DNA from: Catenulispora acidiphila DSM 44928
GTDB lineage: Bacteria; Actinomycetota; Actinomycetes; Streptomycetales; Catenulisporaceae
Reading direction: 5' to 3'
DNA length: 64,000 nucleotides
NCBI RefSeq assembly: GCF_000024025.1
Contig: NC_013131.1
Span: 3,348,001-3,412,000 of the forward strand
Shown: positions 1-64,000 of the stretch, piece after piece
Layout of the letters: each line of letters starts with the position of its first letter
Position numbering within the stretch: position 1 is the stretch's first letter
Translations under genes and position numbers: made by a program
Notes under the pieces: generated by a model
What the model saw: only the letters and a program-made list of their open reading frames with translations
The model's database searches: none
What the model was told of the DNA's origin: nothing

Positions 1-731
1 GCGACGTTGTCCAGGGGCTCCTGGATGTGCCGGTAGGTGCCGACCCAGTTCTTGTAGATGCGGGCGGTGGACAGGCGTACCCGCAGCCCGGGGACTCGGA
101 TCTCCTCGCCGGCGTAGACCCGATCGACCAGCTCCAGCGCTTCGCGTGCCGCGTTGCGTGCATCCGGCGCGATCGTGCTGGTGTCGTAGCCGCCCGGTGT
201 TGATTGGACGCCAGCTGCTGCCAGAACAAGGGTCTTGACTCTGCTGTAGTGGTGCTCCGGCATCTGGATGATCTCCGAGGCCAGTGCGCGCAGGTTGACG
301 CGGATGTCGTCGGGGAGGGTGCTGTGTCCGTGGGCGCGGTTGGCCACCGCCAGTTCGTGGCCGTGCTCTTCGATCCGCATACCGAGGCGCGTCAGCTCGG
401 TCGCGGACATCGGCAGCGAGTGCGGGCCGTTGTTGTGTTCGGCGCGGATGAGGTCGATGGCGTGGGCGCCGTTAGCTGCGACGATGACCGGTACCCGCTC
501 CCAGCCGAGGTTCCGGCAGGCGCGCAGTCTGCGCTCGCCGGCGATGAGCTGTCCATCCGCGGTGACGGGTATTGGCGTCAGCAGTCCCGCCACGCGGATG
601 GAGCGCTGGAGATCTCGCAGCTTTCCGAGGTCTTTGCGGCAGCGGGTGCCGATGGTGATGTTGGCGATGGGCATGGTGGGCTGGGCGAGCGCCGTGTCAG
701 CGGGGTGAGCGGCTTGAGCTGTCATGGTCAT
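1..731 (-). CDS. ParB/Srx-like N-terminal domain protein (3' end outside window)
   Basis: The frame is open from an ATG at 731 to the window edge, giving about 243 residues with no stop. Residues 21-90 look like a ParB/sulfiredoxin-fold nuclease domain. The ParB box GERRLRA lies at 65-71, after a pattern of the type L-x-x-S-I-R-x-x-G-L-L-x-P-I. The ATG is preceded by AAAGGAG at good spacing and overlaps the stop of the upstream DUF4326 gene as ATGA, so the two are translationally coupled. In mobile elements such domains occur in partition proteins, transcription regulators and DNA-modification ATPase/nucleases. No centromere-like sites are visible, so partitioning is not shown. The domain call is firm; the function is open. 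Confidence 0.8.
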   Translation of the reverse strand, partial: MTMTAQAAHPADTALAQPTMPIANITIGTRCRKDLGKLRDLQRSIRVAGLLTPIPVTADGQLIAGERRLRACRNLGWERVPVIVAANGAHAIDLIRAEHNNGPHSLPMSATELTRLGMRIEEHGHELAVANRAHGHSTLPDDIRVNLRALASEIIQMPEHHYSRVKTLVLAAAGVQSTPGGYDTSTIAPDARNAAREALELVDRVYAGEEIRVPGLRVRLSTARIYKNWVGTYRHIQEPLDNV

Positions 732-1710
732 GTCTGGGTGCTCCTTTGCGGATCAGCGGCAGGGCCCGTGCCGCACCTTTCGGCCACCAGAGGCAGCAGG
801 ACATCGACGTGGCAGGCAGTTCCCGGAGCGCACCAGCAGCAGAGGTCCTTGCCTGCCAGCGCGGGCAGGTGTTCGAGAATCCGGCGCCGCCGTAGCTCGA
901 GCTCGACAGCGAACAGGTCGCCCTTGAGCCACGCGCCGTACAGGTGGACGGCGAGTTCCTGTGCCTCAGCCCGGGTGGTAAGGCTGCCCAGCTCGTCGAA
1001 CTGCTGTCGGCTAAGGGGCTCGTAGATGTACCAGCCGACGCTGCCCTTGGTGACGCTGAATGGATTGCCCCAGGGGCCCGGTCGGGATACGACGACGGCG
1101 CCTTCGGGCTTGCGCCAGCCCTTCTGCCGGGACAGCTGGATACGGCGCGGGAGCTCAGGCATCGCACCCCACCCCCCACCCGGTACGGCTCGAGCGGCGT
1201 ATCTCCGTGGATGTACAGCGGATGCTTCGGCTGCCCGTTGGCGGTGGTGCCGAGGCATAGCAGCGACACGCCGGCGTCGGCGAGCATGTCGGCGACTTGC
1301 GGTCCGCGGTTGTTGGGCGCGGCCGGCGTGCCTACGCCGAGGGTTCCCCAGGCGGTGATGACGGAGGTGCGTCCGCCGGCCTGTTCGCGCAGGAACTGGT
1401 CGCCGAGGGGTCCGATCGGGTCGGGGTGGGTCCACAGCGCGTCGGGATTGGTGGAGCGCAGGCTGTAGAGGTTGACCACAGCCAGGGCGCCGTAACCGGC
1501 GCGTCGCGAGAAGTGAATACACCTCTTGATGGTGTTATCGGCTCGAAACGCGTCTGCCGTGCTCGGATTGAGCATGACCCAGCAGATGCTTGGCCCCGGA
1601 GCCCACCGGCGGGACAGGAAGTACCGGTAGCTGCCGTCAGGGCTGAACGCGGCCTTGTCGGCGCCTGCAGTGTGGTCATGGCGCTCGGATACGAATGGGG
1701 TGTTAGGCAT
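697..1710 (-). CDS. DUF1643 domain protein with a probable frame break in a G-run
   Basis: Residues 1-177 are a DUF1643 protein: WVMLNPSTADA at 44-54, then NLYSLRSTNP at 80-89 and LGTTANGQPKHPLY at 153-166. DUF1643 is a phage and bacterial family of unknown function. The domain should end near residue 180. There the sequence crosses a G-rich run (1169-1180, including six consecutive G on the coding strand), and the frame then runs on for about 160 meaningless residues opposite DUF4326. Removing one G would give a stop at 1155-1157 that overlaps the DUF4326 start as ATGCCTGA. That is the same style of junction this gene shares with its upstream neighbour (ATGCCTAA). The start has a strong GAGGAGGAG site. 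The true product is probably about 185 residues. Confidence 0.75.
   Translation of the reverse strand: MPNTPFVSERHDHTAGADKAAFSPDGSYRYFLSRRWAPGPSICWVMLNPSTADAFRADNTIKRCIHFSRRAGYGALAVVNLYSLRSTNPDALWTHPDPIGPLGDQFLREQAGGRTSVITAWGTLGVGTPAAPNNRGPQVADMLADAGVSLLCLGTTANGQPKHPLYIHGDTPLEPYRVGGGVRCLSSRAVSSCPGRRAGASPKAPSSYPDRAPGAIHSASPRAASAGTSTSPLADSSSTSWAALPPGLRHRNSPSTCTARGSRATCSLSSSSYGGAGFSNTCPRWQARTSAAGALRELPATSMSCCLWWPKGAARALPLIRKGAPRHDHDSSSRSPR
728..1162 (-). CDS. DUF4326 domain protein
   Basis: This 144-residue protein matches the DUF4326 pattern: an N-terminal RPGPWGNPF at 27-35 and a C-terminal GKDLCCWCAPGTACHVDVLL block at 104-123, rich in Cys and His. DUF4326 proteins are common in phages and have no settled function; the Cys/His block suggests metal binding. 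The start at 1162 was chosen because the conserved domain begins there. The stop overlaps the next gene (ParB-like) as ATGA. The gene is completely overlapped, in another frame, by the run-on tail of the DUF1643 gene, which is discussed under that entry. Confidence 0.8.
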   Translation of the reverse strand: MPELPRRIQLSRQKGWRKPEGAVVVSRPGPWGNPFSVTKGSVGWYIYEPLSRQQFDELGSLTTRAEAQELAVHLYGAWLKGDLFAVELELRRRRILEHLPALAGKDLCCWCAPGTACHVDVLLPLVAERCGTGPAADPQRSTQT

Positions 1711-2137
1711 GTTGATCTCCTCCTCGGAGAAAGCGCCGGCGCCGGGCTGGTGGAGCAGCCTGCTGCTGTGCTGCGTCGAGCTGCCGCTGCTGCTCTTCGT
1801 TGGCTAGCGCGAGTTCGCGGACGTGGGCTGTGAGCCGCAGGATCTTGTCGTCCCTGGTCTCGGCGGTGGCGCGCAGCGAGGCAATGAGTGCGTCGCGGTT
1901 TCGCAGCCGCGCCTCGAATTCGGTCCGGGCCTGGACCAGGTCCTTCGTGGCCTGACTCGCCATCTGCATCGCAATGTCGCGCTCTTCTTGCGCACGGTCA
2001 CGTTCGCCTCGTGCGCTGTCGCGCTCCTCGGCGAGCCGGGCTGCAGTTACTTGCAGGCCCCTGATGAGGTCGGCGGCGTGGTCTTCGATCTCGTGGATGC
2101 AGTCGAAGACGTCGGTGCTGGACGGGGTGGCGGTCAT
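1703..2137 (-). CDS. Coiled-coil protein of the phage-like element
   Basis: The protein has 144 residues. From about residue 35 to 125 it is almost wholly charged and heptad-like (repeated E-R-D and R-E-E patterns), so a long helix or coiled coil is expected, with a basic C-terminal tail (RRRR). No family is recognised. The ATG at 2137 overlaps the upstream stop as ATGA, and its own stop lies inside the start region of the DUF1643 gene (8-nt overlap), placing it firmly in the leftward early operon. A structural or scaffolding role is possible but not shown. Confidence 0.65.
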   Translation of the reverse strand: MTATPSSTDVFDCIHEIEDHAADLIRGLQVTAARLAEERDSARGERDRAQEERDIAMQMASQATKDLVQARTEFEARLRNRDALIASLRATAETRDDKILRLTAHVRELALANEEQQRQLDAAQQQAAPPARRRRFLRGGDQHA

Positions 2138-2358
2138 GAGACACCTCCGCTCGCAGCCGGCTCGACGAGCCCGAGCACGTCCAGCAACATGCGGGCGTCC
2201 TCGTTGTCCACGGCACGAGAGGCGACGTTGCGGATGGCGCGGTCAAGAACCTCTGAGGGCAGCTCGATGGTGGTCCACTGGAGCTCGGGAATGTTCTCGC
2301 CGACGGTCGACTTCCGGTCCGCGTCGGGGCCGGGCTTCAAGTTCTCGGTGAGGCTCAT
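2134..2358 (-). CDS. Small hypothetical protein (74 aa)
   Basis: This short acidic protein was placed by coupling: its ATG at 2358 overlaps the stop of the HTH gene upstream as ATGA, and its own stop overlaps the next start as ATGA. The frame stays open further upstream, but that part is the shadow of the HTH gene. The C-terminal half (ELPSEVLDRAIRNVASRAVD followed by a Leu-rich helix) looks like a small helical domain. No known family is recognised. Confidence 0.6.
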   Translation of the reverse strand: MSLTENLKPGPDADRKSTVGENIPELQWTTIELPSEVLDRAIRNVASRAVDNEDARMLLDVLGLVEPAASGGVS

Positions 2359-3119
2359 GCCGATACCCTCCGAACGCCAGCAGCGCGCTTCGCTCTGCGT
2401 TCGGCATTGGCTTCGGACTCCGCGTCCCGGCACGGCTGGCACTGCGGAATGCCGCGGCTCCTGTGAATCCAGTAGCCACTGGTCGAGCCGCAGTGTCCGG
2501 TGAAGTCCGGGAACGCCTTCGGGTCGGACATGTCGATGCCGTCCCAAGCAGCAGGCGGTGCCCACCCTTCGCGTGTGGCGCGGTTGGCGGACCGCGATGA
2601 TGCGCCGACGGAGTCGGACAGCTGTCCGTAGACGTTGCGTATCGCAACTGCGGTGGATGCCCGGATGCTGTTGCGGCGCCCGTTGGCGAGTTCCGAAACA
2701 AGCGACCTGTCCAGGCCGGACGCCGCAATGATTGCGCTCAGAGGATGCTTGGCGGCGATCAGTGCGCGAACCTGTCGGGTGGCACAGAGCGCCGGAATGT
2801 TGGCGGTGAGTTCCGCATCTGCGGCGGCAAGGATCCGATCGCGGGTGCTCTGCCACACGCCTTTGCGAGTGCCGTTGAGGATCCGTTGCACTGTGGTGCG
2901 GTCACAGCCTGCGGCCTTCGCGACGGACTTGACGCTGGCGCCGCCATCGAGGAGCTCACGCAGGTGAGGGATGATCGTGTCCGGTTGGGTTTTGAGGGAC
3001 CCGTACAACTTGCGGCGCTTGCGGTCGCGACGGTCGGCGGCTAGGCAGCATTCCTTTCGGCACCCGCGGCGGTAGCGTGCGCGGGTGCCGTGCGGCGCGA
3101 GCGGCTTGGTGGCGGTCAT
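2355..3119 (-). CDS. HTH/Cys-motif protein, paralogue A
   Basis: The protein has 254 residues. In order it has an N-terminal basic, Cys-containing segment (PHGTRARYRRGCRKECC at 9-25), a helix-turn-helix around 56-78 (ASVKSVAKAAGCDRTTVQRI), a second HTH-like segment around 115-140 (HPLSAIIAASGLDRSLVSEL), and a C-terminal module with WDGIDMSDPKAFPDFTG and then C-x14-C-x2-C. It is a tandem paralogue of the protein encoded just upstream, with the same order of modules. The ATG at 3119 overlaps the upstream stop as ATGA, which is why the longer frame to 3230 was rejected. It is likely a DNA-binding regulator or replication-related phage protein; the target is unknown. Confidence 0.7.
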   Translation of the reverse strand: MTATKPLAPHGTRARYRRGCRKECCLAADRRDRKRRKLYGSLKTQPDTIIPHLRELLDGGASVKSVAKAAGCDRTTVQRILNGTRKGVWQSTRDRILAAADAELTANIPALCATRQVRALIAAKHPLSAIIAASGLDRSLVSELANGRRNSIRASTAVAIRNVYGQLSDSVGASSRSANRATREGWAPPAAWDGIDMSDPKAFPDFTGHCGSTSGYWIHRSRGIPQCQPCRDAESEANAERRAKRAAGVRRVSA

Positions 3120-3922
3120 GCCGCACGCCCGATCGCCTTGGCCCGAGCAGCCGTTTCGGCCGTCTCGCACGGCCAGCACGCGGGGACGTTCTGCTGCTGG
3201 TGCCGGGTGAAGCCCTCGACGGTGCCGCACGCCCCGGTCCAGTCCGGGAACGCCGCGGCGTCGTCAATGTCCCTGCCGTCCCAAGTGGCGGGTTTGGCCC
3301 ACCGGTTACGTTCGGCCAGGAGGACCGCACGCAGGCGGCTGGTCCCGGACACGCCGTACACCAACGGGTCGGCGTTCTCCAGCAGCAAGTACAGCGCGGC
3401 GATTGCGCGGGCTTTCCCCGCGGTGATCTGCCGCTGCTTCACCGACGCGATCAAATTCGAGCCGCTCATGCCGATGCGGGCGCCGAGGTGTTCTTGTGGC
3501 CAGCCGATGGCAACAAGCGCTTGGACCCTGCGGGCCGAACCGGTGCAGTCAATGTCGATGCCGTCGGCCAGCGCAAACGGTCCGGGGCGCACGGCCATCA
3601 ACTTCACGGCAATCTCCGGGCGCATCCGCGTCGTCGGCGCCAGACCCTTAGCCGGGGCGCCGTACAGAATCCGCGTCAGAGTGTTGCCGGACACGCCGGA
3701 CAGTTGAGCGATGCGGCGCTGCCCGATGCCGCAGCGGCGCAGGTTGTTGACATGGTCGCGGACCGGCTGGGCGTCGACGAACGGCCGCCAAGTGCCGTAG
3801 GCGATGGCGCGTTCGCGACGGTCGTTGTATTCGGCGACGGCCCAGCAGCGGGTGTAGCAGCGGCAGCCGTCGGCCTTGTAGCGGGTGTAGCCGTGGGGGC
3901 GCTCGGTGGCGATGGCGGTCAC
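3116..3922 (-). CDS. HTH/Cys-motif protein, paralogue B
   Basis: The protein has 268 residues from a GTG at 3922 that overlaps the cytosine methyltransferase stop as GTGA. The layout matches the downstream paralogue: HGYTRYKADGCRC near the N-terminus, a HTH (GIGQRRIAQLSGVSGNTLTRI) around residues 66-86, a second HTH-like stretch (PQEHLGARIGMSGSNLIASV), and the C-terminal WDGRDIDDAAAFPDWTG followed by a Cys module. Sequence identity between the two is modest outside these blocks, so the duplication looks old. It was probably retained for separate DNA targets. The molecular role is not established. Confidence 0.7.
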   Translation of the reverse strand: MTAIATERPHGYTRYKADGCRCYTRCWAVAEYNDRRERAIAYGTWRPFVDAQPVRDHVNNLRRCGIGQRRIAQLSGVSGNTLTRILYGAPAKGLAPTTRMRPEIAVKLMAVRPGPFALADGIDIDCTGSARRVQALVAIGWPQEHLGARIGMSGSNLIASVKQRQITAGKARAIAALYLLLENADPLVYGVSGTSRLRAVLLAERNRWAKPATWDGRDIDDAAAFPDWTGACGTVEGFTRHQQQNVPACWPCETAETAARAKAIGRAA

Positions 3923-5370
3923 GACAGCACCGCCATAACGCGCTCGCCGACCCACTGGGCAACGTTGCAGGCGACGGCGTTTCCGGCCTGCATCGTCTGC
4001 TCACCCTTGGTGCCGTGGACGATGTAGTCGCGCGGGAATCGCTGCGAGTACAGCTGCTCGCGCGGCTGCACCATCCGGAACCAGCAGTCGTTGATGTCGA
4101 CCGCAGGCCCAACCAGCGCGGCCGAGTCCACCGTGGACATCGTGTGGAACGGCTCGCTCGTCGTCTTCGTCGAGGCATTGCGGCACGGCACCACCAGCGC
4201 GTGGTGGTTCCCGCCGGACGTGACAGTCGCCAACGGCTGAGTCACGGCCGAGGCATCGGCGTGGTTGCGGTACTCGACGATGAACGGCGTGGACGTTGCG
4301 ACCAGCGCCTCGAAGCCCTTCGGGTTGGCCGTCCGGGTCCGCATCGGAACGTTCGTCGGCGAGGCGGTCGTGTTCCAGCCGCCGCCGCACGGGATCAACA
4401 GCCCCTCGCCGATCTTCGTGCTGCGGACCGGCAGCGGCCCCTCGTCGGCGGGGAACGCGCGCCCGTCGTGCCCGGAGTGGTTGACGGTGATGACGCTGCG
4501 CCGGTCGGGGAACTTCACCAGCCCGGCGGCGATCCGCTTCATCGTGGACGCGGCCAGCGGCTTGGTGCGGTCGCCGATGCGCTCGCCGAGGTTGTCCCAG
4601 TCGATGATGGACGCGGCCGGGTTGATGTAGGGCTCGACGATGCTGTGGCGGCATGACGAGTTCTCACAACGGTAGTCGTACTGCTGCTTGTACTTGCCGA
4701 TCTTGCGGCCATTGCGCCATGCCTGTACGGCTCGGACATCGGTTCCGCACTCGGGGCACCAGGCGAGCGGACGCGGCTTCAGGTCCGGCAGCGGAATGCC
4801 CTTGAGGGTGAACACGATGTAGATCCGGTCCCGCCACTGCGGCGCGGCTTCGTTGCCGTCGCCGCCGATGTGGGCTGCGGACACCGACACGATCTGCCCC
4901 TGGTAGCCGAGGCGTTCCATGCCGCTGAACCACCAGTCGAACAATTCCCAGTCGGTGGCGAACTCCATGACGTTCTCGCACATCACGACCTTGTAGCGGT
5001 GGACCTCGGCGGCGCGGATGACGTCGTAGGCGGTGGCGCGGGTCCGTTCCCAGGCTGCGTTCTCCACCGGGCCGTACTCCAGCAGCGCCTCCTCTCCGGG
5101 CAGCAGCTTGCGGGAACGTCCCCGCCCGCCGGCGGGTGAGATCTCGGTGCAGATCGGCGATGCCCACAGCACGTCGGTTGTGGGCAGGCGCCGCATGTCG
5201 TAGTTGTTGACGTCGGCGCAGACGTGCTCGGCGTTGCCGTGGTTGGCGGCGTGCGTGGAGATCGCGACCTTGCTGTGGTTTGCCGCCAGCTTCAGCTCGA
5301 AGCCCGCAGCGACAAGGCCGGTTGAGCTTCCGCCGGCGCCGCAGAAAATGTCGGTAAAAGTGATGGTCAT
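3919..5370 (-). CDS. DNA (cytosine-5-)-methyltransferase
   Basis: This 483-residue C5 DNA methyltransferase transfers a methyl group from SAM to cytosine C5. Motif I is FCGAGGSS (9-16). The catalytic motif IV reads SPICTE with Cys74, where the usual dipeptide is Pro-Cys. Motif VI is ENV (132-134), motif VIII is QWRDR (178-182), and motif X lies near the C-terminus (QAGNAVACNVA). A CPEC...C-x4-C zinc-ribbon-like insertion at 205-240 precedes the target recognition region. No cognate restriction enzyme is adjacent, so it acts as a solitary phage-type methylase, perhaps protecting element DNA. Its start overlaps the RusA stop as ATGA, and its stop overlaps the next gene as GTGA. Confidence 0.9.
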   Translation of the reverse strand: MTITFTDIFCGAGGSSTGLVAAGFELKLAANHSKVAISTHAANHGNAEHVCADVNNYDMRRLPTTDVLWASPICTEISPAGGRGRSRKLLPGEEALLEYGPVENAAWERTRATAYDVIRAAEVHRYKVVMCENVMEFATDWELFDWWFSGMERLGYQGQIVSVSAAHIGGDGNEAAPQWRDRIYIVFTLKGIPLPDLKPRPLAWCPECGTDVRAVQAWRNGRKIGKYKQQYDYRCENSSCRHSIVEPYINPAASIIDWDNLGERIGDRTKPLAASTMKRIAAGLVKFPDRRSVITVNHSGHDGRAFPADEGPLPVRSTKIGEGLLIPCGGGWNTTASPTNVPMRTRTANPKGFEALVATSTPFIVEYRNHADASAVTQPLATVTSGGNHHALVVPCRNASTKTTSEPFHTMSTVDSAALVGPAVDINDCWFRMVQPREQLYSQRFPRDYIVHGTKGEQTMQAGNAVACNVAQWVGERVMAVLS

Positions 5371-5765
5371 GACTCGACTCCGAACGGGGTGATGCGCAAG
5401 GCGATTTGGGTATGGCGCACCGGAGCGCCGAGCACGACCTCGATGGAGATCAGGTGCTTGCCGTCGTCATCGGGGATCACTCCGGCGTCGACGATCCCGT
5501 CGATCGCAGCCTTGTACGACGGATACCAGTTGTGAGGGTCGCGGCGGCGCTTGTCGTGCGGGTGCAGCACGGCCTGTATGCGGATCTGCTCCATCGGCGG
5601 GATGTGCGCGTCGCGTGCGGACTTCGCGGCGGCTTCCCGCAGGGCCTTGGTGATGCGGGCCCTGGTACGCCAGTGGACACGGTCGTTGGCGTTGAGGAGC
5701 TTCATGCCGGCAGGGAGGGCAACCACGTAGGTCGTGGCCTCGGTATCGGCTGTCGCGGTGTCCAT
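5367..5765 (-). CDS. RusA-family Holliday junction resolvase
   Basis: The protein has 132 residues and fits RusA endonucleases, which cut Holliday junctions as metal-dependent dimers. Acidic residues lie in the expected places: RRRDPHNWYPSYKAAIDG (73-90, with D76 and D89) and IPDDDGKH (97-104). An N-terminal substrate-binding segment has NANDRVHWR (25-33). With RecT and the YqaJ nuclease in the same operon it completes a phage recombination set. The start at 5765 was chosen because the upstream gene ends there (TGATG); the longer frame is noise. Confidence 0.85.
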   Translation of the reverse strand: MDTATADTEATTYVVALPAGMKLLNANDRVHWRTRARITKALREAAAKSARDAHIPPMEQIRIQAVLHPHDKRRRDPHNWYPSYKAAIDGIVDAGVIPDDDGKHLISIEVVLGAPVRHTQIALRITPFGVES

Positions 5766-6100
5766 CAGAAACCTCCCAAGTGGATGGCCCGCGCCGGCGC
5801 CCCGAGCGCCCGCAGCAGCGCCGCGGTGTGCTCGGCGACGGCCGGTGTGGCGCAGTCGATGCGGTACTTCGAAGCCGGCAGCGACGCCAGGTCCTGCCGG
5901 TCCAGGAACAGCTGAATGCGGTCCTGTGCGCGGGCGTCGGTGCGCGGGATCCGCGCCGGGTTGACGTCCACGAACGGCGTCAGGCAGAGTCCGCCGCACT
6001 CCGGGCAGGTGTTGCGGCCGTCGGCGAGGATCTGCTCGATCAGGGCGTCGATCTCGACGTTGAGCGCGTCCACGGTGGTCGAGGTGAAGAAGGTCGTCAC
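5765..6100 (-). CDS. Hypothetical protein with CPECGG motif (111 aa)
   Basis: The start is the GTG at 6100, which overlaps the upstream stop as GTGA. One CPECGG knuckle (about residues 31-36) suggests a half zinc site. The rest has an acidic helix at the N-terminus and an Ala/Leu-rich C-terminus. No family is recognised. Its stop shares one base with the RusA start, so it is co-translated with the resolvase. It may be a small partner protein, but nothing beyond context supports that. Confidence 0.6.
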   Translation of the reverse strand: MTTFFTSTTVDALNVEIDALIEQILADGRNTCPECGGLCLTPFVDVNPARIPRTDARAQDRIQLFLDRQDLASLPASKYRIDCATPAVAEHTAALLRALGAPARAIHLGGF

Positions 6101-6333
6101 GAATGCCCCCAGAAGTGCGCGGCCCAGTTGTGGGACTTCTCGAAGTCGATACACACCACGCAGGTGGTCACCGCCTTGGCTGCGCTGGCAGCCGGCAGCG
6201 GATCCGCAACCTTGCGGCCACAGAAAGCACGCTTCGTGCCGGTGCAGACCAGGCAGCCGCTGTGAACCAGCGGGGGAGGCGTTGCGGCGCCGGGGGTACG
6301 GACCGGCAGCAGCACGATTGTTAGGGCGGTCAT
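6097..6333 (-). CDS. Small Cys-rich protein (78 aa)
   Basis: It starts at an ATG at 6333 that overlaps the DUF5131 stop as ATGA, and ends by overlapping the next GTG. Two knuckles, CLVCTGTKRAFC (about 27-38) and CVVC (about 58-61), could form one or two zinc sites. The C-terminus carries HNWAAHFWGH. It is a typical small phage zinc-finger protein with no recognisable family. Function unknown. Confidence 0.6.
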   Translation of the reverse strand: MTALTIVLLPVRTPGAATPPPLVHSGCLVCTGTKRAFCGRKVADPLPAASAAKAVTTCVVCIDFEKSHNWAAHFWGHS

Positions 6334-7265
6334 GAAGCCACCGCCATCTCCGCCTGCGGGAACTGCCGCACGCGGAGCTCGGCCGGCCACTCCTCCAGGT
6401 CGCCGCCCTTGCGGTCTGCAGCGCCATTCGCCTTCGCCCACACGGAGCCGAGCTGCTTAACGAATGCGTGGTTCACGCCGGGACGGCACTGCTCGACGAT
6501 CGAGGCAACCCACGCCGGATCCATCGGTCGAGCGCCGGGGCCGGACTCTCCGCCGGCAATGATCCAATCCAGGATCGACGGCGTTCCCGTGAAGATCTCG
6601 CCCGTCCCCGGGAAGGAGACATCCCCGCCGAGCGCGTCCATGATGACGCCGCGCGCTTCCAGGTGCTGCAGATCGATTGGTCCCAGCAGAGGCTCCGCCG
6701 AGATGAAGCGGATCGCGGCCGGGGTCTCCAAGAGCGCCGGGATGCGCAGGTTCGCCGTGTGCTGATCCTCAGTGCTCACGCCCAGCCAGACGTTCGGCAG
6801 GGGCCACGGCGCGTCGTACAGTGCGGACGCCGTGTCCTCGTCGTTGGTCGCCTCCAGCAGTGCCTGCCCGCCGTCGCGAAGCAACGACCGCATCCGCCCG
6901 TGCCGCTTGCTCAGCACCTGGTAGACGTGCTGTGGCGTCTTGGCCATGACGGCGAACACTCGCGCGATGTACTCGGTCGGGACGTCCTCGTGGAACAGGT
7001 CCGAGAGGCTGTTCACGAACACGCGGCGGGGCTTGCGCCAGTGCAGCGGCGCGGACAGCCGCTCGGGGTGGAACAGGATGCCGGTGGTGCCGCCGATGCC
7101 GGGCTTGTCGAACTTGCGGTGCGCGATGCGGAACGGCGGTGTGCCGGTGATGTAGCACTTCAGGCAGCCGTCGGAAACCTTGGTGCAGCCGGTGATGGGA
7201 TTCCAGGTCGCGCCCGGGGTCCCATCGTCGGACATGGTCCACTGGATCTTCGTCTTTGCGCTCAT
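6330..7265 (-). CDS. DUF5131 (phage Gp37/Gp68 family) protein
   Basis: The protein has 311 residues and all the family hallmarks: WNPITGCTKVSDGCLKCY at 21-38 (C27, C34, C37), VFVNSLSDLFHEDVP, the segment PNVWLGVSTEDQ, then RFISAEPLLGPIDL and IIAGGESGPGARPM. The three-Cys segment resembles iron-sulfur binding motifs of radical-SAM-like enzymes, but the chemistry of this phage family is not established. It is encoded 2 nt downstream of a membrane protein gene and coupled to the small Cys protein after it. It is a frequent companion of methyltransferases in phage early regions. Confidence 0.85.
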   Translation of the reverse strand: MSAKTKIQWTMSDDGTPGATWNPITGCTKVSDGCLKCYITGTPPFRIAHRKFDKPGIGGTTGILFHPERLSAPLHWRKPRRVFVNSLSDLFHEDVPTEYIARVFAVMAKTPQHVYQVLSKRHGRMRSLLRDGGQALLEATNDEDTASALYDAPWPLPNVWLGVSTEDQHTANLRIPALLETPAAIRFISAEPLLGPIDLQHLEARGVIMDALGGDVSFPGTGEIFTGTPSILDWIIAGGESGPGARPMDPAWVASIVEQCRPGVNHAFVKQLGSVWAKANGAADRKGGDLEEWPAELRVRQFPQAEMAVAS

Positions 7266-7267
7266 GG

Positions 7268-7678
7268 TCAGTTCCTCCGGTCAGTGGAAGTCGTGGTGTG
7301 CCGCACGCGGCGGCGGGGGATGTGCACGCCAGGCATCCGGCGGCGCCTGAGCGCACGTCGAACCGGCGGGGGAGTAGCAGGTCTGTGGTGCGGAGCGCTC
7401 GGCAGCAACTGCGTCGGCTCGTCTACATCGGCGAACACGTCGCCGAGGTGCTGCACAATCCCGTTGAAAGCCTCGGTCTCGCGCTTCAAGCGGTGGTCGG
7501 CTACGTGCCGCCCGACCCACGCCGCAGCACGCTTGATCAGCCAGTGCAGGATCCGTGCCGCGACAGCCACGACTACGACGGCGGCGATGTCCGCGACGAA
7601 CGCCGGCAGGTCCTCGACGATCGCCAGGACCAGGCGGGCAACGACAGCGAGCATGCGGTGCGGGAAGGAGGGGGTCAT
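7268..7678 (-). CDS. Single-pass membrane protein of the element (136 aa)
   Basis: The start is the ATG at 7678, overlapping the adenine methylase stop as ATGA. One long hydrophobic stretch (about residues 10-47, VVARLVLAIVEDLPAF then AAVVVVAVAARILHWLI) could make one or two membrane helices. It is followed by a charged cytoplasmic region and a very basic Arg/His-rich tail. No family is recognised. A role in superinfection exclusion is conceivable but unsupported. Confidence 0.55.
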   Translation of the reverse strand: MTPSFPHRMLAVVARLVLAIVEDLPAFVADIAAVVVVAVAARILHWLIKRAAAWVGRHVADHRLKRETEAFNGIVQHLGDVFADVDEPTQLLPSAPHHRPATPPPVRRALRRRRMPGVHIPRRRVRHTTTSTDRRN

Positions 7679-8499
7679 GAGGCGGCCACCTCGAACAGTC
7701 CCTGCTGAACCTCCAGCGGCCGGTTCGACCACAACACCTCAGTACGGCGCCCGTGCGTGCCGCCCTGCGTCGTCATGGCGCTGATCTCGTGCCGGTCCCA
7801 GCCGTCGTACAGCGCGTCGTACAGTGGCGAGCCGTAGCCGGACAGCACCACGGTCGCCTGGCAGGCGTTCAGCGCCGCAGCGAGCTTGCGGTGGTCGTCC
7901 TTGTGCGGCATCTCGTGCAAGTAGTTGGTGCCGTTGCGCGTGCCGGCCAGGTACGGCGGGTCGACGTACAGCAGCACGTCGGCGTGGCGCCCGTAAGCCT
8001 CGATGACCTCCAGCGCCGGGCGGCACTCCAACGACACCTGCGCCAGTCGGGCGGCGGTAGGGGCCATGCGGCCGACGTAACCGGCGAGGTAGCCGGCCAT
8101 CGAGGTGCTGTACCCGGCCGACTCCTGGTAGTGGCGCCAACCGGTCGGACGACGAGTCCCGGCGCGACCCTGAGCAAGCTGAACCCATATGCGGCGTGCA
8201 CGCTCCAGATCGTCGGGAGCATCGTCGGTGCGGTAGGCATCGAGGTACTCGGCGCGCGAGTGCGGTGTCAGAGCACAGACGCGCTCCAGATCGGCCGGGC
8301 GGTCGCGCAGGACCCGCCAGAAGGCCATGAGCCCGCCGTCGAGATCGTTAACGGTTTCCATTCGGGACGGCGCCTTGGCTAGCAGAACCGCCAGGGATCC
8401 GGCGAACGGCTCGACGTAGTGTCCGTGGGCGGGCAGCAGGCCGGCGATGACAGGGGCGAGAGTTGATTTCCCACCGAAATAGCTGAACGGGGGCATCAC
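7675..8499 (-). CDS. DNA adenine-N6 methyltransferase (D12 class, Dam-like)
   Basis: This 274-residue D12-class methylase has the SAM-binding FSYFGGK at 5-11, YVEPFAGSLAV at 28-38 and the catalytic DPPY at 180-183. It methylates adenine N6 in double-stranded DNA; the sequence specificity cannot be read from the protein. There is no partner endonuclease, so like the C5 enzyme it is solitary. It is coupled to an upstream small gene (ATGA at 8496-8499) and to the membrane protein gene downstream. The element thus encodes two different base methylations. Confidence 0.9.
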   Translation of the reverse strand: MMPPFSYFGGKSTLAPVIAGLLPAHGHYVEPFAGSLAVLLAKAPSRMETVNDLDGGLMAFWRVLRDRPADLERVCALTPHSRAEYLDAYRTDDAPDDLERARRIWVQLAQGRAGTRRPTGWRHYQESAGYSTSMAGYLAGYVGRMAPTAARLAQVSLECRPALEVIEAYGRHADVLLYVDPPYLAGTRNGTNYLHEMPHKDDHRKLAAALNACQATVVLSGYGSPLYDALYDGWDRHEISAMTTQGGTHGRRTEVLWSNRPLEVQQGLFEVAAS

Positions 8500-8909
8500 G
8501 CCGCCACCGCCCTAGTCGCGCCGCCAGCGTCCTGATCCAGCAGCGCAGGCCCGGCCTTCCACGAGTAGACCAGCGACCCGGCGGTCTTCTTCCGCAGCGC
8601 TTGTTCCGCCGTGACCTTCACCAGCAGGCGCTGTGTGCCGCAGTTCTTTGCGAACTGCCCCCAGTCGTGCGACGGGTCCGGTGGCTCGTCCACACCCGCG
8701 ATCCGGGCCGCCTCGTACACCTGGTAGGCGGTGTCCGGGTTGTTGCGGAACACGACGAGGATCCGCGCCTGGTTGTCGGTCTCCCACTCGGCGTAGGTGG
8801 TTGCGGCGGTCGGATTCGAGGCCGTGACGGTCTCGCCGCCGAGCTGTCCGTCGCGATCTATCAGTGCGGTATCGCCCTCGATTGGGCGGGAAGTGCGTGT
8901 ATTTGGCAT
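8496..8909 (-). CDS. Hypothetical phage-type protein (137 aa)
   Basis: This is the first gene of the segment after a 140-bp gap. The protein is soluble and polar, with a middle part (WETDNQARILVVFRNNPDTA) predicted helical and a C-terminal region rich in Lys and Ala. No strong ribosome-binding site precedes the ATG. The stop overlaps the adenine methylase start as ATGA, which suggests a functional link to that enzyme. No family recognised. Confidence 0.55.
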   Translation of the reverse strand: MPNTRTSRPIEGDTALIDRDGQLGGETVTASNPTAATTYAEWETDNQARILVVFRNNPDTAYQVYEAARIAGVDEPPDPSHDWGQFAKNCGTQRLLVKVTAEQALRKKTAGSLVYSWKAGPALLDQDAGGATRAVAA

Positions 8910-9049
8910 GGCTGACGCAGGCTTTCTGGCGTTACGCGGTGAAGTTTGTTAGGACCGGCGGCGCCCTACAGGGGGGAGGTAGAGACGCCGCCGGCCGGGT
9001 GCTGGAGCGCCAGGCGGGGGGGACCTGCTTGGCTCCAGCAGCTAGTGGG
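8910..9049. other. 140-bp gap inside the element's leftward operon
   Basis: This is one of only two gaps of more than 50 bp in the otherwise overlapping operon. It contains a short G-rich stretch but no convincing terminator, promoter or small gene. It may hold a secondary promoter for the methylase segment. Confidence 0.4.
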
Positions 9050-9553
9050 CTAGCCGGAAGACTGTTCGCGATCCGCGTCGCGTTTCCGGCGGTAGCCGTC
9101 TCGTCGGCACTGGTGGCATTTGCGTTGCCCGTTGGCCAGTACGTCCTTCGGCGTATATTCGTGGCCGTTGCGGCAGACGGCTGCCCTGTATGCCATTTGC
9201 CCATCTCGACTTGCCCTGGCGCGGCGCAGGTTCTCGGCGGTCGTCACCTGTTCCAAGTGCGCCGGGTTTACGCAGAGCCGGTTTCGGCACAGATGGTCAA
9301 GCTGAAGGTCCGAGGGGACCCCGCAGACCAGACGCTCGTAGACCACGCGGTGTGCCGGCCGCCCCAGGAATTGTCCGTATCCATCGGGATCGACATACCC
9401 GCGCCATATCCAACAGGTCATCGTGGGCTCAATGCGATCCCACATAGTCGAGCGCGACTTCTCCGAGAACTCGACGGGCGTTCCGGTTGGGAACGTTCTG
9501 TCCGCTCCATCCGGGTGGGTTGACACAAGTGAAGGGGTGGCAAACTCGCTCAC
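9050..9553 (-). CDS. HNH endonuclease with C-terminal zinc ribbon
   Basis: This 167-residue protein has the HNH core LQLDHLCRNRLCVNPAHLEQ at 83-102 (Asp-His, then Asn and His of the beta-beta-alpha-metal fold). WIWRGYVDPDGYGQF precedes it. A C-terminal module, CRNGHEYTPKDV followed by CHQCRRDGYRR, looks like a zinc ribbon or shuffled DNA-binding tail. Free-standing phage HNH proteins of this kind act as nicking or homing enzymes or in DNA processing. It is coupled by ATGA to the small membrane protein gene upstream. Confidence 0.85.
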   Translation of the reverse strand: MSEFATPSLVSTHPDGADRTFPTGTPVEFSEKSRSTMWDRIEPTMTCWIWRGYVDPDGYGQFLGRPAHRVVYERLVCGVPSDLQLDHLCRNRLCVNPAHLEQVTTAENLRRARASRDGQMAYRAAVCRNGHEYTPKDVLANGQRKCHQCRRDGYRRKRDADREQSSG

Positions 9554-9777
9554 GTCTCATCACCAACATCGTTCGGATCGCGCAGGTGCTCCTCGGCGGC
9601 CTGCCACTTCGGTTGCTGCGGAGGCACGAAAGGCTTCGCGAATTCCGAGTCCCTGAACGGGACCGTCTGCGACAAGTCCTCGCGGAGCTGCTCGTTATCG
9701 CGGTGCGCCATCACCAGGAGCCCGGTGAGGGTCAGGACGCCGATGACGAGCAGGGTGATGAGAATGATGGCGATCAT
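9550..9777 (-). CDS. Small membrane-anchored protein (75 aa)
   Basis: The start at 9777 overlaps the RecT stop as ATGA. Residues 1-23 (MIAIILITLLVIGVLTLTGL and onwards) form one membrane helix. The remainder is charged and polar (RDNEQLREDLSQ). It resembles short phage membrane proteins such as spanin-like or exclusion proteins only in form. Function unknown. Confidence 0.6.
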   Translation of the reverse strand: MIAIILITLLVIGVLTLTGLLVMAHRDNEQLREDLSQTVPFRDSEFAKPFVPPQQPKWQAAEEHLRDPNDVGDET

Positions 9778-10715
9778 GACGCCGCCGCTGCTGCCTGGTC
9801 GTAGGCGGCTGACTGCGCACGGCACGTCGCGCACTCCGGGTCGTAGCCGCCCGGGTGGTCGTGGTCGTCCACGATCTCGCCGTCTACCACTGACTCGTCC
9901 GAGTAGGCGTCCTCGCCGAGGTCCACAGTCGGTGCGAACGAGGCGAAGGACGCCGCGGTTTCGGATGCAACCTCGCCGGCAGCCCGCAGCCGCTCCCGCA
10001 TGTACTCCGACGACGTCGGCACCCACTTGGCCAGCTGGCGCACTGCGGACTTCAGCCACATCGCCGGCTCGTGCGTCTTCCACGGCGAGTAGTTGGAGTT
10101 CGCACCCTGCGAGGAGTCCTTGATCTTCAAGATGGCGGCCCGGTTCAAGACCACGACCTTGCTGGTCGCGCCGTCACCCATCACCGCGTAGGCGTACACC
10201 AGCCGCAAGGCGCCTCGGTCCGCCAAGTCCCAGTCGATGTCGTGCAACGGACGCTCGTGCACGCCGGGCTTGTACGTGAACGCGTCGTTGGCGTACACGC
10301 ACTCGGCCACCACGGAGGAGATGGCGCCGGCCCGGTACATCAACTCGATGTAGCCCTGGTAGCCGACGATCCCGAGAATCTCCAGCTGCCCCTTCACACT
10401 GCGCGGTGTCAGGTAGTACTGCTCGGTGCCGGGCTCCAGGCCCAGGCGCGCCGCGTCCAGCAGCGAGGAGAGGAACACCGCCGGGTTGTTGTTCGCGGCG
10501 ATCTCCAGCTCGGTGCGGGTGCTGCCGTCGTCGAGCTTGACCTTCTTGCCCTTCTTCAACGCGCCCTGCGCCAGCCGGACCCAGGTTTCGGGCTTGATGT
10601 GCGACGGCAGCACCATGGCGAAGTCGGCAGAGAAACTTTTGACCATGCCGCCGGGGGAGTTGTCCCGGGTGGCGACGGCGGTCGATGCGGTCGTGTTCTC
10701 GGTGGTTGCGGTCAT
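9774..10715 (-). CDS. recT: RecT single-strand annealing protein
   Basis: The 313-residue protein matches the RecT family: the AVFLSSLLDAARLGLEPGTE segment (about 79-98), LTPRSVKGQLEILGIVGYQG, and KTHEPAMWLKSAVRQLAKWV near the C-terminal third. RecT coats and anneals single-stranded DNA exposed by the partner exonuclease. It lies directly after the YqaJ-type nuclease gene (4-nt overlap), the usual pairing. An acidic C-terminal tail (about 255-285) follows the core. It is central to phage DNA recombination or replication restart. Confidence 0.92.
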   Translation of the reverse strand: MTATTENTTASTAVATRDNSPGGMVKSFSADFAMVLPSHIKPETWVRLAQGALKKGKKVKLDDGSTRTELEIAANNNPAVFLSSLLDAARLGLEPGTEQYYLTPRSVKGQLEILGIVGYQGYIELMYRAGAISSVVAECVYANDAFTYKPGVHERPLHDIDWDLADRGALRLVYAYAVMGDGATSKVVVLNRAAILKIKDSSQGANSNYSPWKTHEPAMWLKSAVRQLAKWVPTSSEYMRERLRAAGEVASETAASFASFAPTVDLGEDAYSDESVVDGEIVDDHDHPGGYDPECATCRAQSAAYDQAAAAAS

Positions 10716-11650
10716 GCGGCTGCTGCCTTCTCGATTGGAGTCTGGGGTTCGGCGCGCAGGGACGGCGCGGACCCACCGCGTCCCGGTACGCGCATGGCGA
10801 TCTGCTCGCCGAGGAAGTAGGCCCGCCGTGCGCGGCCCATTGCGTCCAGCAGGACGGCGGCGGCCTGGGACTTCACAGCGTTAGCCGCACGGGCTGCGTC
10901 GACTGCGTCCATGTACGGAATTGCGATGTGCGGCGGCACCTCAAAGACCTCGTCGTCGATGTCCGGGTGCAGATCCCGCACAGCCGTGTAGGTCTCGCCG
11001 TGCTCGTCGATATCCGGGCGCACCTGGTCGCGGATGGAGTCCATGAACTCTCGCGCGGCCTGACGCATCACGCCCGCCTGGGCGGCGTCCGCCTCGATGA
11101 TGTACTCGCGGAACTCGCCGGTGGACCCGATGAACACTTCCGTATGGCAGGGGCTGAGCCCGAACACGTCCAGGTACCAACGGTCCTGCACCTGGTAGTA
11201 CGGCGGGATCTGGTCGGTACCTTCCTCGCCCCACTCGTCCGGATACAGTGCGAACTTGGCCTCGAGGATCCCGACTGGCTGCGGCGGCAACGGGTGGTCG
11301 CACTTGGCGCTTCCGCAGGTGCACGCGTCGAAGATGAGCCGGTCCGGATTCGCCAGCTGGTAGGTGCGCTCGCGGTGCCGGTAGGTGCCGGCCTGTACGA
11401 CCCGGAACTCCGGGTGCTCGTCGGCGAACTTGCGGCAGATCGCGGGCTCCAGACGGCGCCCAGCTTCCATCTCGGAGTTGGATGCCTTCGGCCCGATCAG
11501 CCCTTGCTTGCGGTGCCACAGCGAGAACCTGGACTCCCACTTGGAAATCTTCAGCAGTGCTGCAACCTCGGAGCCGCCGACGCCGGTAGTGCGTGCGGCG
11601 TGCCAGTCGGGGGAGCCGGGCTTGAAGAAGCCGATCAGTTCCGGGCTCAC
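10712..11650 (-). CDS. YqaJ-family viral recombinase (lambda Exo-like nuclease)
   Basis: About 312 residues from the second of two GTG codons (11650), which overlaps the upstream stop as GTGA. PDWHAARTTGVGGSEVAALL near the N-terminus and the GILEAKFALYPDEWGEE block are typical of YqaJ exonucleases of the PD-(D/E)XK fold. They degrade the 5' strand of double-stranded ends and load RecT. An insertion CTCGSAKCDHPLP in the middle looks like a small metal knuckle and is not part of the minimal fold. The gene precedes recT as expected. Confidence 0.9.
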   Translation of the reverse strand: MSPELIGFFKPGSPDWHAARTTGVGGSEVAALLKISKWESRFSLWHRKQGLIGPKASNSEMEAGRRLEPAICRKFADEHPEFRVVQAGTYRHRERTYQLANPDRLIFDACTCGSAKCDHPLPPQPVGILEAKFALYPDEWGEEGTDQIPPYYQVQDRWYLDVFGLSPCHTEVFIGSTGEFREYIIEADAAQAGVMRQAAREFMDSIRDQVRPDIDEHGETYTAVRDLHPDIDDEVFEVPPHIAIPYMDAVDAARAANAVKSQAAAVLLDAMGRARRAYFLGEQIAMRVPGRGGSAPSLRAEPQTPIEKAAAA

Positions 11651-11892
11651 CACGACACCTCGGCAGCCTTCGGATCCACGGGGCTTTCCAAGCCCGGGAC
11701 CATGTCGAGACGAACGGCGTTGTGGATGATTTCCCAGCGGCGGGTCATCACCTCGGCGTGTGCGGCATCGGCGTCACATTCGCCCGCGAGCTTCCGGGCG
11801 GCGCCCGCACGCTTCCGGCACTCGGCGACGTCTTCGCGCCACATCCTGACCCGTCCGGCGATCTCGGCGAGTTGCGCCTCCTTCGGGGTCAC
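11647..11892 (-). CDS. Small helical hypothetical protein (81 aa)
   Basis: Its GTG start at 11892 overlaps the upstream stop as GTGA. The protein is almost entirely helical, with charged heptad-like segments (EAQLAEIAGRVRMWREDVAE). It is encoded immediately before the exonuclease and may be an accessory factor, but no family is recognised. Confidence 0.55.
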   Translation of the reverse strand: MTPKEAQLAEIAGRVRMWREDVAECRKRAGAARKLAGECDADAAHAEVMTRRWEIIHNAVRLDMVPGLESPVDPKAAEVSW

Positions 11893-12077
11893 GGCTTGCT
11901 CACCGCCTCGACCGGCGGCTTGTTGAAGCCGCGGCAGAAGCCCGCGTTTGCATAGCGGTCGCCCGAATTGCGGATGGCGACGCTGTAGCCGTGGAAGAAC
12001 ATGCGACCGTCCTGCTTGACGCGGATGTTCTTGCCGCAGACAGGGCAGATTCCGCGCGGACGCGTGGTGGCGCTCAT
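11889..12077 (-). CDS. Small zinc-finger-like protein (62 aa)
   Basis: CPVCGKNIRVKQDGRMFFHG at residues 11-30 gives a CxxC knuckle with a following His, and a later Cys (GFCRGF) completes a plausible zinc site. Starts and stops couple to its neighbours (ATGA and GTGA). No named family; probably a nucleic-acid-binding accessory protein of the early region. Confidence 0.6.
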   Translation of the reverse strand: MSATTRPRGICPVCGKNIRVKQDGRMFFHGYSVAIRNSGDRYANAGFCRGFNKPPVEAVSKP

Positions 12078-12490
12078 GCGGCACGACCCAACTGGCCGGC
12101 CTGCGCCGCAACCGGGTGGCGCAAGTCGGCGTCCAGCACGCGAGTCAGTGCCTTGCGCGCGACCGCCTCGGCATACTCCAACTCGGCCAACGCGTAGTCG
12201 TCCTGCAGTTCCATGGCGGCAGCGAACCGGTACGCGTCCAACTCGTGGAACGCGCCGAGCAGCACGTCGAACAGGCCGCGGAACGGCTCGTCCAGACCGG
12301 ACGCCAGCCGGCTGGCCGACTCCACCTCGCCCTGCGCCCGCCGGTACACCTTCTCCGAACCCAGCGTGCCGTTGCGACGAGCCCCTGCGCGCTTCAGATG
12401 CGCGGCTGCGGTGTCGGCCGCGTAGAGCGCGTCGAACAGGCCCGACTCCGGGTCCGTGACCGCGTCCAGGACTTCATCGATGAGGCTCAT
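12074..12490 (-). CDS. Hypothetical helical protein (138 aa)
   Basis: The start at 12490 (ATGA overlap with the upstream stop) was preferred over the longer frame. The sequence is acidic and Ala-rich, with long predicted helices (ALAELEYAEAVARKALTRVL near the C-terminus). No motif or family recognised. It is part of the block of small genes between the regulator genes and the recombination genes. Confidence 0.55.
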   Translation of the reverse strand: MSLIDEVLDAVTDPESGLFDALYAADTAAAHLKRAGARRNGTLGSEKVYRRAQGEVESASRLASGLDEPFRGLFDVLLGAFHELDAYRFAAAMELQDDYALAELEYAEAVARKALTRVLDADLRHPVAAQAGQLGRAA

Positions 12491-12717
12491 GCCGGCACCC
12501 CCGCGATAGCGAGAAGCACGGCACCGAAGTCCGCCTTCGCGGCGTCGAGCAGGCCCTGGTCCACGGCGTCGTACAGCAGCTCCCACTCGGTCAGGTGCTC
12601 CTGCTCCTCCTCCGCGCATTCGGTCCAGCCGTCGCGCTTGAACTGAGCCAGGTTCCGCTTCGATGCGGTGATCTGCGCGTCCAGCAGCGTCAGGATGTGC
12701 TCGTACTTCTCGTTCAT
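12487..12717 (-). CDS. Hypothetical helical protein (76 aa)
   Basis: The protein begins MNEKYEHILTLLDAQITASK and is helical throughout, with Glu-rich turns (AEEEQEHLTEWELLYDAVDQ). It is ATGA-coupled on both sides. No family recognised. Confidence 0.55.
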   Translation of the reverse strand: MNEKYEHILTLLDAQITASKRNLAQFKRDGWTECAEEEQEHLTEWELLYDAVDQGLLDAAKADFGAVLLAIAGVPA

Positions 12718-13091
12718 GCTGCCGCTCCCGTCGTAGCCGAAACCGACAGAATGTCGGCGGTGATGGTGGTCCAGAGCCTGACCGTCACGCCGTCCATCTC
12801 GGTAACGGCGGAGAGCTCGATCCACGGGGCGATGAACGGGCTCGTCTTCATCGGCGATTGCACCAGCGACCATCCCGGCTGGCGCGACAGCCACGCCACC
12901 TGGCCGATGACCGTTGCCTCGTCCGGCTTGGAAAGCTGCCCAAGAACCTGACCCGGCAGGACTGTCCACGACGCCAGGCTCACGCCCTCCAGCAGCATGT
13001 GGACCTTGACCGCCACGTCGAGAGCCGGTGCGAGCCGGTTGTGGTCGTCGGCGAGGGCGTCGTTCGCGGCTTGCTCAATCAGCGCCGTCAT
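12714..13091 (-). CDS. Hypothetical protein (125 aa)
   Basis: Its ATG at 13091 overlaps the upstream stop and its stop overlaps the next start. The N-terminal third is helical. The rest alternates hydrophobic and polar residues as in a small beta-rich domain (VTVRLWTTITADILSV). No family recognised. Confidence 0.55.
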   Translation of the reverse strand: MTALIEQAANDALADDHNRLAPALDVAVKVHMLLEGVSLASWTVLPGQVLGQLSKPDEATVIGQVAWLSRQPGWSLVQSPMKTSPFIAPWIELSAVTEMDGVTVRLWTTITADILSVSATTGAAA

Positions 13092-13993
13092 CGCACACCG
13101 GCCTTCGCCCGCGCCCGCTGCACGATCTCGTGGGACAGCTCGTCCACCTTGTACAGCGCAGCCGCCGTGCCATCAGCGTCGTAGACCGCAGTCAGCTGGC
13201 CGGCGTCGGACGCCTCCTGCTTCGCCTTCAGTACCTGCGCGACCCGGTCCCAGTGCGCGTCGTCGTGAGCCCAACGCTCCGCGAACGCCTTGATCCGCGC
13301 GTCGGTAGCGTCCAGGCGGGCATCGTCCTGAGCTAACCGGGACTCGCGAGCGCGGCCCATGTCCCGCGCCTCACGGAACATCCGCACCGCTAGGCGCATC
13401 GCCGGGTTCTTCACCCGAGGAACGCCCGTCACCATTGCGGACACCACCCGCTGCTCCGCCTGCGCCAGCTCTAGGGCCGGGTCCTGCTCGGCCTTCAACC
13501 CGTCCAGGACGTGCCGACCGCGAGACTCGGGCTCCAGGTCGTTGTCCTCGACGTGCGTGCGGTCGTGCCACCGGGTTGGGTCCGCGTGCATCACCGACGG
13601 CGGCATGTCCACCGCCACCGGCAGCAGCTGCGTTGCGGCGGTGTCCACGGATCGGCGCGGGGCGGTGACGACAGGCAGCACCTGCGTCACGTCCAGCGGC
13701 AGTTGCGGTGCCATATGGCCGGAGATCGGAGAGTACGGGGTGTGCGGGTACAGCGGCAGCACCGCCGCCGGCGAAACTTTCGGCAGTTCGCGGGTCAGGA
13801 ACGCCTCGTCGGCCTCGCGGATCGCGGGCATCAGCTGGGTCTCGGGACCCGGGCCGGCCGTCGGACGGGGGCGCTGTGGCATGTTGCCGGACGGCGGGAC
13901 CAGACGCAGCGAACGCTGCTCCGACTTTGGGGCGGCGTGCGTCGCAGGGTCCTTCGTTAACAACTTGCGGAAACGGGAGCTACGATTGGACAT
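13088..13993 (-). CDS. Hypothetical Pro-rich/coiled-coil protein (301 aa)
   Basis: The ATG at 13993 was chosen over an upstream GTG (14005) because GAGGGA lies at good spacing. Residues 1-140 are Pro- and Arg-rich and look disordered. Residues 160-290 are strongly helical and charged (AVRMFREARDMGRARESRLA), probably a coiled coil. This gene opens the main run of overlapping genes after a 93-bp gap. Function unknown. Confidence 0.6.
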   Translation of the reverse strand: MSNRSSRFRKLLTKDPATHAAPKSEQRSLRLVPPSGNMPQRPRPTAGPGPETQLMPAIREADEAFLTRELPKVSPAAVLPLYPHTPYSPISGHMAPQLPLDVTQVLPVVTAPRRSVDTAATQLLPVAVDMPPSVMHADPTRWHDRTHVEDNDLEPESRGRHVLDGLKAEQDPALELAQAEQRVVSAMVTGVPRVKNPAMRLAVRMFREARDMGRARESRLAQDDARLDATDARIKAFAERWAHDDAHWDRVAQVLKAKQEASDAGQLTAVYDADGTAAALYKVDELSHEIVQRARAKAGVR

Positions 13994-14098
13994 AGCGTCC
14001 CTCACCTACTTCCTGGACTCAGTGCTTGATTTCGTGAGGGGCGTTCAGGGCAGTGGACTGGTCGTGACCCGGTCCGCTGCCCACACGCTTTGGCGGGC

Positions 14099-14413
14099 CT
14101 AGGCCGCACGTAACGCGTCGCGGCTGGCCTTGCTCACCGCTTCACGCGCCTGGATCTTGATGATCTGTTCCAGGTTGGCCTTGGAGAACTTCTTCAGGCC
14201 GCCGATCAGCGTGTAAGGCCAGGTGCCGTCGCTGGTACGTCGGTACAGCTGGTTCGTGGATTCCAGGCCCAGCCGCTCGGCCGCTTCCTCGATGGAGTAC
14301 AGGAGCGGTTCGAGATCGGGGCCGAGGCCGTTGCTGGCGAGGTACATGCCGAGTGCCGCGTGAAGCACCCGCGCCATTTCGATGTCGGCAGACGGAGCCG
14401 CATCGATACTCAC
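14099..14413 (-). CDS. Helix-turn-helix (excisionase-like) DNA-binding protein
   Basis: The 104-residue protein has a central LYSIEEAAERLGLESTNQLY (38-57), the N-terminal half of a MerR/excisionase-type winged helix, followed by RRTSDGTWPYTLIGGLKKFS (58-77), which corresponds to the wing and the R-x-G/K-x-x-F position. Such proteins act as recombination directionality factors or regulators. Its place close to the divergent repressor supports a control or excision role. It is ATGA-coupled to the upstream HTH gene. Confidence 0.7.
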   Translation of the reverse strand: MSIDAAPSADIEMARVLHAALGMYLASNGLGPDLEPLLYSIEEAAERLGLESTNQLYRRTSDGTWPYTLIGGLKKFSKANLEQIIKIQAREAVSKASRDALRAA

Positions 14414-14694
14414 GCCGCGACCTCATCGATCTCGACCGGCTCAAACAGCATCTTGTGTGCGTAGCTGTGGGTGACGCCGGTGCTGACTGCAAGGTCGCGC
14501 AGACGGTCCTGGACGTTCTGACTCGGTACGCGGGTGCCGCGCTTCACTTCGTGCAGGGTGACGCGGCCAATGCCGGCGTCTTCGGCGATCTGCTTGATGC
14601 GGGGCTTGCCCGTTTTGGGCCAGCTCCAGCGCGTGGGGTTGCGCTCGGCGAGCTGGGTCAGGCCTGTCGGCTTGAGTCGCGTCTGCGATGCCAT
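14410..14694 (-). CDS. Cro-like helix-turn-helix regulator
   Basis: This 94-residue protein carries a HTH (PRIKQIAEDAGIGRVTLHEV at about 31-50) and a basic second helix. It is the first gene of the leftward early operon, divergent from the CI-like repressor, which is the typical position of Cro. GGAAGGGGA precedes the ATG. It probably competes for the operators in the 14695-14935 gap. Confidence 0.75.
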   Translation of the reverse strand: MASQTRLKPTGLTQLAERNPTRWSWPKTGKPRIKQIAEDAGIGRVTLHEVKRGTRVPSQNVQDRLRDLAVSTGVTHSYAHKMLFEPVEIDEVAA

Positions 14695-14716
14695 CGACGA
14701 GTTCCCCTTCCAAAGA

Positions 14717-14737
14717 GTTTCGTCGCTGGAACGAAAC
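14717..14737. promoter_or_regulatory. Inverted-repeat operator overlapping the -10
   Basis: GTTTCGT and ACGAAAC are perfect 7-bp arms around a 7-bp centre. They overlap the candidate -10 box of the leftward promoter, the place a phage repressor would bind. Other small palindromes (TACCGGTA at 14750-14757) lie in the same divergent gap. Confidence 0.5.
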
Positions 14738-14763
14738 TAGCCTAGGAAGTACCGGTACCGCAA
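14734..14763 (-). promoter_or_regulatory. Candidate early promoter of the element
   Basis: Reading leftwards, TTGCGG (14763-14758) and TAGTTT (14739-14734) are 18 bp apart and resemble a housekeeping -35/-10 pair. The inferred start of transcription would be about 33 nt before the ATG at 14694. Confidence 0.5.
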
Positions 14764-14935
14764 CCGCTTCGGCAGATCTGGTTCCGGTGGTGTAACCGGC
14801 GTGCGTGCTTCAGTTCAAATTGAGGAAAACCCAGGCCAAGGGTGTACTTCTGGCTCGATGTCGCTATGTTGACTTGCGGGAAGGCCAGCGCGACGTGTTG
14901 CATATGTGGAACACTTCTGGTGAGGGGCGCGACGC

Positions 14936-15382
14936 ATGACCGACGGCGAAACAGGTTCCGGCCAGCAGTTTTCTGCCTGGCTCAAACGTCACATCGATCT
15001 GCGCGGCGTCAGGACCACCGACGTCATCCGGGCCGGCGTGGAAGCCAAAGCGTTCTCCAAGGTGACCTTCTACCGCTGGTACAACGGGGAACACATCCCG
15101 AACTCCGACAACGCGAAGTTCCTTGCGGAGTACTTCGGCGTCGACCCGAGGAACGCCTACGAGGCGGCCGGGCTGACTCACCTGATGGACATGGAAGGCG
15201 ACATCGTTACTGCCGCCGACCCCGTGGAGGTGTTCGTTGCCCGTGTCCGCGCCCGCGGCTTCCCGAAGCCCGTCGAAGACCGACTCATTGAGTACGTGAG
15301 AGCAGAGATCGAAGAACGCAAAGCGGCGCTGGACAAGATGCTCGACGCTGTCGAAGACACCCAGAAGCTTCAGGCTGAGTAG
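14936..15382 (+). CDS. CI-like/XRE-family repressor of the element
   Basis: The 148-residue protein has an N-terminal HTH (about residues 12-66): SAWLKRHIDLRGVRTTDVIR, then FSKVTFYRWYNGEHIPNSDN as recognition part, and FLAEYFGVDPRNAYEAAGL. A C-terminal acidic helical tail (RDRLIEYVRAEIEERK-like) probably dimerises. No RecA-type autocleavage site or peptidase domain is visible. It is transcribed rightwards with the integrase 30 bp downstream and away from the Cro-like gene, the layout of a lysogeny switch. Confidence 0.8.
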   Translation: MTDGETGSGQQFSAWLKRHIDLRGVRTTDVIRAGVEAKAFSKVTFYRWYNGEHIPNSDNAKFLAEYFGVDPRNAYEAAGLTHLMDMEGDIVTAADPVEVFVARVRARGFPKPVEDRLIEYVRAEIEERKAALDKMLDAVEDTQKLQAE

Positions 15383-15412
15383 ACGCTCGACCGACCGAGT
15401 GGCAGGGGGATC

Positions 15413-16732
15413 ATGGCTTACGCGGAGAAGCGCCCAGGTGGCTGGACCGTCCGAGTCAAGGTCGGTGTTGATCCCGACACCGGCAATGACGTGTACCGGC
15501 GCATCAGCAAGGACCCGACCACCGGTCAACTCTTCGCTACCAAGACCAGGGCGCGGAACTTCGGCAACGACCAGGAAGCTGAGATTCGCGCCGGCACTTG
15601 GATTGACCCGAAGAAGGCCGAGACCACCCTGGCCGACTGGTGGGCCGACTGGATCAAGGCACAGGAAGTCGACACCGGCACCATCGCCTTCTATGACTCG
15701 CTGTGGCGCAACCACCTGGGGCCGCGTTGGGGCGCCACGACGCTGGGGGAGATCCGCCGAGGCAAGTTCACGGAGTGGCTCAAAGGTGTCGGCGCTGGAA
15801 CTATCGAAACCGGCCCTGCGGACAAGCGCGTGACTCGCAAATACGCGCCCCGCACCATCAACGGCATCGGCAAGCTGGCTTCCCTCATGCTGGAGGACGC
15901 CGCCGAGGAGCAAATGATCGGCCGCAACCCGCTGGCGCAGGAGGGTCGTAAGCGCACCCGGGGACGCAGGGCTACGCGGCGCAGAACCACGATCAGGGTG
16001 AAGCTCGACGTTAGTCCAGCTGAAGTGATGATGATCGCAGTCAACATGAATGAGCTGTGCGGGCCGGTCGGGTTCGTGCGGACGGTTATGGCGGCCTGGA
16101 CAGGGGCGCGTCCCGGCGAGCAGGCAGCGCTGAAGCGGGATCAGTGCCACGCCATGGCGGCGCGCCCGCTGATCCGTATTGACGACGACGAGGGCACCAC
16201 TCAGGAATACGGCGGCAAAGTAACGCTCGCCCCACCGAAGGGCGGCCTTGGCCGAGACGTCCTACTGCCCCCCTCGCTAGCGACCCTTCTCACCGATTGG
16301 CTTAAGACCCACCCGGCCGACAGCACCGTCGTCAAGGGGCCCCACGGTGACCACTGGCGGCGCCGGCAGTGGAACGAGCGGTGGCGCCCGGCGTGCGACG
16401 GGAAGCCGGAGTTACGGCGAGTCGGGCGTCAGTTTGAGCCCACCGGGGGCTGGGTTATCAGCCCGGTCGTGCCGCGCCTGGAATTCAAGGGGCTGCGGCG
16501 GGCGCACAACGTGTGGATGACCGATGACGGGATCGCGGAGGTGGCTCGCGCGCATCGGCTGGGGCATGCGATGTCCGATGAGATGCAGGCGGCGTACTCG
16601 GTGGTGTCGAGGGAGATGGAGCGGAAGCTGCTGGACGCGCTCGAGAGGCGATGGCAGGAGGCGCTGAGCCCGGAAGCTTGGGAGATCATCTCCCAAATCT
16701 CTCCCACCCTCGCCAAGAAACGTTCCAGCTAG
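15413..16732 (+). CDS. int: Tyrosine site-specific integrase
   Basis: This 439-residue tyrosine recombinase has an N-terminal AP2-like arm-binding part (1-65), a core-binding SAM-like domain (70-175) and a catalytic domain. The catalytic residues are Arg233 in GARPGE, the RxxH of LRRAHNVW (361-368), His385 in RLGH and the Tyr nucleophile at 395 in AAYSVVS. GCAGGGGGATC precedes the ATG. It ends 92 bp before the 3' end of a tRNA-Pro gene, which is the expected chromosomal target. It should integrate and, with a directionality factor, excise the element. Confidence 0.93.
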   Translation: MAYAEKRPGGWTVRVKVGVDPDTGNDVYRRISKDPTTGQLFATKTRARNFGNDQEAEIRAGTWIDPKKAETTLADWWADWIKAQEVDTGTIAFYDSLWRNHLGPRWGATTLGEIRRGKFTEWLKGVGAGTIETGPADKRVTRKYAPRTINGIGKLASLMLEDAAEEQMIGRNPLAQEGRKRTRGRRATRRRTTIRVKLDVSPAEVMMIAVNMNELCGPVGFVRTVMAAWTGARPGEQAALKRDQCHAMAARPLIRIDDDEGTTQEYGGKVTLAPPKGGLGRDVLLPPSLATLLTDWLKTHPADSTVVKGPHGDHWRRRQWNERWRPACDGKPELRRVGRQFEPTGGWVISPVVPRLEFKGLRRAHNVWMTDDGIAEVARAHRLGHAMSDEMQAAYSVVSREMERKLLDALERRWQEALSPEAWEIISQISPTLAKKRSS

Positions 16733-16747
16733 GAAACGAAAAACGAT

Positions 16748-16783
16748 AAAGGCCCTGTCTTCTACTTGGAAGACAGGGCCTTT
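16748..16783. terminator. Strong hairpin terminator after the integrase
   Basis: AAAGGCCCTGTCTTC pairs perfectly with GAAGACAGGGCCTTT around a 6-nt loop. The A/T ends make it effective on both strands, insulating the integrase from the convergent tRNA transcript. Confidence 0.85.
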
Positions 16784-16823
16784 CACCTGCGCTTGCTTGC
16801 CGAGTCACCTCGGCCTATTGCGG

Positions 16824-16897
<74 letters not shown>

Positions 16898-17008
16898 CTG
16901 CCCGTTTGTGCGGGCAGGAAGACAATACCGCACCCGGGGGTTCGGAATCACATCGGTTCGGGGTGGCGCGTCGGCGGGTGGCTTTGGCGGGGGGCTGGGT
17001 GGGTGGGG

Positions 17009-18490
17009 CTACTTTTTGCGGTCCTTGTTCTTCTGGCGGACCTTGACGGAGATTTGGATGGGGGTGCCGGTGAAGCCGAACTCTTCGCGGAGGCGGCGTT
17101 CGATGAAGCGGCGGTAGCCGGCTTCGATGAAGCCGCTGGCGAAGAGGACGAAGCGGGGGGGGCGGGTGGAGGCTTGGGTGCCGAAGAGGATGCGGGGTTG
17201 TTTGCCGCCTCGGAGGGGGTGGGGGTGTTCGGCTACGAGGGTGCCTAGGAAGGCGTTGAGTTTGGCGGTGGGGACTCGGGTTTCCCAGCCTGCTAGGGCT
17301 TGTTCCAGGGCGGGGACGAGTTTGTCCACGTGGCGGCCGGTGAGGGCCGCGAGGTTGACGCGGGGGGCCCAGCGGACTTGGACGAGGTCGCGTTCGATTT
17401 CTCGTTCGAGGTAGTAGCGGCGTTCTTCGTCCATCAGGTCCCACTTGTTGTAGGCGATGACGAGGGCTCGGCCGGCTTCGGCGACCATGGTGATGATGCG
17501 GAGGTCCTGCTCGGTCAGGGAGTCGCTGGCGTCTACTAGGACGACTGCTACCTCTGCCTTGTCGATGGCGCCTTGGGTGCGGAGGGAGGCGTAGAAGTCG
17601 GCTCCGTAGGTTTGGTGGACGCGGCGGCGGATGCCTGCGGTGTCGACGAAGCGCCAGGTTTTGCCGCCGAGGTCGATCAGTTCGTCGACGGGGTCGCGGG
17701 TGGTGCCGGCGGTGGCGTCGACGACGACGCGCTCTTCGCCCGCCAGCTTGTTCAGCAGGGAGCTCTTGCCGACGTTGGGCTTGCCGACCAGGGCCACGCG
17801 GCGGGGACCGCCCATCAGCTCGCCGAAGCGGACCTTGGGGGTGGCCGGGAGGGCGTCCAGGACGGCGTCCAGGAGGTCGCCGGAGCCGCGTCCGTGCAGG
17901 GCTGAGACGGCGAAGGGCTCGCCGAGGCCCAGGTTCCACAGCTCGGCCGCGTTGGCCTCGGTGCGCTGGTCGTCGACCTTGTTCGCGGCGAGGATGACCG
18001 GCTTGCCGGCCTTGCGCAGGACGCGGACGACGGCCTCGTCGGTGTCCGTGATGCCGACGGTGGCGTCCACGACGAACATCACGGCGTCCGCGGCGTGGAT
18101 GGCGGCTTCGGCCTGGAAGGCGACGGCCTTGGCCATGCCCTCCACGTCGCGCTCCCAGCCGCCGGTGTCGACCAGGCTGAAGCGGCGGCCGTTCCAGTGC
18201 GCGTCGTAGGACACGCGGTCGCGGGTGACGCCGGGGACGTCCTGCACCACCGCTTCGCGGCGGCCCAGGATGCGGTTCACCAGGGTGGACTTGCCCACGT
18301 TGGGGCGGCCGACGACGGCCAGGACCGGCAGCCGGACCCCTTCGCCCTCGCCGCGCTCCCAGTCCTCGGCGTCGAGTCCTTCGGCGTAGGCCTCGTAGTC
18401 GAAGTCCTCGTCGAAGTAGGCCACGTCCGAGGCGTCGGTGGGGGCGGTACTGAGCTCGCCGGGGGTGTAGTCCTCGGTGTCGGGCTGCAT
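17009..18490 (-). CDS. der: Ribosome assembly GTPase Der (EngA)
   Basis: The 493-residue protein has two consecutive GTPase domains and a C-terminal KH-like domain, as in Der, which is essential for 50S subunit maturation. The first domain has GRPNVGKST (61-69), DTGG (108-111) and NKVD (170-173). The second has GKPNVGKSS (236-244), DTAG (283-286) and NKWD (348-351). The KH-like domain spans about 390-493. An acidic N-terminal extension of about 50 residues precedes the first domain, common in actinobacteria. It is last in a cmk-plsC-der operon, with a hairpin in the 113-bp gap before it. Confidence 0.97.
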
Positions 18491-18532
18491 CAGGGAATCC
18501 TCATGTCTTGATCAATGCGTCTGGTAAAGCGT

Positions 18533-18571
18533 GCGGTCGGCGACCCCGCCTCGTGCGGGGACCGCCGACCG
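18533..18571. terminator. Hairpin between plsC and der
   Basis: CGGTCGGCG/CGCCGACCG and CCCCGC/GCGGGG pair with a one-base bulge around a CTCGT loop. No U-run follows on the minus strand, so it may be an RNA processing or stability element between plsC and der rather than a full terminator. Confidence 0.45.
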
Positions 18572-18603
18572 GAGCGCGTCAGTCTTGGCGTCCGTGTCCG
18601 TGT

Positions 18604-19365
18604 CTAATTGTCGCGCCCGGTGAGCTGCTTGGCGTACTGCACGTGCGCCGCCAGGCGGATCCGCAGCTCCTCGCTGATGGCCGCGATCTTCTGTCGCCGG
18701 CCCAGGCCCTCGGACCCCTGGGACAACTCCTCCAGCGTCAGCGGTGTTCCGTACACCAGCTCAAGGTGGGTGCGCGGGGTCGGCAGCGAGCCGATGGTCC
18801 GGCCCTTCGCGGCCGTTCCCAGGCAGGCCACCGGCAGGACCGGGGCGCCGGTCGCGACGGCGAAATAGGCCAGGCCGTTGTGCACCGACTCGAACTGTCC
18901 GGTGGAGCGGGTGCCCTCGGGGAAGACGCCCAACACGCCGCCGGAGCGCAGCGCCGCGAGCGCCGCCTGGATCCCCGCGCGGTCCGGGTGGTCCCGGTCG
19001 ATCGGGATCTGCCCGAACCCATGCTGCAGTATCGGGCCCAGCGGGCCGACGAACATCTCCTTTTTGACCAGGAAGTGCACCGGGCGGGGCGCCACGCCGG
19101 CGATCAGCGGGCCGTCCAGGAAGCCGGTGTGGTTGCCGGCCATCAGCAGGGCGCCCTCGGTCGGGACGTTCGCGACGTTGTGCTGCGTGACGTGCCACAG
19201 CGAGTGCATGAGCGGGACGCCGACGCGGTGTGCGCGCTTGGCGCCGCGGGCGCTGGGCGCCTTGTGACCGTCGTGTGAGGGCGAGGGCGAGGGCGAGGCC
19301 GCGGTGCTCTGCCGTCCGCGCCAGGGACCCGCCGGCCGGTCGTGTGAATCGCGGAGAACCTTCAT
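18604..19365 (-). CDS. 1-acyl-sn-glycerol-3-phosphate acyltransferase (PlsC-like)
   Basis: The 253-residue PlsC-family acyltransferase has catalytic NHTGFLD (78-84, the HX4D motif), FGQIPIDR around 117-124 and the glycerol-phosphate-binding FPEGTRS (148-154). It makes phosphatidic acid from lysophosphatidic acid at the inner membrane face. The first 45 residues are low in complexity and lack a clear membrane helix. The ATG overlaps the cmk stop as ATGA. A cmk-plsC-der order is frequent in actinobacteria. Confidence 0.9.
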   Translation of the reverse strand: MKVLRDSHDRPAGPWRGRQSTAASPSPSPSHDGHKAPSARGAKRAHRVGVPLMHSLWHVTQHNVANVPTEGALLMAGNHTGFLDGPLIAGVAPRPVHFLVKKEMFVGPLGPILQHGFGQIPIDRDHPDRAGIQAALAALRSGGVLGVFPEGTRSTGQFESVHNGLAYFAVATGAPVLPVACLGTAAKGRTIGSLPTPRTHLELVYGTPLTLEELSQGSEGLGRRQKIAAISEELRIRLAAHVQYAKQLTGRDN

Positions 19366-20090
19366 CTGGTGAGTCCCACCCCCTGGGAGGCGGCGTCCGG
19401 CGCGGTGCCCTCCGCCGTGTGGATGACGATGCCGGCGACCTGTTCGATCACCTGCTCCAGTGTCAGTTCGGTGGCGTCGACCACCACCGCCCCGGGAGCC
19501 GCGGCCAGCGCGTTGGTCCGGCTGTCGACGCTGTCGCGGCGGGTCAGCGCCTCGCGGGTGGCCGCCACGCCGCCGGCTCCGCCGCCGTTCTCGGTGTTGC
19601 GCCGGGCGGCGCGCGCCTCCTGCGAGGCGGTCAGGAAGATCTTCGCGCCGGCGGCGGGCGCCACCACCGAGGCGATGTCCCGGCCCTCGACCACGATCCC
19701 GCCGCCGCCGATGATCTCCCGCTGCAGCGCGATCAGCCGGGCCCGCACCTCGGGCACCGCGGCCACCGCGCTCACCGCGCCGGTGACGTCGGCCTCCCGG
19801 ATCTGGACCGCCACGTCCTCGCCGTCCACGCCGATCGCCGGCGCCGCCGGATCGGTCCCGGAGACGATCACCGGGGTCCCGGCGTCGGCCGCCACCGCGG
19901 CGGGATCGCCGACGTCCACCTTGTTCTGCAGCATCCAGTACGTCATCGCCCGGTACTGCGCGCCGGTGTCCAGGTAGCGCAGCCCCAGCCGGGCCGCGAC
20001 CCCGCGCGACACGCTCGACTTGCCCGACCCGGAGGGACCGTCGATGGCGACGACCATCCCGGACAGAGCCTGCTGGCTGGGCAGCGACAT
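19362..20090 (-). CDS. cmk: Cytidylate kinase
   Basis: The 242-residue (d)CMP kinase supplies CDP/dCDP for nucleic acid and phospholipid synthesis. The P-loop GPSGSGKSS is at 18-26. YLDTGAQYRAMTY follows, with the substrate-site segment GRDIASVVAP and RRDSVDSRTNAL in the lid region. The ATG at 20090 (MSLPSQQ) was chosen because CTGGAGTC precedes it and it gives the usual length; a longer frame to 20138 or 20225 is possible. It is co-transcribed with plsC (4-nt overlap). Confidence 0.95.
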   Translation of the reverse strand: MSLPSQQALSGMVVAIDGPSGSGKSSVSRGVAARLGLRYLDTGAQYRAMTYWMLQNKVDVGDPAAVAADAGTPVIVSGTDPAAPAIGVDGEDVAVQIREADVTGAVSAVAAVPEVRARLIALQREIIGGGGIVVEGRDIASVVAPAAGAKIFLTASQEARAARRNTENGGGAGGVAATREALTRRDSVDSRTNALAAAPGAVVVDATELTLEQVIEQVAGIVIHTAEGTAPDAASQGVGLTR

Positions 20091-20193
20091 ACCGGTGACT
20101 CCAGGGGGGTGAGCGAGGAGGTGGGACCTGCGACCCATTAAGACTATCTGGTGGCGGGGCTCACGGGTTTCGCATCGGACCGACCGCCGTGTT

Positions 20194-20253
20194 CGGCGGC
20201 GAGAGCGTGTCGGTGGCGAGAGCATGGCGGCGGCGAGAGCGTGTCGGTGGCGA
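20194..20253. repeat. Two exact 26-bp direct repeats, period 34
   Basis: A 26-bp sequence beginning CGGCGGCGAGAGCGTGT occurs at 20194-20219 and again at 20228-20253, upstream of cmk. It is GC-rich and imperfectly self-similar, so slippage is the likely origin. It could instead be a regulatory repeat in the cmk leader. Confidence 0.7.
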
Positions 20254-20298
20254 AGGCGCTGCTGCCGGCTGGGATCGCGGGATGTGTGATTGGTCTCA

Positions 20299-20325
20299 AA
20301 ACGCTGCCCTGATGCGGGAGGGCAG
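20299..20325 (-). terminator. Terminator after the VOC gene
   Basis: On the minus strand CTGCCCT pairs with AGGGCAG over an 8-nt loop and is followed by CGTTTTG. It lies just after the stop of the VOC gene and separates it from cmk. Confidence 0.6.
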
Positions 20326-20349
20326 CTGTGAAGACAGCCGCGCGGAATG

Positions 20350-20865
20350 TCAGGGTGCGGCGATGTGCGAGATCCCGACCCCGCCGCGCGTCTCGGCGCC
20401 GTAGCGCTCGATCTCCTTCTTCAGGTCCAGCGGCAGGGTGACCGAGCCTTCCGGCAGCTGCGCGTCGGCCACGCGGTCGGCCGGGACCAGCCAGGACATC
20501 TCGAACTCCAGGCCGTCGGGGTCGTGTGCGTACAGGGCCTTGGTGGTGCCGTGGTCGCTGGCGCCGACCAGTGCGCCGTGCGCCGTCAGCGCCTCCTCGA
20601 AGCGCGCCAGCTCCGCCAGGGTGTCCACCTCCCACGCCAGGTGGTACAGCCCGACGCGGGAGCGTCCGGCCTCGGAGGACCCGGCGTGCAGGCCGACCGA
20701 GAACAGGCCGAGGTCGTGGTCGTTGGTGGAGCCCGGTGCGCGCAGGAAGGCGGCGTTCGGAGCCTGCGTCAGCACCTCGAAGCCCAACAGGTCGCGGTAG
20801 AACACGACACTGCGCTCCACCTCCCGGACGAAGAGCACGGCGTGGTTGAGGCGGGTCACAGGCAT
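20350..20865 (-). CDS. VOC-superfamily (glyoxalase/dioxygenase fold) protein
   Basis: This 171-residue protein has one vicinal-oxygen-chelate domain: RLNHAVLFVREVERSVVFYR at the N-terminus (possible metal His at residue 8), VGLYHLAWEVDTLAELARF, and the C-terminal HDPDGLEFEMSW (metal Glu). The spacing fits ring-cleavage-type or glyoxalase-like proteins. The substrate is unknown. It is transcribed as a single gene. Confidence 0.8.
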   Translation of the reverse strand: MPVTRLNHAVLFVREVERSVVFYRDLLGFEVLTQAPNAAFLRAPGSTNDHDLGLFSVGLHAGSSEAGRSRVGLYHLAWEVDTLAELARFEEALTAHGALVGASDHGTTKALYAHDPDGLEFEMSWLVPADRVADAQLPEGSVTLPLDLKKEIERYGAETRGGVGISHIAAP

Positions 20866-20987
20866 GGTTCAGCTCTTTCTTCTCCGAGGTGCGGACTCCA
20901 TCGTTGCCGGACGTTCTACACTGCCGCAAGCGCGGATCAGCTGCACAGCGGGACACTGTGTCGCTGAAAAAACTGGGGGAGAGTGCG

Positions 20988-21833
20988 TTGAGCGAGGCCG
21001 GACTGCCCGGGATGGGCTTGAAGCTGGGTCCGGAGGTGCTGCGCGGCACCGACGGCGTGTGGTTCACCGCCACCGGCGCCGACGGCAGGACGCTGGGCGT
21101 GCTGCGGTTCGAGCCGGCGCGGGTCAAGGCGGCGGGCGGCGTGAAGCGGCTGGTGGAGCGGACGGTGGCGGCGCGCGGCGGATTGCTGCCCGGCACGCTG
21201 CCGGTGCTGGACCTGGTCGAGGACGCCGGACACGTCTGGCTGATCACGCCGGTCGTGCCCGAGTCGGGGGCGGCGGCGCGGACGGTCGCGCTGCTGCTCG
21301 GCTCATCGCCGCCGGCGCCGCCCGGCGGGCTCGTCGCCACCGGTCATGGGACGCAGAAGCCTGAGAAGAAGGACCTGAAGGACGGTCTGCCGAGCCGGAT
21401 CATCCGGACGCTCGTCGGCCTCGTGCTGGTCGGCGCGGTGCTGGGGGCGGCGGGCTTCGCGGCGGTGCAGTTGCGGGACAAGAAGGCCGTGCCGAAGGTG
21501 CAGATCTCGAGTATCTCCGTGCACAACTTCGCGCCGGTGCAGCCTTCGGGGATCTGCGACGCGTCGGTGGACATGGTCGCGGAGTTCACGACGAACGGCG
21601 GGACCGGGGTCGTGACCTACGAGTGGGACATCCCGGCGAAGAACCACACCACGCAGGCGGTGACCGGGGCGGAGCGGGTGAGCGGGAAGTCGCCGAAGGT
21701 GCATCTGGCGTGGCAGCTGAAGCTGACGGGGAGCGGGACGGTAAGTGCGACGTTCCGCATCACCAGCCCCGGGGTGCTGGCGGCGGGGGCGGAGACGGCG
21801 AGTTCTGGGGATTTGAAGTATCAGTGTCCTTGA
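20988..21833 (+). CDS. Membrane protein with kinase N-lobe-like fragment
   Basis: The start at TTG 20988 was chosen because GGGGGAGAG lies 7 nt upstream; ATG 20889 and GTG 20958 are alternatives. The protein has about 281 residues. Residues 15-95 resemble the N-lobe of bacterial Ser/Thr kinases (LPVLDLVEDAGHVWLITPVV at the hinge). The catalytic loop and DFG are absent, and a single membrane helix (139-161) and an extracellular beta-rich domain with two Cys follow. It is probably a degenerate or remodelled kinase-like receptor. It ends exactly one base before the convergent DyP gene stop. Confidence 0.6.
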   Translation: MSEAGLPGMGLKLGPEVLRGTDGVWFTATGADGRTLGVLRFEPARVKAAGGVKRLVERTVAARGGLLPGTLPVLDLVEDAGHVWLITPVVPESGAAARTVALLLGSSPPAPPGGLVATGHGTQKPEKKDLKDGLPSRIIRTLVGLVLVGAVLGAAGFAAVQLRDKKAVPKVQISSISVHNFAPVQPSGICDASVDMVAEFTTNGGTGVVTYEWDIPAKNHTTQAVTGAERVSGKSPKVHLAWQLKLTGSGTVSATFRITSPGVLAAGAETASSGDLKYQCP

Positions 21834-23273
21834 TCAGTGTCCTTGATTGGTCGGGTCGAGGAGTGCGTGATCTAGGAGCGCCTGGCTGAGGTAGCCGCCG
21901 GGTACCGGCGCCGGGACCATCGCGAACAGGGCGCTGGTCTCGTGGGTGGTGAAGCGGTTCAAGGCGTCCATCGAGTGGGTCAGGTGCTTCTGGACCGGGA
22001 CGAAGCCGTGGTTCGGGTCGGCTTGCCAGGCTAGGAAGAGCAGGCCCGCGTTGGGTTGGCCGTCGGCGGTGAGGCCGTCGTCGTAGCTCAGGCCGCGGCG
22101 GAGCATGGCGGCGCCGCTGTTGCCGGCGGCGGCGGCCAGGCGGATGTGGGCGTCGCCGCGGATGGCGAGGGAGCCGTCGGGGTTCTGGCCGGAGAGGTTG
22201 ACCGGGGTGTGCTCGGTGCCGCCGGACAGCGGGGCGCCGGTGTCCTTGTGGCGGCCGATGACGCGTTCCTGCTCGGCGGTGGTCTGGGCGTCCCAGGAGT
22301 CCAGCAGCATCCTGATACGGCGGAAGACGAGGTAGGAGCCGCCGCGCATCCAGGCGGTCGGGGCGTCGGCGGGGACGAACACCTTGCCCGCGAAGTCCGG
22401 CTGCGCGGGGGCGGGGTTGTTGGTGCCGTCGAGCTGGCCCATGAGATTGCGGCCGGTGGCGGCGGGGTCGGGCGAGGAACCGGGCGCGCGGCTGAAGCCG
22501 GACATGACCCAGCGCGGCTTGGCGGTCCCGGCGGCGGCGCGGGTGAGGACGCGCAGCGCGTGGAAGACGACGAGCGCGTCGTCGGCGGCGAGGACGACGC
22601 CGAGGTCGCCGTCGCTGCGCGCGGGGTCGAGGCGCTCGGTGCCGAAGGCGGGGAGGGGGGCGAGCTGCGGGGGGCGGGCGGCGGGGTCCAGGCCTGCCTT
22701 GCCGAACAGGGATGGGCCGATGCCGACGGTGATGGTCAGGGAGCATGGGCCGCTGCCGAGGGTGGTGGTGTCGGGGGCGGGGGTGGGGGAGGCGGTGGAG
22801 CTGGAGCCGGGGGCGGGAGCGCGGCCGGCGGTGAGGTCGGCGATGGCGGCGGTCCAGGCTTGCATCAGGGCTTTGAGCTGGGCGGGGGTGGTGTTGGGGG
22901 CGAGGTCGAAGGCGGCTACGGTGCCGTGGCTCTGTTGGCGGGCGGGGATGGAGATGCCTGCTTGGTGGGGGAAGGGGGTGGCGATGGTCGTGGTGCCGAG
23001 GGCGGTGATGACGTCGGCGGCGGGGGTGGCGGCCGTGCTGTTGTCGTTGAGGAGGAGGGCGGAGGTGGTGGCGCCTACTGCCACGCCGCCGATGGTGGTG
23101 GCGCCGGTGGTCAGGAAGGTGCGGCGGGAAGGGTTGCGCGGCGAGGTGCCCGCCGGACGACGACCGGTGAGCCAGCGGGGCGGGCGCGGGAGCTCGGCGG
23201 CAGCTGGCGGCGGGGTGTCGGGGCTGACCGGCCCTGGGGCGGCGTGGGGCGATTCGGTGGTGTCGTCCGTCAT
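21834..23273 (-). CDS. Tat-exported DyP-type haem peroxidase
   Basis: This 479-residue protein has a twin-arginine signal (SRRTFLTTG at 49-57, then a hydrophobic stretch). The DyP domain shows LDGTNNP (281-287), the proximal haem His in DAHIRL (His376) and LRRGLSY (391-397) before the C-terminus. The family oxidises dyes and phenols with H2O2; EfeB-like members deal with haem or iron. Here it follows copper genes by 12 bp, suggesting that this operon protects against, or uses, metal-linked redox stress outside the membrane. Confidence 0.9.
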   Translation of the reverse strand: MTDDTTESPHAAPGPVSPDTPPPAAAELPRPPRWLTGRRPAGTSPRNPSRRTFLTTGATTIGGVAVGATTSALLLNDNSTAATPAADVITALGTTTIATPFPHQAGISIPARQQSHGTVAAFDLAPNTTPAQLKALMQAWTAAIADLTAGRAPAPGSSSTASPTPAPDTTTLGSGPCSLTITVGIGPSLFGKAGLDPAARPPQLAPLPAFGTERLDPARSDGDLGVVLAADDALVVFHALRVLTRAAAGTAKPRWVMSGFSRAPGSSPDPAATGRNLMGQLDGTNNPAPAQPDFAGKVFVPADAPTAWMRGGSYLVFRRIRMLLDSWDAQTTAEQERVIGRHKDTGAPLSGGTEHTPVNLSGQNPDGSLAIRGDAHIRLAAAAGNSGAAMLRRGLSYDDGLTADGQPNAGLLFLAWQADPNHGFVPVQKHLTHSMDALNRFTTHETSALFAMVPAPVPGGYLSQALLDHALLDPTNQGH

Positions 23274-23285
23274 TGGGTTCCTCGC

Positions 23286-25022
23286 CTACTTGCCGATGGT
23301 GACGTTGAGGATGACCGTCGACTGGTCGATGTCGGTGGTGCGGACTGTGACCAGGACCTGCCAGGCGCCGGGCATCGGGATCAGGACGTTGCTCGCGGTG
23401 TAGTGGCCGGGGGCGGTGGGTTGGAGTTTCATCGCGATGGGTCCGAGTTGTTGGGCCGGCAGTGCCAGTGAGGCGTCGACTTCGGGGACCGACTCTTGCT
23501 TGCCGGTCTTGTCCAGGATGGAGATCTGTAGCTGGTCCGGGCCGACGCGGGCTGGGTCGAGGGTGACGGTCACCGTGCCGGTTCCGGTGCCGTTCGGTGC
23601 GCCGGTGTCGAAGGGCATTGTCACCGTCACGGGTCCGGACTTCGGCGCTGCTGCGGACGCCGGCTGGGACTCCACGAGCAGTGCCGTGACCGCCAGGACC
23701 ACGAGCGCAAGGCCGAATTCGGCGGCGACCGAGCGTCGCAGCCGCTTCAGGTCGGGAGAGTCCGCTGCGAGGATGCGGCGGGCGAAGTAGCCCAGGGTGA
23801 GCAGGGTCAGGAAGATGCTCGACTTGATGATCAGCATGCGGCCGTAGTCCGTGCCGAACAGGGCGTGCCAGTGGCGGACCTGGCGCCAGCCCTGGTAGAC
23901 GCCGGTGGTGGCGAGGACGCAGACGGCTGTGAAGGCGGTCGTGGAGAAGCGGCGTACCAGCTTTAGGCGTGAGTCGGCGTCGAGTGCCGCTGTCTGCGGG
24001 CTCAGGACCGAAACCGCCAGTGCCGCCAGTCCGCCGACCCACGTCGCCATCGCCAGCAGGTGCAGCACGTCGGCGGGCAGCGCCAGCGCGACCTGCGATC
24101 CGGTGCCGGAGTGGTCGGCGACCGACCACGTCACTGCCAGCGCCACGGCCAGCGCCGCCCCGACGCCCCCGGCGACCTGCCGTGCACGCACCGAGGCTTC
24201 GGCGAGCCGCGTCGCCGTCCACGACACCAGGACCCCCGCCGCGCCGAGCAGGATGAGACGCCAGGCCAGCGCCTTGCCGAGCTTGGTGTTCAGGGTGGCG
24301 CGCAGGACGTCGGCGTCGGTCGCGCGCCCGATCCCGAACCCGCCGCCATAAGGGCCCTGCAACAGCAGTGCCGCGACCGTCCCGAGCAGCAGCGCGAACC
24401 AGCCGCCGCCGATCAGCAGCCGCAGCCGCCGGTCGTGCGCCAGCTTCGGTGCGAAGGCGATGAGCAGCAGCGTGCCGCCGGCCAGGGCGGCGAAGCCGAG
24501 GTAGGCGAGCCAGCGCGCGATGCCGAACAGCACGCCGACCGTGCGCGAGCCGCTCGGCGCGGCCGCCGCTCCGCCGGAGTTCGCCGCGGAGGTGGTGCCG
24601 ATGGAGAACGTCCAGGCGCCGCGCACCGGGTGGGAGTCCGCTGAGATGACGCGCCAGGAGACGACATACGTACCGTTCTTCAGCCCGGCCTTCAGCGGCA
24701 CGGTCGCCGTCTCCGGCTTGCCGTTGAGGTGGTCGGCCGTGCCGATCTCGACCTGCGAGCCGTCGGGGGCGAAGACCCGCAGCGCGCCGAGTTGCAGCGA
24801 CACGGCCTCGTTGTAGGTGACCGTGACGCGCGCCGGGGCGGTTGATAGCAGCGCGCCGTCGGCCGGGTCGGTCGTCACGACGGTGGCGTGCGCCGAGGCC
24901 GAGGGCGCAGCGGCCAAGCCCCATATACACAGCACCGCGGTCAGGACCGCGACGAGGCGCCGGCGTATGCCGCCGGCCCGGACGGCGGCGCGCGCCGCCG
25001 TCGCGGACCGAGCGGTCGTCAT
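23286..25022 (-). CDS. CopC-CopD fusion copper transport protein
   Basis: The 578-residue protein has a signal peptide (1-44), then a CopC domain that begins with His45 (HATVVTTDPADGA) and has DSHPVRGAW near 125-135. A CopD membrane domain with about eight helices (170-430) follows. The C-terminal periplasmic domain (about 465-575) resembles YtkA/FixH-like modules. The fusion is known as YcnJ-type and imports or buffers copper. The ATG overlaps the PCuAC stop as ATGA, which fixes the start at 25022. Confidence 0.9.
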   Translation of the reverse strand: MTTARSATAARAAVRAGGIRRRLVAVLTAVLCIWGLAAAPSASAHATVVTTDPADGALLSTAPARVTVTYNEAVSLQLGALRVFAPDGSQVEIGTADHLNGKPETATVPLKAGLKNGTYVVSWRVISADSHPVRGAWTFSIGTTSAANSGGAAAAPSGSRTVGVLFGIARWLAYLGFAALAGGTLLLIAFAPKLAHDRRLRLLIGGGWFALLLGTVAALLLQGPYGGGFGIGRATDADVLRATLNTKLGKALAWRLILLGAAGVLVSWTATRLAEASVRARQVAGGVGAALAVALAVTWSVADHSGTGSQVALALPADVLHLLAMATWVGGLAALAVSVLSPQTAALDADSRLKLVRRFSTTAFTAVCVLATTGVYQGWRQVRHWHALFGTDYGRMLIIKSSIFLTLLTLGYFARRILAADSPDLKRLRRSVAAEFGLALVVLAVTALLVESQPASAAAPKSGPVTVTMPFDTGAPNGTGTGTVTVTLDPARVGPDQLQISILDKTGKQESVPEVDASLALPAQQLGPIAMKLQPTAPGHYTASNVLIPMPGAWQVLVTVRTTDIDQSTVILNVTIGK

Positions 25023-25486
25023 GAGCCCGGCGCCGGATCGGCGATGCCGATCACCGGTGCGCTCACCGTGATCGGCGTGGAGGCGGCGAACGTGAACGTC
25101 AGCCGCACCGAGGTGCCCGGCTTGAGCGGTCCCGGATCGTCGATCATCACGTGGTTGCCTCCCGGGGAGAAGTCCAGGCTGCCGTGCGCCGGGACCGGAG
25201 CCGTGGTCAGGGCGACCATCTTCGCGCCGTTCGTGGTGTGCAGCGAGGCTTGTCCGGTCGAGGCCGTGACCGCGGTGAGCGAGTCGTCGGCGCCGCCGGT
25301 GTTGGCGATGGTGAAGTACGCCGCGGCCTCGGCGGGGTTCGCCGGTTCGCGCACGTAGGCGTTGCTCACCGCCAGCTTCGCCGCGCGGGCCTCGGCGTCG
25401 CCGCCGGACCACACCAGCAGCGCCGCGCCGGCGGCGAGGACCGCCACCGGCGCGGCCAGCGCGCCGGCCTTCAGCGGGAGTCTCAC
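25019..25486 (-). CDS. PCuAC-type periplasmic copper chaperone
   Basis: The 155-residue protein from GTG 25486 (GTGA overlap with the Sco gene) has an N-terminal membrane anchor or signal (7-26) and a PCuAC domain. The copper-binding pattern is complete: His83, Met90, then 21 residues, His112-x-Met114. AYVREPANPAEAAAYFTI is typical of the first strand. PCuAC delivers Cu(I) to Sco and the CuA site of cytochrome oxidase. Its neighbours Sco, YcnI and CopCD agree. Confidence 0.9.
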   Translation of the reverse strand: MRLPLKAGALAAPVAVLAAGAALLVWSGGDAEARAAKLAVSNAYVREPANPAEAAAYFTIANTGGADDSLTAVTASTGQASLHTTNGAKMVALTTAPVPAHGSLDFSPGGNHVMIDDPGPLKPGTSVRLTFTFAASTPITVSAPVIGIADPAPGS

Positions 25487-26133
25487 GTCAGCAGCGAGAT
25501 GTCGTGGGCGATGTCCTTCGGCGTGACGTCGGACAGCCAGACCACGTGCGCGAGCCCGTCGGTGCCGAAGGCGTTGACCTGGGTGCCGTGGTCCACCTCG
25601 ATCGTGCCGTCGGGGTTCTTCACCGGCGGGGAGACCGGCGTCGCGGCGAGCTTGGCGGTGTCGTCGACCTGCGTGATCGTGCCGGTCAGGCCGACGAAGG
25701 AGGGGTTGAACTTGGCCAGCCAGTCCTTCAGGACCGGGCCGGTGTCCCGGTCCGGGTCGGTGGTGACGAACACGACCCGCACCTTCGAGGCCTTGTCCGC
25801 CGGCAGCAGGCGCAGCGCCGAAGCCAGGTCGGCCATGGTCGTCGGGCACTCGTCCGGGCAGTGCGTGTAGCCGAAGTAGACGAGCGTCAGCTTCCCTGCG
25901 GCGTTCGCCTTCAGGTCGTAGGGCTTGCCGTTGAAGTCGGTGAGGGTCACCGGCGGGATCGGTGTGGGGACCGCCAGTTCGGTGCCCTTGTACTTGGACT
26001 GCTGCGTGGAGACCTGGGAGGACTGCGCGACCTCCTGGGACGGGCTGGCGCAGGCGGTGCTGAGCACGGCCAGCGCCCCGATGGCGGCTGCCATCGGGAC
26101 GAGGCGTGCGATCCGGGGGGACCGCGGCTTCAT
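25483..26133 (-). CDS. SCO1/SenC-family copper lipoprotein
   Basis: The 216-residue protein has a signal peptide with lipobox LSTAC (Cys28), then a thioredoxin-like Sco domain. The copper ligands are CPDEC (Cys92, Cys96) and His182 in VDHGTQVNAF. It assembles the CuA centre of cytochrome c oxidase or acts as a thiol-disulfide reductase. A GGAGAGAAG site precedes the ATG. It is followed by PCuAC in a 4-nt overlap. Confidence 0.93.
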   Translation of the reverse strand: MKPRSPRIARLVPMAAAIGALAVLSTACASPSQEVAQSSQVSTQQSKYKGTELAVPTPIPPVTLTDFNGKPYDLKANAAGKLTLVYFGYTHCPDECPTTMADLASALRLLPADKASKVRVVFVTTDPDRDTGPVLKDWLAKFNPSFVGLTGTITQVDDTAKLAATPVSPPVKNPDGTIEVDHGTQVNAFGTDGLAHVVWLSDVTPKDIAHDISLLT

Positions 26134-26169
26134 GGTTTTTCTTCTCTCCGGGTCGGGATCAGGGTTGCG

Positions 26170-26931
26170 TTACGAAGTCGGGGTGTTCTTGCGGCGCAGG
26201 GCGACGATCGCCGTGCCGAAGCCCAGGGCGCCGACGATGAGGCCGGCGACGCCGAGGGTGCGGGCGCCGGTGTCACTGCTGCTGGCGCTGGCGGTGGACT
26301 TGGCGTTGCCGTCGGCCGCGAGGCTCACCGACGGAGCAGTGGTCGGAGCGGTGGTCGGGGCGCTCGAGGTGCTGCCGGTGGCGGCGGCTGCCGACGTCAG
26401 GTGCAGCACCGGCGCCGGGTGGTCGGGCTCGGGCTGGCCGGGCTGCTGCAGGTCGATCCAGCGGACGACGTTGCCGTCCGAGTACGTCTGCAGCGCCTTG
26501 AACACGATCGAGTCGGTGTCCTTCGGCAGCGGCCCGAACGAGACGTCGAACTCCTGGAACTGGCCGGGATCGATCTTGCCGCCGGTCCAGACGATCTTGC
26601 TCACGGCCTGCGTGACCTCGCCGCCGCCGGTCTTGATCGGCGCGGCCAGGGTGCTGGTGGTCGTGGTCGCGGTCCAGCCGGGGACCGGCCGCACCGAGAC
26701 CGAGGCGATCGGGTGGTCGACGGGGATGTCGACCTCCAGGCTGGTGGTCGAGGCGTTCGCCTCCTCGTTCGGAACGCGGAAGGAGACCTTGGCGTAGCCG
26801 CCCTGCGGTTCGGTGTTGGGGTTCACGGTGACGTGCGCCTCGGCGGCCGAAGCCGCGGCGATCAGCGCGACGCCCGCGGTGGCGAGCAGGACAGCGGTCC
26901 GTCGCGCGCCGGAGGTGAGCTTCGTGGACAT
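26170..26931 (-). CDS. YcnI-family (DUF1775) copper-binding membrane protein
   Basis: The 253-residue protein has a signal peptide ending AEA-HVTV, so the mature N-terminal His33 is the family copper ligand. The DUF1775 domain (33-175) contains RVPNEEANASTTSLEV and a conserved Trp. A Ser/Ala/Thr-rich linker and a C-terminal helix (about 224-246) followed by RRK anchor it. It is first in the ycnI-sco-pcuAC-copCD-dyp operon. Confidence 0.9.
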   Translation of the reverse strand: MSTKLTSGARRTAVLLATAGVALIAAASAAEAHVTVNPNTEPQGGYAKVSFRVPNEEANASTTSLEVDIPVDHPIASVSVRPVPGWTATTTTSTLAAPIKTGGGEVTQAVSKIVWTGGKIDPGQFQEFDVSFGPLPKDTDSIVFKALQTYSDGNVVRWIDLQQPGQPEPDHPAPVLHLTSAAAATGSTSSAPTTAPTTAPSVSLAADGNAKSTASASSSDTGARTLGVAGLIVGALGFGTAIVALRRKNTPTS

Positions 26932-26950
26932 GCCTTATCCGGGGGATGAG

Positions 26951-26973
26951 GCCACGCCGCCAAAGGGCGTGGC
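26951..26973. terminator. Hairpin between the Met-rich gene and ycnI
   Basis: GCCACGCC pairs with GGCGTGGC over a 7-nt loop in the 109-bp gap. It could end the upstream gene's transcript or sit in the ycnI leader. No U-run is visible. Confidence 0.4.
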
Positions 26974-27040
26974 GGATCGATGACGGTGTCGAGGAGCCGC
27001 ATCGAGCAGCACACGCCGGGCGAAGGCGCCCCGAGGCGTG

Positions 27041-27754
27041 TCAGGCGAATGCGGCAGCCGTCATCGGCGGACCACGCCGCGCGACGTCGAAACGCAGGAG
27101 CCGGCCGGGTCCGAGGCGTGCCGGGGTCCGGGTGGCGACGGCGCCGACCCGGCGCGGAGGCGTCCACGGCACGAGCGCGACGACCAGCAGCACCAGCGGC
27201 GTGATGAGCGCCAGCCCGAGGGTGCGCGCCAGCGACCACACCGCCGCCTCGCCGCGGCGCAGCCACCAGGCGGCGACCAGGGCGGCGAGGACGTGCGCGG
27301 CGATCATGCCGGTGGTCATGCCGGAGGTCATCGAGTGGTGCGGCGCGGCGGTGGTCGGCATGGCAACGTTCTGCATCGCCTGCGTGACCCCGGCCGGCTC
27401 GCTGTGTCCGCACCAGAACTCGCCGCGCGGCGGCATCGGTGTCGCCATCGGCATCGGCATAGCCATCGGCATGCTCATGGAAGCAGCGCTGCCCTGCGCC
27501 GAGGCGAAGAGCTCGTGCAGCCCGAGTTGGACGACCGCCATCAGCGCCAGGATCGTCGGTAAACCACGCTCACGCTGGGTGAGCGGCGCCACCACCAGGA
27601 ACACGGCGCCACCGCCGACGAGCAACGCCCACAGGGGAATCGCCCCGACGGAGAACGCGTCGTGCCCGACCGCGCCGACCAGGACGCAGAGCGCAGCGAA
27701 GACCGCGGCGCGCGCTGCGCGCAGGGTCGGCGGCGAGGGCTCGGCGGTCGGCAT
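27041..27754 (-). CDS. Met-rich integral membrane protein, probably copper-related
   Basis: The 237-residue protein has about five membrane helices. A Met/Pro-rich loop (93-107, alternating M-x-M-P) and a second one with HHSMTSGMTTGM (139-150) lie between helices 2 and 3, typical of extracytoplasmic Cu(I) binding. It lies directly upstream of the copper operon in the same orientation. It resembles DUF-type membrane proteins found with copper genes, but I cannot name the family. The start codon overlaps a perfect inverted repeat. Confidence 0.65.
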   Translation of the reverse strand: MPTAEPSPPTLRAARAAVFAALCVLVGAVGHDAFSVGAIPLWALLVGGGAVFLVVAPLTQRERGLPTILALMAVVQLGLHELFASAQGSAASMSMPMAMPMPMATPMPPRGEFWCGHSEPAGVTQAMQNVAMPTTAAPHHSMTSGMTTGMIAAHVLAALVAAWWLRRGEAAVWSLARTLGLALITPLVLLVVALVPWTPPRRVGAVATRTPARLGPGRLLRFDVARRGPPMTAAAFA

Positions 27755-27773
27755 GGCACCAGATATGGTGCCA
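27754..27773. promoter_or_regulatory. Perfect inverted repeat over the start of the Met-rich gene
   Basis: TGGCACCA and TGGTGCCA flank GATA, and the repeat touches the ATG (27752-27754). CATATCT within it resembles a -10 box, so the transcript could be leaderless with the operator on the promoter. The cognate regulator is not evident in the window. Confidence 0.55.
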
Positions 27774-27860
27774 GGCTTGATCGGGCGGGATGGCGGCGGG
27801 GTCTGGGTGGTCTCGATCCGCCCTGATGGAGCGTGCGATGGAGCGCGCGGCGGACGGGCC

Positions 27861-28343
27861 TCAGCCCGCCAGCATCTGGTCCAGCCGCCCCAGAGCGCGC
27901 CGCGTCGCGACCGCCATCCCCGGCCCGGAAGCCCGGGCCGCCGCGGCCGTGGCGAACCCGGCTTCGATGGCCATCGTCCACACCACGCGGGTTCCGGCCG
28001 GCGTCTGAAGGACTGCCCACTCCTCGGCCATGGCGCGGATGCCGGGGATGGTGGTGCGCTCGACCCGGTAGGCGTACCGGTGAGGGGTGTCCCAGGCGAG
28101 GATCTCCTCGTGGAACGCCATGCCGCCGACCAGCTTCACCCGGCGCTTCGTGCCCACGCCGAACGGTTCCGCGCCGCCGTACTCCGCCTTCGCGACCGCG
28201 CCGTACCAGCGGGGCATCGTCGCCACGTCGTGCGCTATGGCGGCGAAGACCGCTGCCGGGGCGGCGCGCAGCGTGTTGGCGAAGGACAGGCGCAGCGGGG
28301 CGGTGTGCAGGAAATCGAGGTCTACCGGTCGGGTCGCGTACAT
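27861..28343 (-). CDS. SRPBCC (START-like) domain protein
   Basis: The 160-residue protein has a helix-grip fold pattern: ANTLRAAPAAVFAAIAHDVA, then MPRWYGAVAKAEYGG, GVGTKRRVKLVGGMAFHEEI, and a long C-terminal helix. SRPBCC proteins bind hydrophobic ligands or act as cyclases. No substrate can be read. It sits 21 bp before the phosphatase gene on the same strand. Confidence 0.75.
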   Translation of the reverse strand: MYATRPVDLDFLHTAPLRLSFANTLRAAPAAVFAAIAHDVATMPRWYGAVAKAEYGGAEPFGVGTKRRVKLVGGMAFHEEILAWDTPHRYAYRVERTTIPGIRAMAEEWAVLQTPAGTRVVWTMAIEAGFATAAAARASGPGMAVATRRALGRLDQMLAG

Positions 28344-28364
28344 GCGTTCAGCTTATGCGGCGGC

Positions 28365-29225
28365 TCAGCTTATGCGGCTGACCAGCAGGGCCCTGTCATC
28401 GCCGGCATACGCCTCGCCGGGCAGGCGCATCAGCTGGCGGCACACGGTCTCCGGCGTCTCGGTGCACACCAGGTGCGCCGCCATGCGCAGGCGCTCCATG
28501 CCGTCCTCGATGTCGTCGCCGGGCTTCTCGACCAGGCCGTCGGTGTAGAGCACGAGGGTGTCCGAGGGGATCAGCGTGAACTGCGCCACGGGGCGGAACT
28601 CGGTCTCGCGGACGCCGAGCGGCAGTCCCTTCGCCTGGTCCAGCCAGTGCGTGACGTAGACGCCGTCGCGCTCGGCCAGGAGCAGGGGCGGCGGGTGTCC
28701 GGCGCCGCTGTACCGGACGCGGCCGGTGGGGCGGTCCAGGACCAGGACGCAGGCGGTCGCGGTGGTGTCGTTCGGCAGGTACGCGGTGACGAAGCGGTCC
28801 AGGCGGCGCAGGATCTCCGCGGGGTCGTTGGTGTCCAGGGCGTAGGCGCGCAGGGCGTTGCGCAGCTGCGCCATCACCACCGCCTCGCCGAAGCCGTGGC
28901 CGGCGACGTCGCCGATGACCCAGGTGACCGTGCCCGGGACCGGCTCGAAGACGTCGTACCAGTCGCCGCCGACGTTGTGGTGGCGCGCTGCCGGGACGTA
29001 CTCGGCAGCCGTCACCAGGCCTTTGACCTCCAGGACCGAGGGCAGCAGGGAGCGCTGGAGCCGTTCGACGATGCGCGCGTCGTCGTCTTTGGGCGCGCGG
29101 GGACGCCCGGGACCGGCGACCTGTGGCCTGGGTTCCTGCCCGTGCACGTCACCTCCAACGCGGGATCGCGATCGCGGGCCACGGCGGGTGCGAAGGCCCA
29201 GTTCATTGTGTGCGCAGATCTTCAT
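28365..29225 (-). CDS. SpoIIE/PP2C-type serine phosphatase
   Basis: The 286-residue protein carries a PPM/SpoIIE phosphatase domain (about 52-284): LQRSLLPSVLE at the start, GGDWYDVF (86-93, metal Asp), GDVAGHG (105-111) and the C-terminal GDDRALLVSRI with metal Asp. In actinobacteria these dephosphorylate anti-anti-sigma factors and so switch stress sigma factors. No sensor domain is attached, and no anti-sigma partner is adjacent. Confidence 0.9.
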   Translation of the reverse strand: MKICAHNELGLRTRRGPRSRSRVGGDVHGQEPRPQVAGPGRPRAPKDDDARIVERLQRSLLPSVLEVKGLVTAAEYVPAARHHNVGGDWYDVFEPVPGTVTWVIGDVAGHGFGEAVVMAQLRNALRAYALDTNDPAEILRRLDRFVTAYLPNDTTATACVLVLDRPTGRVRYSGAGHPPPLLLAERDGVYVTHWLDQAKGLPLGVRETEFRPVAQFTLIPSDTLVLYTDGLVEKPGDDIEDGMERLRMAAHLVCTETPETVCRQLMRLPGEAYAGDDRALLVSRIS

Positions 29226-29449
29226 GGTGCGCAGATCTTTATTGTGTACAGCTCTTCCGTGAAGACAGGATCAGGGGGTCGGCACGCCGGCGCGGAGGCC
29301 GGGAGTCGGCATGGCGGCGTCGAGGGCGGCGTCGTCCGTCGCACTCAGAGTATTCCCTCAGTGACGCACAACGTAGTAGGAGCCGCGGTTTTCCTGCCGA
29401 AAAGCAACCCGATTCTTACCGCGTTCACAGCCGTGGGAAGCTGGAGGCG

Positions 29450-30331
29450 ATGAAGTACCGCTTCCTGTTGCGCCCCTCCTGGCTCGCGGCGATCACGGCC
29501 CTGATCGCGCTCACCGTGGCCTTCGTCGGCCTGGGGATGTGGCAGTGGTCGCGCGCGCACCGCACGCACAAGCTGAGCCCGCAGGCCGCCGCCGCGTTCG
29601 TGACGCCCGTGCCGCTGGCAAAGCTGCTCAAGGACGGCTCCCCGGCGACCGGCGACGCCATCGGGCACGCGGTCACCGTCTCCGGGGTCTTCGACGGCGG
29701 GCACCAGCTGCTGGTCCCGGACCGGCGCTTCCCGGACGGCCGGATCGGCTACATCGTCATCGCGCCGCTGAAGTTGGCCGACGGGACCGTGGTGGTCGTC
29801 AGCCGCGGCTGGAGCGCGCAGATGATCACGCCGCCGCCGGCTCCGAGCGGTCAGGTCACCGTGGTCGGTTGGCTGTCCGCGGCGGAGCCCGCCGACGGTG
29901 CGCCGCCGGACGCCTCCGACGCCGCGGCGAAGGATCCGGCGCACTTGATCGCCTCGGTGGATGTGGCGACGCTGGTGAACACCTGGCCGTACAGCAATGT
30001 GGATCAGGCGTACGTCAACCAGGTGAGTGTGAGTCCGGCGGGCGCGGGGGCGGGTGCAGGCGCGGGCGACGGGGTGCTCACGGTGATCCCGGCGCCGGCG
30101 CCGCCGGACAGCTCGTCGTGGTACATCCTGAACGTCGGGTACACGGTGCAGTGGTGGCTGTTCGGTGTCGTGGGGCTGTTCTGGTTCGTGACCTATGTGC
30201 GTCGACTGGCGAACCCGATCGAGCCCGAGGATGAGGACGAGGACGAAGAAGACGAGGCCGAGGACGGGGTCGAGGACGAGGTCGAGGAAGACCTCACTCA
30301 GCCTGAGCCGACTCCGGCTCCGGCGCCGTAG
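29450..30331 (+). CDS. SURF1-family cytochrome oxidase assembly protein
   Basis: The 293-residue protein has an N-terminal helix (12-34) with GMWQWSRAHRT after it, the periplasmic SURF1 domain, and a second helix (about 225-245) followed by TYVRRLANP. SURF1 helps assemble haem a into cytochrome aa3 oxidase. The C-terminal 35 residues are a run of Glu/Asp and Pro, unusual but beyond the domain. GGAGG lies close to the ATG. The last 38 bp overlap the convergent DUF3817 gene. Confidence 0.88.
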   Translation: MKYRFLLRPSWLAAITALIALTVAFVGLGMWQWSRAHRTHKLSPQAAAAFVTPVPLAKLLKDGSPATGDAIGHAVTVSGVFDGGHQLLVPDRRFPDGRIGYIVIAPLKLADGTVVVVSRGWSAQMITPPPAPSGQVTVVGWLSAAEPADGAPPDASDAAAKDPAHLIASVDVATLVNTWPYSNVDQAYVNQVSVSPAGAGAGAGAGDGVLTVIPAPAPPDSSSWYILNVGYTVQWWLFGVVGLFWFVTYVRRLANPIEPEDEDEDEEDEAEDGVEDEVEEDLTQPEPTPAPAP

Positions 30332-30725
30332 CCTGCGCGCCGACCGCGACCTTGGTCCGTGCGGTCTTCGCCGCCGCCTTCGCCTTCTTCTTCGCCGTGC
30401 GCTCCTGCGCCTCGGTGAGCAGGCGCTGCGTGTCGCGGACGACGATCCGCTCGTAGTAGAACGCCAGGAACGGCACGACGCCGACCAGCAGGATCAGGAT
30501 GGTGCGGATCGGCTTGTAGCGGGCCCGCAGGCACAGGTCGAGTGCCACGATCAGGTACACCATGTACCCGTAGCCGTGGATGATCGAGACCGGCTTCTCC
30601 AGCGTCTTGTTGTGCGCCCACAGCTGCAGCGGGATGACCACGAAGGTGAGCAGCAGCAGCATGGTGCCGGTGAACAGAGCCATCACGCGGTAGCGCTTGA
30701 TGGCACCGGAGGTCAGCGTAGTCAT
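30294..30725 (-). CDS. DUF3817 integral membrane protein
   Basis: The 143-residue protein has three membrane helices and the family pattern KRYRVMALFTGTMLLLLTFV, KPVSIIHGYGYMVYLIVALD and FLAFYYERIV, followed by a Lys/Ala-rich tail. The function of DUF3817 is unknown. The ATG at 30725 overlaps the upstream stop as ATGA. Its end overlaps the SURF1 gene tail to tail. Confidence 0.85.
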   Translation of the reverse strand: MTTLTSGAIKRYRVMALFTGTMLLLLTFVVIPLQLWAHNKTLEKPVSIIHGYGYMVYLIVALDLCLRARYKPIRTILILLVGVVPFLAFYYERIVVRDTQRLLTEAQERTAKKKAKAAAKTARTKVAVGAQATAPEPESAQAE

Positions 30726-31471
30726 TCGGAAGGCCTGTCCTGGTTTCGGCGTTCGGTTCGCTGCGAGCCTACCCGCCGTTCCTCGGCGCTCCCGAAGGCG
30801 GTCGCCACCGCGGACCCCAGAGCCGCGGCGGCCGCGACGGCGACCAGGGCCGGGCGGTAGGAGCCGCTGCTCGCGGGGAGGGCGACGAGTGCTGTCGTGC
30901 CGGCGATCACCGCGACCAGGGCGAGCAGGAACGCCGGGGAGGCGATCCGTTGCAGCACCCGGAGCGGGACGGTGATCGAGTCGGTCAGCACCAGGTAGCC
31001 GGTCAGGAGCAGAGCGTCGACGCCCGCGGCCCAGGGCTGCGGCTTCTCGCAGGCGACCAGCGTCACGAAGGCGCCGACCAGCAGGGTGTTGCGATGCACC
31101 CCCGCGATCTGGTGCAGGCGCATCGCGGCCAGCACGGGGCGGCCGACGTAGGGCTGGGCGAGGGCGGGGAAGACGATGGCGCAGAAGAGGAGCTCGATGA
31201 TTTGGCCGGACTTCGGTGGCCAGGACCACATCGGCAGGCGGGTGCCCATGATGGCCAGGACGATGCCGTAGCCGGCCCAGAAGGTGCGGCTGGTGAGGAG
31301 GAGGAAGCCGACGCCGACGTCGGCGGCGCTGCTGCTCGTGCCGGCACGGCCGCTGCTGCCATTGCTCGCGCCTGCTTCGCTGCCACTCGCGCCGCTGCCG
31401 ACCGCGCTGCTGCCACTCGCGCTGCTGCCGGCGGTCGCCTCGGGTGTCGAAGTCGAAGTCTGCGCGCTCAT
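30722..31471 (-). CDS. Multi-pass membrane protein of the MoxR cluster (249 aa)
   Basis: The first 50 residues are Ser/Gly/Ala repeats and disordered. After that come about six membrane helices (FLLLTSRTFWAGYGIVLAIM at the first). No family recognised with certainty. It is ATGA-coupled to the DUF58 gene upstream and to DUF3817 downstream, so it belongs to the same transcript. Confidence 0.65.
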   Translation of the reverse strand: MSAQTSTSTPEATAGSSASGSSAVGSGASGSEAGASNGSSGRAGTSSSAADVGVGFLLLTSRTFWAGYGIVLAIMGTRLPMWSWPPKSGQIIELLFCAIVFPALAQPYVGRPVLAAMRLHQIAGVHRNTLLVGAFVTLVACEKPQPWAAGVDALLLTGYLVLTDSITVPLRVLQRIASPAFLLALVAVIAGTTALVALPASSGSYRPALVAVAAAAALGSAVATAFGSAEERRVGSQRTERRNQDRPSE

Positions 31472-33026
31472 CGTGCCCTCCCGGCCAGCGGCGCCTGCCG
31501 CAGCGGTGCCAGCGCCAGGTCCAGCGGGTCCAGGCCGTCCCAGGTCACCACGGGGACGCCCAGCTCGCCGAGCACGAAGCGCACCGCCTGGCGGTCCAGG
31601 CGCCACAGGCGGAGGGCGAGGGCGTCCAGGTGGTCCGGCTTGGCGGCGGTGGCCGGTGCCGGTTCGTGGGCGAGCACGTCGATGACCACCAGGGGGTGGC
31701 CTCGGTCGGAGAGGTCGCTGATCGCCTCGACCACGCCGGGGTCCAGCAGGGGGCTGAAGACGTAGACCAGGGCACCGCGCGGCAGGACGCGGGTCGGCAG
31801 GCGGCTCAGGCCGCCGGTCTCGTAGGTGAAGTCCTTGCGCAGGTCCATGACCGTCTGCGCGATCCGGTAGAGGTGCGCGTTGCCCGAGCCCGGGGTCAGC
31901 CACTGGACGCGGCCGGACAGGGTGACCAGTCCGATCCGGTCGTGCGCCGTGAGGTAGGCCTGGGCCAGTCCGGCGGCGCCGCGTACGGCGGTGTCCAGGG
32001 TCGAGCGCGGACGGTCGTTGTCGGGGTCCGGCGGCTGCGGGAGGTCGGACAGTGCGTCGACGACCACGACCGCCTCGGCGGCCCGCTCCGCCTCGAAGGT
32101 GTTGACCTGGAGTTCGCGGCGGCGGGTGGTGGCCGACCAGTTGATGCGGCGTTGGCGGTCGCCGAAGACGTACGGCCGGACCTGGATGAACTCCACGCCT
32201 TCGCCGGGGGTGCGCGCCGAGTGCTCGCCGAAGCGGTCGGGGAAGCGGATCGGGGCGAGCGTCGTGTCGTCCGGCGCCGGGACCGGGAACGCCTCGACCT
32301 CGCCGAGGTCGGCGTGCAGGGAGGTGAGGCGGAGCCCGGCGGTGTCGTGGACGTCGATCGCGACCGCGCCGAGGGCCCAGCGTCCCCAGCGCGGGACCAG
32401 CAGCTTCACCGTGATCACGCTGCCGGTCAGCTCCAGCGACTCCAGCCGGATGCCCGAGGGCGTCGAGGTGCCGGCCTCGTGGTCGTCGCGGGAGCGCGGC
32501 GGCAGGTACTCCTGGCGCGTCCAGCCCGCGGCGCCGTCGGCGGCCAGCCGGATGGTCGCGATCAGCGTCTCGCCCTCGAAGCACCGGCGCTCCGGGACGT
32601 CCACCTCCGCGCGCACCCGCTTGGGATGCGAGCCGCCATGCGCGGTGAGCATCAGCAGCGGCACCGCAGCCAGCGGCACGCACCACCACGCCCCGAACGC
32701 CACCGCCGGGATCAGCGCGCAGATCGCGGCGGTCAGCAGCCGCGCGGCGCGCTGGGTCGGACGCCAGACGGTGGGCGGGGGCTCGGTCGGCTTGCCGGGC
32801 TTCCGCCTGGCGGGAGCGGGTGCTGACAGGGATGTCAGAGATGTCAGGGATGAGATGGTCGGCCGCGGCGCGGCGCCGGGTGAGGCGCTGCCGCGCGAGA
32901 CGCCGCTCGAACCAGCACCCGAACCGGCACCCGAACCAGCACCCGAAACGCCGCTCGAACCGGCGCCCGAAGTAGCGCTCGAGGCGGCCCGCGCCGCCTC
33001 GCCCGCCGAGCCCGGCGTCGGCTCGC

Positions 33027-33030
<4 letters not shown>
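31468..33030 (-). CDS. DUF58 (vWA-like) protein
   Basis: The 520-residue protein has a low-complexity Ser/Gly/Ala stretch (1-75), two membrane helices (about 105-140), a beta-rich domain, and the DUF58 signature VRPYVFGDRQRRINWSATTR followed by a vWA-like fold. DUF58 proteins partner with MoxR ATPases in chaperone-like assemblies at the membrane. The start at 33030 overlaps the MoxR stop as ATGA. Confidence 0.88.
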
Positions 33031-34088
<1,058 letters not shown>

Positions 34089-34186
34089 ACCGTCTCCTCT
34101 GGTCTGTGCCGCGGGGGCCCCCTCGGCCTCCGCGTTGCCGGCGGCGGCATCGCGGCCCGCGCCTCCGGCTGTGTCGTGCTCCCCGC

Positions 34187-34753
34187 TCACATCCGCTCCA
34201 GCCGTTCGATCAGCTCGGAGACCGCGCGGATCGGGACCTCCGGCTGCCGGCCGCCATGCTCGCCGGTGCCCGCCGCGTTGAGCGCCACCGGGTCCACCAG
34301 CGGCCACAGGTCGGTCCCGATCAGCTGCGCCGCTGCCTGCGGGTTCCGGTACAGGTTCACGCCGTGCCGCTCGGCCACCCGCGCCGCGGCCAGCCGGGTC
34401 AGCTCCCGGCGCAGCCCCCGTTCGTAGCCGCCGCGCTCGCGCGTGTTGCGCAGCATGGAGGCGTACCAGGCCACGCCGATGTAGTGGCGCTCCAGCACGC
34501 GCTCGCGCACGTCGCCGTCCATCCCCAGCGTGCGGCCGGACACGGTGTACCAGGCCGACAGCGCGATGGCCGCGACGCAGGCGCCGAGCGCCAAGCCGAG
34601 CCACCGCGTGCCGAGGACCAGATAAGACGACAAGCCCACGACCGCGGTCATCGCGCCGAGCGCCACGCCGATCGCGATCCACCGCCGGCGCTCGACCAGC
34701 GGCCTTGCGTCGGAGGCTGCGGACGCGGCGGCGCCCTGCTTCAGGTCAGCCAT
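34187..34753 (-). CDS. Two-helix membrane protein of the MoxR cluster (188 aa)
   Basis: The protein has two membrane helices (about 26-46 and 50-72) and a long cytoplasmic helical domain (RERVLERHYIGVAWYASMLR onwards). No named family is recognised, though MoxR clusters often carry a gene at this position. Its start shares one base with the DUF4129 stop (TGATG). Confidence 0.65.
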   Translation of the reverse strand: MADLKQGAAASAASDARPLVERRRWIAIGVALGAMTAVVGLSSYLVLGTRWLGLALGACVAAIALSAWYTVSGRTLGMDGDVRERVLERHYIGVAWYASMLRNTRERGGYERGLRRELTRLAAARVAERHGVNLYRNPQAAAQLIGTDLWPLVDPVALNAAGTGEHGGRQPEVPIRAVSELIERLERM

Positions 34754-35745
34754 CAGCGGCTCCTGCCGGACGGCGCCGAGGCGTGAGGCGGAGCGGACTG
34801 CCCGCTCTGCGCCGCTTGGGCAGCAGCTGCCCGAGCTTGCGCGCTCGCAGCCAGCTCCGCAGCCCGGCCCTGCAGATGCAACGAGATCGCGCTCAGCGCC
34901 TCGCGCGCGGCGTCCCGCTTCTCCTCAGCGATCGGGTGACGCGAGAACCGCGCCTCGCGGAACAGCTCGGTGAGCCTGCGCGCCGGCTCGCCGGGGATGA
35001 GATTCGCCGCGGTGACCCGGCGCAGGAACTCCTCCGGGGTGTCCGTGGCGCGCCGTCCGCCGCCGCCGGCGGTGACCGCGACCTCCATCGCCGAGTAGCA
35101 GGCGATCACCGCCTCGCGGGCGTCGCCTTCGTACTCCAGCGCTTCGGTCCCGGCCGCGACGGCCTCGGCGAGCTGGTCGAACTCCGGCGCCAGCGGATCG
35201 AAGTCGATGAGATCCAGCTCCTGCCGGCTGAAGCGGCGGCGGGCCAGCATCCGGAGCACGAGGTACAGGAGCAGCCCGAGCGCCGCGGCCAGGACGAGGT
35301 ACAGCAGGACCAGCACGATCCAGTTGGCCGGGCCGTCGCCGGGACGGTTCGGCGTCGATTTGATGTCGGGACCGTGCCCGGTCGGGAGGCGGGGCGGCGC
35401 TGTGGTTTCCGGAGCGAGCTGCTGCGTCGGCGGCGGTGCGGGCTGGCGTCCGAAGAACAGCAGCCCGATCGGGGTCAGCACGGCGGCGGCGGTGAGCAGG
35501 ACGGCGGTCGCCGTGCCGGCGCGGTGCAGCAGGCCGTAGCCGTCGTCGCGGTGCTTGGCGTAGGCGGTGGCGACGACCGCGAGCAGGATGACCGCGCCCA
35601 GCGCCGCCACCGGCCGGCCGTCCCGCAGCGAGCCGGTGCTCACGCCGGCGTCCAGCGGACCGTCGCGCCGGGCCGCGGCCGCCATCGCCGCGATCGCGAG
35701 GACGGCCACCGCGGCGGGCAGCCAGCGTCTGGGGTTCCCGCTCAT
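34753..35745 (-). CDS. DUF4129 domain membrane protein
   Basis: The 330-residue protein has three N-terminal helices, a fourth (142-166), and then the C-terminal DUF4129 domain: REAVIACYSAMEVAVTAGGG, DTPEEFLRRV and LTELFREARFSRHPI. DUF4129 is a common third partner of MoxR-DUF58 modules. An Ala/Gln-rich tail follows. It is coupled by ATGA to the upstream membrane protein gene. Confidence 0.85.
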   Translation of the reverse strand: MSGNPRRWLPAAVAVLAIAAMAAAARRDGPLDAGVSTGSLRDGRPVAALGAVILLAVVATAYAKHRDDGYGLLHRAGTATAVLLTAAAVLTPIGLLFFGRQPAPPPTQQLAPETTAPPRLPTGHGPDIKSTPNRPGDGPANWIVLVLLYLVLAAALGLLLYLVLRMLARRRFSRQELDLIDFDPLAPEFDQLAEAVAAGTEALEYEGDAREAVIACYSAMEVAVTAGGGGRRATDTPEEFLRRVTAANLIPGEPARRLTELFREARFSRHPIAEEKRDAAREALSAISLHLQGRAAELAASAQARAAAAQAAQSGQSAPPHASAPSGRSR

Positions 35746-36809
35746 GCGGCGCCGGCGCTCTGCTCCGCGGCGCGCTTGGCACGGATCTTCGCGGCCTGCC
35801 GGGCCAGCGCGTGCTCCAGACCGCGGTCGAGGTGTCCGCCGGCCTGCCGGACCTGCTCGATCTCGGCGCTGGCCGCCTCGTGCACCTCCGAGGGGATGGT
35901 CCTGAGGTTGGCCGGCAGGGCCTTGACCGCCTCCCACAGCGAGATGTCGTCCAGGTCCAGGGCCAGCTCGGTGTGCTTGCGCATCAGCAGGACGAGATGG
36001 CGGCGGCGCAGGTGGGCCAGGCTGTCGGCGGCCTTCAGCGCGATCGCCCAGATGAGCAGGTTCAGCAGCGGGACCGCGATCAGCCAGGTGGCGAAGTGGA
36101 TGTTGTCGGCGCTCAGCCAGGCGGGCCGGTGGTGCATCTTGTCCGCCGAGTGCTTGACCTGCTGTTCCATCCACGCCGGGAAGCCCATGACGGTCACGGT
36201 GCCCAGCGAGGTCAGCGCGAACGGGATGCCGATGTAGGCGCCCCAGCGCGGCCAGGTGGTGGTGGCCTGCAGCCGGTGGCGCAGCCGCATGAACGGGCAC
36301 GGGAACAGCACCGAGGCCAGGTTGCCGGCGGCGATCGGCGCCAGCGGCAGCTCGGCGATGATCGGCCAGTTGTGCTTGACCCAATGGTGGTCCTTGGTCA
36401 GCAGGATCACCAGACCGGCGACGCCGAAGGCGAATCCGGCCTCGAAGAGGTAGAGGACCTGGTTGCGCACTCGCAGCATCCGCGCGGGGTCGCCGCCGGC
36501 GGACAGGACCCTGATGGCCCACTCCGGCTCGGCGGCCAGCTGGTTGGTCAGCGAGGCGTCCGCGGCGGCGGTCAGGACCGTGGTGACGATCAGCGTCAGC
36601 GGGTCGCGGATCCGGGCGCCGAACGGGTCCCAGTACAGGAAGGCGCCGGTGGCCAGTCCCATGCCCATCGAGGCGAACATCCCGAACAGCCAGTCCGGCC
36701 ACACCCGCAGCACGCGTATGAGCTCCCGGGGGAGGGTCACCTTGGGTGCCGGTGCCGGTGCCGGCTCCGGTGCGGTTCCGGGCAGGGCCGTCGTGACGGC
36801 CTCGGTCAT
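35742..36809 (-). CDS. Multi-pass membrane protein heading the MoxR cluster (355 aa)
   Basis: The ATG at 36809 (MTEAVTT) follows GAGGGGGGAG and was preferred to 36914. About six membrane helices are spread over 40-290 (WPDWLFGMFASMGMGLATGA first). A cytoplasmic Lys/Arg-rich tail of about 80 residues follows. No family recognised. As the first gene of the seven-gene leftward cluster it probably defines its promoter region. Confidence 0.65.
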   Translation of the reverse strand: MTEAVTTALPGTAPEPAPAPAPKVTLPRELIRVLRVWPDWLFGMFASMGMGLATGAFLYWDPFGARIRDPLTLIVTTVLTAAADASLTNQLAAEPEWAIRVLSAGGDPARMLRVRNQVLYLFEAGFAFGVAGLVILLTKDHHWVKHNWPIIAELPLAPIAAGNLASVLFPCPFMRLRHRLQATTTWPRWGAYIGIPFALTSLGTVTVMGFPAWMEQQVKHSADKMHHRPAWLSADNIHFATWLIAVPLLNLLIWAIALKAADSLAHLRRRHLVLLMRKHTELALDLDDISLWEAVKALPANLRTIPSEVHEAASAEIEQVRQAGGHLDRGLEHALARQAAKIRAKRAAEQSAGAA

Positions 36810-36903
36810 GGTGTGGCTCCCCCCTCCTCGCGCCCCGCGGAGGCTTTTGGTGGCTCGACAAGGCTCGACAAGGGAGGATAACCCGTTCGGGGGAGATACG
36901 GCG

Positions 36904-36915
36904 GGTGATATCACC
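36904..36915. promoter_or_regulatory. 12-bp palindrome in the divergent gap
   Basis: GGTGATATCACC is a perfect palindrome midway between the MoxR cluster and the CBS gene, with GGCGG/CCGCC outside it. It may be an operator for either unit. No regulator is implicated. Confidence 0.4.
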
Positions 36916-37030
36916 TCCGCCGGCGGTAACCCGTCTGGCAGATCACGACAAAGCGGTCGTGCCCGGCGGCGGCGAAGCTGAACGGGATAGCTCCGTCTTT
37001 ATCGTGCGGGAGCCGCTTGCAGGAGGATGT

Positions 37031-37468
37031 ATGGTCACGGTCCGCGATGTGATGACCGAGGCACCCAAGTCGGTGCTGGAATCGGACAACCTGGTGCATG
37101 TGGCCCGGGTGATGCGCGACGAGGACGTCGGCTGCGTGCCGGTGGTCGACGACACCGGGCGCCTGGTCGGGATGCTCACCGACCGCGACCTGGTGGTCGA
37201 GGCGATGGCCGCCAGCGACGACCCGACGCTGCGCCAGGCCGGGGAGCTGATGCGCGGCGACATCCACAGCGTCGACGCCGACGCGCCGGTGACGCACGTC
37301 GTGGAGACGATGGGGCGCCAGCGGGTCCGGCGGCTGCCGGTGGTCGCGGCCGGGAAGCTGGTCGGCGTGGTCGGCGTCGCGGATTTGGCCAAGAATTTGC
37401 CGACCGCGGCGGTCGGCGAGCTGATGGCGCTGATCTCGAAGTCGGGGCACAAGGACAAGCTGCCGTAG
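37031..37468 (+). CDS. Two-CBS-domain protein
   Basis: The 145-residue protein consists of a CBS pair (about 3-58 and 70-128): VRDVMTEAPKSVLESDNLVH, VVDDTGRLVGMLTDRDLVVE, then ELMRGDIHSVDADAPVTHVV and RRLPVVAAGKLVGVVGVADL. CBS pairs bind adenosyl ligands and sense energy state. GGAGGATGT precedes the ATG. Stand-alone pairs of this size resemble hypoxic response protein 1, but regulation is not shown here. Confidence 0.9.
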   Translation: MVTVRDVMTEAPKSVLESDNLVHVARVMRDEDVGCVPVVDDTGRLVGMLTDRDLVVEAMAASDDPTLRQAGELMRGDIHSVDADAPVTHVVETMGRQRVRRLPVVAAGKLVGVVGVADLAKNLPTAAVGELMALISKSGHKDKLP

Positions 37469-37490
37469 AGGTTGTTGATTCGGCGCGGTG

Positions 37491-37533
37491 CTTCAGGGCC
37501 GCCAGACGGTGAGTCCGTCTGGCGGCCCTGAAG
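37491..37533. terminator. Bidirectional terminator, 19-bp stem
   Basis: CTTCAGGGCCGCCAGACGG pairs perfectly with its complement over a TGAGT loop, between the convergent CBS and binding-protein genes. Confidence 0.9.
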
Positions 37534-37548
37534 TGCGTTCGGGGGCGG

Positions 37549-38463
37549 TTACTTGTTCAGGCCCACCGACGCCAGCCACGCCTTGGCGACGTCCGACTCG
37601 TCCTTCTTCTGGGTGACGACCTGCTCCAGCAGGGAGGTCAGCGTGGTCGTGTCCAGCTTCGCCGACACCGCGTTCAGCGCGTCGATGCCGGCCGGGGACA
37701 GCTTGCCCTTGTCCACCAGCGGGATCACGTTCTGCACGCCGAACAGGCCCTTGTCGTCGTCGAGCACCACGAAGCCGTTGGTCTTGATCGCCGTGGTGGT
37801 GCTGTACAGGTCGACGACGTCGGCGTCGCCGTGCTGCAGCGCCGAGACGGTCTGCGGGCCGGAGTTGTCCAGCGCCTTGAAGTCCTTGAAGGTCAGCCCG
37901 TACTGGCTCTGCAGGCCCAGGACGCCCTGCTGGCGCGTCTTGAACTCCGGCGCCGAGCCCAGGACCAGGTCCTTGGCGTAGGGCGCGAGGTCGGAGATCT
38001 TCTTCAGGTTGTCCTTGGTCGCCAGCGCCTGGGTGACCACGAGCGAGTCGTTGTCCTGGGCGGCGGCCGGGTTCAGGATCTGCAGGTTGCTCGGCAGCTT
38101 GGCGGTCACCGCGGAGTCCACACCGGACTGGGTGCTCTCGGTCGAGGACTTGTCCAGGTAGGCCAGCAGGGCGCCGTTGTACTCCGGGACCACCGTGATC
38201 GCGTTCGACTTCAACTGCTGGAACAACACGTCGCGCTGTCCCACGTTGGGTTTGCGCTCCACCGAGATGCCCTTGTCCTCCAGTGCCTGCGCGTAGATCT
38301 CCATCAGGAGCACGTTCTCCGGGAACGCGGCCGAGGCCACGACGACCTTGGAGCCGCTCTTGGAGCTCGACGAGCACGCGCTCAGCGCGCCGGTCGCCGC
38401 CAGTGCGACCGCCAGTGCGGCGCCGACGACCCGAGTATTGGACCCTGTGGTGCGAATACGCAT
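37549..38463 (-). CDS. Glycine betaine/choline-type ABC substrate-binding lipoprotein
   Basis: The 304-residue protein has a signal peptide with lipobox LSAC and the OpuAC-like fold: VVASAAFPENVLLMEIYAQA, VVPEYNGALLAYLD and YSTTTAIKTNGFVVLDD. It binds quaternary amines outside the cell for uptake. GGAGGGGATTT precedes the ATG. It is closely similar to the binding protein at 40269-41177 but stands apart from the permease genes, so it probably feeds the same transporter. Confidence 0.88.
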   Translation of the reverse strand: MRIRTTGSNTRVVGAALAVALAATGALSACSSSSKSGSKVVVASAAFPENVLLMEIYAQALEDKGISVERKPNVGQRDVLFQQLKSNAITVVPEYNGALLAYLDKSSTESTQSGVDSAVTAKLPSNLQILNPAAAQDNDSLVVTQALATKDNLKKISDLAPYAKDLVLGSAPEFKTRQQGVLGLQSQYGLTFKDFKALDNSGPQTVSALQHGDADVVDLYSTTTAIKTNGFVVLDDDKGLFGVQNVIPLVDKGKLSPAGIDALNAVSAKLDTTTLTSLLEQVVTQKKDESDVAKAWLASVGLNK

Positions 38464-38710
38464 GTTAAATCCCCTCCGAACCGATAGACATGTCGAACCT
38501 AGCAACCCACGCTGACAACGGCAGCCTTCCCGAATCGCGGTTTCGAGACCTTTTCGAGACCGTTGACGGCTGCGACCGGCCCGGTCCGGGTCAACACGCT
38601 GCGGGGGCGTGCGGGGCACTGCGGGGCTGTGCCGCGCACTGTGGCGCACTGTGGCACCCGATCCGGCCATCCGCGTCACGCAGCGTGGCCGGCCGGACGG
38701 CGCACGGTTC

Positions 38711-39106
38711 TCACGGCAGCGCCGGCCGCCCGCCCGCCTCCGTCGGCAGACCCGCCTCGGCCCAGGCCCGGAAGCCGCCGACGAGGTCGGTGGCGTGCAC
38801 CAGCCCGAGCAGTTGCAGATCGCGCGCGGCCAGGCTGGAGGCGTAGCCCTCGTTGCAGAACACGATGACCTGCGAGTCGGCGGTGACGCCGGGCAGGCGC
38901 CACTCGTTGTCCGGCGCCAGCCGCCACTCCAGGTGGATGCGCTCGACCGGCAGCGCTCCCGGTATCTCGCCCTCGGCCTCCCGGTTGGCGTGCGGCCGGA
39001 TGTCGATCAGCAGCGCGCCCTCCCGGCGCAGCCTGTCAGCCTCCTGCGGGCTCACGCGCCGCAGCCCGGAGCGGGCCTCCTCCAGGAACGTGTCCACGGC
39101 ACTCAA
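38711..39106 (-). CDS. Rhodanese-domain protein
   Basis: The 131-residue protein starts at TTG 39106, with GGAGG seven bases before it and a TTGA overlap with the cysteine dioxygenase stop; GTG 39097 is the alternative. It has one rhodanese domain: LLIDIRPHANREAEGEIPGA, then IVFCNEGYASSLAARDLQLL with the catalytic Cys in the CNEGYAS loop, and VGGFRAWAEAGLP. It transfers sulfane sulfur. Pairing with cysteine dioxygenase points to cysteine-sulfur turnover. Confidence 0.88.
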   Translation of the reverse strand: MSAVDTFLEEARSGLRRVSPQEADRLRREGALLIDIRPHANREAEGEIPGALPVERIHLEWRLAPDNEWRLPGVTADSQVIVFCNEGYASSLAARDLQLLGLVHATDLVGGFRAWAEAGLPTEAGGRPALP

Positions 39107-39600
39107 ACCAGGTCCTCCAGGCTCTCGTACTCCCGGGTGGGAAGCAGCGGGGGCGAATAGGCGTGCACGGTCGCGGCGGGCCGGATACCCGTTTGCCGCA
39201 CGATATGCGCGCGATCCCCGCCGAATCCCAAAGCGTCGCCGACCTGAAGCCGGCGCACCCCGATCGGACCCCCGGGATACCGGTGCTCCTCCTGCACCTC
39301 GCCGCTCAGCACGGCGAAGGACCCGGCGGCGCCGCCGTGGTCGTGCGGCTTCGTCCCCTGCCCCGGCAGCCAGCTCAGCAGCCACACCTCGACGCCGCGC
39401 GTCAGGGCGAGCCGCGTCCACCACCGCTGCGGCTCGGTGTGCCGCACCAGCGGACGCAGCCGGTCGCCATGGACGTCGGCCAGCGCCCGGGTCAGATCCC
39501 TGAGCTGCGTCGGGGTCCACAAAGGACGGTCGGGGATGACGAGATCGTGCAGAAAGGCTTCGGCGACGTCGAGATCAGGCGTCTGCAAGGCCGAGGACAT
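39103..39600 (-). CDS. Cysteine dioxygenase-family protein
   Basis: The 165-residue cupin of the cysteine dioxygenase family has the iron-binding HDHGGAAGSFAVLSGEVQEE block (86-105) and the third His in VHAYSPPLLP (145-154). The family oxidises the Cys thiol to the sulfinate. The ATG at 39600 lies inside the short leader reading frame (39575-39721), and the ribosome site CGGAGCC is also inside it. The stop overlaps the rhodanese TTG. Confidence 0.88.
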   Translation of the reverse strand: MSSALQTPDLDVAEAFLHDLVIPDRPLWTPTQLRDLTRALADVHGDRLRPLVRHTEPQRWWTRLALTRGVEVWLLSWLPGQGTKPHDHGGAAGSFAVLSGEVQEEHRYPGGPIGVRRLQVGDALGFGGDRAHIVRQTGIRPAATVHAYSPPLLPTREYESLEDLV

Positions 39601-39721
39601 GATGGCGGCTCCGTGGTCCGAGATGTGGGTCGAGGTCGAGGAAGGCCTCGGTACACATGCAGGACGCCACGCGCAGCAAGTCGACCGGACGGTCGGACCA
39701 GGCGAGCAACGGAGCGGACAT
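39575..39721 (-). CDS. Putative Cys-responsive leader peptide (48 aa)
   Basis: A 48-codon frame begins with an ATG at 39721 and runs MSAPLLAWSDRPVDLLRVAS, then C-M-C at residues 21-23. The pattern VDLLRVAS followed by Cys codons matches short actinobacterial putative leader peptides found before sulfur genes. The frame overlaps the cysteine dioxygenase start by 26 nt in a different frame, so ribosome stalling at the Cys codons (TGC, TGT) could control that gene. No other function is likely for so short a peptide. The leader reading is inferred from pattern and position. Confidence 0.7.
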   Translation of the reverse strand: MSAPLLAWSDRPVDLLRVASCMCTEAFLDLDPHLGPRSRHHVLGLADA

Positions 39722-40268
39722 GCGGCGATGCTGGCACGGATGCCGGCGGCGCGGCGGAGGTGCTCGGATGGCGGACGGGGGTGTCTCAGGGGGTGTCGGG
39801 GGGTGGGATGGGGGGCGTCCGGGATGTGGATGGGGTGGCATTCTGTTAGGACCTTTTCGCCCCTTATATATATGTATAGCGCTAGCTGCCGACACCGGCG
39901 CCCCGCCACCGATACCACCGCCGACGACGCCGCCGCCGCGAACACTGCCGACACCACCGCCGACGCCGCGAACACTGCCGACACTGTTGGCGCTCGCCGA
40001 GCCGACTACTTAGCTGCCGCAACTCAGCCCAGCCTGCCCAGCCAGCCAGCCAGCCCAGACCGCCAGCCCAGCCAACCTGACCGCTCGCCGACACTGCTGG
40101 CGCTCGCCACCACCGATGCCGCCGCCACCAGCACTGCCGCCACTGTCACCGCTGCCGCCGCCGGGCACCGCCGATGTTGCCGCTGCCGCCGTCACTGCTG
40201 CTGCTGCTGCTGCTGCCGCCGCCGCCGCGCTGCCGCCGCCAACCGCGCCCGCCGAGCCAACCACCCGG
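39722..40268. other. Leader/promoter region and low-complexity gap
   Basis: There is no gene here. An A/T island (TTATATATATGTATAG at about 39864-39879) in very GC-rich DNA is a candidate promoter for the leader peptide-cdo transcript. From about 39880 to 40268 the DNA is low-complexity: GCCGCC, CAGCCAGCC runs and a repeated GACACTG(TT/CT)GGCGCTCGCC segment (about 39978 and 40091). Frames through it translate to poly-Ala/Pro or Ser and are not genes. Confidence 0.65.
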
Positions 40269-41177
40269 CTACCGCAGCCCGGCGCCCTTCAGCCAGTTGT
40301 CGGCGACCACGTCGATGTCGCGCTTCTGGTTCATGATCTGGGCCATCATGCCGACCAGGGCTGCGGTGTTCAGCTTGGCTGAGACCTCGTTCAGGGTGGC
40401 GGTGGCGGTGGGGGTCATGCTGGCGCGGTAGGCCAGGGGGGTCACGTTCTGGGCGGTGAAGACTTGTTGGGGGTCGGTCAGGACTTTGAAGTTGTGGGAG
40501 ACGATGTTGGGGTCGGTGGTGAACAGGGTCGCGACCTGGACTGAGTCGTCGGCGAGGGCTTTGACGGTGATGGGGCCGGCGGTGTCCAGGGAGGCGAAGC
40601 TCTTGAACGTCAGGCCGTATTTGTCCTTCAGGCCTGGGAGGCCCTGGTAGCGCTCTTTGAACTCTGGGGGTCCGCCGATGCTCAGGGCGGCTGCGTAGGG
40701 TGCCAGGTCGCCGATCGCGGTCAGGTGGTCCTTTGCGGCGGTTGCGGCGGTGACGACCAGGGCGTTCTTGTCCTCGGCGGGGGAGGGGTCCAGGATCTCC
40801 AGCTTTGCCGGCAGGGTTGCGCGGAGTTGGGCGTCGATCTCGGCGGTGGTGGCGGCGCGGGTCTTGGAGTCCAGATAGGCCAGCAGTGCGCCGTTGTACT
40901 CCGGCAGTACTGTCAGCGAGCCTTGCTGGACCTGCTGGTACAGCACTTCGCGGCTGCCGACGTTGAAGCGGATGCCGACCTTCACGCCCTTGGCTTTCAG
41001 CGCTGAGGCGTAGATGTCGGCGAGCAGGACGTTCTCCGGGAAGTTGGCCGAGCCGACCGTCACCTGGCCCTTCTTCGGGCCCGGTACCAGGGGGTTGCCG
41101 CTGGTGCAGGCGGTGGCGGCCAGTGCGGCCAGCGCGACGGCGGCCGTGGACAGCAGGGTGCGGGGGGACTTGCTCAT
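40269..41177 (-). CDS. Osmoprotectant-type ABC substrate-binding lipoprotein
   Basis: The 302-residue protein begins MSKSPRTLLSTAAVALAALA with a lipobox ending ATAC, then the OpuAC-like fold (VTVGSANFPENVLLADIYAS, VLPEYNGALLAYLD, DPNIVSHNFKVLTDPQQVF). It is encoded 56 bp after the permease genes of the same system and should deliver glycine betaine, choline or carnitine to it. Confidence 0.88.
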   Translation of the reverse strand: MSKSPRTLLSTAAVALAALAATACTSGNPLVPGPKKGQVTVGSANFPENVLLADIYASALKAKGVKVGIRFNVGSREVLYQQVQQGSLTVLPEYNGALLAYLDSKTRAATTAEIDAQLRATLPAKLEILDPSPAEDKNALVVTAATAAKDHLTAIGDLAPYAAALSIGGPPEFKERYQGLPGLKDKYGLTFKSFASLDTAGPITVKALADDSVQVATLFTTDPNIVSHNFKVLTDPQQVFTAQNVTPLAYRASMTPTATATLNEVSAKLNTAALVGMMAQIMNQKRDIDVVADNWLKGAGLR

Positions 41178-41233
41178 GGGGGTCGTCCTTCGTGTGGTGC
41201 TGAAGTCGGCGCCCCCCTGGCGGTCGCGTCGCG

Positions 41234-41911
41234 TTAAACGGTCTGTTTGTCCTGCCTCAGTCCTGGCGAGATCAGCAGTCTGCGCAGGATGGCGAAGAAC
41301 AGCAGGTTCAGGATCGCCGCCACCACGATCAGGATCGCGCCCCCGGCGACCATGCCGTAGTCGGTGGTCGCGAGGCCGTCGATGACGAAGCGGCCCAGGC
41401 CGCCGAAGGAGGAGTACGCCGCGATCGCCGTGTTCGCGACCGCGTTCACCGCCGCGAACTGGAAACCGGTGAGGATCAGCGGGAGGGCCGCCGGGACCTC
41501 TGCGCGCCACAGGACCTGCCACGGTCGCAGGCCCATGCCCTTGGCCGCGTCGGTGAGTTGCGGGTCCACGTTCCGCACGCCCTCGTAGGTGTTCAGCAGG
41601 ATCGGCGGTACGGTCAGCGCCACCAGGGGGATCATCACGGCGCGGAACTTCACGCCCATGACCACCACCAGCAGCACGACCAGGCCCAGGGTCGGCAGGG
41701 CGCGCGCCACGTTCGCCAGTGCGCTGACCACCAGTCCGCCGCGCTTGACGTGCCCGGTCAGCAGGCCGATCGGGAAGGCGATCAGGGCTCCGATGAGCAC
41801 CGCTTCGACCGAGTACTCGAAGTGCTGCAGGAACCGGGTCGGGATGCCGTCGGACCCGCTCCAGTTCGCCGACGTGGTCAGCCAGCCCCAGGCTTGGCTC
41901 AGGACGTTCAC
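41234..41911 (-). CDS. Osmoprotectant ABC transporter permease 2
   Basis: The 225-residue protein from GTG 41911 (GTGA overlap with permease 1) has five or six membrane helices and the coupling EAA-type loop DAAKGMGLRPWQVLWRAEVP (about 121-140). The sequence fits OpuCD/ProW-like permeases. It forms the membrane channel with the neighbouring permease. Confidence 0.9.
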   Translation of the reverse strand: MNVLSQAWGWLTTSANWSGSDGIPTRFLQHFEYSVEAVLIGALIAFPIGLLTGHVKRGGLVVSALANVARALPTLGLVVLLVVVMGVKFRAVMIPLVALTVPPILLNTYEGVRNVDPQLTDAAKGMGLRPWQVLWRAEVPAALPLILTGFQFAAVNAVANTAIAAYSSFGGLGRFVIDGLATTDYGMVAGGAILIVVAAILNLLFFAILRRLLISPGLRQDKQTV

Positions 41912-42558
41912 GCCGACCTCCGCTTGTTCCACGGCGTGAGCAGCCGCTGGATGATCACCAGGATCAGGTCGCAGGCCAGGGCCAGGGCGACGATCACCAC
42001 GATGCCGGTCACCGCCAGGTCCGAGCGGCTCAGCTGCGCCGCCGCGGTGAACAGGGCGCCGAACGCCCCGACGCCGATGACCGTGCCGACGCTGACCATG
42101 CTGATGTTGCCGACCGTGGCGATCCGCAGCCCGGCCATGATCGGCGGCACCGCCAGCGGCAGGTCCACCGCGACCAGGCGGCGCGTGCCGGTGTAGCCCA
42201 TGGCCACCGCGGCCAGCCGGACGTCCTCGGGGATGCCGCGGATGCCCTCGACGATGTTCGGGACCAGCGCCGCCAGGCTGTAGAACGACAGCGGGATGAT
42301 GACCGTGGTCTGCGTGAGTCCGGTGGAGGGGACCAGCAGCACGAACAGCGCGATGGACGGCAGGGAGTAGATGACGGTCAGCAGCCCGACCACCGCCGGG
42401 TAGATCTTCGGGTAGCGCACGCACAGCAGCGCCACCGGGATCGCCATGATCAGCCCGAACAGCACCGACAGCAGCGCCATCGTGAGCTGCTGCTGGATCA
42501 GCGAACCGTATGTGCCCAGATAACTGGGGATGTGGGGGAACAAGCCCGCGGACCTCAT
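41908..42558 (-). CDS. Osmoprotectant ABC transporter permease 1
   Basis: The 216-residue OpuCB-like permease has IPSYLGTYGSLIQQQLTMAL at the N-terminus, five or six helices and the coupling loop VRLAAVAMGYTGTRRLVAVD. The start overlaps the ATPase stop by one base. With the second permease it forms a heterodimer. Confidence 0.9.
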   Translation of the reverse strand: MRSAGLFPHIPSYLGTYGSLIQQQLTMALLSVLFGLIMAIPVALLCVRYPKIYPAVVGLLTVIYSLPSIALFVLLVPSTGLTQTTVIIPLSFYSLAALVPNIVEGIRGIPEDVRLAAVAMGYTGTRRLVAVDLPLAVPPIMAGLRIATVGNISMVSVGTVIGVGAFGALFTAAAQLSRSDLAVTGIVVIVALALACDLILVIIQRLLTPWNKRRSA

Positions 42559-43865
42559 CAGCTGGTCTCCGGGTTGCTGTCCTCGCCGGTCTCCGGACGG
42601 TCCGCCTGGTCGGCCACCGGCAGGTCGACCTGACCGGTAGCCGGGTTGCCGAACTGCCCAGGGCTCGTACTGCCCGCCTCGTCGACGCCGGCGCCGGCGT
42701 CAGCGGCTCCGCCCTCGCCGATCTCCGGGTTCCCGTGGATCGTCGCCTGAGCGCTGCCGTCCTGCGCCGCCCTGATCGCCGGGACCAGTTCCTCCACGGA
42801 CGCCACGCCGATGACCCGGCCGTCGTCGCCCACGCCGACCGCGCGGCTGGAAGGGGACAGGATCGCCGAGTCCAGGGCCGCGCGCAGCGAGTCGGTCTCG
42901 GCGTCGAAGGTGTGCCCGTAGGAGGTCAGGTCGCCGACCGGCACGCTGCCCAGGTCGCCGTCGCCGGGCACCTGGTCCGCAGGCAGCCAGCCCAGCGGTC
43001 GGTGCGCCTCGTCCACGACCAGCAGCCAGGGCTGCGATCCCTTGCGCGCGAGCACCTCGGCGGGCGGCGCGCTCCGGGCGACCACCGGCTCGGGCCGCAG
43101 CGGGACGCCGGAGGAGGAGAAGAACGACAGCCGCCGCACGCCGCGGTCCAGCCCGAGGAAGCTCTCGACGAACGCGTTCTTCGGATGGGCCAGCAGCTCG
43201 GTCGGGGTGTCGAACTGCTCCAGCAAACCGCCGGTGTTCAGCACCGCGACCTTGTCGCCGAGCTGGATCGCCTCGTCGATGTCGTGGGTGACGAACAAGA
43301 TGGTCTTGCTCAGCTCCGACTGCAGGCGCAGCAGCTCGGTCTGCAGGTCCTTGCGCACCACGGGGTCCACGGCGCTGAAGGGCTCGTCCATGAGCAGCAC
43401 CGGCGGATCGGCGGCCAGCGCGCGGGCGACGCCGACGCGCTGCTGTTGGCCGCCGGAGAGCTGGAAGGGGTAGCGCTTGGCGTGGGACTCCTCGAGCCCG
43501 ACGGTCGTCAGCAGCTCCATGGCCCGCTCGCGCGCCTTCTCCCGGGACCAGCCCAGCAGGCGCGGCACGGTCATCACGTTCGCCAAAACCGTCCGGTGCG
43601 GGAACAGGCCGGCGTTCTGGATCACGTAGCCGATCCCGCGCCGCAGCTCCGGCGCCGACTTGGACCGCACGTCGACCCCGTCGATGAGGATTTCGCCGCT
43701 GGTGGGGTCGATCATCCGGTTGACCATCCGCAGCAGGGTGGTCTTGCCCGACCCCGACGGTCCGACCAGCACGGTGATGCGGCCGCTCTCGGCGGTCAGG
43801 TCGGTCGCGGCGACCGCCACGGTCCCGTCCGGGTAGGTCTTTCCGACCTGCACGAAGGAAATCAC
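42558..43865 (-). CDS. Osmoprotectant ABC transporter ATPase with CBS domains
   Basis: The 435-residue ATPase has Walker A GPSGSGKTT (35-43), the LSGGQQQRVGVARAL signature, LLMDEPFSAVDP Walker B and HDIDEAIQLGD. A C-terminal CBS-like region (about 245-370) is typical of OpuA/OpuC ATPases that sense ionic strength. The last 60 residues are acidic and Gly/Ser/Thr-rich. It heads the ATPase-permease-permease-binding-protein operon. Confidence 0.93.
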   Translation of the reverse strand: MISFVQVGKTYPDGTVAVAATDLTAESGRITVLVGPSGSGKTTLLRMVNRMIDPTSGEILIDGVDVRSKSAPELRRGIGYVIQNAGLFPHRTVLANVMTVPRLLGWSREKARERAMELLTTVGLEESHAKRYPFQLSGGQQQRVGVARALAADPPVLLMDEPFSAVDPVVRKDLQTELLRLQSELSKTILFVTHDIDEAIQLGDKVAVLNTGGLLEQFDTPTELLAHPKNAFVESFLGLDRGVRRLSFFSSSGVPLRPEPVVARSAPPAEVLARKGSQPWLLVVDEAHRPLGWLPADQVPGDGDLGSVPVGDLTSYGHTFDAETDSLRAALDSAILSPSSRAVGVGDDGRVIGVASVEELVPAIRAAQDGSAQATIHGNPEIGEGGAADAGAGVDEAGSTSPGQFGNPATGQVDLPVADQADRPETGEDSNPETS

Positions 43866-44092
43866 TCCGCGAGCCTAGCCGGTGGGCGGAAGAAAGGTAG
43901 GTCAAGCCTCACGATGCGGAGGGCACCCGTCTCAATCCGATGAGCAGTAGCGTCCTGATCAAAACCTTGACCGCCCTGATCCGGAACTCCGCGCGGAATC
44001 GGGTGACCGGTAACAGGGCTCTGCGGAATCCGGGCGCTCCAGGTCACTAGAACCTGTTGCAGTTTCACGCCGCCACCCCTACCGTCCACCCC

Positions 44093-45223
44093 ATGCGAAC
44101 CCCGCTCTCGGCATCCCTGGGTCTGGAATTCCCCCTGTTCGCGTTCAGCCACTGCCGCGATGTCGTCGCGGCGGTCACCCGGGCCGGCGGCCTGGGCGTC
44201 CTGGGCGCCGTCTACTTCACCCCCGACGAGCTGGAGACCGAGCTGCGCTGGCTGGACGCGCACACCGACGGCAAGCCGTACGGCGTCGACGTCGTCATGC
44301 CGGCCTCCGTCTCCACCTCGGTGAACGAGGTCTCCGCCAAGGACTCGGCGCGTACGAGCATGGAGGAGACGCTCAAGTCCTACATCCCGGCCAAGCACCG
44401 CGACTTCGTGGAGGGCATCCTCGACAAGTACGAGGTGCCCGAACTCCCCGCGGACGGCGACCACAGCCACCAGCTCCTGGGCTGGACCGACGCCACCGCG
44501 CGCCCGCAGGTCGAGGTCGCCCTCGACCATCCGATCGCGCTGCTGGCCAGCGCCCTGGGCCCGCTGCCCGCCGACATCGTGGAGCTGGCGCACCGCAAGA
44601 ACGTGCGCACCGCGGGTCTGGCCTCCAGCGCGCACCACGCCCGCAAGCAGGTCGAATGCGGCGTCGACATCATCGTCGCGCAGGGCACCGAGGCCGGCGG
44701 GCACACCGGCGAGATCTCGACCATGGTCCTGATTCCCGAGGTGGTGGACGCGGTCGGGGACACTCCGGTCCTGGCCGCAGGCGGGATCGGCAACGGACGC
44801 CAGGTGGCCGCGGCGATGGCGCTCGGCGCACAGGGCGCGTGGACCGGCTCGATCTGGCTGACCGTCGCCGAAGCCGACACCGACCCGCGCGTGGTCCCCA
44901 AGCTCCTCGCGGCGTCCTCGCGCGACACCGTCCGCTCCCGTGCCCTGACCGGCAAGCCGGCGCGGCAGCTGCGCACCGACTGGATCGACGCCTGGGAGAG
45001 CGAGGATTCCCCCGGCGCGCTGCCGATGCCGCTGCAGTACATGCTGGTCTCCGAGGCGCACCGGCGGATCTCGCGGGCCGGGCGGACCGAGCTGATGGGC
45101 ATGCCGGTCGGGCAGATCGTGGGCTCGATGACCGACGTCCGGCCGGTCCGGGAGGTGATCTACCAGCTGGTCGAGGAGTACGCGGCGGCCGTCGAGCGGC
45201 TGGGCGCGATCACCGAGGCGTGA
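44093..45223 (+). CDS. Nitronate monooxygenase-like flavoprotein
   Basis: The 376-residue TIM-barrel protein starts at ATG 44093 (MRTPLSA). Segments FPLFAFSHCRDVVAAVTRAG, VDIIVAQGTEAGGHTG (FMN phosphate and catalytic region) and PVLAAGGIGNGRQVAAAMAL fit the NMO/enoyl-reductase-like family. These flavoenzymes oxidise nitronates or reduce enoyl substrates, and the true substrate here is open. It is divergent from the ABC operon, with a 227-bp gap between. Confidence 0.85.
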   Translation: MRTPLSASLGLEFPLFAFSHCRDVVAAVTRAGGLGVLGAVYFTPDELETELRWLDAHTDGKPYGVDVVMPASVSTSVNEVSAKDSARTSMEETLKSYIPAKHRDFVEGILDKYEVPELPADGDHSHQLLGWTDATARPQVEVALDHPIALLASALGPLPADIVELAHRKNVRTAGLASSAHHARKQVECGVDIIVAQGTEAGGHTGEISTMVLIPEVVDAVGDTPVLAAGGIGNGRQVAAAMALGAQGAWTGSIWLTVAEADTDPRVVPKLLAASSRDTVRSRALTGKPARQLRTDWIDAWESEDSPGALPMPLQYMLVSEAHRRISRAGRTELMGMPVGQIVGSMTDVRPVREVIYQLVEEYAAAVERLGAITEA

Positions 45224-45620
45224 GCGTTCGCGACGGCGAACGGTCGTAAGGGGCACGAGCGGAAAATCATCCACATCCGCCGATAACCGTGCGGTCACCG
45301 CCTGTCACACCGTACTCTGCGAACTGGCACCGGTGGCCTGTTCGGTCCCGGCGCCCCAACCGGTCGCGCCGAGGGCAGACGCGACCGGGACACCGGGGTC
45401 TCTTTCCGCGCTCTAGAGGCCCCGGTGTCGGCTGTCCGTGGCGGCGGCCGCGCTGGGCGGTGCCCCGGACCGGGCCGGTAGGTGGGTCCCAGAATCCTGA
45501 CGCTCTCCAGGGAACAAGAACTCGTTCTAGTTCTGCCCCGCGAAACCCTTGCAGCCTCTCAGGGCCCGTGTTGTACTCCACTACTGACGATCCATCAGAT
45601 CTTCGAGGCGGGAGTCGCGC
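45224..45620. other. 397-bp regulatory gap before the acyl-CoA synthetase
   Basis: There is no gene. It holds a nearly perfect palindrome at 45512-45533 (separate entry) and GC-rich hairpin-forming sequence (ACCGGGGTC...GGCCCCGGT near 45390-45430). A strong -10 box is not obvious. Confidence 0.6.
45512..45533. promoter_or_regulatory. KstR-like operator palindrome
   Basis: The core AGAAC-TC-GTTCT is a perfect inverted repeat, extended by GAAC on the left and GTTC on the right (9 of 11 bases match between arms). The mycobacterial steroid regulator KstR binds TNNAACNNGTTNNA; the site here is AAGAACTCGTTCTA, which fits at every defined position except the first. It lies 88 bp before an acyl-CoA synthetase-DUF35-thiolase operon. 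Confidence 0.65.
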
Positions 45621-47189
45621 ATGGCAGGGCTGGGTTTCTGGAGAATCGCGCAAGCCGATCCCGACTGGACCGCGGTCATCGAGGAAGCCGGCGGCGAGCA
45701 CAAGGCCGGGGACGTCCTGGCCCGCGCCAACCAGACCGTGCACGCGCTGCGCGCCCTCGGCATGACCGACGGCGACGGGCTCACGCTCTTGATGCCGAAT
45801 CTGGTGGAGATGATCGAGATCTACGCCGCGGCGCTTCAGGCCGCGTGGTACTACACCCCGATCAACTTCCACCTGGCCGGGCCCGAGATCGCCTACATCG
45901 TCCACGACGCCGAGGCCAAGGTCTTCTTCTGCCACGCGCGCTTCGCCGACCTCGGCCTGGCGGCCGTCGCCGAGCTGGAGAAGGAGGGGCAAGGGCTGCC
46001 GAAGGAGGCGCTGATCAGCGTCGGCGGCGACATCCCCGGCTTCACGCCGCTGGAGCAGTTCCGCGCCGGCCACAGCACCGACCTCCCTGAGAACCGCAGC
46101 TTCGGAACGGCCATGCACTACACGTCGGGGACCACCGGCAAGCCCAAGGGCGTGCGGCGCGCGCTGTCGGGCCAGGACCCGGACATGATGGCTGAGGCGG
46201 GAACCGTCTTGCCCGGGTTCTTCGGCATCACCCCCGGCGGGGGAGGCGTGCACCTGGTCACCTCGCCGAACTACCACACCGCGGTCACCCAGTTCGGCGG
46301 CAACGCCCTGCAGATGGGGCACACGCTGGCGCTGATGGACAAGTGGACGCCGGAGGGCACGCTGGAGATGATTCAGCGGACTCGGGCCACGCACACGCAC
46401 ATGGTCCCGACCCAGTTCCACCGCATGCTGCACCTGCCGGAGGAGGTGAAGCAGCGCTATGACGTCTCCTCCATGAAGGTCGCGATCCACGCCGCCGCGC
46501 CGTGCCCGCAGCACGTGAAGCGCGCGATGCTCGACTGGTGGGGACCGGTGATCTACGAGTACTACGCAGCGACCGAGGGCGGCGGCACCATCGCCACGCC
46601 CGAGGACTGGATCGCGCACCCCGGCACGGTCGGCAAAGCCTGGCCGATCAGCCAGGTCAAGGCGCTGGACGACGACGGCGCCGAGGTCCCGCTCGGGACG
46701 CCGGGCACCGTCTACATGAAGATGATGGTCGGCGACTTCGAGTACAAGGGCGACCGGGCCAAGACCGACGCCAACCGCCGCGACGGCTTCTTCACCGTCG
46801 GCGACATCGGCTACTTCGACGCCGACGGCTTCCTCTACCTGTGCGACCGCAAGATCGACATGATCATCTCCGGCGGCGTGAACATCTACCCGGCCGAGAT
46901 CGAGGGCGAGCTGCTGCGCCACCCGGCGGTCGGCGACGTCGCGGTGTTCGGCATCCCGGACGAGGACTGGGGCGAGCAGATCAAGGCCGTCGTCGAGCTC
47001 AACGAGGGCTATGAGCGCTCCGAGGCGCTCGCCGCGGAGATCATCGGCTCGCTGGAGGGCCGGCTGGCCCGGCTGAAGTGGCCCAAGACGCTGGACTTCA
47101 TCGACCAGCTGCCGCGCGAGCCCAACGGCAAGCTGTTCAAGCGGCGGTTGCGCGACCCGTACTGGGCCGGCCACCAGAGCGCGATCTGA
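45621..47189 (+). CDS. Acyl-CoA synthetase (FadD-like AMP-forming ligase)
   Basis: The 522-residue ANL-superfamily ligase has the P-loop YTSGTTGKPKG (167-177), EYYAATEGGG around 313-322, FFTVGDIGYFDADGFLYLCD and the C-terminal lysine in REPNGKLFKR. It activates a fatty or steroid side-chain acid to its CoA ester. The protein is close in style to FadD enzymes of the cholesterol side-chain pathway. It is first of four genes in one direction, behind a KstR-like site. The start follows GGCGGGAGTC. Confidence 0.88.
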   Translation: MAGLGFWRIAQADPDWTAVIEEAGGEHKAGDVLARANQTVHALRALGMTDGDGLTLLMPNLVEMIEIYAAALQAAWYYTPINFHLAGPEIAYIVHDAEAKVFFCHARFADLGLAAVAELEKEGQGLPKEALISVGGDIPGFTPLEQFRAGHSTDLPENRSFGTAMHYTSGTTGKPKGVRRALSGQDPDMMAEAGTVLPGFFGITPGGGGVHLVTSPNYHTAVTQFGGNALQMGHTLALMDKWTPEGTLEMIQRTRATHTHMVPTQFHRMLHLPEEVKQRYDVSSMKVAIHAAAPCPQHVKRAMLDWWGPVIYEYYAATEGGGTIATPEDWIAHPGTVGKAWPISQVKALDDDGAEVPLGTPGTVYMKMMVGDFEYKGDRAKTDANRRDGFFTVGDIGYFDADGFLYLCDRKIDMIISGGVNIYPAEIEGELLRHPAVGDVAVFGIPDEDWGEQIKAVVELNEGYERSEALAAEIIGSLEGRLARLKWPKTLDFIDQLPREPNGKLFKRRLRDPYWAGHQSAI

Positions 47190-47203
47190 GGCGCGGGATC
47201 GAG

Positions 47204-48211
47204 ATGACGACGCAGAACACGCAGAACGCGCAGACACCCGATTCCGACGACCGCGCCTTGCACGTCCTGGAGTTCCCCGGCGGATACACGCGCTCCACCG
47301 GCCCGGTGATCGGGCGTTTCCTGACCGGTCTGCGCGACGGGCAGCTGCTCGGCGTACGGACTCCCGACGGCAAGGTGCTGGTCCCGCCGACCGAATACGA
47401 TCCGCAGACCGCGGCCGCCCTTGGCGACGCGGAGGAGGACTGGGTCCAGGTCGGTCCGGCCGGGACCGTGACCAGCTGGACGTGGGTCGACGCCCCGCGC
47501 GCGGACCATCCGATGAACCGCCCTTTCGCCTGGGCGCTGATCAAGCCCGACGGCGCGGACACGGCGCTGCTGCACGCCGTGGACTCCGGGTCGAAGGCGG
47601 CGATGGCGACCGGGATGCGGGTGCATCCGTCGTGGCGGGCTGAGCGCAGCGGTTCGATCAAGGACATCGCGTTCTTCGCTCCGGGGGAGGGACCGGCTGA
47701 GGTGCCGGCGCTGGCAAGCGAGGCAGCGCTCGAACCCGTCTCGGTGGTCACGCTGCCGCACCGGCTGGAGTACCGGCTGCGCCCCGGGACGGTCTGGAAC
47801 CACTTCATCGACGGCATGGCCGAGGGTCAGATCCGCGCGACGCGGTGCCCGGCGTGCGGCAAGGTCTACGTGCCGCCGCGCGGCGCGTGCCCGGCGGACG
47901 GACTGCCCGCGACCGAGTGGGTGGACCTGCCGGACACCGGGGTGCTGACCACGTTCGCGGTCAACAACGTCCCGGCGGCCGGCGCGCCCGAGGTGCCGTT
48001 CATCAGCGGCTACGTGCTGCTGGACGGCGCCGACATCGCGATGCTCGCGCTGGTCTCCGACGTGCCGTGGCAGGAGGTGCGGATCGGGATGCGGGTGCGG
48101 GCGGTGTGGGTGCCGGACGCCGAGCGGACGCGGTCGGTGAAGAACCTGAAGTGGTTCGCGCCGACCGGCGAACCCGACGTCCCCTTCGAGCGCTTTGAGG
48201 AGTACGTGTGA
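47204..48211 (+). CDS. Double DUF35 (OB-fold) acyl-CoA-associated protein
   Basis: The 335-residue protein is a tandem of two DUF35 OB-fold units. The second (about 200-330) keeps the rubredoxin-like zinc knuckle (C215, C218, C229 in CPACGKVYVPPRGACP). The first (about 35-165) has lost the Cys residues. DUF35 proteins bind acyl-CoA and partner thiolase-like lipid-transfer proteins, as in the Ltp2-ChsH2 steroid aldolase. It lies 14 bp after the ligase and overlaps the next start by one base. Confidence 0.85.
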   Translation: MTTQNTQNAQTPDSDDRALHVLEFPGGYTRSTGPVIGRFLTGLRDGQLLGVRTPDGKVLVPPTEYDPQTAAALGDAEEDWVQVGPAGTVTSWTWVDAPRADHPMNRPFAWALIKPDGADTALLHAVDSGSKAAMATGMRVHPSWRAERSGSIKDIAFFAPGEGPAEVPALASEAALEPVSVVTLPHRLEYRLRPGTVWNHFIDGMAEGQIRATRCPACGKVYVPPRGACPADGLPATEWVDLPDTGVLTTFAVNNVPAAGAPEVPFISGYVLLDGADIAMLALVSDVPWQEVRIGMRVRAVWVPDAERTRSVKNLKWFAPTGEPDVPFERFEEYV

Positions 48212-49152
48212 TGAGGGACGTCGCGGTCGTCGCCTTCGCGCAGAGCGCGCACAGCTTCTCCGACCTCGGCTGGACCGAGGCGGACCTGGTCATGCCGTTG
48301 GTGAACGAGGTGCTCGCAGCCGGCGGGCTGGACCGCTCCGAGATCGGCTTCACCTGCTCGGGCTCCAACGACTACCTGGTCGGGACGCCGTTCTCGTTCG
48401 TCGCGGCGCTGGACACCATCGGTGCGTGGCCGCCGATCGCCGAGAGCCACGTCGAGCAGGACGCGGCGTGGGCGCTGTACGAGGCGTGGGTGCGGCTCCA
48501 GCACGGCGACCTGGACACCGCGATGGTGTACGGCTTCGGCAAGGGCACGGTCGGTGACCAGGTCGGCATCAGCTCCCTGGGATACGACCCCTACTACCTG
48601 GCGCCGCTGGTCCCGGGGCACGTCGCGATGGCCGGGCTGCAGGCGCGGGCGCTGAAGGACGCCGGGTTCGACGTCGACCCGGACCCCACGCCGCCGCCGG
48701 CCACGGACGGTGCGGCGGTGGTGGTCCTCGCCGCCGGGGACGTGGCGCGCCGCGTGTGCCCGCGGCCCGCCTGGATCCGGGGTCTGGACCACCGCATCGA
48801 ACCGCACAGCGTCGGCGCGCGGGATCTGACGCGCAGCGAGTCGGTGCGTCTGGCCGCCGAGCGCGCCGGGGTCGGCGCCGGGCCGGTGGATTTCGCCGAG
48901 CTGCACACGCGCTTCGAGCACGAGGAGGCGTTGCTGCGCCAGGAGTTGGGGTTGGAGGACAAGACGGTGGTGAACGCCTCCGGCGGTCCGCGCAAGGCCG
49001 ATCCGATCATGGCGACCGGGCTGATCCGGATCGGCGAGGCCGCCGCCCAGATCCACGAGGGCGCAGCGCGGCGGACCGTCGCGCACGCCACCGCCGGGCC
49101 GTGCCTGCAGCACAACCTGGTCTGCGTGCTCGAAGCCGACGGAGAGGACTGA
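48211..49152 (+). CDS. Thiolase-like lipid-transfer protein (Ltp4-like)
   Basis: The 313-residue thiolase-fold protein follows the DUF35 gene. The ATG at 48211 (TGATG) is preferred to GTG 48208, with GAGGAG at good spacing. The N-terminal domain has EIGFTCSGSNDYLVGTPFS, and the C-terminal part has VVNASGGPRKADPIMATGLI and AHATAGPCLQHN. At the position of the nucleophilic Cys of true thiolases (around SHVEQDAAWAL) there is none, so a retro-aldol or scaffold role is more likely than thiolysis. Confidence 0.8.
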   Translation: MRDVAVVAFAQSAHSFSDLGWTEADLVMPLVNEVLAAGGLDRSEIGFTCSGSNDYLVGTPFSFVAALDTIGAWPPIAESHVEQDAAWALYEAWVRLQHGDLDTAMVYGFGKGTVGDQVGISSLGYDPYYLAPLVPGHVAMAGLQARALKDAGFDVDPDPTPPPATDGAAVVVLAAGDVARRVCPRPAWIRGLDHRIEPHSVGARDLTRSESVRLAAERAGVGAGPVDFAELHTRFEHEEALLRQELGLEDKTVVNASGGPRKADPIMATGLIRIGEAAAQIHEGAARRTVAHATAGPCLQHNLVCVLEADGED

Positions 49153-49157
49153 GGACG

Positions 49158-50339
49158 ATGGGCAACCGTTGCGCCGTGATCGGCGTCGGGCAGACCGAGT
49201 ACCGCACCAAGCGCGCCGACGTCTCGCTCGCCGGGCTGGTGCGGGAGGCGGCGGCGCGGGCGTTGGCCGACGCCGGGCTGACGTTCGCCGACATCGACTC
49301 GGTGGTGCTGGGCAAGGCGCCGGACATGTTCGAGGGCGTCGCCACCCCCGAGCTGTACCTCGCCGACGCGCTCGGCGCCGCGGGCAAGCCGATGCTCCGC
49401 GTGCACACTGCCGGCTCGGTCGGCGGCTCGACGGCGCTGGTCGGGACCTCGCAGGTGCAGGCCGGGGTGCACGAGCGGGTGCTGGTGGTGGCCTTCGAGA
49501 AGCAGTCGGAGTCCAACGCCACCTGGGCGCTGTCGACGCACTCGCCGTTCTCCGCCTCGCTGGTGGTCGGCGCCGGCGGGTATTTCGCGCCGTATATCCG
49601 GGCCTATATACGGCGTTCCGGTGCTCCCGCCAATATCGGGATGATGGTCGCGGTCAAGGACAGAATCAATGCGCTGCGCAATCCCTACGCGCATTTGAAG
49701 ATCCCGAACATCGACCTGGCGATGGTCGAGGAATCGATGATGTTGTGGGATCCCATTCGCTATCTGGAGACATGTCCTTCTTCGGACGGTGCGGTGGCGA
49801 TGGTGCTCGCCTCGGAGCGGGCCGCGCAGGCCTCGAGCGCGGCGACCGGCCGGCGTCCGGCGTGGGTGCACGGTGCGGCGATGCGCTCGGAGCCGATGGG
49901 GATGGCCGGGCGGGACAGCGTGGATCCGCGCGCCGGCCGGGACTGCGCGGCCGACGTCTACCGGCAGGCCGGCGTCACCGAGCCGCGGCGGCAGTTCGCC
50001 GCGGCCGAGGTGTATGTGCCGTTCTCGTGGTACGAGCCGATGTGGCTGGAGAACCTCGGGTTCGCGGAGAAGGGGGCGGGCTGGAAGCTGACCGAGGCCG
50101 GCGCCACTGCGTTCGACGGCGACATCCCGTGGAACCCCTCCGGGGGCGTGTTGTCGTCGAATCCGATCGGTGCGTCCGGGATGATCCGTTTCGCGGAGGC
50201 CGCGCAGCAGGTGCGCGGCCAGGCCGGGGAGCATCAAGTCGCTGCCGCCCAGGACGGTTCGCGGTTGGCTTTGGGACACGCTTATGGCGGCGGGTCTCAA
50301 TTCTTTGCTATGTGGGCGGTGGGGGCGAACAAGCCGTAA
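49158..50339 (+). CDS. Thiolase-like lipid-transfer protein (Ltp3-like)
   Basis: The 393-residue thiolase-fold protein starts RCAVIGVGQTEYRTKRADVS, has VHTAGSVGGSTALVGTSQVQ where thiolases carry Cys-Ser-Ser-Gly, and NPSGGVLSSNPIGASGMIRF and GHAYGGGSQF in the C-terminal half. The nucleophilic Cys is again replaced. It probably forms a heteromer with the adjacent protein and the DUF35 protein. The coding sequence contains an unusual perfect hairpin (49588-49615) made of rare A/T-rich codons. Confidence 0.83.
   Translation: MGNRCAVIGVGQTEYRTKRADVSLAGLVREAAARALADAGLTFADIDSVVLGKAPDMFEGVATPELYLADALGAAGKPMLRVHTAGSVGGSTALVGTSQVQAGVHERVLVVAFEKQSESNATWALSTHSPFSASLVVGAGGYFAPYIRAYIRRSGAPANIGMMVAVKDRINALRNPYAHLKIPNIDLAMVEESMMLWDPIRYLETCPSSDGAVAMVLASERAAQASSAATGRRPAWVHGAAMRSEPMGMAGRDSVDPRAGRDCAADVYRQAGVTEPRRQFAAAEVYVPFSWYEPMWLENLGFAEKGAGWKLTEAGATAFDGDIPWNPSGGVLSSNPIGASGMIRFAEAAQQVRGQAGEHQVAAAQDGSRLALGHAYGGGSQFFAMWAVGANKP
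49588..49615. repeat. Perfect inverted repeat inside the Ltp3-like gene
   Basis: CGCCGTATAT and ATATACGGCG flank an 8-bp spacer (CCGGGCCT). The A/T-rich codons TAT-ATC and TAT-ATA are rare in this genome. It may be chance, an mRNA structure or an internal operator. Confidence 0.6.
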
Positions 50340-50584
50340 GTGAGTGATCGCCTTCGTCTGGTAACCCTCGCCCGGTCGACCCCTAGGTGTCTTCCCTCCT
50401 CGGCCGACGATGAGAATTCCACATTTCCACCATGGTCATATGCCGCACTCGGCATCATGTCAGGCGCCTCGCCGAACGAGATATAGGAAGGGTATTGCGA
50501 CGCCGTTCAGCTCGGCGTAACGTCCGCGTTCAACACCGGCGCGGCGGGGCGGACCGAGGCCGGTCACCTGGGCTGTGAAGTGCG

Positions 50585-51679
50585 GTGGACGGTGTGGCGA
50601 CAGTCGATTTCATTCGCGCAAGTTGCACGTACCCGGAGGGGAAACGCAAAGCCGTTGACAATCTGACGCTGTCTGTGGGGGACGGCGAGTTCCTGGTGCT
50701 GCTCGGGCCCTCGGGCTGCGGCAAGACCACGGCGCTGCGCATGCTCGCCGGCCTGGAGGAGGTCCAGACCGGCCAGGTCCTGGTCGACGGGCAGGACCTG
50801 GAAGGCATGCCCCCCGGCGATCGCGACCTGGCGATGGTGTTCCAGAGCTACGCGCTCTTCCCGCACATGTCGGTCGCCCGAAACCTCGGATTCCGCATGG
50901 AGCTGGCCGGCGCCCCGCCTTCGGCCGTCTCCCGCCGCGTCCGCCGCATCGCCGCGGAGCTGAACCTGACCGACCGGCTCGACCGGCTGCCCAAGACCCT
51001 GTCCGGCGGCGAGCAGCAGCGCGTGGCGATCGGCCGCGCCATGGTGCGCGAACCGCGCGTGTTCCTGATGGACGAACCCCTGGGCGCGCTGGACGCCAAG
51101 CTGCGCACCACGGCGCGCGCGAAGATCGCGGAGATGCAGCGCAAGAGCGGCATCACGACCCTGTACGTGACCCACGACCAGGTCGAGGCCATGGCGATGG
51201 GCGACCGCATCGCGATCATGAACCGCGGCATGCTCCAGCAGGTCGACACCCCGCGGCAGCTGTACGACCACCCGGTGAACGAGTTCGTCGCCGGCTTCGT
51301 CGGATCCCCGGCGATGAACCTGGTCCCCGGCACGTACAAGCACGGCTGGGCCCTGATCGGCGAGTCGGACGTCTTCGAGGTCCCGGTGGAGGTGTCCCAG
51401 CCGCTGACGTCGCCGTCGGTCCTGGTCGGCTTCCGCCCGGAACACGCGAAGTTCGCCGCGCCGGGCAGCGGGATCTACGCCATCGTCGGACTGGTCGAGC
51501 GCCTGGGGCACACGGCTTACGCGCACTGCGAGATGGGAATCGGCCGCGGCCGGCGGACGGTGATCGTCCGCTGCGACGAGTACGACGCACCGCGCCCCGG
51601 CGCTCATGTCGGCGTGGTGCCGGACCCCCGAGAGATTCACCTTTTCGACGGGGAGAGCGGGCTGCGGGTGGGGCGGTAG
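50585..51679 (+). CDS. Orphan MsiK/UgpC-type sugar ABC ATPase
   Basis: The 364-residue ATPase has GPSGCGKTT (41-49), LSGGEQQRVAIGRAM, LMDEPLGALDAKLR and HDQVEAMAMGD, plus a C-terminal TOBE/OB region (about 250-360). It belongs to the carbohydrate-uptake class (MalK/UgpC/MsiK). No permease or binding-protein genes are adjacent, so it may serve several transporters, as MsiK does in Streptomyces. The start is GTG 50585; GTG 50594 is possible. Confidence 0.88.
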   Translation: MDGVATVDFIRASCTYPEGKRKAVDNLTLSVGDGEFLVLLGPSGCGKTTALRMLAGLEEVQTGQVLVDGQDLEGMPPGDRDLAMVFQSYALFPHMSVARNLGFRMELAGAPPSAVSRRVRRIAAELNLTDRLDRLPKTLSGGEQQRVAIGRAMVREPRVFLMDEPLGALDAKLRTTARAKIAEMQRKSGITTLYVTHDQVEAMAMGDRIAIMNRGMLQQVDTPRQLYDHPVNEFVAGFVGSPAMNLVPGTYKHGWALIGESDVFEVPVEVSQPLTSPSVLVGFRPEHAKFAAPGSGIYAIVGLVERLGHTAYAHCEMGIGRGRRTVIVRCDEYDAPRPGAHVGVVPDPREIHLFDGESGLRVGR

Positions 51680-51690
51680 GCGGTGCGCCG

Positions 51691-51743
51691 CTGGTAGCTG
51701 GCAGTGGCCGGCAGCAGCTGGCAGTAGCTGGCAGTAGCTGGCC
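51691..51743. repeat. Imperfect CTGGCAGTAG tandem repeats
   Basis: Four to five degenerate copies of CTGGCAGTAG lie in the 65-bp convergent gap after the ATPase gene. No terminator is evident there. Confidence 0.55.
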
Positions 51744-51744
51744 C

Positions 51745-52491
51745 TCAGCGGTGGGCGTTGGCGGTGATGTGCGCGGTGAGCACGTCGAGCTCCTGCTCGC
51801 CCTGCGTGAGCTGCGCCTGGGCCGCCTGGTAGTACGCCGTGTGGTTGGACGCCCCGGCCAGGGCGTCGGTCGCGCCGGCGACGTAGGCACTCAGTGCGGC
51901 CTGCCAACTGGTGGCGTTGACGGATTCGGGATTGGCATCGAGCCGACTCGCGGTACTGACCGTCACGCACATCGACTCGGCGGCGGCAGGCACCGCCGCG
52001 GCGTCCTGGCTCACGATGACAGCGTGCAGCGCGGCGGAGTCGGACCGCAGGGCACTGACGCTGGGCGCCGCCTTGACGACCCACGCGTCGACGGAGGCAG
52101 CCGTACCGCTGCCCGTCTTGGCGCCGCTGAGCGCAGCAGAACACGCGGCACTCGCACGCTGCGCGGCGGACTCGGCCGCGGGCGCGGGACTGGCGCTGCT
52201 ACTGCTCGACGTCGCCGCAGGGCTCACCACAGCGGCGACCCCGTTGGACCCCGCACCACCGCCGCCACCGCCGCCCCTCGCCACGGCGACAGCACTCGCC
52301 GACGAACCGCCGCCGCCCCTCGACAACAAATGCCACCCGAACGGACCCACCGCCGCCACCACAGCCAGCACCGCGACCACCCCGAGGGCGATCCGCAGAT
52401 CGAAACGGACGTCATCACTCCCGGACTCGTCGTCACGGGCCGGAGGCGGTTCGGGCGTCGGTTCGGGCGTCGGTTCGGGCGTCGTGGTCAT
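51745..52491 (-). CDS. Membrane-anchored exported protein, unknown family
   Basis: The 248-residue protein has a Pro/Glu/Thr repeat (PEPTPEPTPEP) in the cytoplasmic tail, one helix (31-57), a Gly/Ser-rich linker and an extracellular helical domain with two Cys (C117 and C172 region). It may be a DUF-type extracellular sensor, but I recognise no family. It sits between repeat-rich gaps on both sides. Confidence 0.55.
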   Translation of the reverse strand: MTTTPEPTPEPTPEPPPARDDESGSDDVRFDLRIALGVVAVLAVVAAVGPFGWHLLSRGGGGSSASAVAVARGGGGGGGAGSNGVAAVVSPAATSSSSSASPAPAAESAAQRASAACSAALSGAKTGSGTAASVDAWVVKAAPSVSALRSDSAALHAVIVSQDAAAVPAAAESMCVTVSTASRLDANPESVNATSWQAALSAYVAGATDALAGASNHTAYYQAAQAQLTQGEQELDVLTAHITANAHR

Positions 52492-53018
52492 GGCTCCACG
52501 GTCGGCCGCGCCGGGGGAGTGTGCCAGCTGGGTGCGCCTTATGGCTGAAGTCGGCAGCCACGAGCGGAGTGCTGACTGCCAGCAGTCACTAGCCAGCAGC
52601 CAGACCAGCCAGCAGCCAGGCCAACCACCAGTCAGCCAGCGGCCGGGCCAGCCACCAGCAGCCAGCCACAGGCAGCCAGCCGGCGGCCGGCAGCCGCGAG
52701 CGGGCGCGGCATGTGCTCGGGCTGCGCTGGAAGTTCGGATGCTGGCATCCTCCGGCGAGCCCTGTCGGCAGCATCGCCGCTACTCAGGCTGCGCTGGCGG
52801 TCTTGCTGGTGGTGATGCCCTCTGGATGGTTGGCGAGTGCGCGTCGTCGACCAGCTGCCTCGGCGGGTGAATCTTTCATCCATGGCGCCGGTGGTGCTCG
52901 GGATGAGCTGGAAGTTCGAATGCGCTCGCGGTTCGGCTGCACCGGTTGCGCTGGGGCTGGGCCGTTAGTCCGGATGCTGGCATCGCTCGGCGAGCCCTGT
53001 CGGTAGTGCCGCTCCCGC
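52492..53018. repeat. Repeat-rich intergenic region
   Basis: There is no credible gene. From about 52565 to 52695 it is CAGCCAG/CCAGCAG low complexity. An imperfect direct repeat of about 60 bp starts at 52736 and again at 52971; both contain GGATGCTGGCATC and GGCGAGCCCTGTCGG. These look like products of slippage or duplication rather than a mobile element; no transposase remnant was seen. Confidence 0.6.
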
Positions 53019-53651
53019 TCAGGCGGCGCTCGCGGTTCGGTTGCCGGTGTCGCCGGGTGGGAGCTTGCTGAGGGCGGCGGCGTCGGCGTCGGTGCCGACG
53101 GGGGGTTGGGCGGGGGTGGTGGAGGCGGCTATGGCGATGGTGCTCAGGAGGGTGGCGGCGGCGAGGGAGATGAGGGTGCCGGTGGCGTGGGGGTGGACGG
53201 ACATCAGCCAGATGGCCCAGGTGGCGGCGATGGCGGTGATGCGGGCGCTGGCGAGGAGGACGGGGTCGCGGACGAGGGCTGCCAGGTGTGGGGGGAGGGG
53301 GCCTTCGGGGGCTGCGTTGGCGGCGTCGAGGAGGCGGGTGGCGGGGCGGCCGCTGAAGCCGCCGCCGACCACGGAGATGGCGACCACGATGCCGATGGCG
53401 GCCACGACCCAGGCGTCGCCGAAGTGGAAGGCGGGGTCGTGGGCCACGAGGGCCAGGCCGCAGCCGGTCATCAGGAGGGTGGCCAGCGGCATCATGACCG
53501 GGAGGGCTCGGGCGGCGCGGACCGCCACGCGGAGTTCGGCGACGGTGGTGGCGCGGCCGGCGGCGGTGACGGCGTAGACCTCCAGGCCTATGCCGGCGAC
53601 CAGGACCACGGTTCCTATGACATGGCCGAAGAGCAGCCAGGCGTCGATCAT
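53019..53651 (-). CDS. DUF2269-like integral membrane protein
   Basis: The 210-residue protein starts MIDAWLLFGHVIGTVVLVAG, after GAGGGGGAATC, and has four or five membrane helices (PVMMPLATLLMTGCGLALVA, VVAAIGIVVAISVVGGGFSG, and two near the C-terminus). The N-terminal helix with a His resembles DUF2269-like proteins. Function unknown. It is the next gene after the cupin on the same strand, 120 bp away. Confidence 0.65.
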   Translation of the reverse strand: MIDAWLLFGHVIGTVVLVAGIGLEVYAVTAAGRATTVAELRVAVRAARALPVMMPLATLLMTGCGLALVAHDPAFHFGDAWVVAAIGIVVAISVVGGGFSGRPATRLLDAANAAPEGPLPPHLAALVRDPVLLASARITAIAATWAIWLMSVHPHATGTLISLAAATLLSTIAIAASTTPAQPPVGTDADAAALSKLPPGDTGNRTASAA

Positions 53652-53771
53652 GGTGGATTCCCCCTCGGGTGTGTGTGCCTTTGTCTCCCCAACCCGCACA
53701 AAATGGATGAAATCAGGATAGGTGGATGAAGGTGGGGGATACCAGCGCCCGAACGGGTGATCTGGTGGGAA

Positions 53772-54134
53772 CTAGACAGATGCTTGATACACCTTGCGCA
53801 GGGTCTCGTGGACGGTCCAGCGGGTCTTGGCGCCCTCGGTGAGCACCGCGACGTCGCCGGGACCGACGTGAAGGACCGCTCCGTCCTCGAACTCGACCGT
53901 CGCGCGCCCCGCCAGCACCACGAACAGCTCGTCCGCCTCGGTGTCGGTGACCACGCCGGGCGTCATCTGCCAGATCCCGCGCACCACGCGTCCGTCCGCC
54001 GACTCGCTCAGCACGAGCTCCGAGACCTCCGGCGCACCGGCCACGACCTGCGACGCATCCAGCGCCACCGGCTCCAGCACAGCATCGGCGACGGGGAGGG
54101 CGAAACCAAGAACAGTAGTGCGATCCTCAGACAT
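53772..54134 (-). CDS. Cupin-domain protein
   Basis: The 120-residue protein has a single cupin barrel of the DUF861 type: VVRGIWQMTPGVVTDTEADE, LFVVLAGRATVEFEDGAV, HVGPGDVAVLTEGAKTRWTV and an ETLRKVYQ end. The substrate is unknown. It is divergent from priA with a 75-bp gap. Confidence 0.85.
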   Translation of the reverse strand: MSEDRTTVLGFALPVADAVLEPVALDASQVVAGAPEVSELVLSESADGRVVRGIWQMTPGVVTDTEADELFVVLAGRATVEFEDGAVLHVGPGDVAVLTEGAKTRWTVHETLRKVYQASV

Positions 54135-54209
54135 GCGCGGCAGCCTATCCACGCCCAACCTGCCCGCCCACGCCACCGGTGTCACCGCTATCGGGTAGAA
54201 ATTGACACT

Positions 54210-56840
54210 GTGGAGGCGCTGGAGCAGAAGAACACGGAGGGAAGGCCGGACGACAAGCCGACTGAGGTTCCGTTGCTGGACGCCCCTGTGCCCGACGCGC
54301 CCGACGCGCCCGACGCGGACCAGGAAGCCGACCCGAACGCCGACCCCGGAGCCGACCCGCGCCAAGCCGCCCGCCGCGCCGCCGGCCGCTCGGCCCGGCA
54401 AGCAGCCCGGCAGGCCAAGCCCAAGCCGGCGCGCGAGCCTGCCCCGGAACTCCCTTACGCCCAAGTCGTCTTGGCGCTGGAACTCAGCCACCTGGACCGC
54501 GCCTTCGACTACCTCGTCCCCACCGAGCTCGACGCCGACGCGCAGCCCGGAGTCCGGGTCCGCGTCCGTTTCGCCGGACAGCTCGTCGACGGCTTCGTCA
54601 TCAGCCGCGCCGCCGAGTCCGGCTTCGCAGGCCGCTTCGAATGGCTGCAGAAGGTCGTCTCCCCGCTCCCCGTCCTGACTCCGGAGATTCTGGATCTCGC
54701 GAGGACTGTCGCGGACAGATACGCGGGCACGCTCGCAGACGTCCTCCGTCTGGCGGTACCGCCGCGCCACGCGAGCGCGGAGAAGACTCCTGCGAAGCTC
54801 CTAGACGCGGGTCCTGACAAGCCGGTCGACGGAGCGCCCTGGGGCGTCTACGGCGGCGGACGCGAGTTCATAAAGGCTCTCCAACGCAAGACGGAGCCCA
54901 AGCTCCCGCGCGCAGTGTGGACCTGCCTCCCGGCGACGGACTGGGCCACCGCCATCGCGACCGCGATGCACGCCGTGGCAACGGATGCAGTGGTGCTCCC
55001 CGAACCCGACCCGGCACCGATGCAGGCACAGGCACAGGTACCGGTACACGTACAGGCGACAGCGAGCGAGGAAGCTGCGACCTCCGAAGAAGTCCCAGAT
55101 CCCGACGTGATCGCCGACGACCCGACCGATCCCGCCCTCCCCGATCCAGACCTGCCGACCGACTACGACATCGACCCAGAGAACCTCCGCGATCTGGATG
55201 ACGATCGCTATAGCGATGCCGCTACGTCGGAAACGCCTAAGCAAACCACTGAGATCGTCAGCGAACCGACAAGCATCGCCACAGCCGACCCCCTCCACGT
55301 CCCCGGCCGAGGCGCCCTCGCCATCGTCCCCGACCACCGCGACCTGGCCCGCCTGGACGCCGCCCTCACCGAGATCGCCGGCCCGGGCCACCACGTCGTC
55401 CTGTCCGAGGAACTCGGTCCCGCCAAGCGCTACCAGAACTGGCTGGCCGTGCTGCGCGGCGACGTGAAAATGGTGATCGGCACCCGCTCCGCGATGTTCG
55501 CCCCGGTCGCCGACCTGGGCTTCGTCACGGTCTGGGACGACGGCGACGACCTGCACGCCGAACCGCGCGCCCCCTACCCGCATGTCCGCGAAGTCCTCCT
55601 CCTGCGCGCGCACGCCACAGGCGCAGCCGCCCTCATCGGCGGCTATACGTGCACCGCAGAAGGTGCGCAGCTAGTAGAGAGCAGATGGGCCTATCCCCTT
55701 ACTGCGTTCCGCTCTACAGTCCGCGCCAAGTCGCCCCTTATCCGTACCTCTGGAGAGGAACTAGAGAAGGAACGCGATCCGGCCGCGGCAGCCGCGCGCC
55801 TCCCGAACCTCGCCTGGCGCACTGCGCGCGCCGCCCTCGACGACGGCCCGGTCCTCATCCAAGTCCCGCGCGGCGGCTACGCACCCTCCCTGGCGTGCAT
55901 CCGCTGTAGGAAACACGCACGCTGCAACCACTGCCACGGACCCCTGGAGCTCACCTCAGGACACGCCATGGCGTCCTGCCTGTGGTGCGGACGCCCGGCA
56001 GGCGGCTGGCGCTGCGACGGCATCGTCAACGAGCGCCCCTGCGGCGGCGACCGCTTCCGCATGCTCGCCATCGGCGTCCAGCGCACCGCCGAAGAACTCG
56101 GCCGCGCCTTCGCCAATACGAAAGTCATCTCTTCGGCGCAGGACACCGTCCTGTCCCAGGTCTCCGACAAACCCGCCCTCATCGTGGCGACCCCCGGAGC
56201 CGAACCTGTCGCCGACGGCGGCTACGCGGCGGCCCTCCTGCTCGACGGCTGGTCCCTGCTGGCCCGCCGAGACCTGCGCTCCGGCGAAGAAGCCCTGCGC
56301 CGCTGGCTCAACGCCGCCGCGCTGGTGCGCCCCGGGACTGAGGGCGGCAAGGTCGTCATCATGGCCGAGCCGGGACTCGCCCCGGTCCAGGCGCTCGTGC
56401 GCTGGGACCCGGTCTGGCACGCGCGCCGCGAGCTCACCGACCGCGGCGAGCTGCACTACCCGCCGCTGGCCCGCGTGGCGGAACTCACAGGCACTCCCGC
56501 CGCCGTCGCCGAGGAGCTGAGCCTGCTCCGGCTGCCGGAGGCGGCCGAGATCCTCGGACCGGTCGCGGTGGACGTCCCCAGGTCCGACGAGCGCGCCGCC
56601 CAGAAGGCGGACGCCCGCGCCGGCAAGAACGCCGACCGCCTCGGCCGCGGCGAGCGTCCCGAGAAGCCGAAGCCCGCCGAGGAACGCCCGCGCCAGCAGC
56701 TGCACCGCGCGCTGGTCCGCGTCCCGCGCAGGCTCGGCGGCGACCTGTCCGCCGCCGTCCGCGAAGCCCAGGGCGTCCGCAGCGCCCGCAAGGCCGAGGA
56801 GTGGGTCCGGGTCCGCATCGACCCGGTCCAGATCGGCTGA
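54210..56840 (+). CDS. priA: PriA-like primosomal protein N' (helicase-inactive form)
   Basis: The 876-residue protein starts at GTG 54210 with no good ribosome site (TAGAAATTGACACT precedes it, so a leaderless transcript is possible). It has an acidic Pro/Asp/Ala tail (1-80), the PriA DNA-binding domain (82-180), and a helicase-like region lacking Walker A and with DDGDD (443-447) where DEEH is expected. The zinc-binding segment has CIRCRKHARCNHC and CLWCGRPAGGWRC. An insertion of about 100 acidic, repetitive residues (262-362) splits the helicase-like region. Actinobacterial PriA often lacks ATPase motifs. It probably acts as a DNA-structure adaptor at stalled forks. Confidence 0.85.
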   Translation: MEALEQKNTEGRPDDKPTEVPLLDAPVPDAPDAPDADQEADPNADPGADPRQAARRAAGRSARQAARQAKPKPAREPAPELPYAQVVLALELSHLDRAFDYLVPTELDADAQPGVRVRVRFAGQLVDGFVISRAAESGFAGRFEWLQKVVSPLPVLTPEILDLARTVADRYAGTLADVLRLAVPPRHASAEKTPAKLLDAGPDKPVDGAPWGVYGGGREFIKALQRKTEPKLPRAVWTCLPATDWATAIATAMHAVATDAVVLPEPDPAPMQAQAQVPVHVQATASEEAATSEEVPDPDVIADDPTDPALPDPDLPTDYDIDPENLRDLDDDRYSDAATSETPKQTTEIVSEPTSIATADPLHVPGRGALAIVPDHRDLARLDAALTEIAGPGHHVVLSEELGPAKRYQNWLAVLRGDVKMVIGTRSAMFAPVADLGFVTVWDDGDDLHAEPRAPYPHVREVLLLRAHATGAAALIGGYTCTAEGAQLVESRWAYPLTAFRSTVRAKSPLIRTSGEELEKERDPAAAAARLPNLAWRTARAALDDGPVLIQVPRGGYAPSLACIRCRKHARCNHCHGPLELTSGHAMASCLWCGRPAGGWRCDGIVNERPCGGDRFRMLAIGVQRTAEELGRAFANTKVISSAQDTVLSQVSDKPALIVATPGAEPVADGGYAAALLLDGWSLLARRDLRSGEEALRRWLNAAALVRPGTEGGKVVIMAEPGLAPVQALVRWDPVWHARRELTDRGELHYPPLARVAELTGTPAAVAEELSLLRLPEAAEILGPVAVDVPRSDERAAQKADARAGKNADRLGRGERPEKPKPAEERPRQQLHRALVRVPRRLGGDLSAAVREAQGVRSARKAEEWVRVRIDPVQIG

Positions 56841-56958
56841 GCATCTCGTGAGCGCACCGAGCACCTCGTGAGCGCACCGAGCACCTCGTGAGCGCACTGA
56901 GCACCTCGCGAGCGCACTGAGCACCTCGCGAGCGCACTGAGCACCTCGCGAGCGCGCT
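56839..56958. repeat. Six tandem copies of a 20-bp repeat
   Basis: GAGCACCTCG(T/C)GAGCGCAC(C/T) occurs six times head to tail, starting on the priA stop codon. Copies 4-6 contain the palindrome CTCGCGAG and copies 1-3 CTCGTGAG. There are no spacers, so it is not a CRISPR array. It behaves like a minisatellite and could fold into hairpins in the priA-def transcript. Confidence 0.85.
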
Positions 56959-57055
56959 GTGCTCCGAGGCGCGGAACCGCCACGCTCCGCCACCGCCGCC
57001 GGGCTCCGTACACTGGATAGCTGAATCCTGTACATCCATGAACGGAGCGCGACCC

Positions 57056-57604
57056 TTGACCGTCCAGGCGATCCGCCTCTTCGGCGACCCGGTCCTGACC
57101 ACACCGGCCACGCCGGTCGTCGACTTCGACAAGGAACTGCGCACCCTTGTCAAGGACCTCACCGAAACGATGCTGGACGCGCCCGGCAGCGGCCTCGCGG
57201 CGCCCCAGATCGGCGTCGGCCTGCGGGTCTTCACCTGGAACGTCGACAACGAGCTCGGCCATCTGGTGAACCCCACCCTCGACCTGTCCGACGAGGAGCA
57301 GGACGGCGACGAGGGCTGCCTGTCCATCCCGGACCTGGCCTTCCCCTGCAAGCGCGCCCTGCGCGTGGTCGCCAAGGGCTGGACCATGCACGGCGAGCCG
57401 GTCGAGGTCGAGGGCAGCGAGATGCTGGCGCGCTGCATCCAGCACGAGACCGACCACCTGGACGGCGTGCTGTTCATCGACCGCCTGGACCGGGAGTGGC
57501 GCAAGAAGGCGATGCGCGCGATCCGGCTGGCCGACTGGGCCAACGACGGTGCCGAGCCGGTCGTGAAGGTGTCCCCGCACGCGACCTTCGGGCGGGCGAT
57601 CTGA
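57056..57604 (+). CDS. def: Peptide deformylase
   Basis: The protein removes the formyl group from N-terminal Met. It has the three metallo-deformylase motifs: [10 protein letters not shown] (motif 1), EGCLSI (motif 2, metal Cys) and QHETDHLDG (motif 3, metal His pair). The start is TTG 57056, with CGGAGC nine bases before it; ATG 57038 gives 188 residues, has no ribosome site and could be leaderless. It is immediately followed by fmt (2 bp), a classic pairing. Confidence 0.93.
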
Positions 57605-57606
57605 CG

Positions 57607-58554
57607 ATGCGCGTCCTGTTCGCCGGCACCCCCGAGCCCGCGCTGCCGTCCCTGCGCGCGCTGCTGGACTCCCGCCACGAGGTGGTCGCGGTCCTGACCC
57701 GCCCGGACGCCCGCTCCGGCCGCGGCCGCCGCATGGAGGCCTCGCCGATCGCGCAGCTGGCCGAGGAGGCCGGGGTCGAGGTGCTCAAGCCGGAGAAGGT
57801 GCGCGACCCGGCGTTCCTGGAGCGGCTGGCCGCGATCGCCCCGGACTGCTGCCCGATCGTCGCCTACGGCGGCCTGATCCCGAAGTCGGCGCTGGACGTC
57901 CCGCGGCACGGCTGGGTGAACCTGCACTTCTCGCTCCTGCCGGCCTGGCGGGGCGCCGCGCCGGTGCAGCAGGCGCTCCTGCACGGCGACGAGATCACCG
58001 GCGCCTCGACCTTCCTGCTGGAGGAGGGCCTGGACACCGGCCCGGTCTACGGCACGGTCACCGACGAGATCCGCCGCACCGACACCAGCGGCGACCTGCT
58101 CGCTCGGCTGGCGGAGTCCGGATCCCGGCTGCTGACCGCCACCCTGGACGCCATCGAGGACGGCACCGCGCGGCCGGTCCCGCAGCCGGCCGAGGGCGTC
58201 ACGCTGGCGCCGAAGGTGCTCGCCACCGACGCCCGCATCGACTGGACGGCTCCGGCGCTGCGCGTGGACCGCCTGATCCGCGCCTGCACCCCGGCGCCCG
58301 GCGCCTGGACCGTCCTGCCCGGCGTGGACGGCGAGGAGGACCTGCGCGTGAAGATCTTCCCGGTCACCGCGCTGCCCGGGACCACCGAGGTCCCGCCGGG
58401 CCGGATCGTGCAGGACTCGCGAGGATTGACGGTGGGCACCGGCAGCGGGCACACCGTGCGGCTGGGCGACGTGCAGCCGCAGGGCAAGCGGCGGATGCCG
58501 GCGGCGGACTGGGCGCGCGGACTGCGCCTGACCGGGGACGAGGCGTTCCTCTGA
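57607..58554 (+). CDS. fmt: Methionyl-tRNA formyltransferase
   Basis: The 315-residue protein formylates initiator Met-tRNA with 10-formyl-THF. The catalytic [16 protein letters not shown] block (His and Asp/Asn of the formyltransferase fold) and [14 protein letters not shown] are clear. The C-terminal OB-like domain carries [20 protein letters not shown]. It follows def by 2 bp and precedes rsmB by 68 bp. Confidence 0.95.
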
Positions 58555-58622
58555 GCGTTTCGGCTGCTCCCGTACCACCCCCACCACCCACCGCCTCGTC
58601 ACAAGGGAACAGCGAGCTCTCC

Positions 58623-60104
58623 ATGGCACCGCGCACGTCCACCTCCACCGCCGATCAGGCCCGCGCCGCCGCGCTCGAAGTCCTGGAGGCGGTGCGCACC
58701 CGGGACGCCTACGCGAACCTCCTGCTGCCCCGGCTGCTGCGCGACCGCGGCCTGAGCGGCCGGGACGCCGCCTTCACCACCGAGCTGTCCTACGGCACGC
58801 TGCGCGGTCTCGGGACCTATGACGCGATCATCGCCGCGTGCGTGGACCGCGATCTGGACGCCGTCGACCCGGTGGTGCTTGACGCGCTGCGGATCGGCGC
58901 GCACCAACTCCTGGCGATGGACGTCCCGCCGCACGCCGCGGTGTCGACCACCGTGGACCTGGTCCGGTCGGTCTCCAACGAGGGCGCCTCGCGGTTCGCC
59001 AACGCGATCCTGCGCCGCGTCGGGCAGGGCGACCTACAGGAGTGGATCAAGCGGATCGCGCCGAACGCGCAGGACGATCCGGAGGGCTTCCTGTCGGTGT
59101 CGCGCTCGCACCCGCGCTGGATCGTCTCAGCGTTCTGGGACTCGCTGCAGGCGCACCGCGGCGCGCAGCGCGCGCACCAGGACATCGGCGAGCTGCTGGA
59201 CGCCGACAACGCGCGGCCCGGCGTCACGCTGGTCACGCGGCCGGGCTTGGCGCAGGTCGGGGAGCTCACTGACTTGGGCGCGCTGGCTGCGCGGTACTCG
59301 CCGTACGCCGCCTACCTGGCCGGCGGCGATCCGGGCGCCTTGGCGCCGGTCCGCGACGGCCGCGCCGGAGTGCAGGACGAGGGCAGCCAGCTGGTCGCCA
59401 CCGCGCTGGCCCTGGCGCCGCTGGAGGGCCGGGACGAGCAGTGGCTCGACATGTGCGCCGGTCCCGGCGGGAAGGCCGCGCTGCTGGCCGGGCTGGCGTT
59501 GGAGCGCGGGGCGTCGCTGCTGGCGAACGAGATCGCGCCGCACCGGGCCGAGCTGGTCCGCAGGGCTCTGCGGGGGTACGGGGACCGAGTGGTCGGGACT
59601 GCTGACACTCACACGGCTGAGGTGGATGAGAACGCCGATGCTGATACGGACACTGACGCCACTGACGCCGTGCGCACCGGCAGCCTCCAAGTCATCGCCG
59701 CCGACGGCATCCGCGCGCCCTGGCAGCCCGGCTCCTTCGACCGCGTCATGCTCGACGCCCCCTGCACCGGCCTCGGCGCGCTGCGCCGGCGTCCGGAGTC
59801 GCGCTGGCGCCGCACTCCGGAGGACCTGGAGCGGCTGACCCGCGTCCAGCGTCGCCTGCTGTCCTCGGCGCTGGACTCCGTGCGGACCGGCGGACTGGTC
59901 GCCTACGTGACGTGCTCCCCGCACCTGGAGGAGACCCGCGACGTGGTCCGTCAGGTGGTGAAGGCGCGGCGCGACGTCGAGCGCGTGGACGCCCGGCCGT
60001 TGCTGCCCGGCGTGCCCGACCTCGGCGGCGGACCCGATGTCCAGCTCTGGCCGCATCTGCACGGTACCGACGCCATGTATCTGGCGCTCCTGCGCCGTTC
60101 CTAA
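58623..60104 (+). CDS. rsmB: 16S rRNA (cytosine967-C5)-methyltransferase RsmB
   Basis: The 493-residue protein has an N-terminal NusB-like domain (10-140) and a Rossmann methyltransferase domain. Motif I is MCAGPGGKAALLAG (277-290). Motif IV is DAPCTG (378-383, Cys381) and the second cysteine motif is VTCSP (429-433, Cys431). An acidic, repetitive insertion (about 333-350) is not part of the fold. It modifies 16S rRNA position 967 in the priA-def-fmt-rsmB neighbourhood. Confidence 0.93.
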   Translation: MAPRTSTSTADQARAAALEVLEAVRTRDAYANLLLPRLLRDRGLSGRDAAFTTELSYGTLRGLGTYDAIIAACVDRDLDAVDPVVLDALRIGAHQLLAMDVPPHAAVSTTVDLVRSVSNEGASRFANAILRRVGQGDLQEWIKRIAPNAQDDPEGFLSVSRSHPRWIVSAFWDSLQAHRGAQRAHQDIGELLDADNARPGVTLVTRPGLAQVGELTDLGALAARYSPYAAYLAGGDPGALAPVRDGRAGVQDEGSQLVATALALAPLEGRDEQWLDMCAGPGGKAALLAGLALERGASLLANEIAPHRAELVRRALRGYGDRVVGTADTHTAEVDENADADTDTDATDAVRTGSLQVIAADGIRAPWQPGSFDRVMLDAPCTGLGALRRRPESRWRRTPEDLERLTRVQRRLLSSALDSVRTGGLVAYVTCSPHLEETRDVVRQVVKARRDVERVDARPLLPGVPDLGGGPDVQLWPHLHGTDAMYLALLRRS

Positions 60105-60180
60105 GGGCGATCGCCTCCCCGCACTGTCTCAAAACGATCACAGGTTCGTCCCCAGCTCGTCCCCGCCGTAACTCTTTGCA

Positions 60181-60201
60181 CCCTCCAGGTGGTCTGGAGG
60201 G
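60181..60201. terminator. Hairpin between rsmB and the peptidase gene
   Basis: CCCTCCAG pairs with CTGGAGGG over GTGGT in the 140-bp gap. It is followed by TTGG, not a U-run. It could be a weak terminator for rsmB or an operator before the peptidase. A GGCGATCGCC palindrome follows the rsmB stop (60106-60115). Confidence 0.45.
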
Positions 60202-60244
60202 TTGGCAGGGCTTGTGCAAACGGCGATGGGGCGGGTGGGGCGGG

Positions 60245-61723
60245 ATGACTGCTGGGGTGTCCGGGCTAAGGCGTGCGGGCTTGTGGGTGCCGTTGGGCGG
60301 GGCGGCGATGTCGGTGGTGGCGGCGGCGTTCATAGCCGCACCGTTGGGTCCGCATCCGCTTCCGCTTCCCAGCCAGATAGAGGGAGCCTCTATAGACAGC
60401 TCCACTGCGGTCGGGGACTACGCGGCGACCGGTAAGAGCGTTGTGGCGGCGGCGCACGGCGATCCCACCGCCCCTGCCGACGCTCGCTATACAGTGTCGC
60501 TAAAGAGCGATGACACTGGGCACTCCTGGAGCGGCACGGAGCAGATCTCCTTTGCGAACTCCGGCACTGTCCCGATCACAGAGTTCTGGATACGTCTGTG
60601 GGGCAACGGTGACGCCAGCTGCGGAGCCACCCAGCCGGAACGCATCAGTGATCTGAGTGGCGGCTCCGTCGCGGAGACACAGCAGAACTGCACAGCGTTC
60701 CGCATAGTGCTCGACAGGGCGTTGGCACCAGGCGCGAGCGCGCAGGTCGGATTCAATCTGGCTATAGACGTCCCCACCCGGCGCGACCGGTTCGGGGTGA
60801 ACGGAGTCGACACCTACGTGGGGAACGCCCTAGCGGTTCTCGCGGTCAAGGACGAGCACGGCTGGGAGCTGCCGCCCTACGTCGACTTCGGCGAGAGTTT
60901 CTATTCGCTGACCGCGGACTACGACGTGACCCTCGATCACCCGGCGACCCTGCAGGTCCCCTCGACCGGAACCGTCGCGGGGGAGACCACTGCGGCGAAC
61001 AGGGTCATCACCCACATAACGGCGCCCAAGGTACGTGACTTCTCCTGGTCGGCCGGCGCGTTCCACCACGACAGCGTGGTCAGCGGCACCGGCGTGGAGA
61101 TCGACGCCTACTGGCCGAACTCCGAGAGCGATTCCAACTGCCGCTCCCTGATGCACTACGCGGCGCAGGCCATGGACGCCTATGCGGCACGCTTCGGCGC
61201 GTATCCCTACCCGCGCTTCACGATCGTGTTCGACGAGTTCGGGGCGGCCTTCGACGGCATGGAGTACCCGAACTACGCCCTGGCCTCCGCCTACCAGGGA
61301 GCGGTCGCGCACGAGGTCGCGCACCAGTGGTGGTTCGCACTGGTCGGCGACGACCAGTACCGGCATCCCTGGCTCGACGAGGCGTTCGCGGAGTACAGCG
61401 CCGAGGAGTTCCAAGGCTCGACGACCCCGGCGCACAACTGCGACTGGATCGCCTCCGACGAGCGCATGGACGACTCCATGGACACCTATGAGAAAGCCGG
61501 GGACAACCTGTACCACGACGCCATCTACCACGAGGGCACGTGCATGCTGTTCGATCTGGAGAACACGATCGGACGCGCCGCCATGGACCAGATGCTGCGC
61601 GGGCTGTCGACCGAGTTCGAGTACGGAGTCGTGCAGCCCTCCGACGTGCGCGCCATGGCGCAGAAGGTATCGGGGCGCGACCTGTCGGCGTTCTGGGCGA
61701 AGTGGCGCAACACCGGCGACTGA
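60245..61723 (+). CDS. Exported M1-family zinc metallopeptidase
   Basis: The 492-residue protein has an N-terminal membrane/signal helix (13-33) and the M1 aminopeptidase fold: GMEYPN (338-343), zinc site HEVAH (356-360) with Glu379 in WLDEAF, and DAIYHEGTCM after it. M1 enzymes trim N-terminal residues from peptides. Codon use is looser than in neighbours: at least seven Ile codons are ATA (for example in FWIRLW, FRIVLD, LAIDVP). The start at 60245 has no strong ribosome site and could be later. Confidence 0.85.
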   Translation: MTAGVSGLRRAGLWVPLGGAAMSVVAAAFIAAPLGPHPLPLPSQIEGASIDSSTAVGDYAATGKSVVAAAHGDPTAPADARYTVSLKSDDTGHSWSGTEQISFANSGTVPITEFWIRLWGNGDASCGATQPERISDLSGGSVAETQQNCTAFRIVLDRALAPGASAQVGFNLAIDVPTRRDRFGVNGVDTYVGNALAVLAVKDEHGWELPPYVDFGESFYSLTADYDVTLDHPATLQVPSTGTVAGETTAANRVITHITAPKVRDFSWSAGAFHHDSVVSGTGVEIDAYWPNSESDSNCRSLMHYAAQAMDAYAARFGAYPYPRFTIVFDEFGAAFDGMEYPNYALASAYQGAVAHEVAHQWWFALVGDDQYRHPWLDEAFAEYSAEEFQGSTTPAHNCDWIASDERMDDSMDTYEKAGDNLYHDAIYHEGTCMLFDLENTIGRAAMDQMLRGLSTEFEYGVVQPSDVRAMAQKVSGRDLSAFWAKWRNTGD

Positions 61724-61784
61724 GCGTGTTCGGCTGAGATAAATGCGTTGACCTCCTCTGCCGCCGCGACCAGACTGCTCGCCC

Positions 61785-62555
61785 ATGACGCAACAGCAGC
61801 GCCCGGTCGCCCTGGTGTCCGGAGTCGGCAGGCGGGCGGGGATCGGCGCGGCGATCGTGCAGACGCTGGCGCGCGACGGCTGGGACGTCGGGTTCACCTA
61901 TTGGCGTCCCTATGACGACCGTATGGACTGGGGTCGCGATGAGGAGGCGCTCGCCGCCGTCTCCGCCGCCGCCGAGGCGCACGGTGCGCGGGTCCACGCG
62001 GTCGAGGCGGACTTGGCGCTCCCCGAGACGCCCGAAGAGGTCTTCGCCGCTGTGCGTGAGGCGCTGGGGGATGTCAGGGTGTTGGTGATGGCGCACGCCG
62101 AGTCCGTGGACTCCTCGATCCTCGACACCTCTGTCGAAGCTTGGGATCAGCACTTCGCGGTCAACGCGCGAGCCTCATGGCTGCTGGTCCGCGAATATGC
62201 CAAGGGCTTTGCCGGACCGCATGGCGCCGGTCGTATCATCGGTCTGACCAGTGGTGCGGTCGTCAACAATCTGCCCTACGGCGCCAGTAAGGGCGCGCTG
62301 GACCGGCTCATGAAGGCTGCGGCGGTGGAGCTGCGCGACCTTGGAGTGAGCTCCAACGCCGTCGACCCCGGACCCACCCAGACCGGCTGGATGGACGATA
62401 ACCTCGCCACCTACATCAGTGAACACACTCCGTTGGGACGCACAGGCGTCCCCACGGACTGCGCGGAACTGGTCGCGTTCCTGTGTTCCGACCGTGGCGG
62501 TTGGATCAACGGTCAGGTAGTGAACAGCGACGGCGGCTTCAACGCGGCGCGTTAG
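61785..62555 (+). CDS. SDR-family oxidoreductase
   Basis: The 256-residue short-chain dehydrogenase/reductase has VSGVGRRAGIG as the cofactor loop (a variant of the usual TGxxxGxG), VNARASWLLVREYA in the mid part, and catalytic Ser-Tyr-Lys (LTSGAVVNNLPYGASKGALD). The end VNSDGGFNAAR fits 3-oxoacyl reductase-like members. The substrate is unknown. It is monocistronic and convergent with the ligase gene. Confidence 0.9.
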   Translation: MTQQQRPVALVSGVGRRAGIGAAIVQTLARDGWDVGFTYWRPYDDRMDWGRDEEALAAVSAAAEAHGARVHAVEADLALPETPEEVFAAVREALGDVRVLVMAHAESVDSSILDTSVEAWDQHFAVNARASWLLVREYAKGFAGPHGAGRIIGLTSGAVVNNLPYGASKGALDRLMKAAAVELRDLGVSSNAVDPGPTQTGWMDDNLATYISEHTPLGRTGVPTDCAELVAFLCSDRGGWINGQVVNSDGGFNAAR

Positions 62556-62567
62556 AGCGAGCGGTCC

Positions 62568-64000
62568 TCACCGCAGCCCGAGGATCTCCATCGCCTGCTC
62601 CCGCATCTCCACCTTGCGCACCTTGCCGGTGACCGTCATGGGGAACCCGTCCACGATGTGCACGTAGCGCGGGATCTTGTAGTGCGCCAGGCGTCCTTCG
62701 CAGAAGGTTCGCACGGCCTCGGGGGTCAGCGGCTGCGCGCCGGGCCGCAGCCGGACCCACGCCATCAGCTCCTCGCCGTACTTCTGGTCGGGGACGCCGA
62801 TCACCTGGACGTCCTCCACGTCGGGGTGGGAGTACAGGAACTCCTCCACCTCGCGCGGGTACACGTTCTCCCCGCCGCGGATCACCATGTCCTTGATGCG
62901 GCCGACGATGGCGACGTAGCCGTCGGCGTCCATCTGCGCGAGGTCGCCGGTGTGCATCCAGCCGTCGCCGTCGACCGCCTCGGCGGTGCGCTGCGGCTCG
63001 TCCCAGTAGCCGAGCATGACGCTGTAGCCGCGGGTGCACAGCTCGCCGGGCTCGTCGGCGCCGAGCGTGGCGCCCGTGTCGGGGTCGACGATCTTGATCT
63101 CGACGTGCGGGTGGACCCGGCCGACGGTGGCGACGCGGCGCTCCAGGCTGTCGTCGCGGCGGGTCTGCGTGGAGACCGGGGAGGTCTCGGTCATGCCGTA
63201 GGCGATGGTCACGTCCGCCATGCCCATCTCGCCGATGACCCGCTTCATCACCTCGACCGGGCAGGGCGAGCCGGCCATGACGCCGGTGCGCAGGGAGCTG
63301 AGGTCGTAGGTGTCTGGGGTTTTCTCTAGGAGGGCCAACTCTGCGATGAACATGGTGGGAACCCCATAGAGAACCGTGCAGTGTTCCTCAGAGACGGCGC
63401 GCAGTGTGTCGGCGGGGTCGAACAGCGGTCCGGGCAGGACCATGCAGGAGCCGTGGCTGGTGGCTCCGAGGTTGCCCATCACCATGCCGAAGCAGTGGTA
63501 GAGCGGTACCGGGAGGCAGACGCGGTCCTCATGGGTCCAGCCCTGGACTTCGGCGACCATGTAGCCGTTCCCCAGGACGTTGCGATGCGACAGTGTGGCG
63601 CCCTTAGGGAATCCCGTAGTACCCGATGTGTACTGGATGTCCATCGGGTCGTCGGGGTGCAGGCGGCTTTCGCGTTCGGCGAGTGTTGACGCGGGGACCG
63701 TCGCGCCGCGTTCGACGAAGGCGGTCCAGCCGGGCGTGCCGATGAAGACCACGTCGTGCAGGTCCGGGCAGTCCTCGCGGACGGCGCTCACCATCGCGAC
63801 GTAATCGCTGGTCTTCACCTGGGTGGCGGCGAACAGCAGGCTGGTGCCGGACTGCTTGAGGGTGAAGCGGATCTCGTGGTCCCGGTAGGCCGGGTTGAGG
63901 TTCACCAGGATCGCGCCGACCTTCGCGGCCGCGTATTGGACCAGGATCCATTCGGCGCAATTGGGGGACCAGATGCCCACGCGGTCGCCCTTGGCGACGC
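62568..64000 (-). CDS. Acyl-CoA synthetase/AMP-dependent ligase (5' end outside window)
   Basis: About 477 residues are visible and the frame stays open at the window edge. The P-loop [12 protein letters not shown], the block [45 protein letters not shown] and the C-terminal lysine in [11 protein letters not shown] define an ANL ligase of the fatty acyl-CoA synthetase type. It differs from the FadD-like gene at 45621. It is convergent with the SDR gene, 12 bp away. Confidence 0.92.

Follow-up and report, generated by a model that had tools for sequence, protein, structure and literature searches.

The Leader Frame and Its Target

Upstream of the cysteine dioxygenase–rhodanese gene pair (cdo–rhodanese) of Catenulispora acidiphila DSM 44928 lies a short frame with cysteine codons, which raises the question of whether cysteine supply controls cysteine breakdown and, if so, with which sign. 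The window analyzed is a 64,000-nucleotide stretch of contig NC_013131.1 (positions 3,348,001 to 3,412,000). A first-pass annotation had placed a Cys-codon frame before the pair, and it is indeed found there, on the minus strand (Table 1), reading MSAPLLAWSDRPVDLLRVASCMCTEAFLDLDPHLGPRSRHHVLGLADA up to its stop codon. The frame covers both the cdo start codon and the cdo Shine–Dalgarno sequence (GGAG, 39612–39609), and the two Cys codons of its motif are not contiguous but arranged as Cys-Met-Cys. As judged from sequence comparison, it is a conserved leader and most likely a cysteine-codon attenuator of cdo–rhodanese.

The cdo product belongs to the CDO_I family, with HDH 86–88, H132, H146, and Y148 conserved (an HDH…H metal site and an SxHxY-type triad). 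Its structural model has a mean pLDDT of 91; the closest fold is ergothioneine dioxygenase 8qfo (Z 19.4, 30% identity), and the comparison with cysteine-bound Bacillus subtilis CDO 4qm9 gives Z 18.8. At what is taken, from the rat CDO sequence, to be the position of rat Arg60, the contact to the cysteine carboxylate, Catenulispora cdo proteins carry Arg (WTR or WLR; WTR in C. acidiphila), whereas ergothioneine dioxygenase and its actinobacterial relatives carry Ser. Because this residue is Arg and not Ser, the sequence favors cysteine as the cdo substrate.

The pair is flanked on the minus strand by genes of the OpuC/EgtU kind (37549–38463 and 40269–43865), encoding two OpuAC-type substrate-binding proteins, two permeases, and one ATPase; the structures matched by each of the two binding proteins include those of the ergothioneine transporter EgtUC. 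An ergothioneine hypothesis, suggested by the nearest structures and by the transporter genes on either side of the pair in Catenulispora, was set aside: the enzyme in the window is Arg-type, and the transporter is not beside the pair at L134, the one locus of another family that was read more widely. Low-complexity runs of CCGCCG, CTG, and CCAGCC lie in the gap that separates the leader from the binding-protein gene (approximately 39900–40260), and this gap is much shorter in several relatives.

Table 1. Positions of the leader, its elements, and its target genes, numbered within the window.
Feature	Positions	Strand	Remarks
Leader ORF, 48 codons	39575..39721	-	ATG 39721–39719, stop TGA 39577–39575; 26 nt overlap with cdo
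Leader core MSAPLLAWSDRPVDLLRVASCMC, 23 codons	39653..39721	-	Identical in 10 Catenulispora genomes
Cys23 codon TGT, motif-terminal, presumed sensor codon	39653..39655	-	TGT in every leader checked
Cys21 codon TGC	39659..39661	-	From sequence
Extended −10 promoter TGC-CAGCAT (predicted)	39728..39736	-	6 nt 5′ of ATG
GCTCCG, codons 3–4	39710..39715	-	Complementary to cdo Shine–Dalgarno CGGAGC
CACATCTCGGACCACGGAGC, sole conserved tail block	39608..39627	-	Includes cdo Shine–Dalgarno
cdo, Arg-type cysteine dioxygenase, 165 aa	39103..39600	-	ATG 39600; PF05995, 39.2 bits vs cut-off 23
Rhodanese-like sulfurtransferase, second gene of the pair	38711..39097	-	PF00581, 49.1 bits; start GTG 39097 or TTG 39106

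Conservation of the Leader in Catenulispora

The leader was compared in 10 genomes, i.e., C. acidiphila and nine further Catenulispora with a cdo orthologue and upstream DNA; Catenulispora rubra, C. pinistramenti, and C. pinisilvae are the named relatives among the cdo matches. The core (residues 1–23) is identical at 23 of 23 residues in all 10, and the six codons that vary do so synonymously (6 synonymous, 0 non-synonymous changes), while 58 of the 165 residues of the cdo protein vary in the same genomes. Among codons for invariant residues, synonymous variation is found at 6 of 20 in the core versus 79 of 101 in cdo (p 5e-5). Because the silent sites of the core are constrained in this way, the leader RNA, besides the peptide, seems to be under constraint. 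Alignment similarity is 0.97 in the core, 0.53 in the 60 nt upstream, and 0.62 in the first part of the tail.

The tail (the last 25 codons) differs in residues between Catenulispora species, and the frame always extends beyond the cdo start. In the other leaders of the C. acidiphila genome, only 3–9 codons follow the last motif Cys. No sign of selection on the tail peptide was found among the 10 genomes. The open tail was rejected as evidence for a selected peptide since stops are rare in such a C-rich stretch; in C. acidiphila, all three frames are open across the overlapping tail. The expectation that the frame would recur in relatives is strongly borne out by the core in 10 of 10 Catenulispora and by related leaders elsewhere, a conservation far beyond chance at the sequence level.

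A promoter pattern, TGn-xAnnnT, ends 6–7 nt before the start codon in 10 of 10 Catenulispora leaders and in 20 of 21 leaders of a second family described below (f42), compared with 0–1% at shifted positions. The pattern predicts a leaderless mRNA whose 5′ end coincides with the start codon. Such a start would correspond to that of the leaderless short ORFs of mycobacteria.

The Leader Family

The cdo leader carries the motif [VI]D[LF]xRxxSxxC within a short frame that precedes a sulfur gene. Its best family match in NCBIfam is NF042934 (“putative leader peptide”, cis_reg_atten) over profile positions 7–19 of 19, scoring 22.0 bits with the 48 aa frame and 24.6 bits with the 23 aa core, below the curated cut-off of 27; the match to NF042933 (Ms5788A Cys-rich leader) reaches 18.2 bits, below the curated cut-off of 45. 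The earlier assignment to the putative leader peptide type holds with respect to motif, Cys codons, and conservation, while the score of 24.6 falls short of the family cut-off. The cdo leader departs from NF042934 in having WSDRP where ARRH is usual and in its 25-codon tail.

In the C. acidiphila genome, ten NF042934 matches exceed the cut-off and several narrowly miss it, and the genome carries approximately 14 such leaders besides that of cdo. Most of these precede genes of sulfur uptake and assimilation. By inspection of the downstream frames, the targets were read as FMN monooxygenases, rhodanese, a TauD-like dioxygenase, cysK, an SsuA-like protein, and cysH, as well as amino-acid and dipeptide ABC genes. 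One leader, L007, before an FMN-monooxygenase-like gene, has extra Cys residues in a repetitive tail (LGLCLCLGL).

Leaders before Other Actinobacterial cdo Genes

The upstream regions of approximately 100 actinobacterial cdo homologues were scanned. In f42 (judged to be Pseudonocardiaceae from one close match, record L134), 25 of approximately 30 cdo orthologues, with 53–68% identity, have a related leader, e.g., VTRSATLFTWCDRTIDLLLVASCGC or MFRSLICWRDRTVDLLLVASCGC, and scattered leaders also precede more distant cdo genes. Leader-type scores upstream of leader-bearing cdo genes are 10–27, mostly above 15, versus 4.3 or less for reverse-strand controls, with two exceptions where divergent leaders seem to lie. 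At L051 and L066, the strand opposite to cdo bears another such leader upstream of the gene, presumably for a gene read in the other direction. The long frame overlapping the target, 48 codons in the first-pass annotation, is a Catenulispora feature: overlap is found in 10 of 10 Catenulispora but in no other cdo leader, and those of f42 stop before cdo.

Rhodanese adjoins cdo in all leader-bearing loci tested. Of 89 loci, 75 have a rhodanese neighbor, and 44 of these carry the leader, compared with 0 of the 14 that lack one (p 3.7e-5, or 1.6e-4 leaving out Catenulispora, for loci that are not phylogenetically independent). Within one genus, leaders precede 3 of 3 Arg-type, rhodanese-linked cdo genes versus 0 of 12 ergothioneine-dioxygenase-like genes, and no leader was found upstream of the ergothioneine-dioxygenase-like genes of the sample. 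In a third family, many cdo–rhodanese pairs have no detectable leader. The association with Arg-type cdo–rhodanese pairs is evident at the sequence level, as are the conserved peptide, the UGU codon, and the promoter.

A frame without a regulatory role, conserved but simply translated or left over from an N-terminus, would account for the unconserved tail, yet it is very improbable in view of the absolute conservation of the peptide, the invariant TGT described below, the positioned promoter, and the recurrence before one gene pair across families.

The Invariant TGT Codon

Cysteine has a single codon pair, and the Cys codon that ends the motif is TGT in 15 of 15 leaders of the C. acidiphila genome, 28 of 28 sampled class-wide, and 25 of 25 in f42. 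The remaining cdo leaders examined also end their motif with TGT, giving approximately 80 leaders checked in total (TGT leaders are catalogued as L002–L014, L016, and L017; L135–L163; and L164–L192). The rule holds regardless of the target gene across the actinobacterial sulfur-gene leaders checked, all from GC-rich genomes, in whose predicted genes TGT makes up 7–14% of Cys codons. The other Cys codons of the f42 leaders are 30 TGC and 3 TGT (3 of 33; p 2e-13). L015, the sole exception with TGC, lacks a start codon within range and probably does not represent a leader.

The invariance of TGT is a feature of sequence pointing to codon-level cysteine sensing. Only the anticodon GCA was found for tRNA-Cys (one tRNA-Cys among the part of the tRNA genes that was typed), so isoacceptor-selective charging is unlikely to explain the choice of TGT. 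The conserved residues before TGT perhaps help to hold the ribosome at such a sensor, and an RNA-level reason for the U is conceivable. In theory, attenuators use the synonymous codon that gives the most sensitive reading (PMC1183508). The leu, his, and trp attenuators with their rare regulatory codons (Elf and Ehrenberg 2005, PMC1183508) likewise have one fixed synonymous codon; they differ from the cdo leader, which has no visible terminator and, with Cys, only one codon pair to draw on.

In a purely peptide-based alternative, the nascent VDLxRVASxxC chain would itself arrest the ribosome, perhaps on sensing a sulfur metabolite such as free cysteine, much as TnaC responds to tryptophan. The residues before the Cys are conserved over many families and targets, while a codon sensor needs Cys codons only, and in many leaders there is just one Cys codon; both observations suit nascent-chain arrest. 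However, arrest of this kind has no need of an invariant synonymous TGT and is considered improbable. TnaC is the leader peptide before tryptophanase, the catabolic enzyme of the amino acid that is sensed. The cdo leader likewise precedes a catabolic enzyme, but it differs in showing codon-level constraint and no evidence for the sensing of a free ligand.

Predicted RNA Structure and a Possible Read-Out

No terminator-like site was found in 38600–40300, and Rfam gives no match at the leader–cdo locus. In Catenulispora, the leader frame covers the cdo ribosome site and therefore leaves no intergenic room for a terminator, so control is probably translational there. In predicted folds, leader codons 3–4 (GCUCC) pair with the Shine–Dalgarno sequence GGAGC in 8 of 10 Catenulispora species. 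Sequestration of the ribosome site by this pairing was rejected as a demonstrated read-out: in most species, neither the minimum free energy nor the pairing of the ribosome site goes beyond that of synonymous shuffles. Blocking the UGU region during folding produced no consistent change, and RNA folding, as modeled, does not decide the sign of control, for which the first-pass annotation had proposed that higher cysteine would raise expression.

A different structure is predicted in f42, where a 12 nt segment starting five bases after the Cys codon pairs with a segment usually 30–53 nt before the cdo start. Between 10 and 12 of the 12 pairs are formed in 19 of 19 sequences, and nine pairs are altered on both sides, a count of compensatory changes matched by 0 of 500 shuffles; because complementarity guided the choice of the 3′ register, this comparison is partly biased, and own arms outdo swapped ones only at p 0.019. 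The stem excludes the Shine–Dalgarno sequence, and no alternative partner stands out in f42; a competing duplex between the 3′ arm and the Shine–Dalgarno sequence was rejected as not above shuffles. RNAalifold returned almost no structure from the plain f42 alignment because loop lengths vary, whereas anchoring on the Cys codon recovered the stem. In Catenulispora, and in most leaders elsewhere, no stem of this type was seen. A local hairpin after UGU was rejected as not beyond shuffles. The stretch after the Cys codon is C-rich (C 0.36–0.51, G 0.18–0.32), a composition that could suit Rho.

Proposed Direction of Control

It is inferred that the leader is translated and that pausing on it sets the read-out and direction of control, such that cysteine supply probably gates cysteine breakdown. 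Ribosomes would start at the 5′-terminal AUG, read the VDLLRVASCMC segment, and reach UGU, where progress would depend on charged tRNA-Cys, as suggested by the conservation of both codon and motif. The outcome at UGU would then decide the expression of cdo–rhodanese. In Catenulispora, ribosomes that pass UGU would run on through the start region of cdo and open it, and those stopped at UGU would not. A cis-acting leader of this kind on a leaderless transcript, with the ribosome's fate at UGU setting expression and starvation tending to turn it off, is held to be fairly probable.

Given a working leader, two points tip the sign slightly toward cdo being turned off in cysteine starvation: the targeted enzyme breaks cysteine down, and the cdo leaders show read-outs of their own (the overlap and the stem) that other sulfur-gene leaders lack. 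An Arg-type enzyme that burns cysteine would be an odd product to express during cysteine starvation. In a broader, tentative proposal, a two-part sensor formed by the nascent peptide VDLxRVASxxC and the invariant UGU would serve the leaders class-wide, with an inverted read-out at cdo–rhodanese that turns breakdown off when cysteine is short.

The polycysteine leaderless short ORFs of mycobacteria (Canestrari et al. 2020, cited in PMC9031893 and PMC13236596) have in common with the cdo leader a short Cys-codon frame before a sulfur gene and the VDLxRVA..C motif, and for the cdo leader a leaderless start is predicted as well; L135 and L137, polycysteine leaders taken as mycobacterial, end their motif with the same TGT. 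They differ from the cdo leader, which has two non-contiguous Cys, overlaps the start of its target, and precedes a gene of cysteine oxidation, not acquisition. In PMC9031893 and PMC13236596, the mycobacterial frames are reported to attenuate in dependence on cysteine supply, and the block is described as relieved when ribosomes stall in starvation, opposite to the sign favored here for cdo.

The mycobacterial precedent bears on the possibility that the same sensor acts with the opposite sign, as a canonical translational attenuator through which starvation switches on cdo–rhodanese for sulfur scavenging. With ample cysteine, leader RNA would pair with the cdo Shine–Dalgarno sequence and ribosomes would overrun the cdo start, while under starvation the cdo ribosome site would be kept open by a ribosome waiting at UGU. 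This sign would fit attenuation by cysteine supply in mycobacteria (PMC9031893 and PMC13236596), the sulfur-acquisition targets of the other C. acidiphila leaders, the predicted pairing of codons 3–4, the constrained silent sites, and the ergothioneine dioxygenases as the closest solved structures. It is nevertheless held to be the less likely sign: cdo keeps the Arg60 equivalent while the Ser-type genes have no leader, so that cysteine would be burnt in starvation, and the predicted structure is no better than that of synonymous shuffles.

If the leader works as proposed, cysteine-codon attenuation would extend from sulfur acquisition to cysteine breakdown, with one sensor serving two opposite needs. 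The general use of TGT perhaps lends itself best to testing: a UGU to UGC change offers a single-base handle on tRNA charging versus the nascent peptide versus both in leaders that are common in actinobacteria.

At two further loci, L037 and L038, a leader containing CLCC precedes a dioxygenase without the Arg60 equivalent. The sequence that follows UGU in L037 (CCCCGTCCG) can pair with the stretch before the start codon (CGGACGGG), to which it is complementary.
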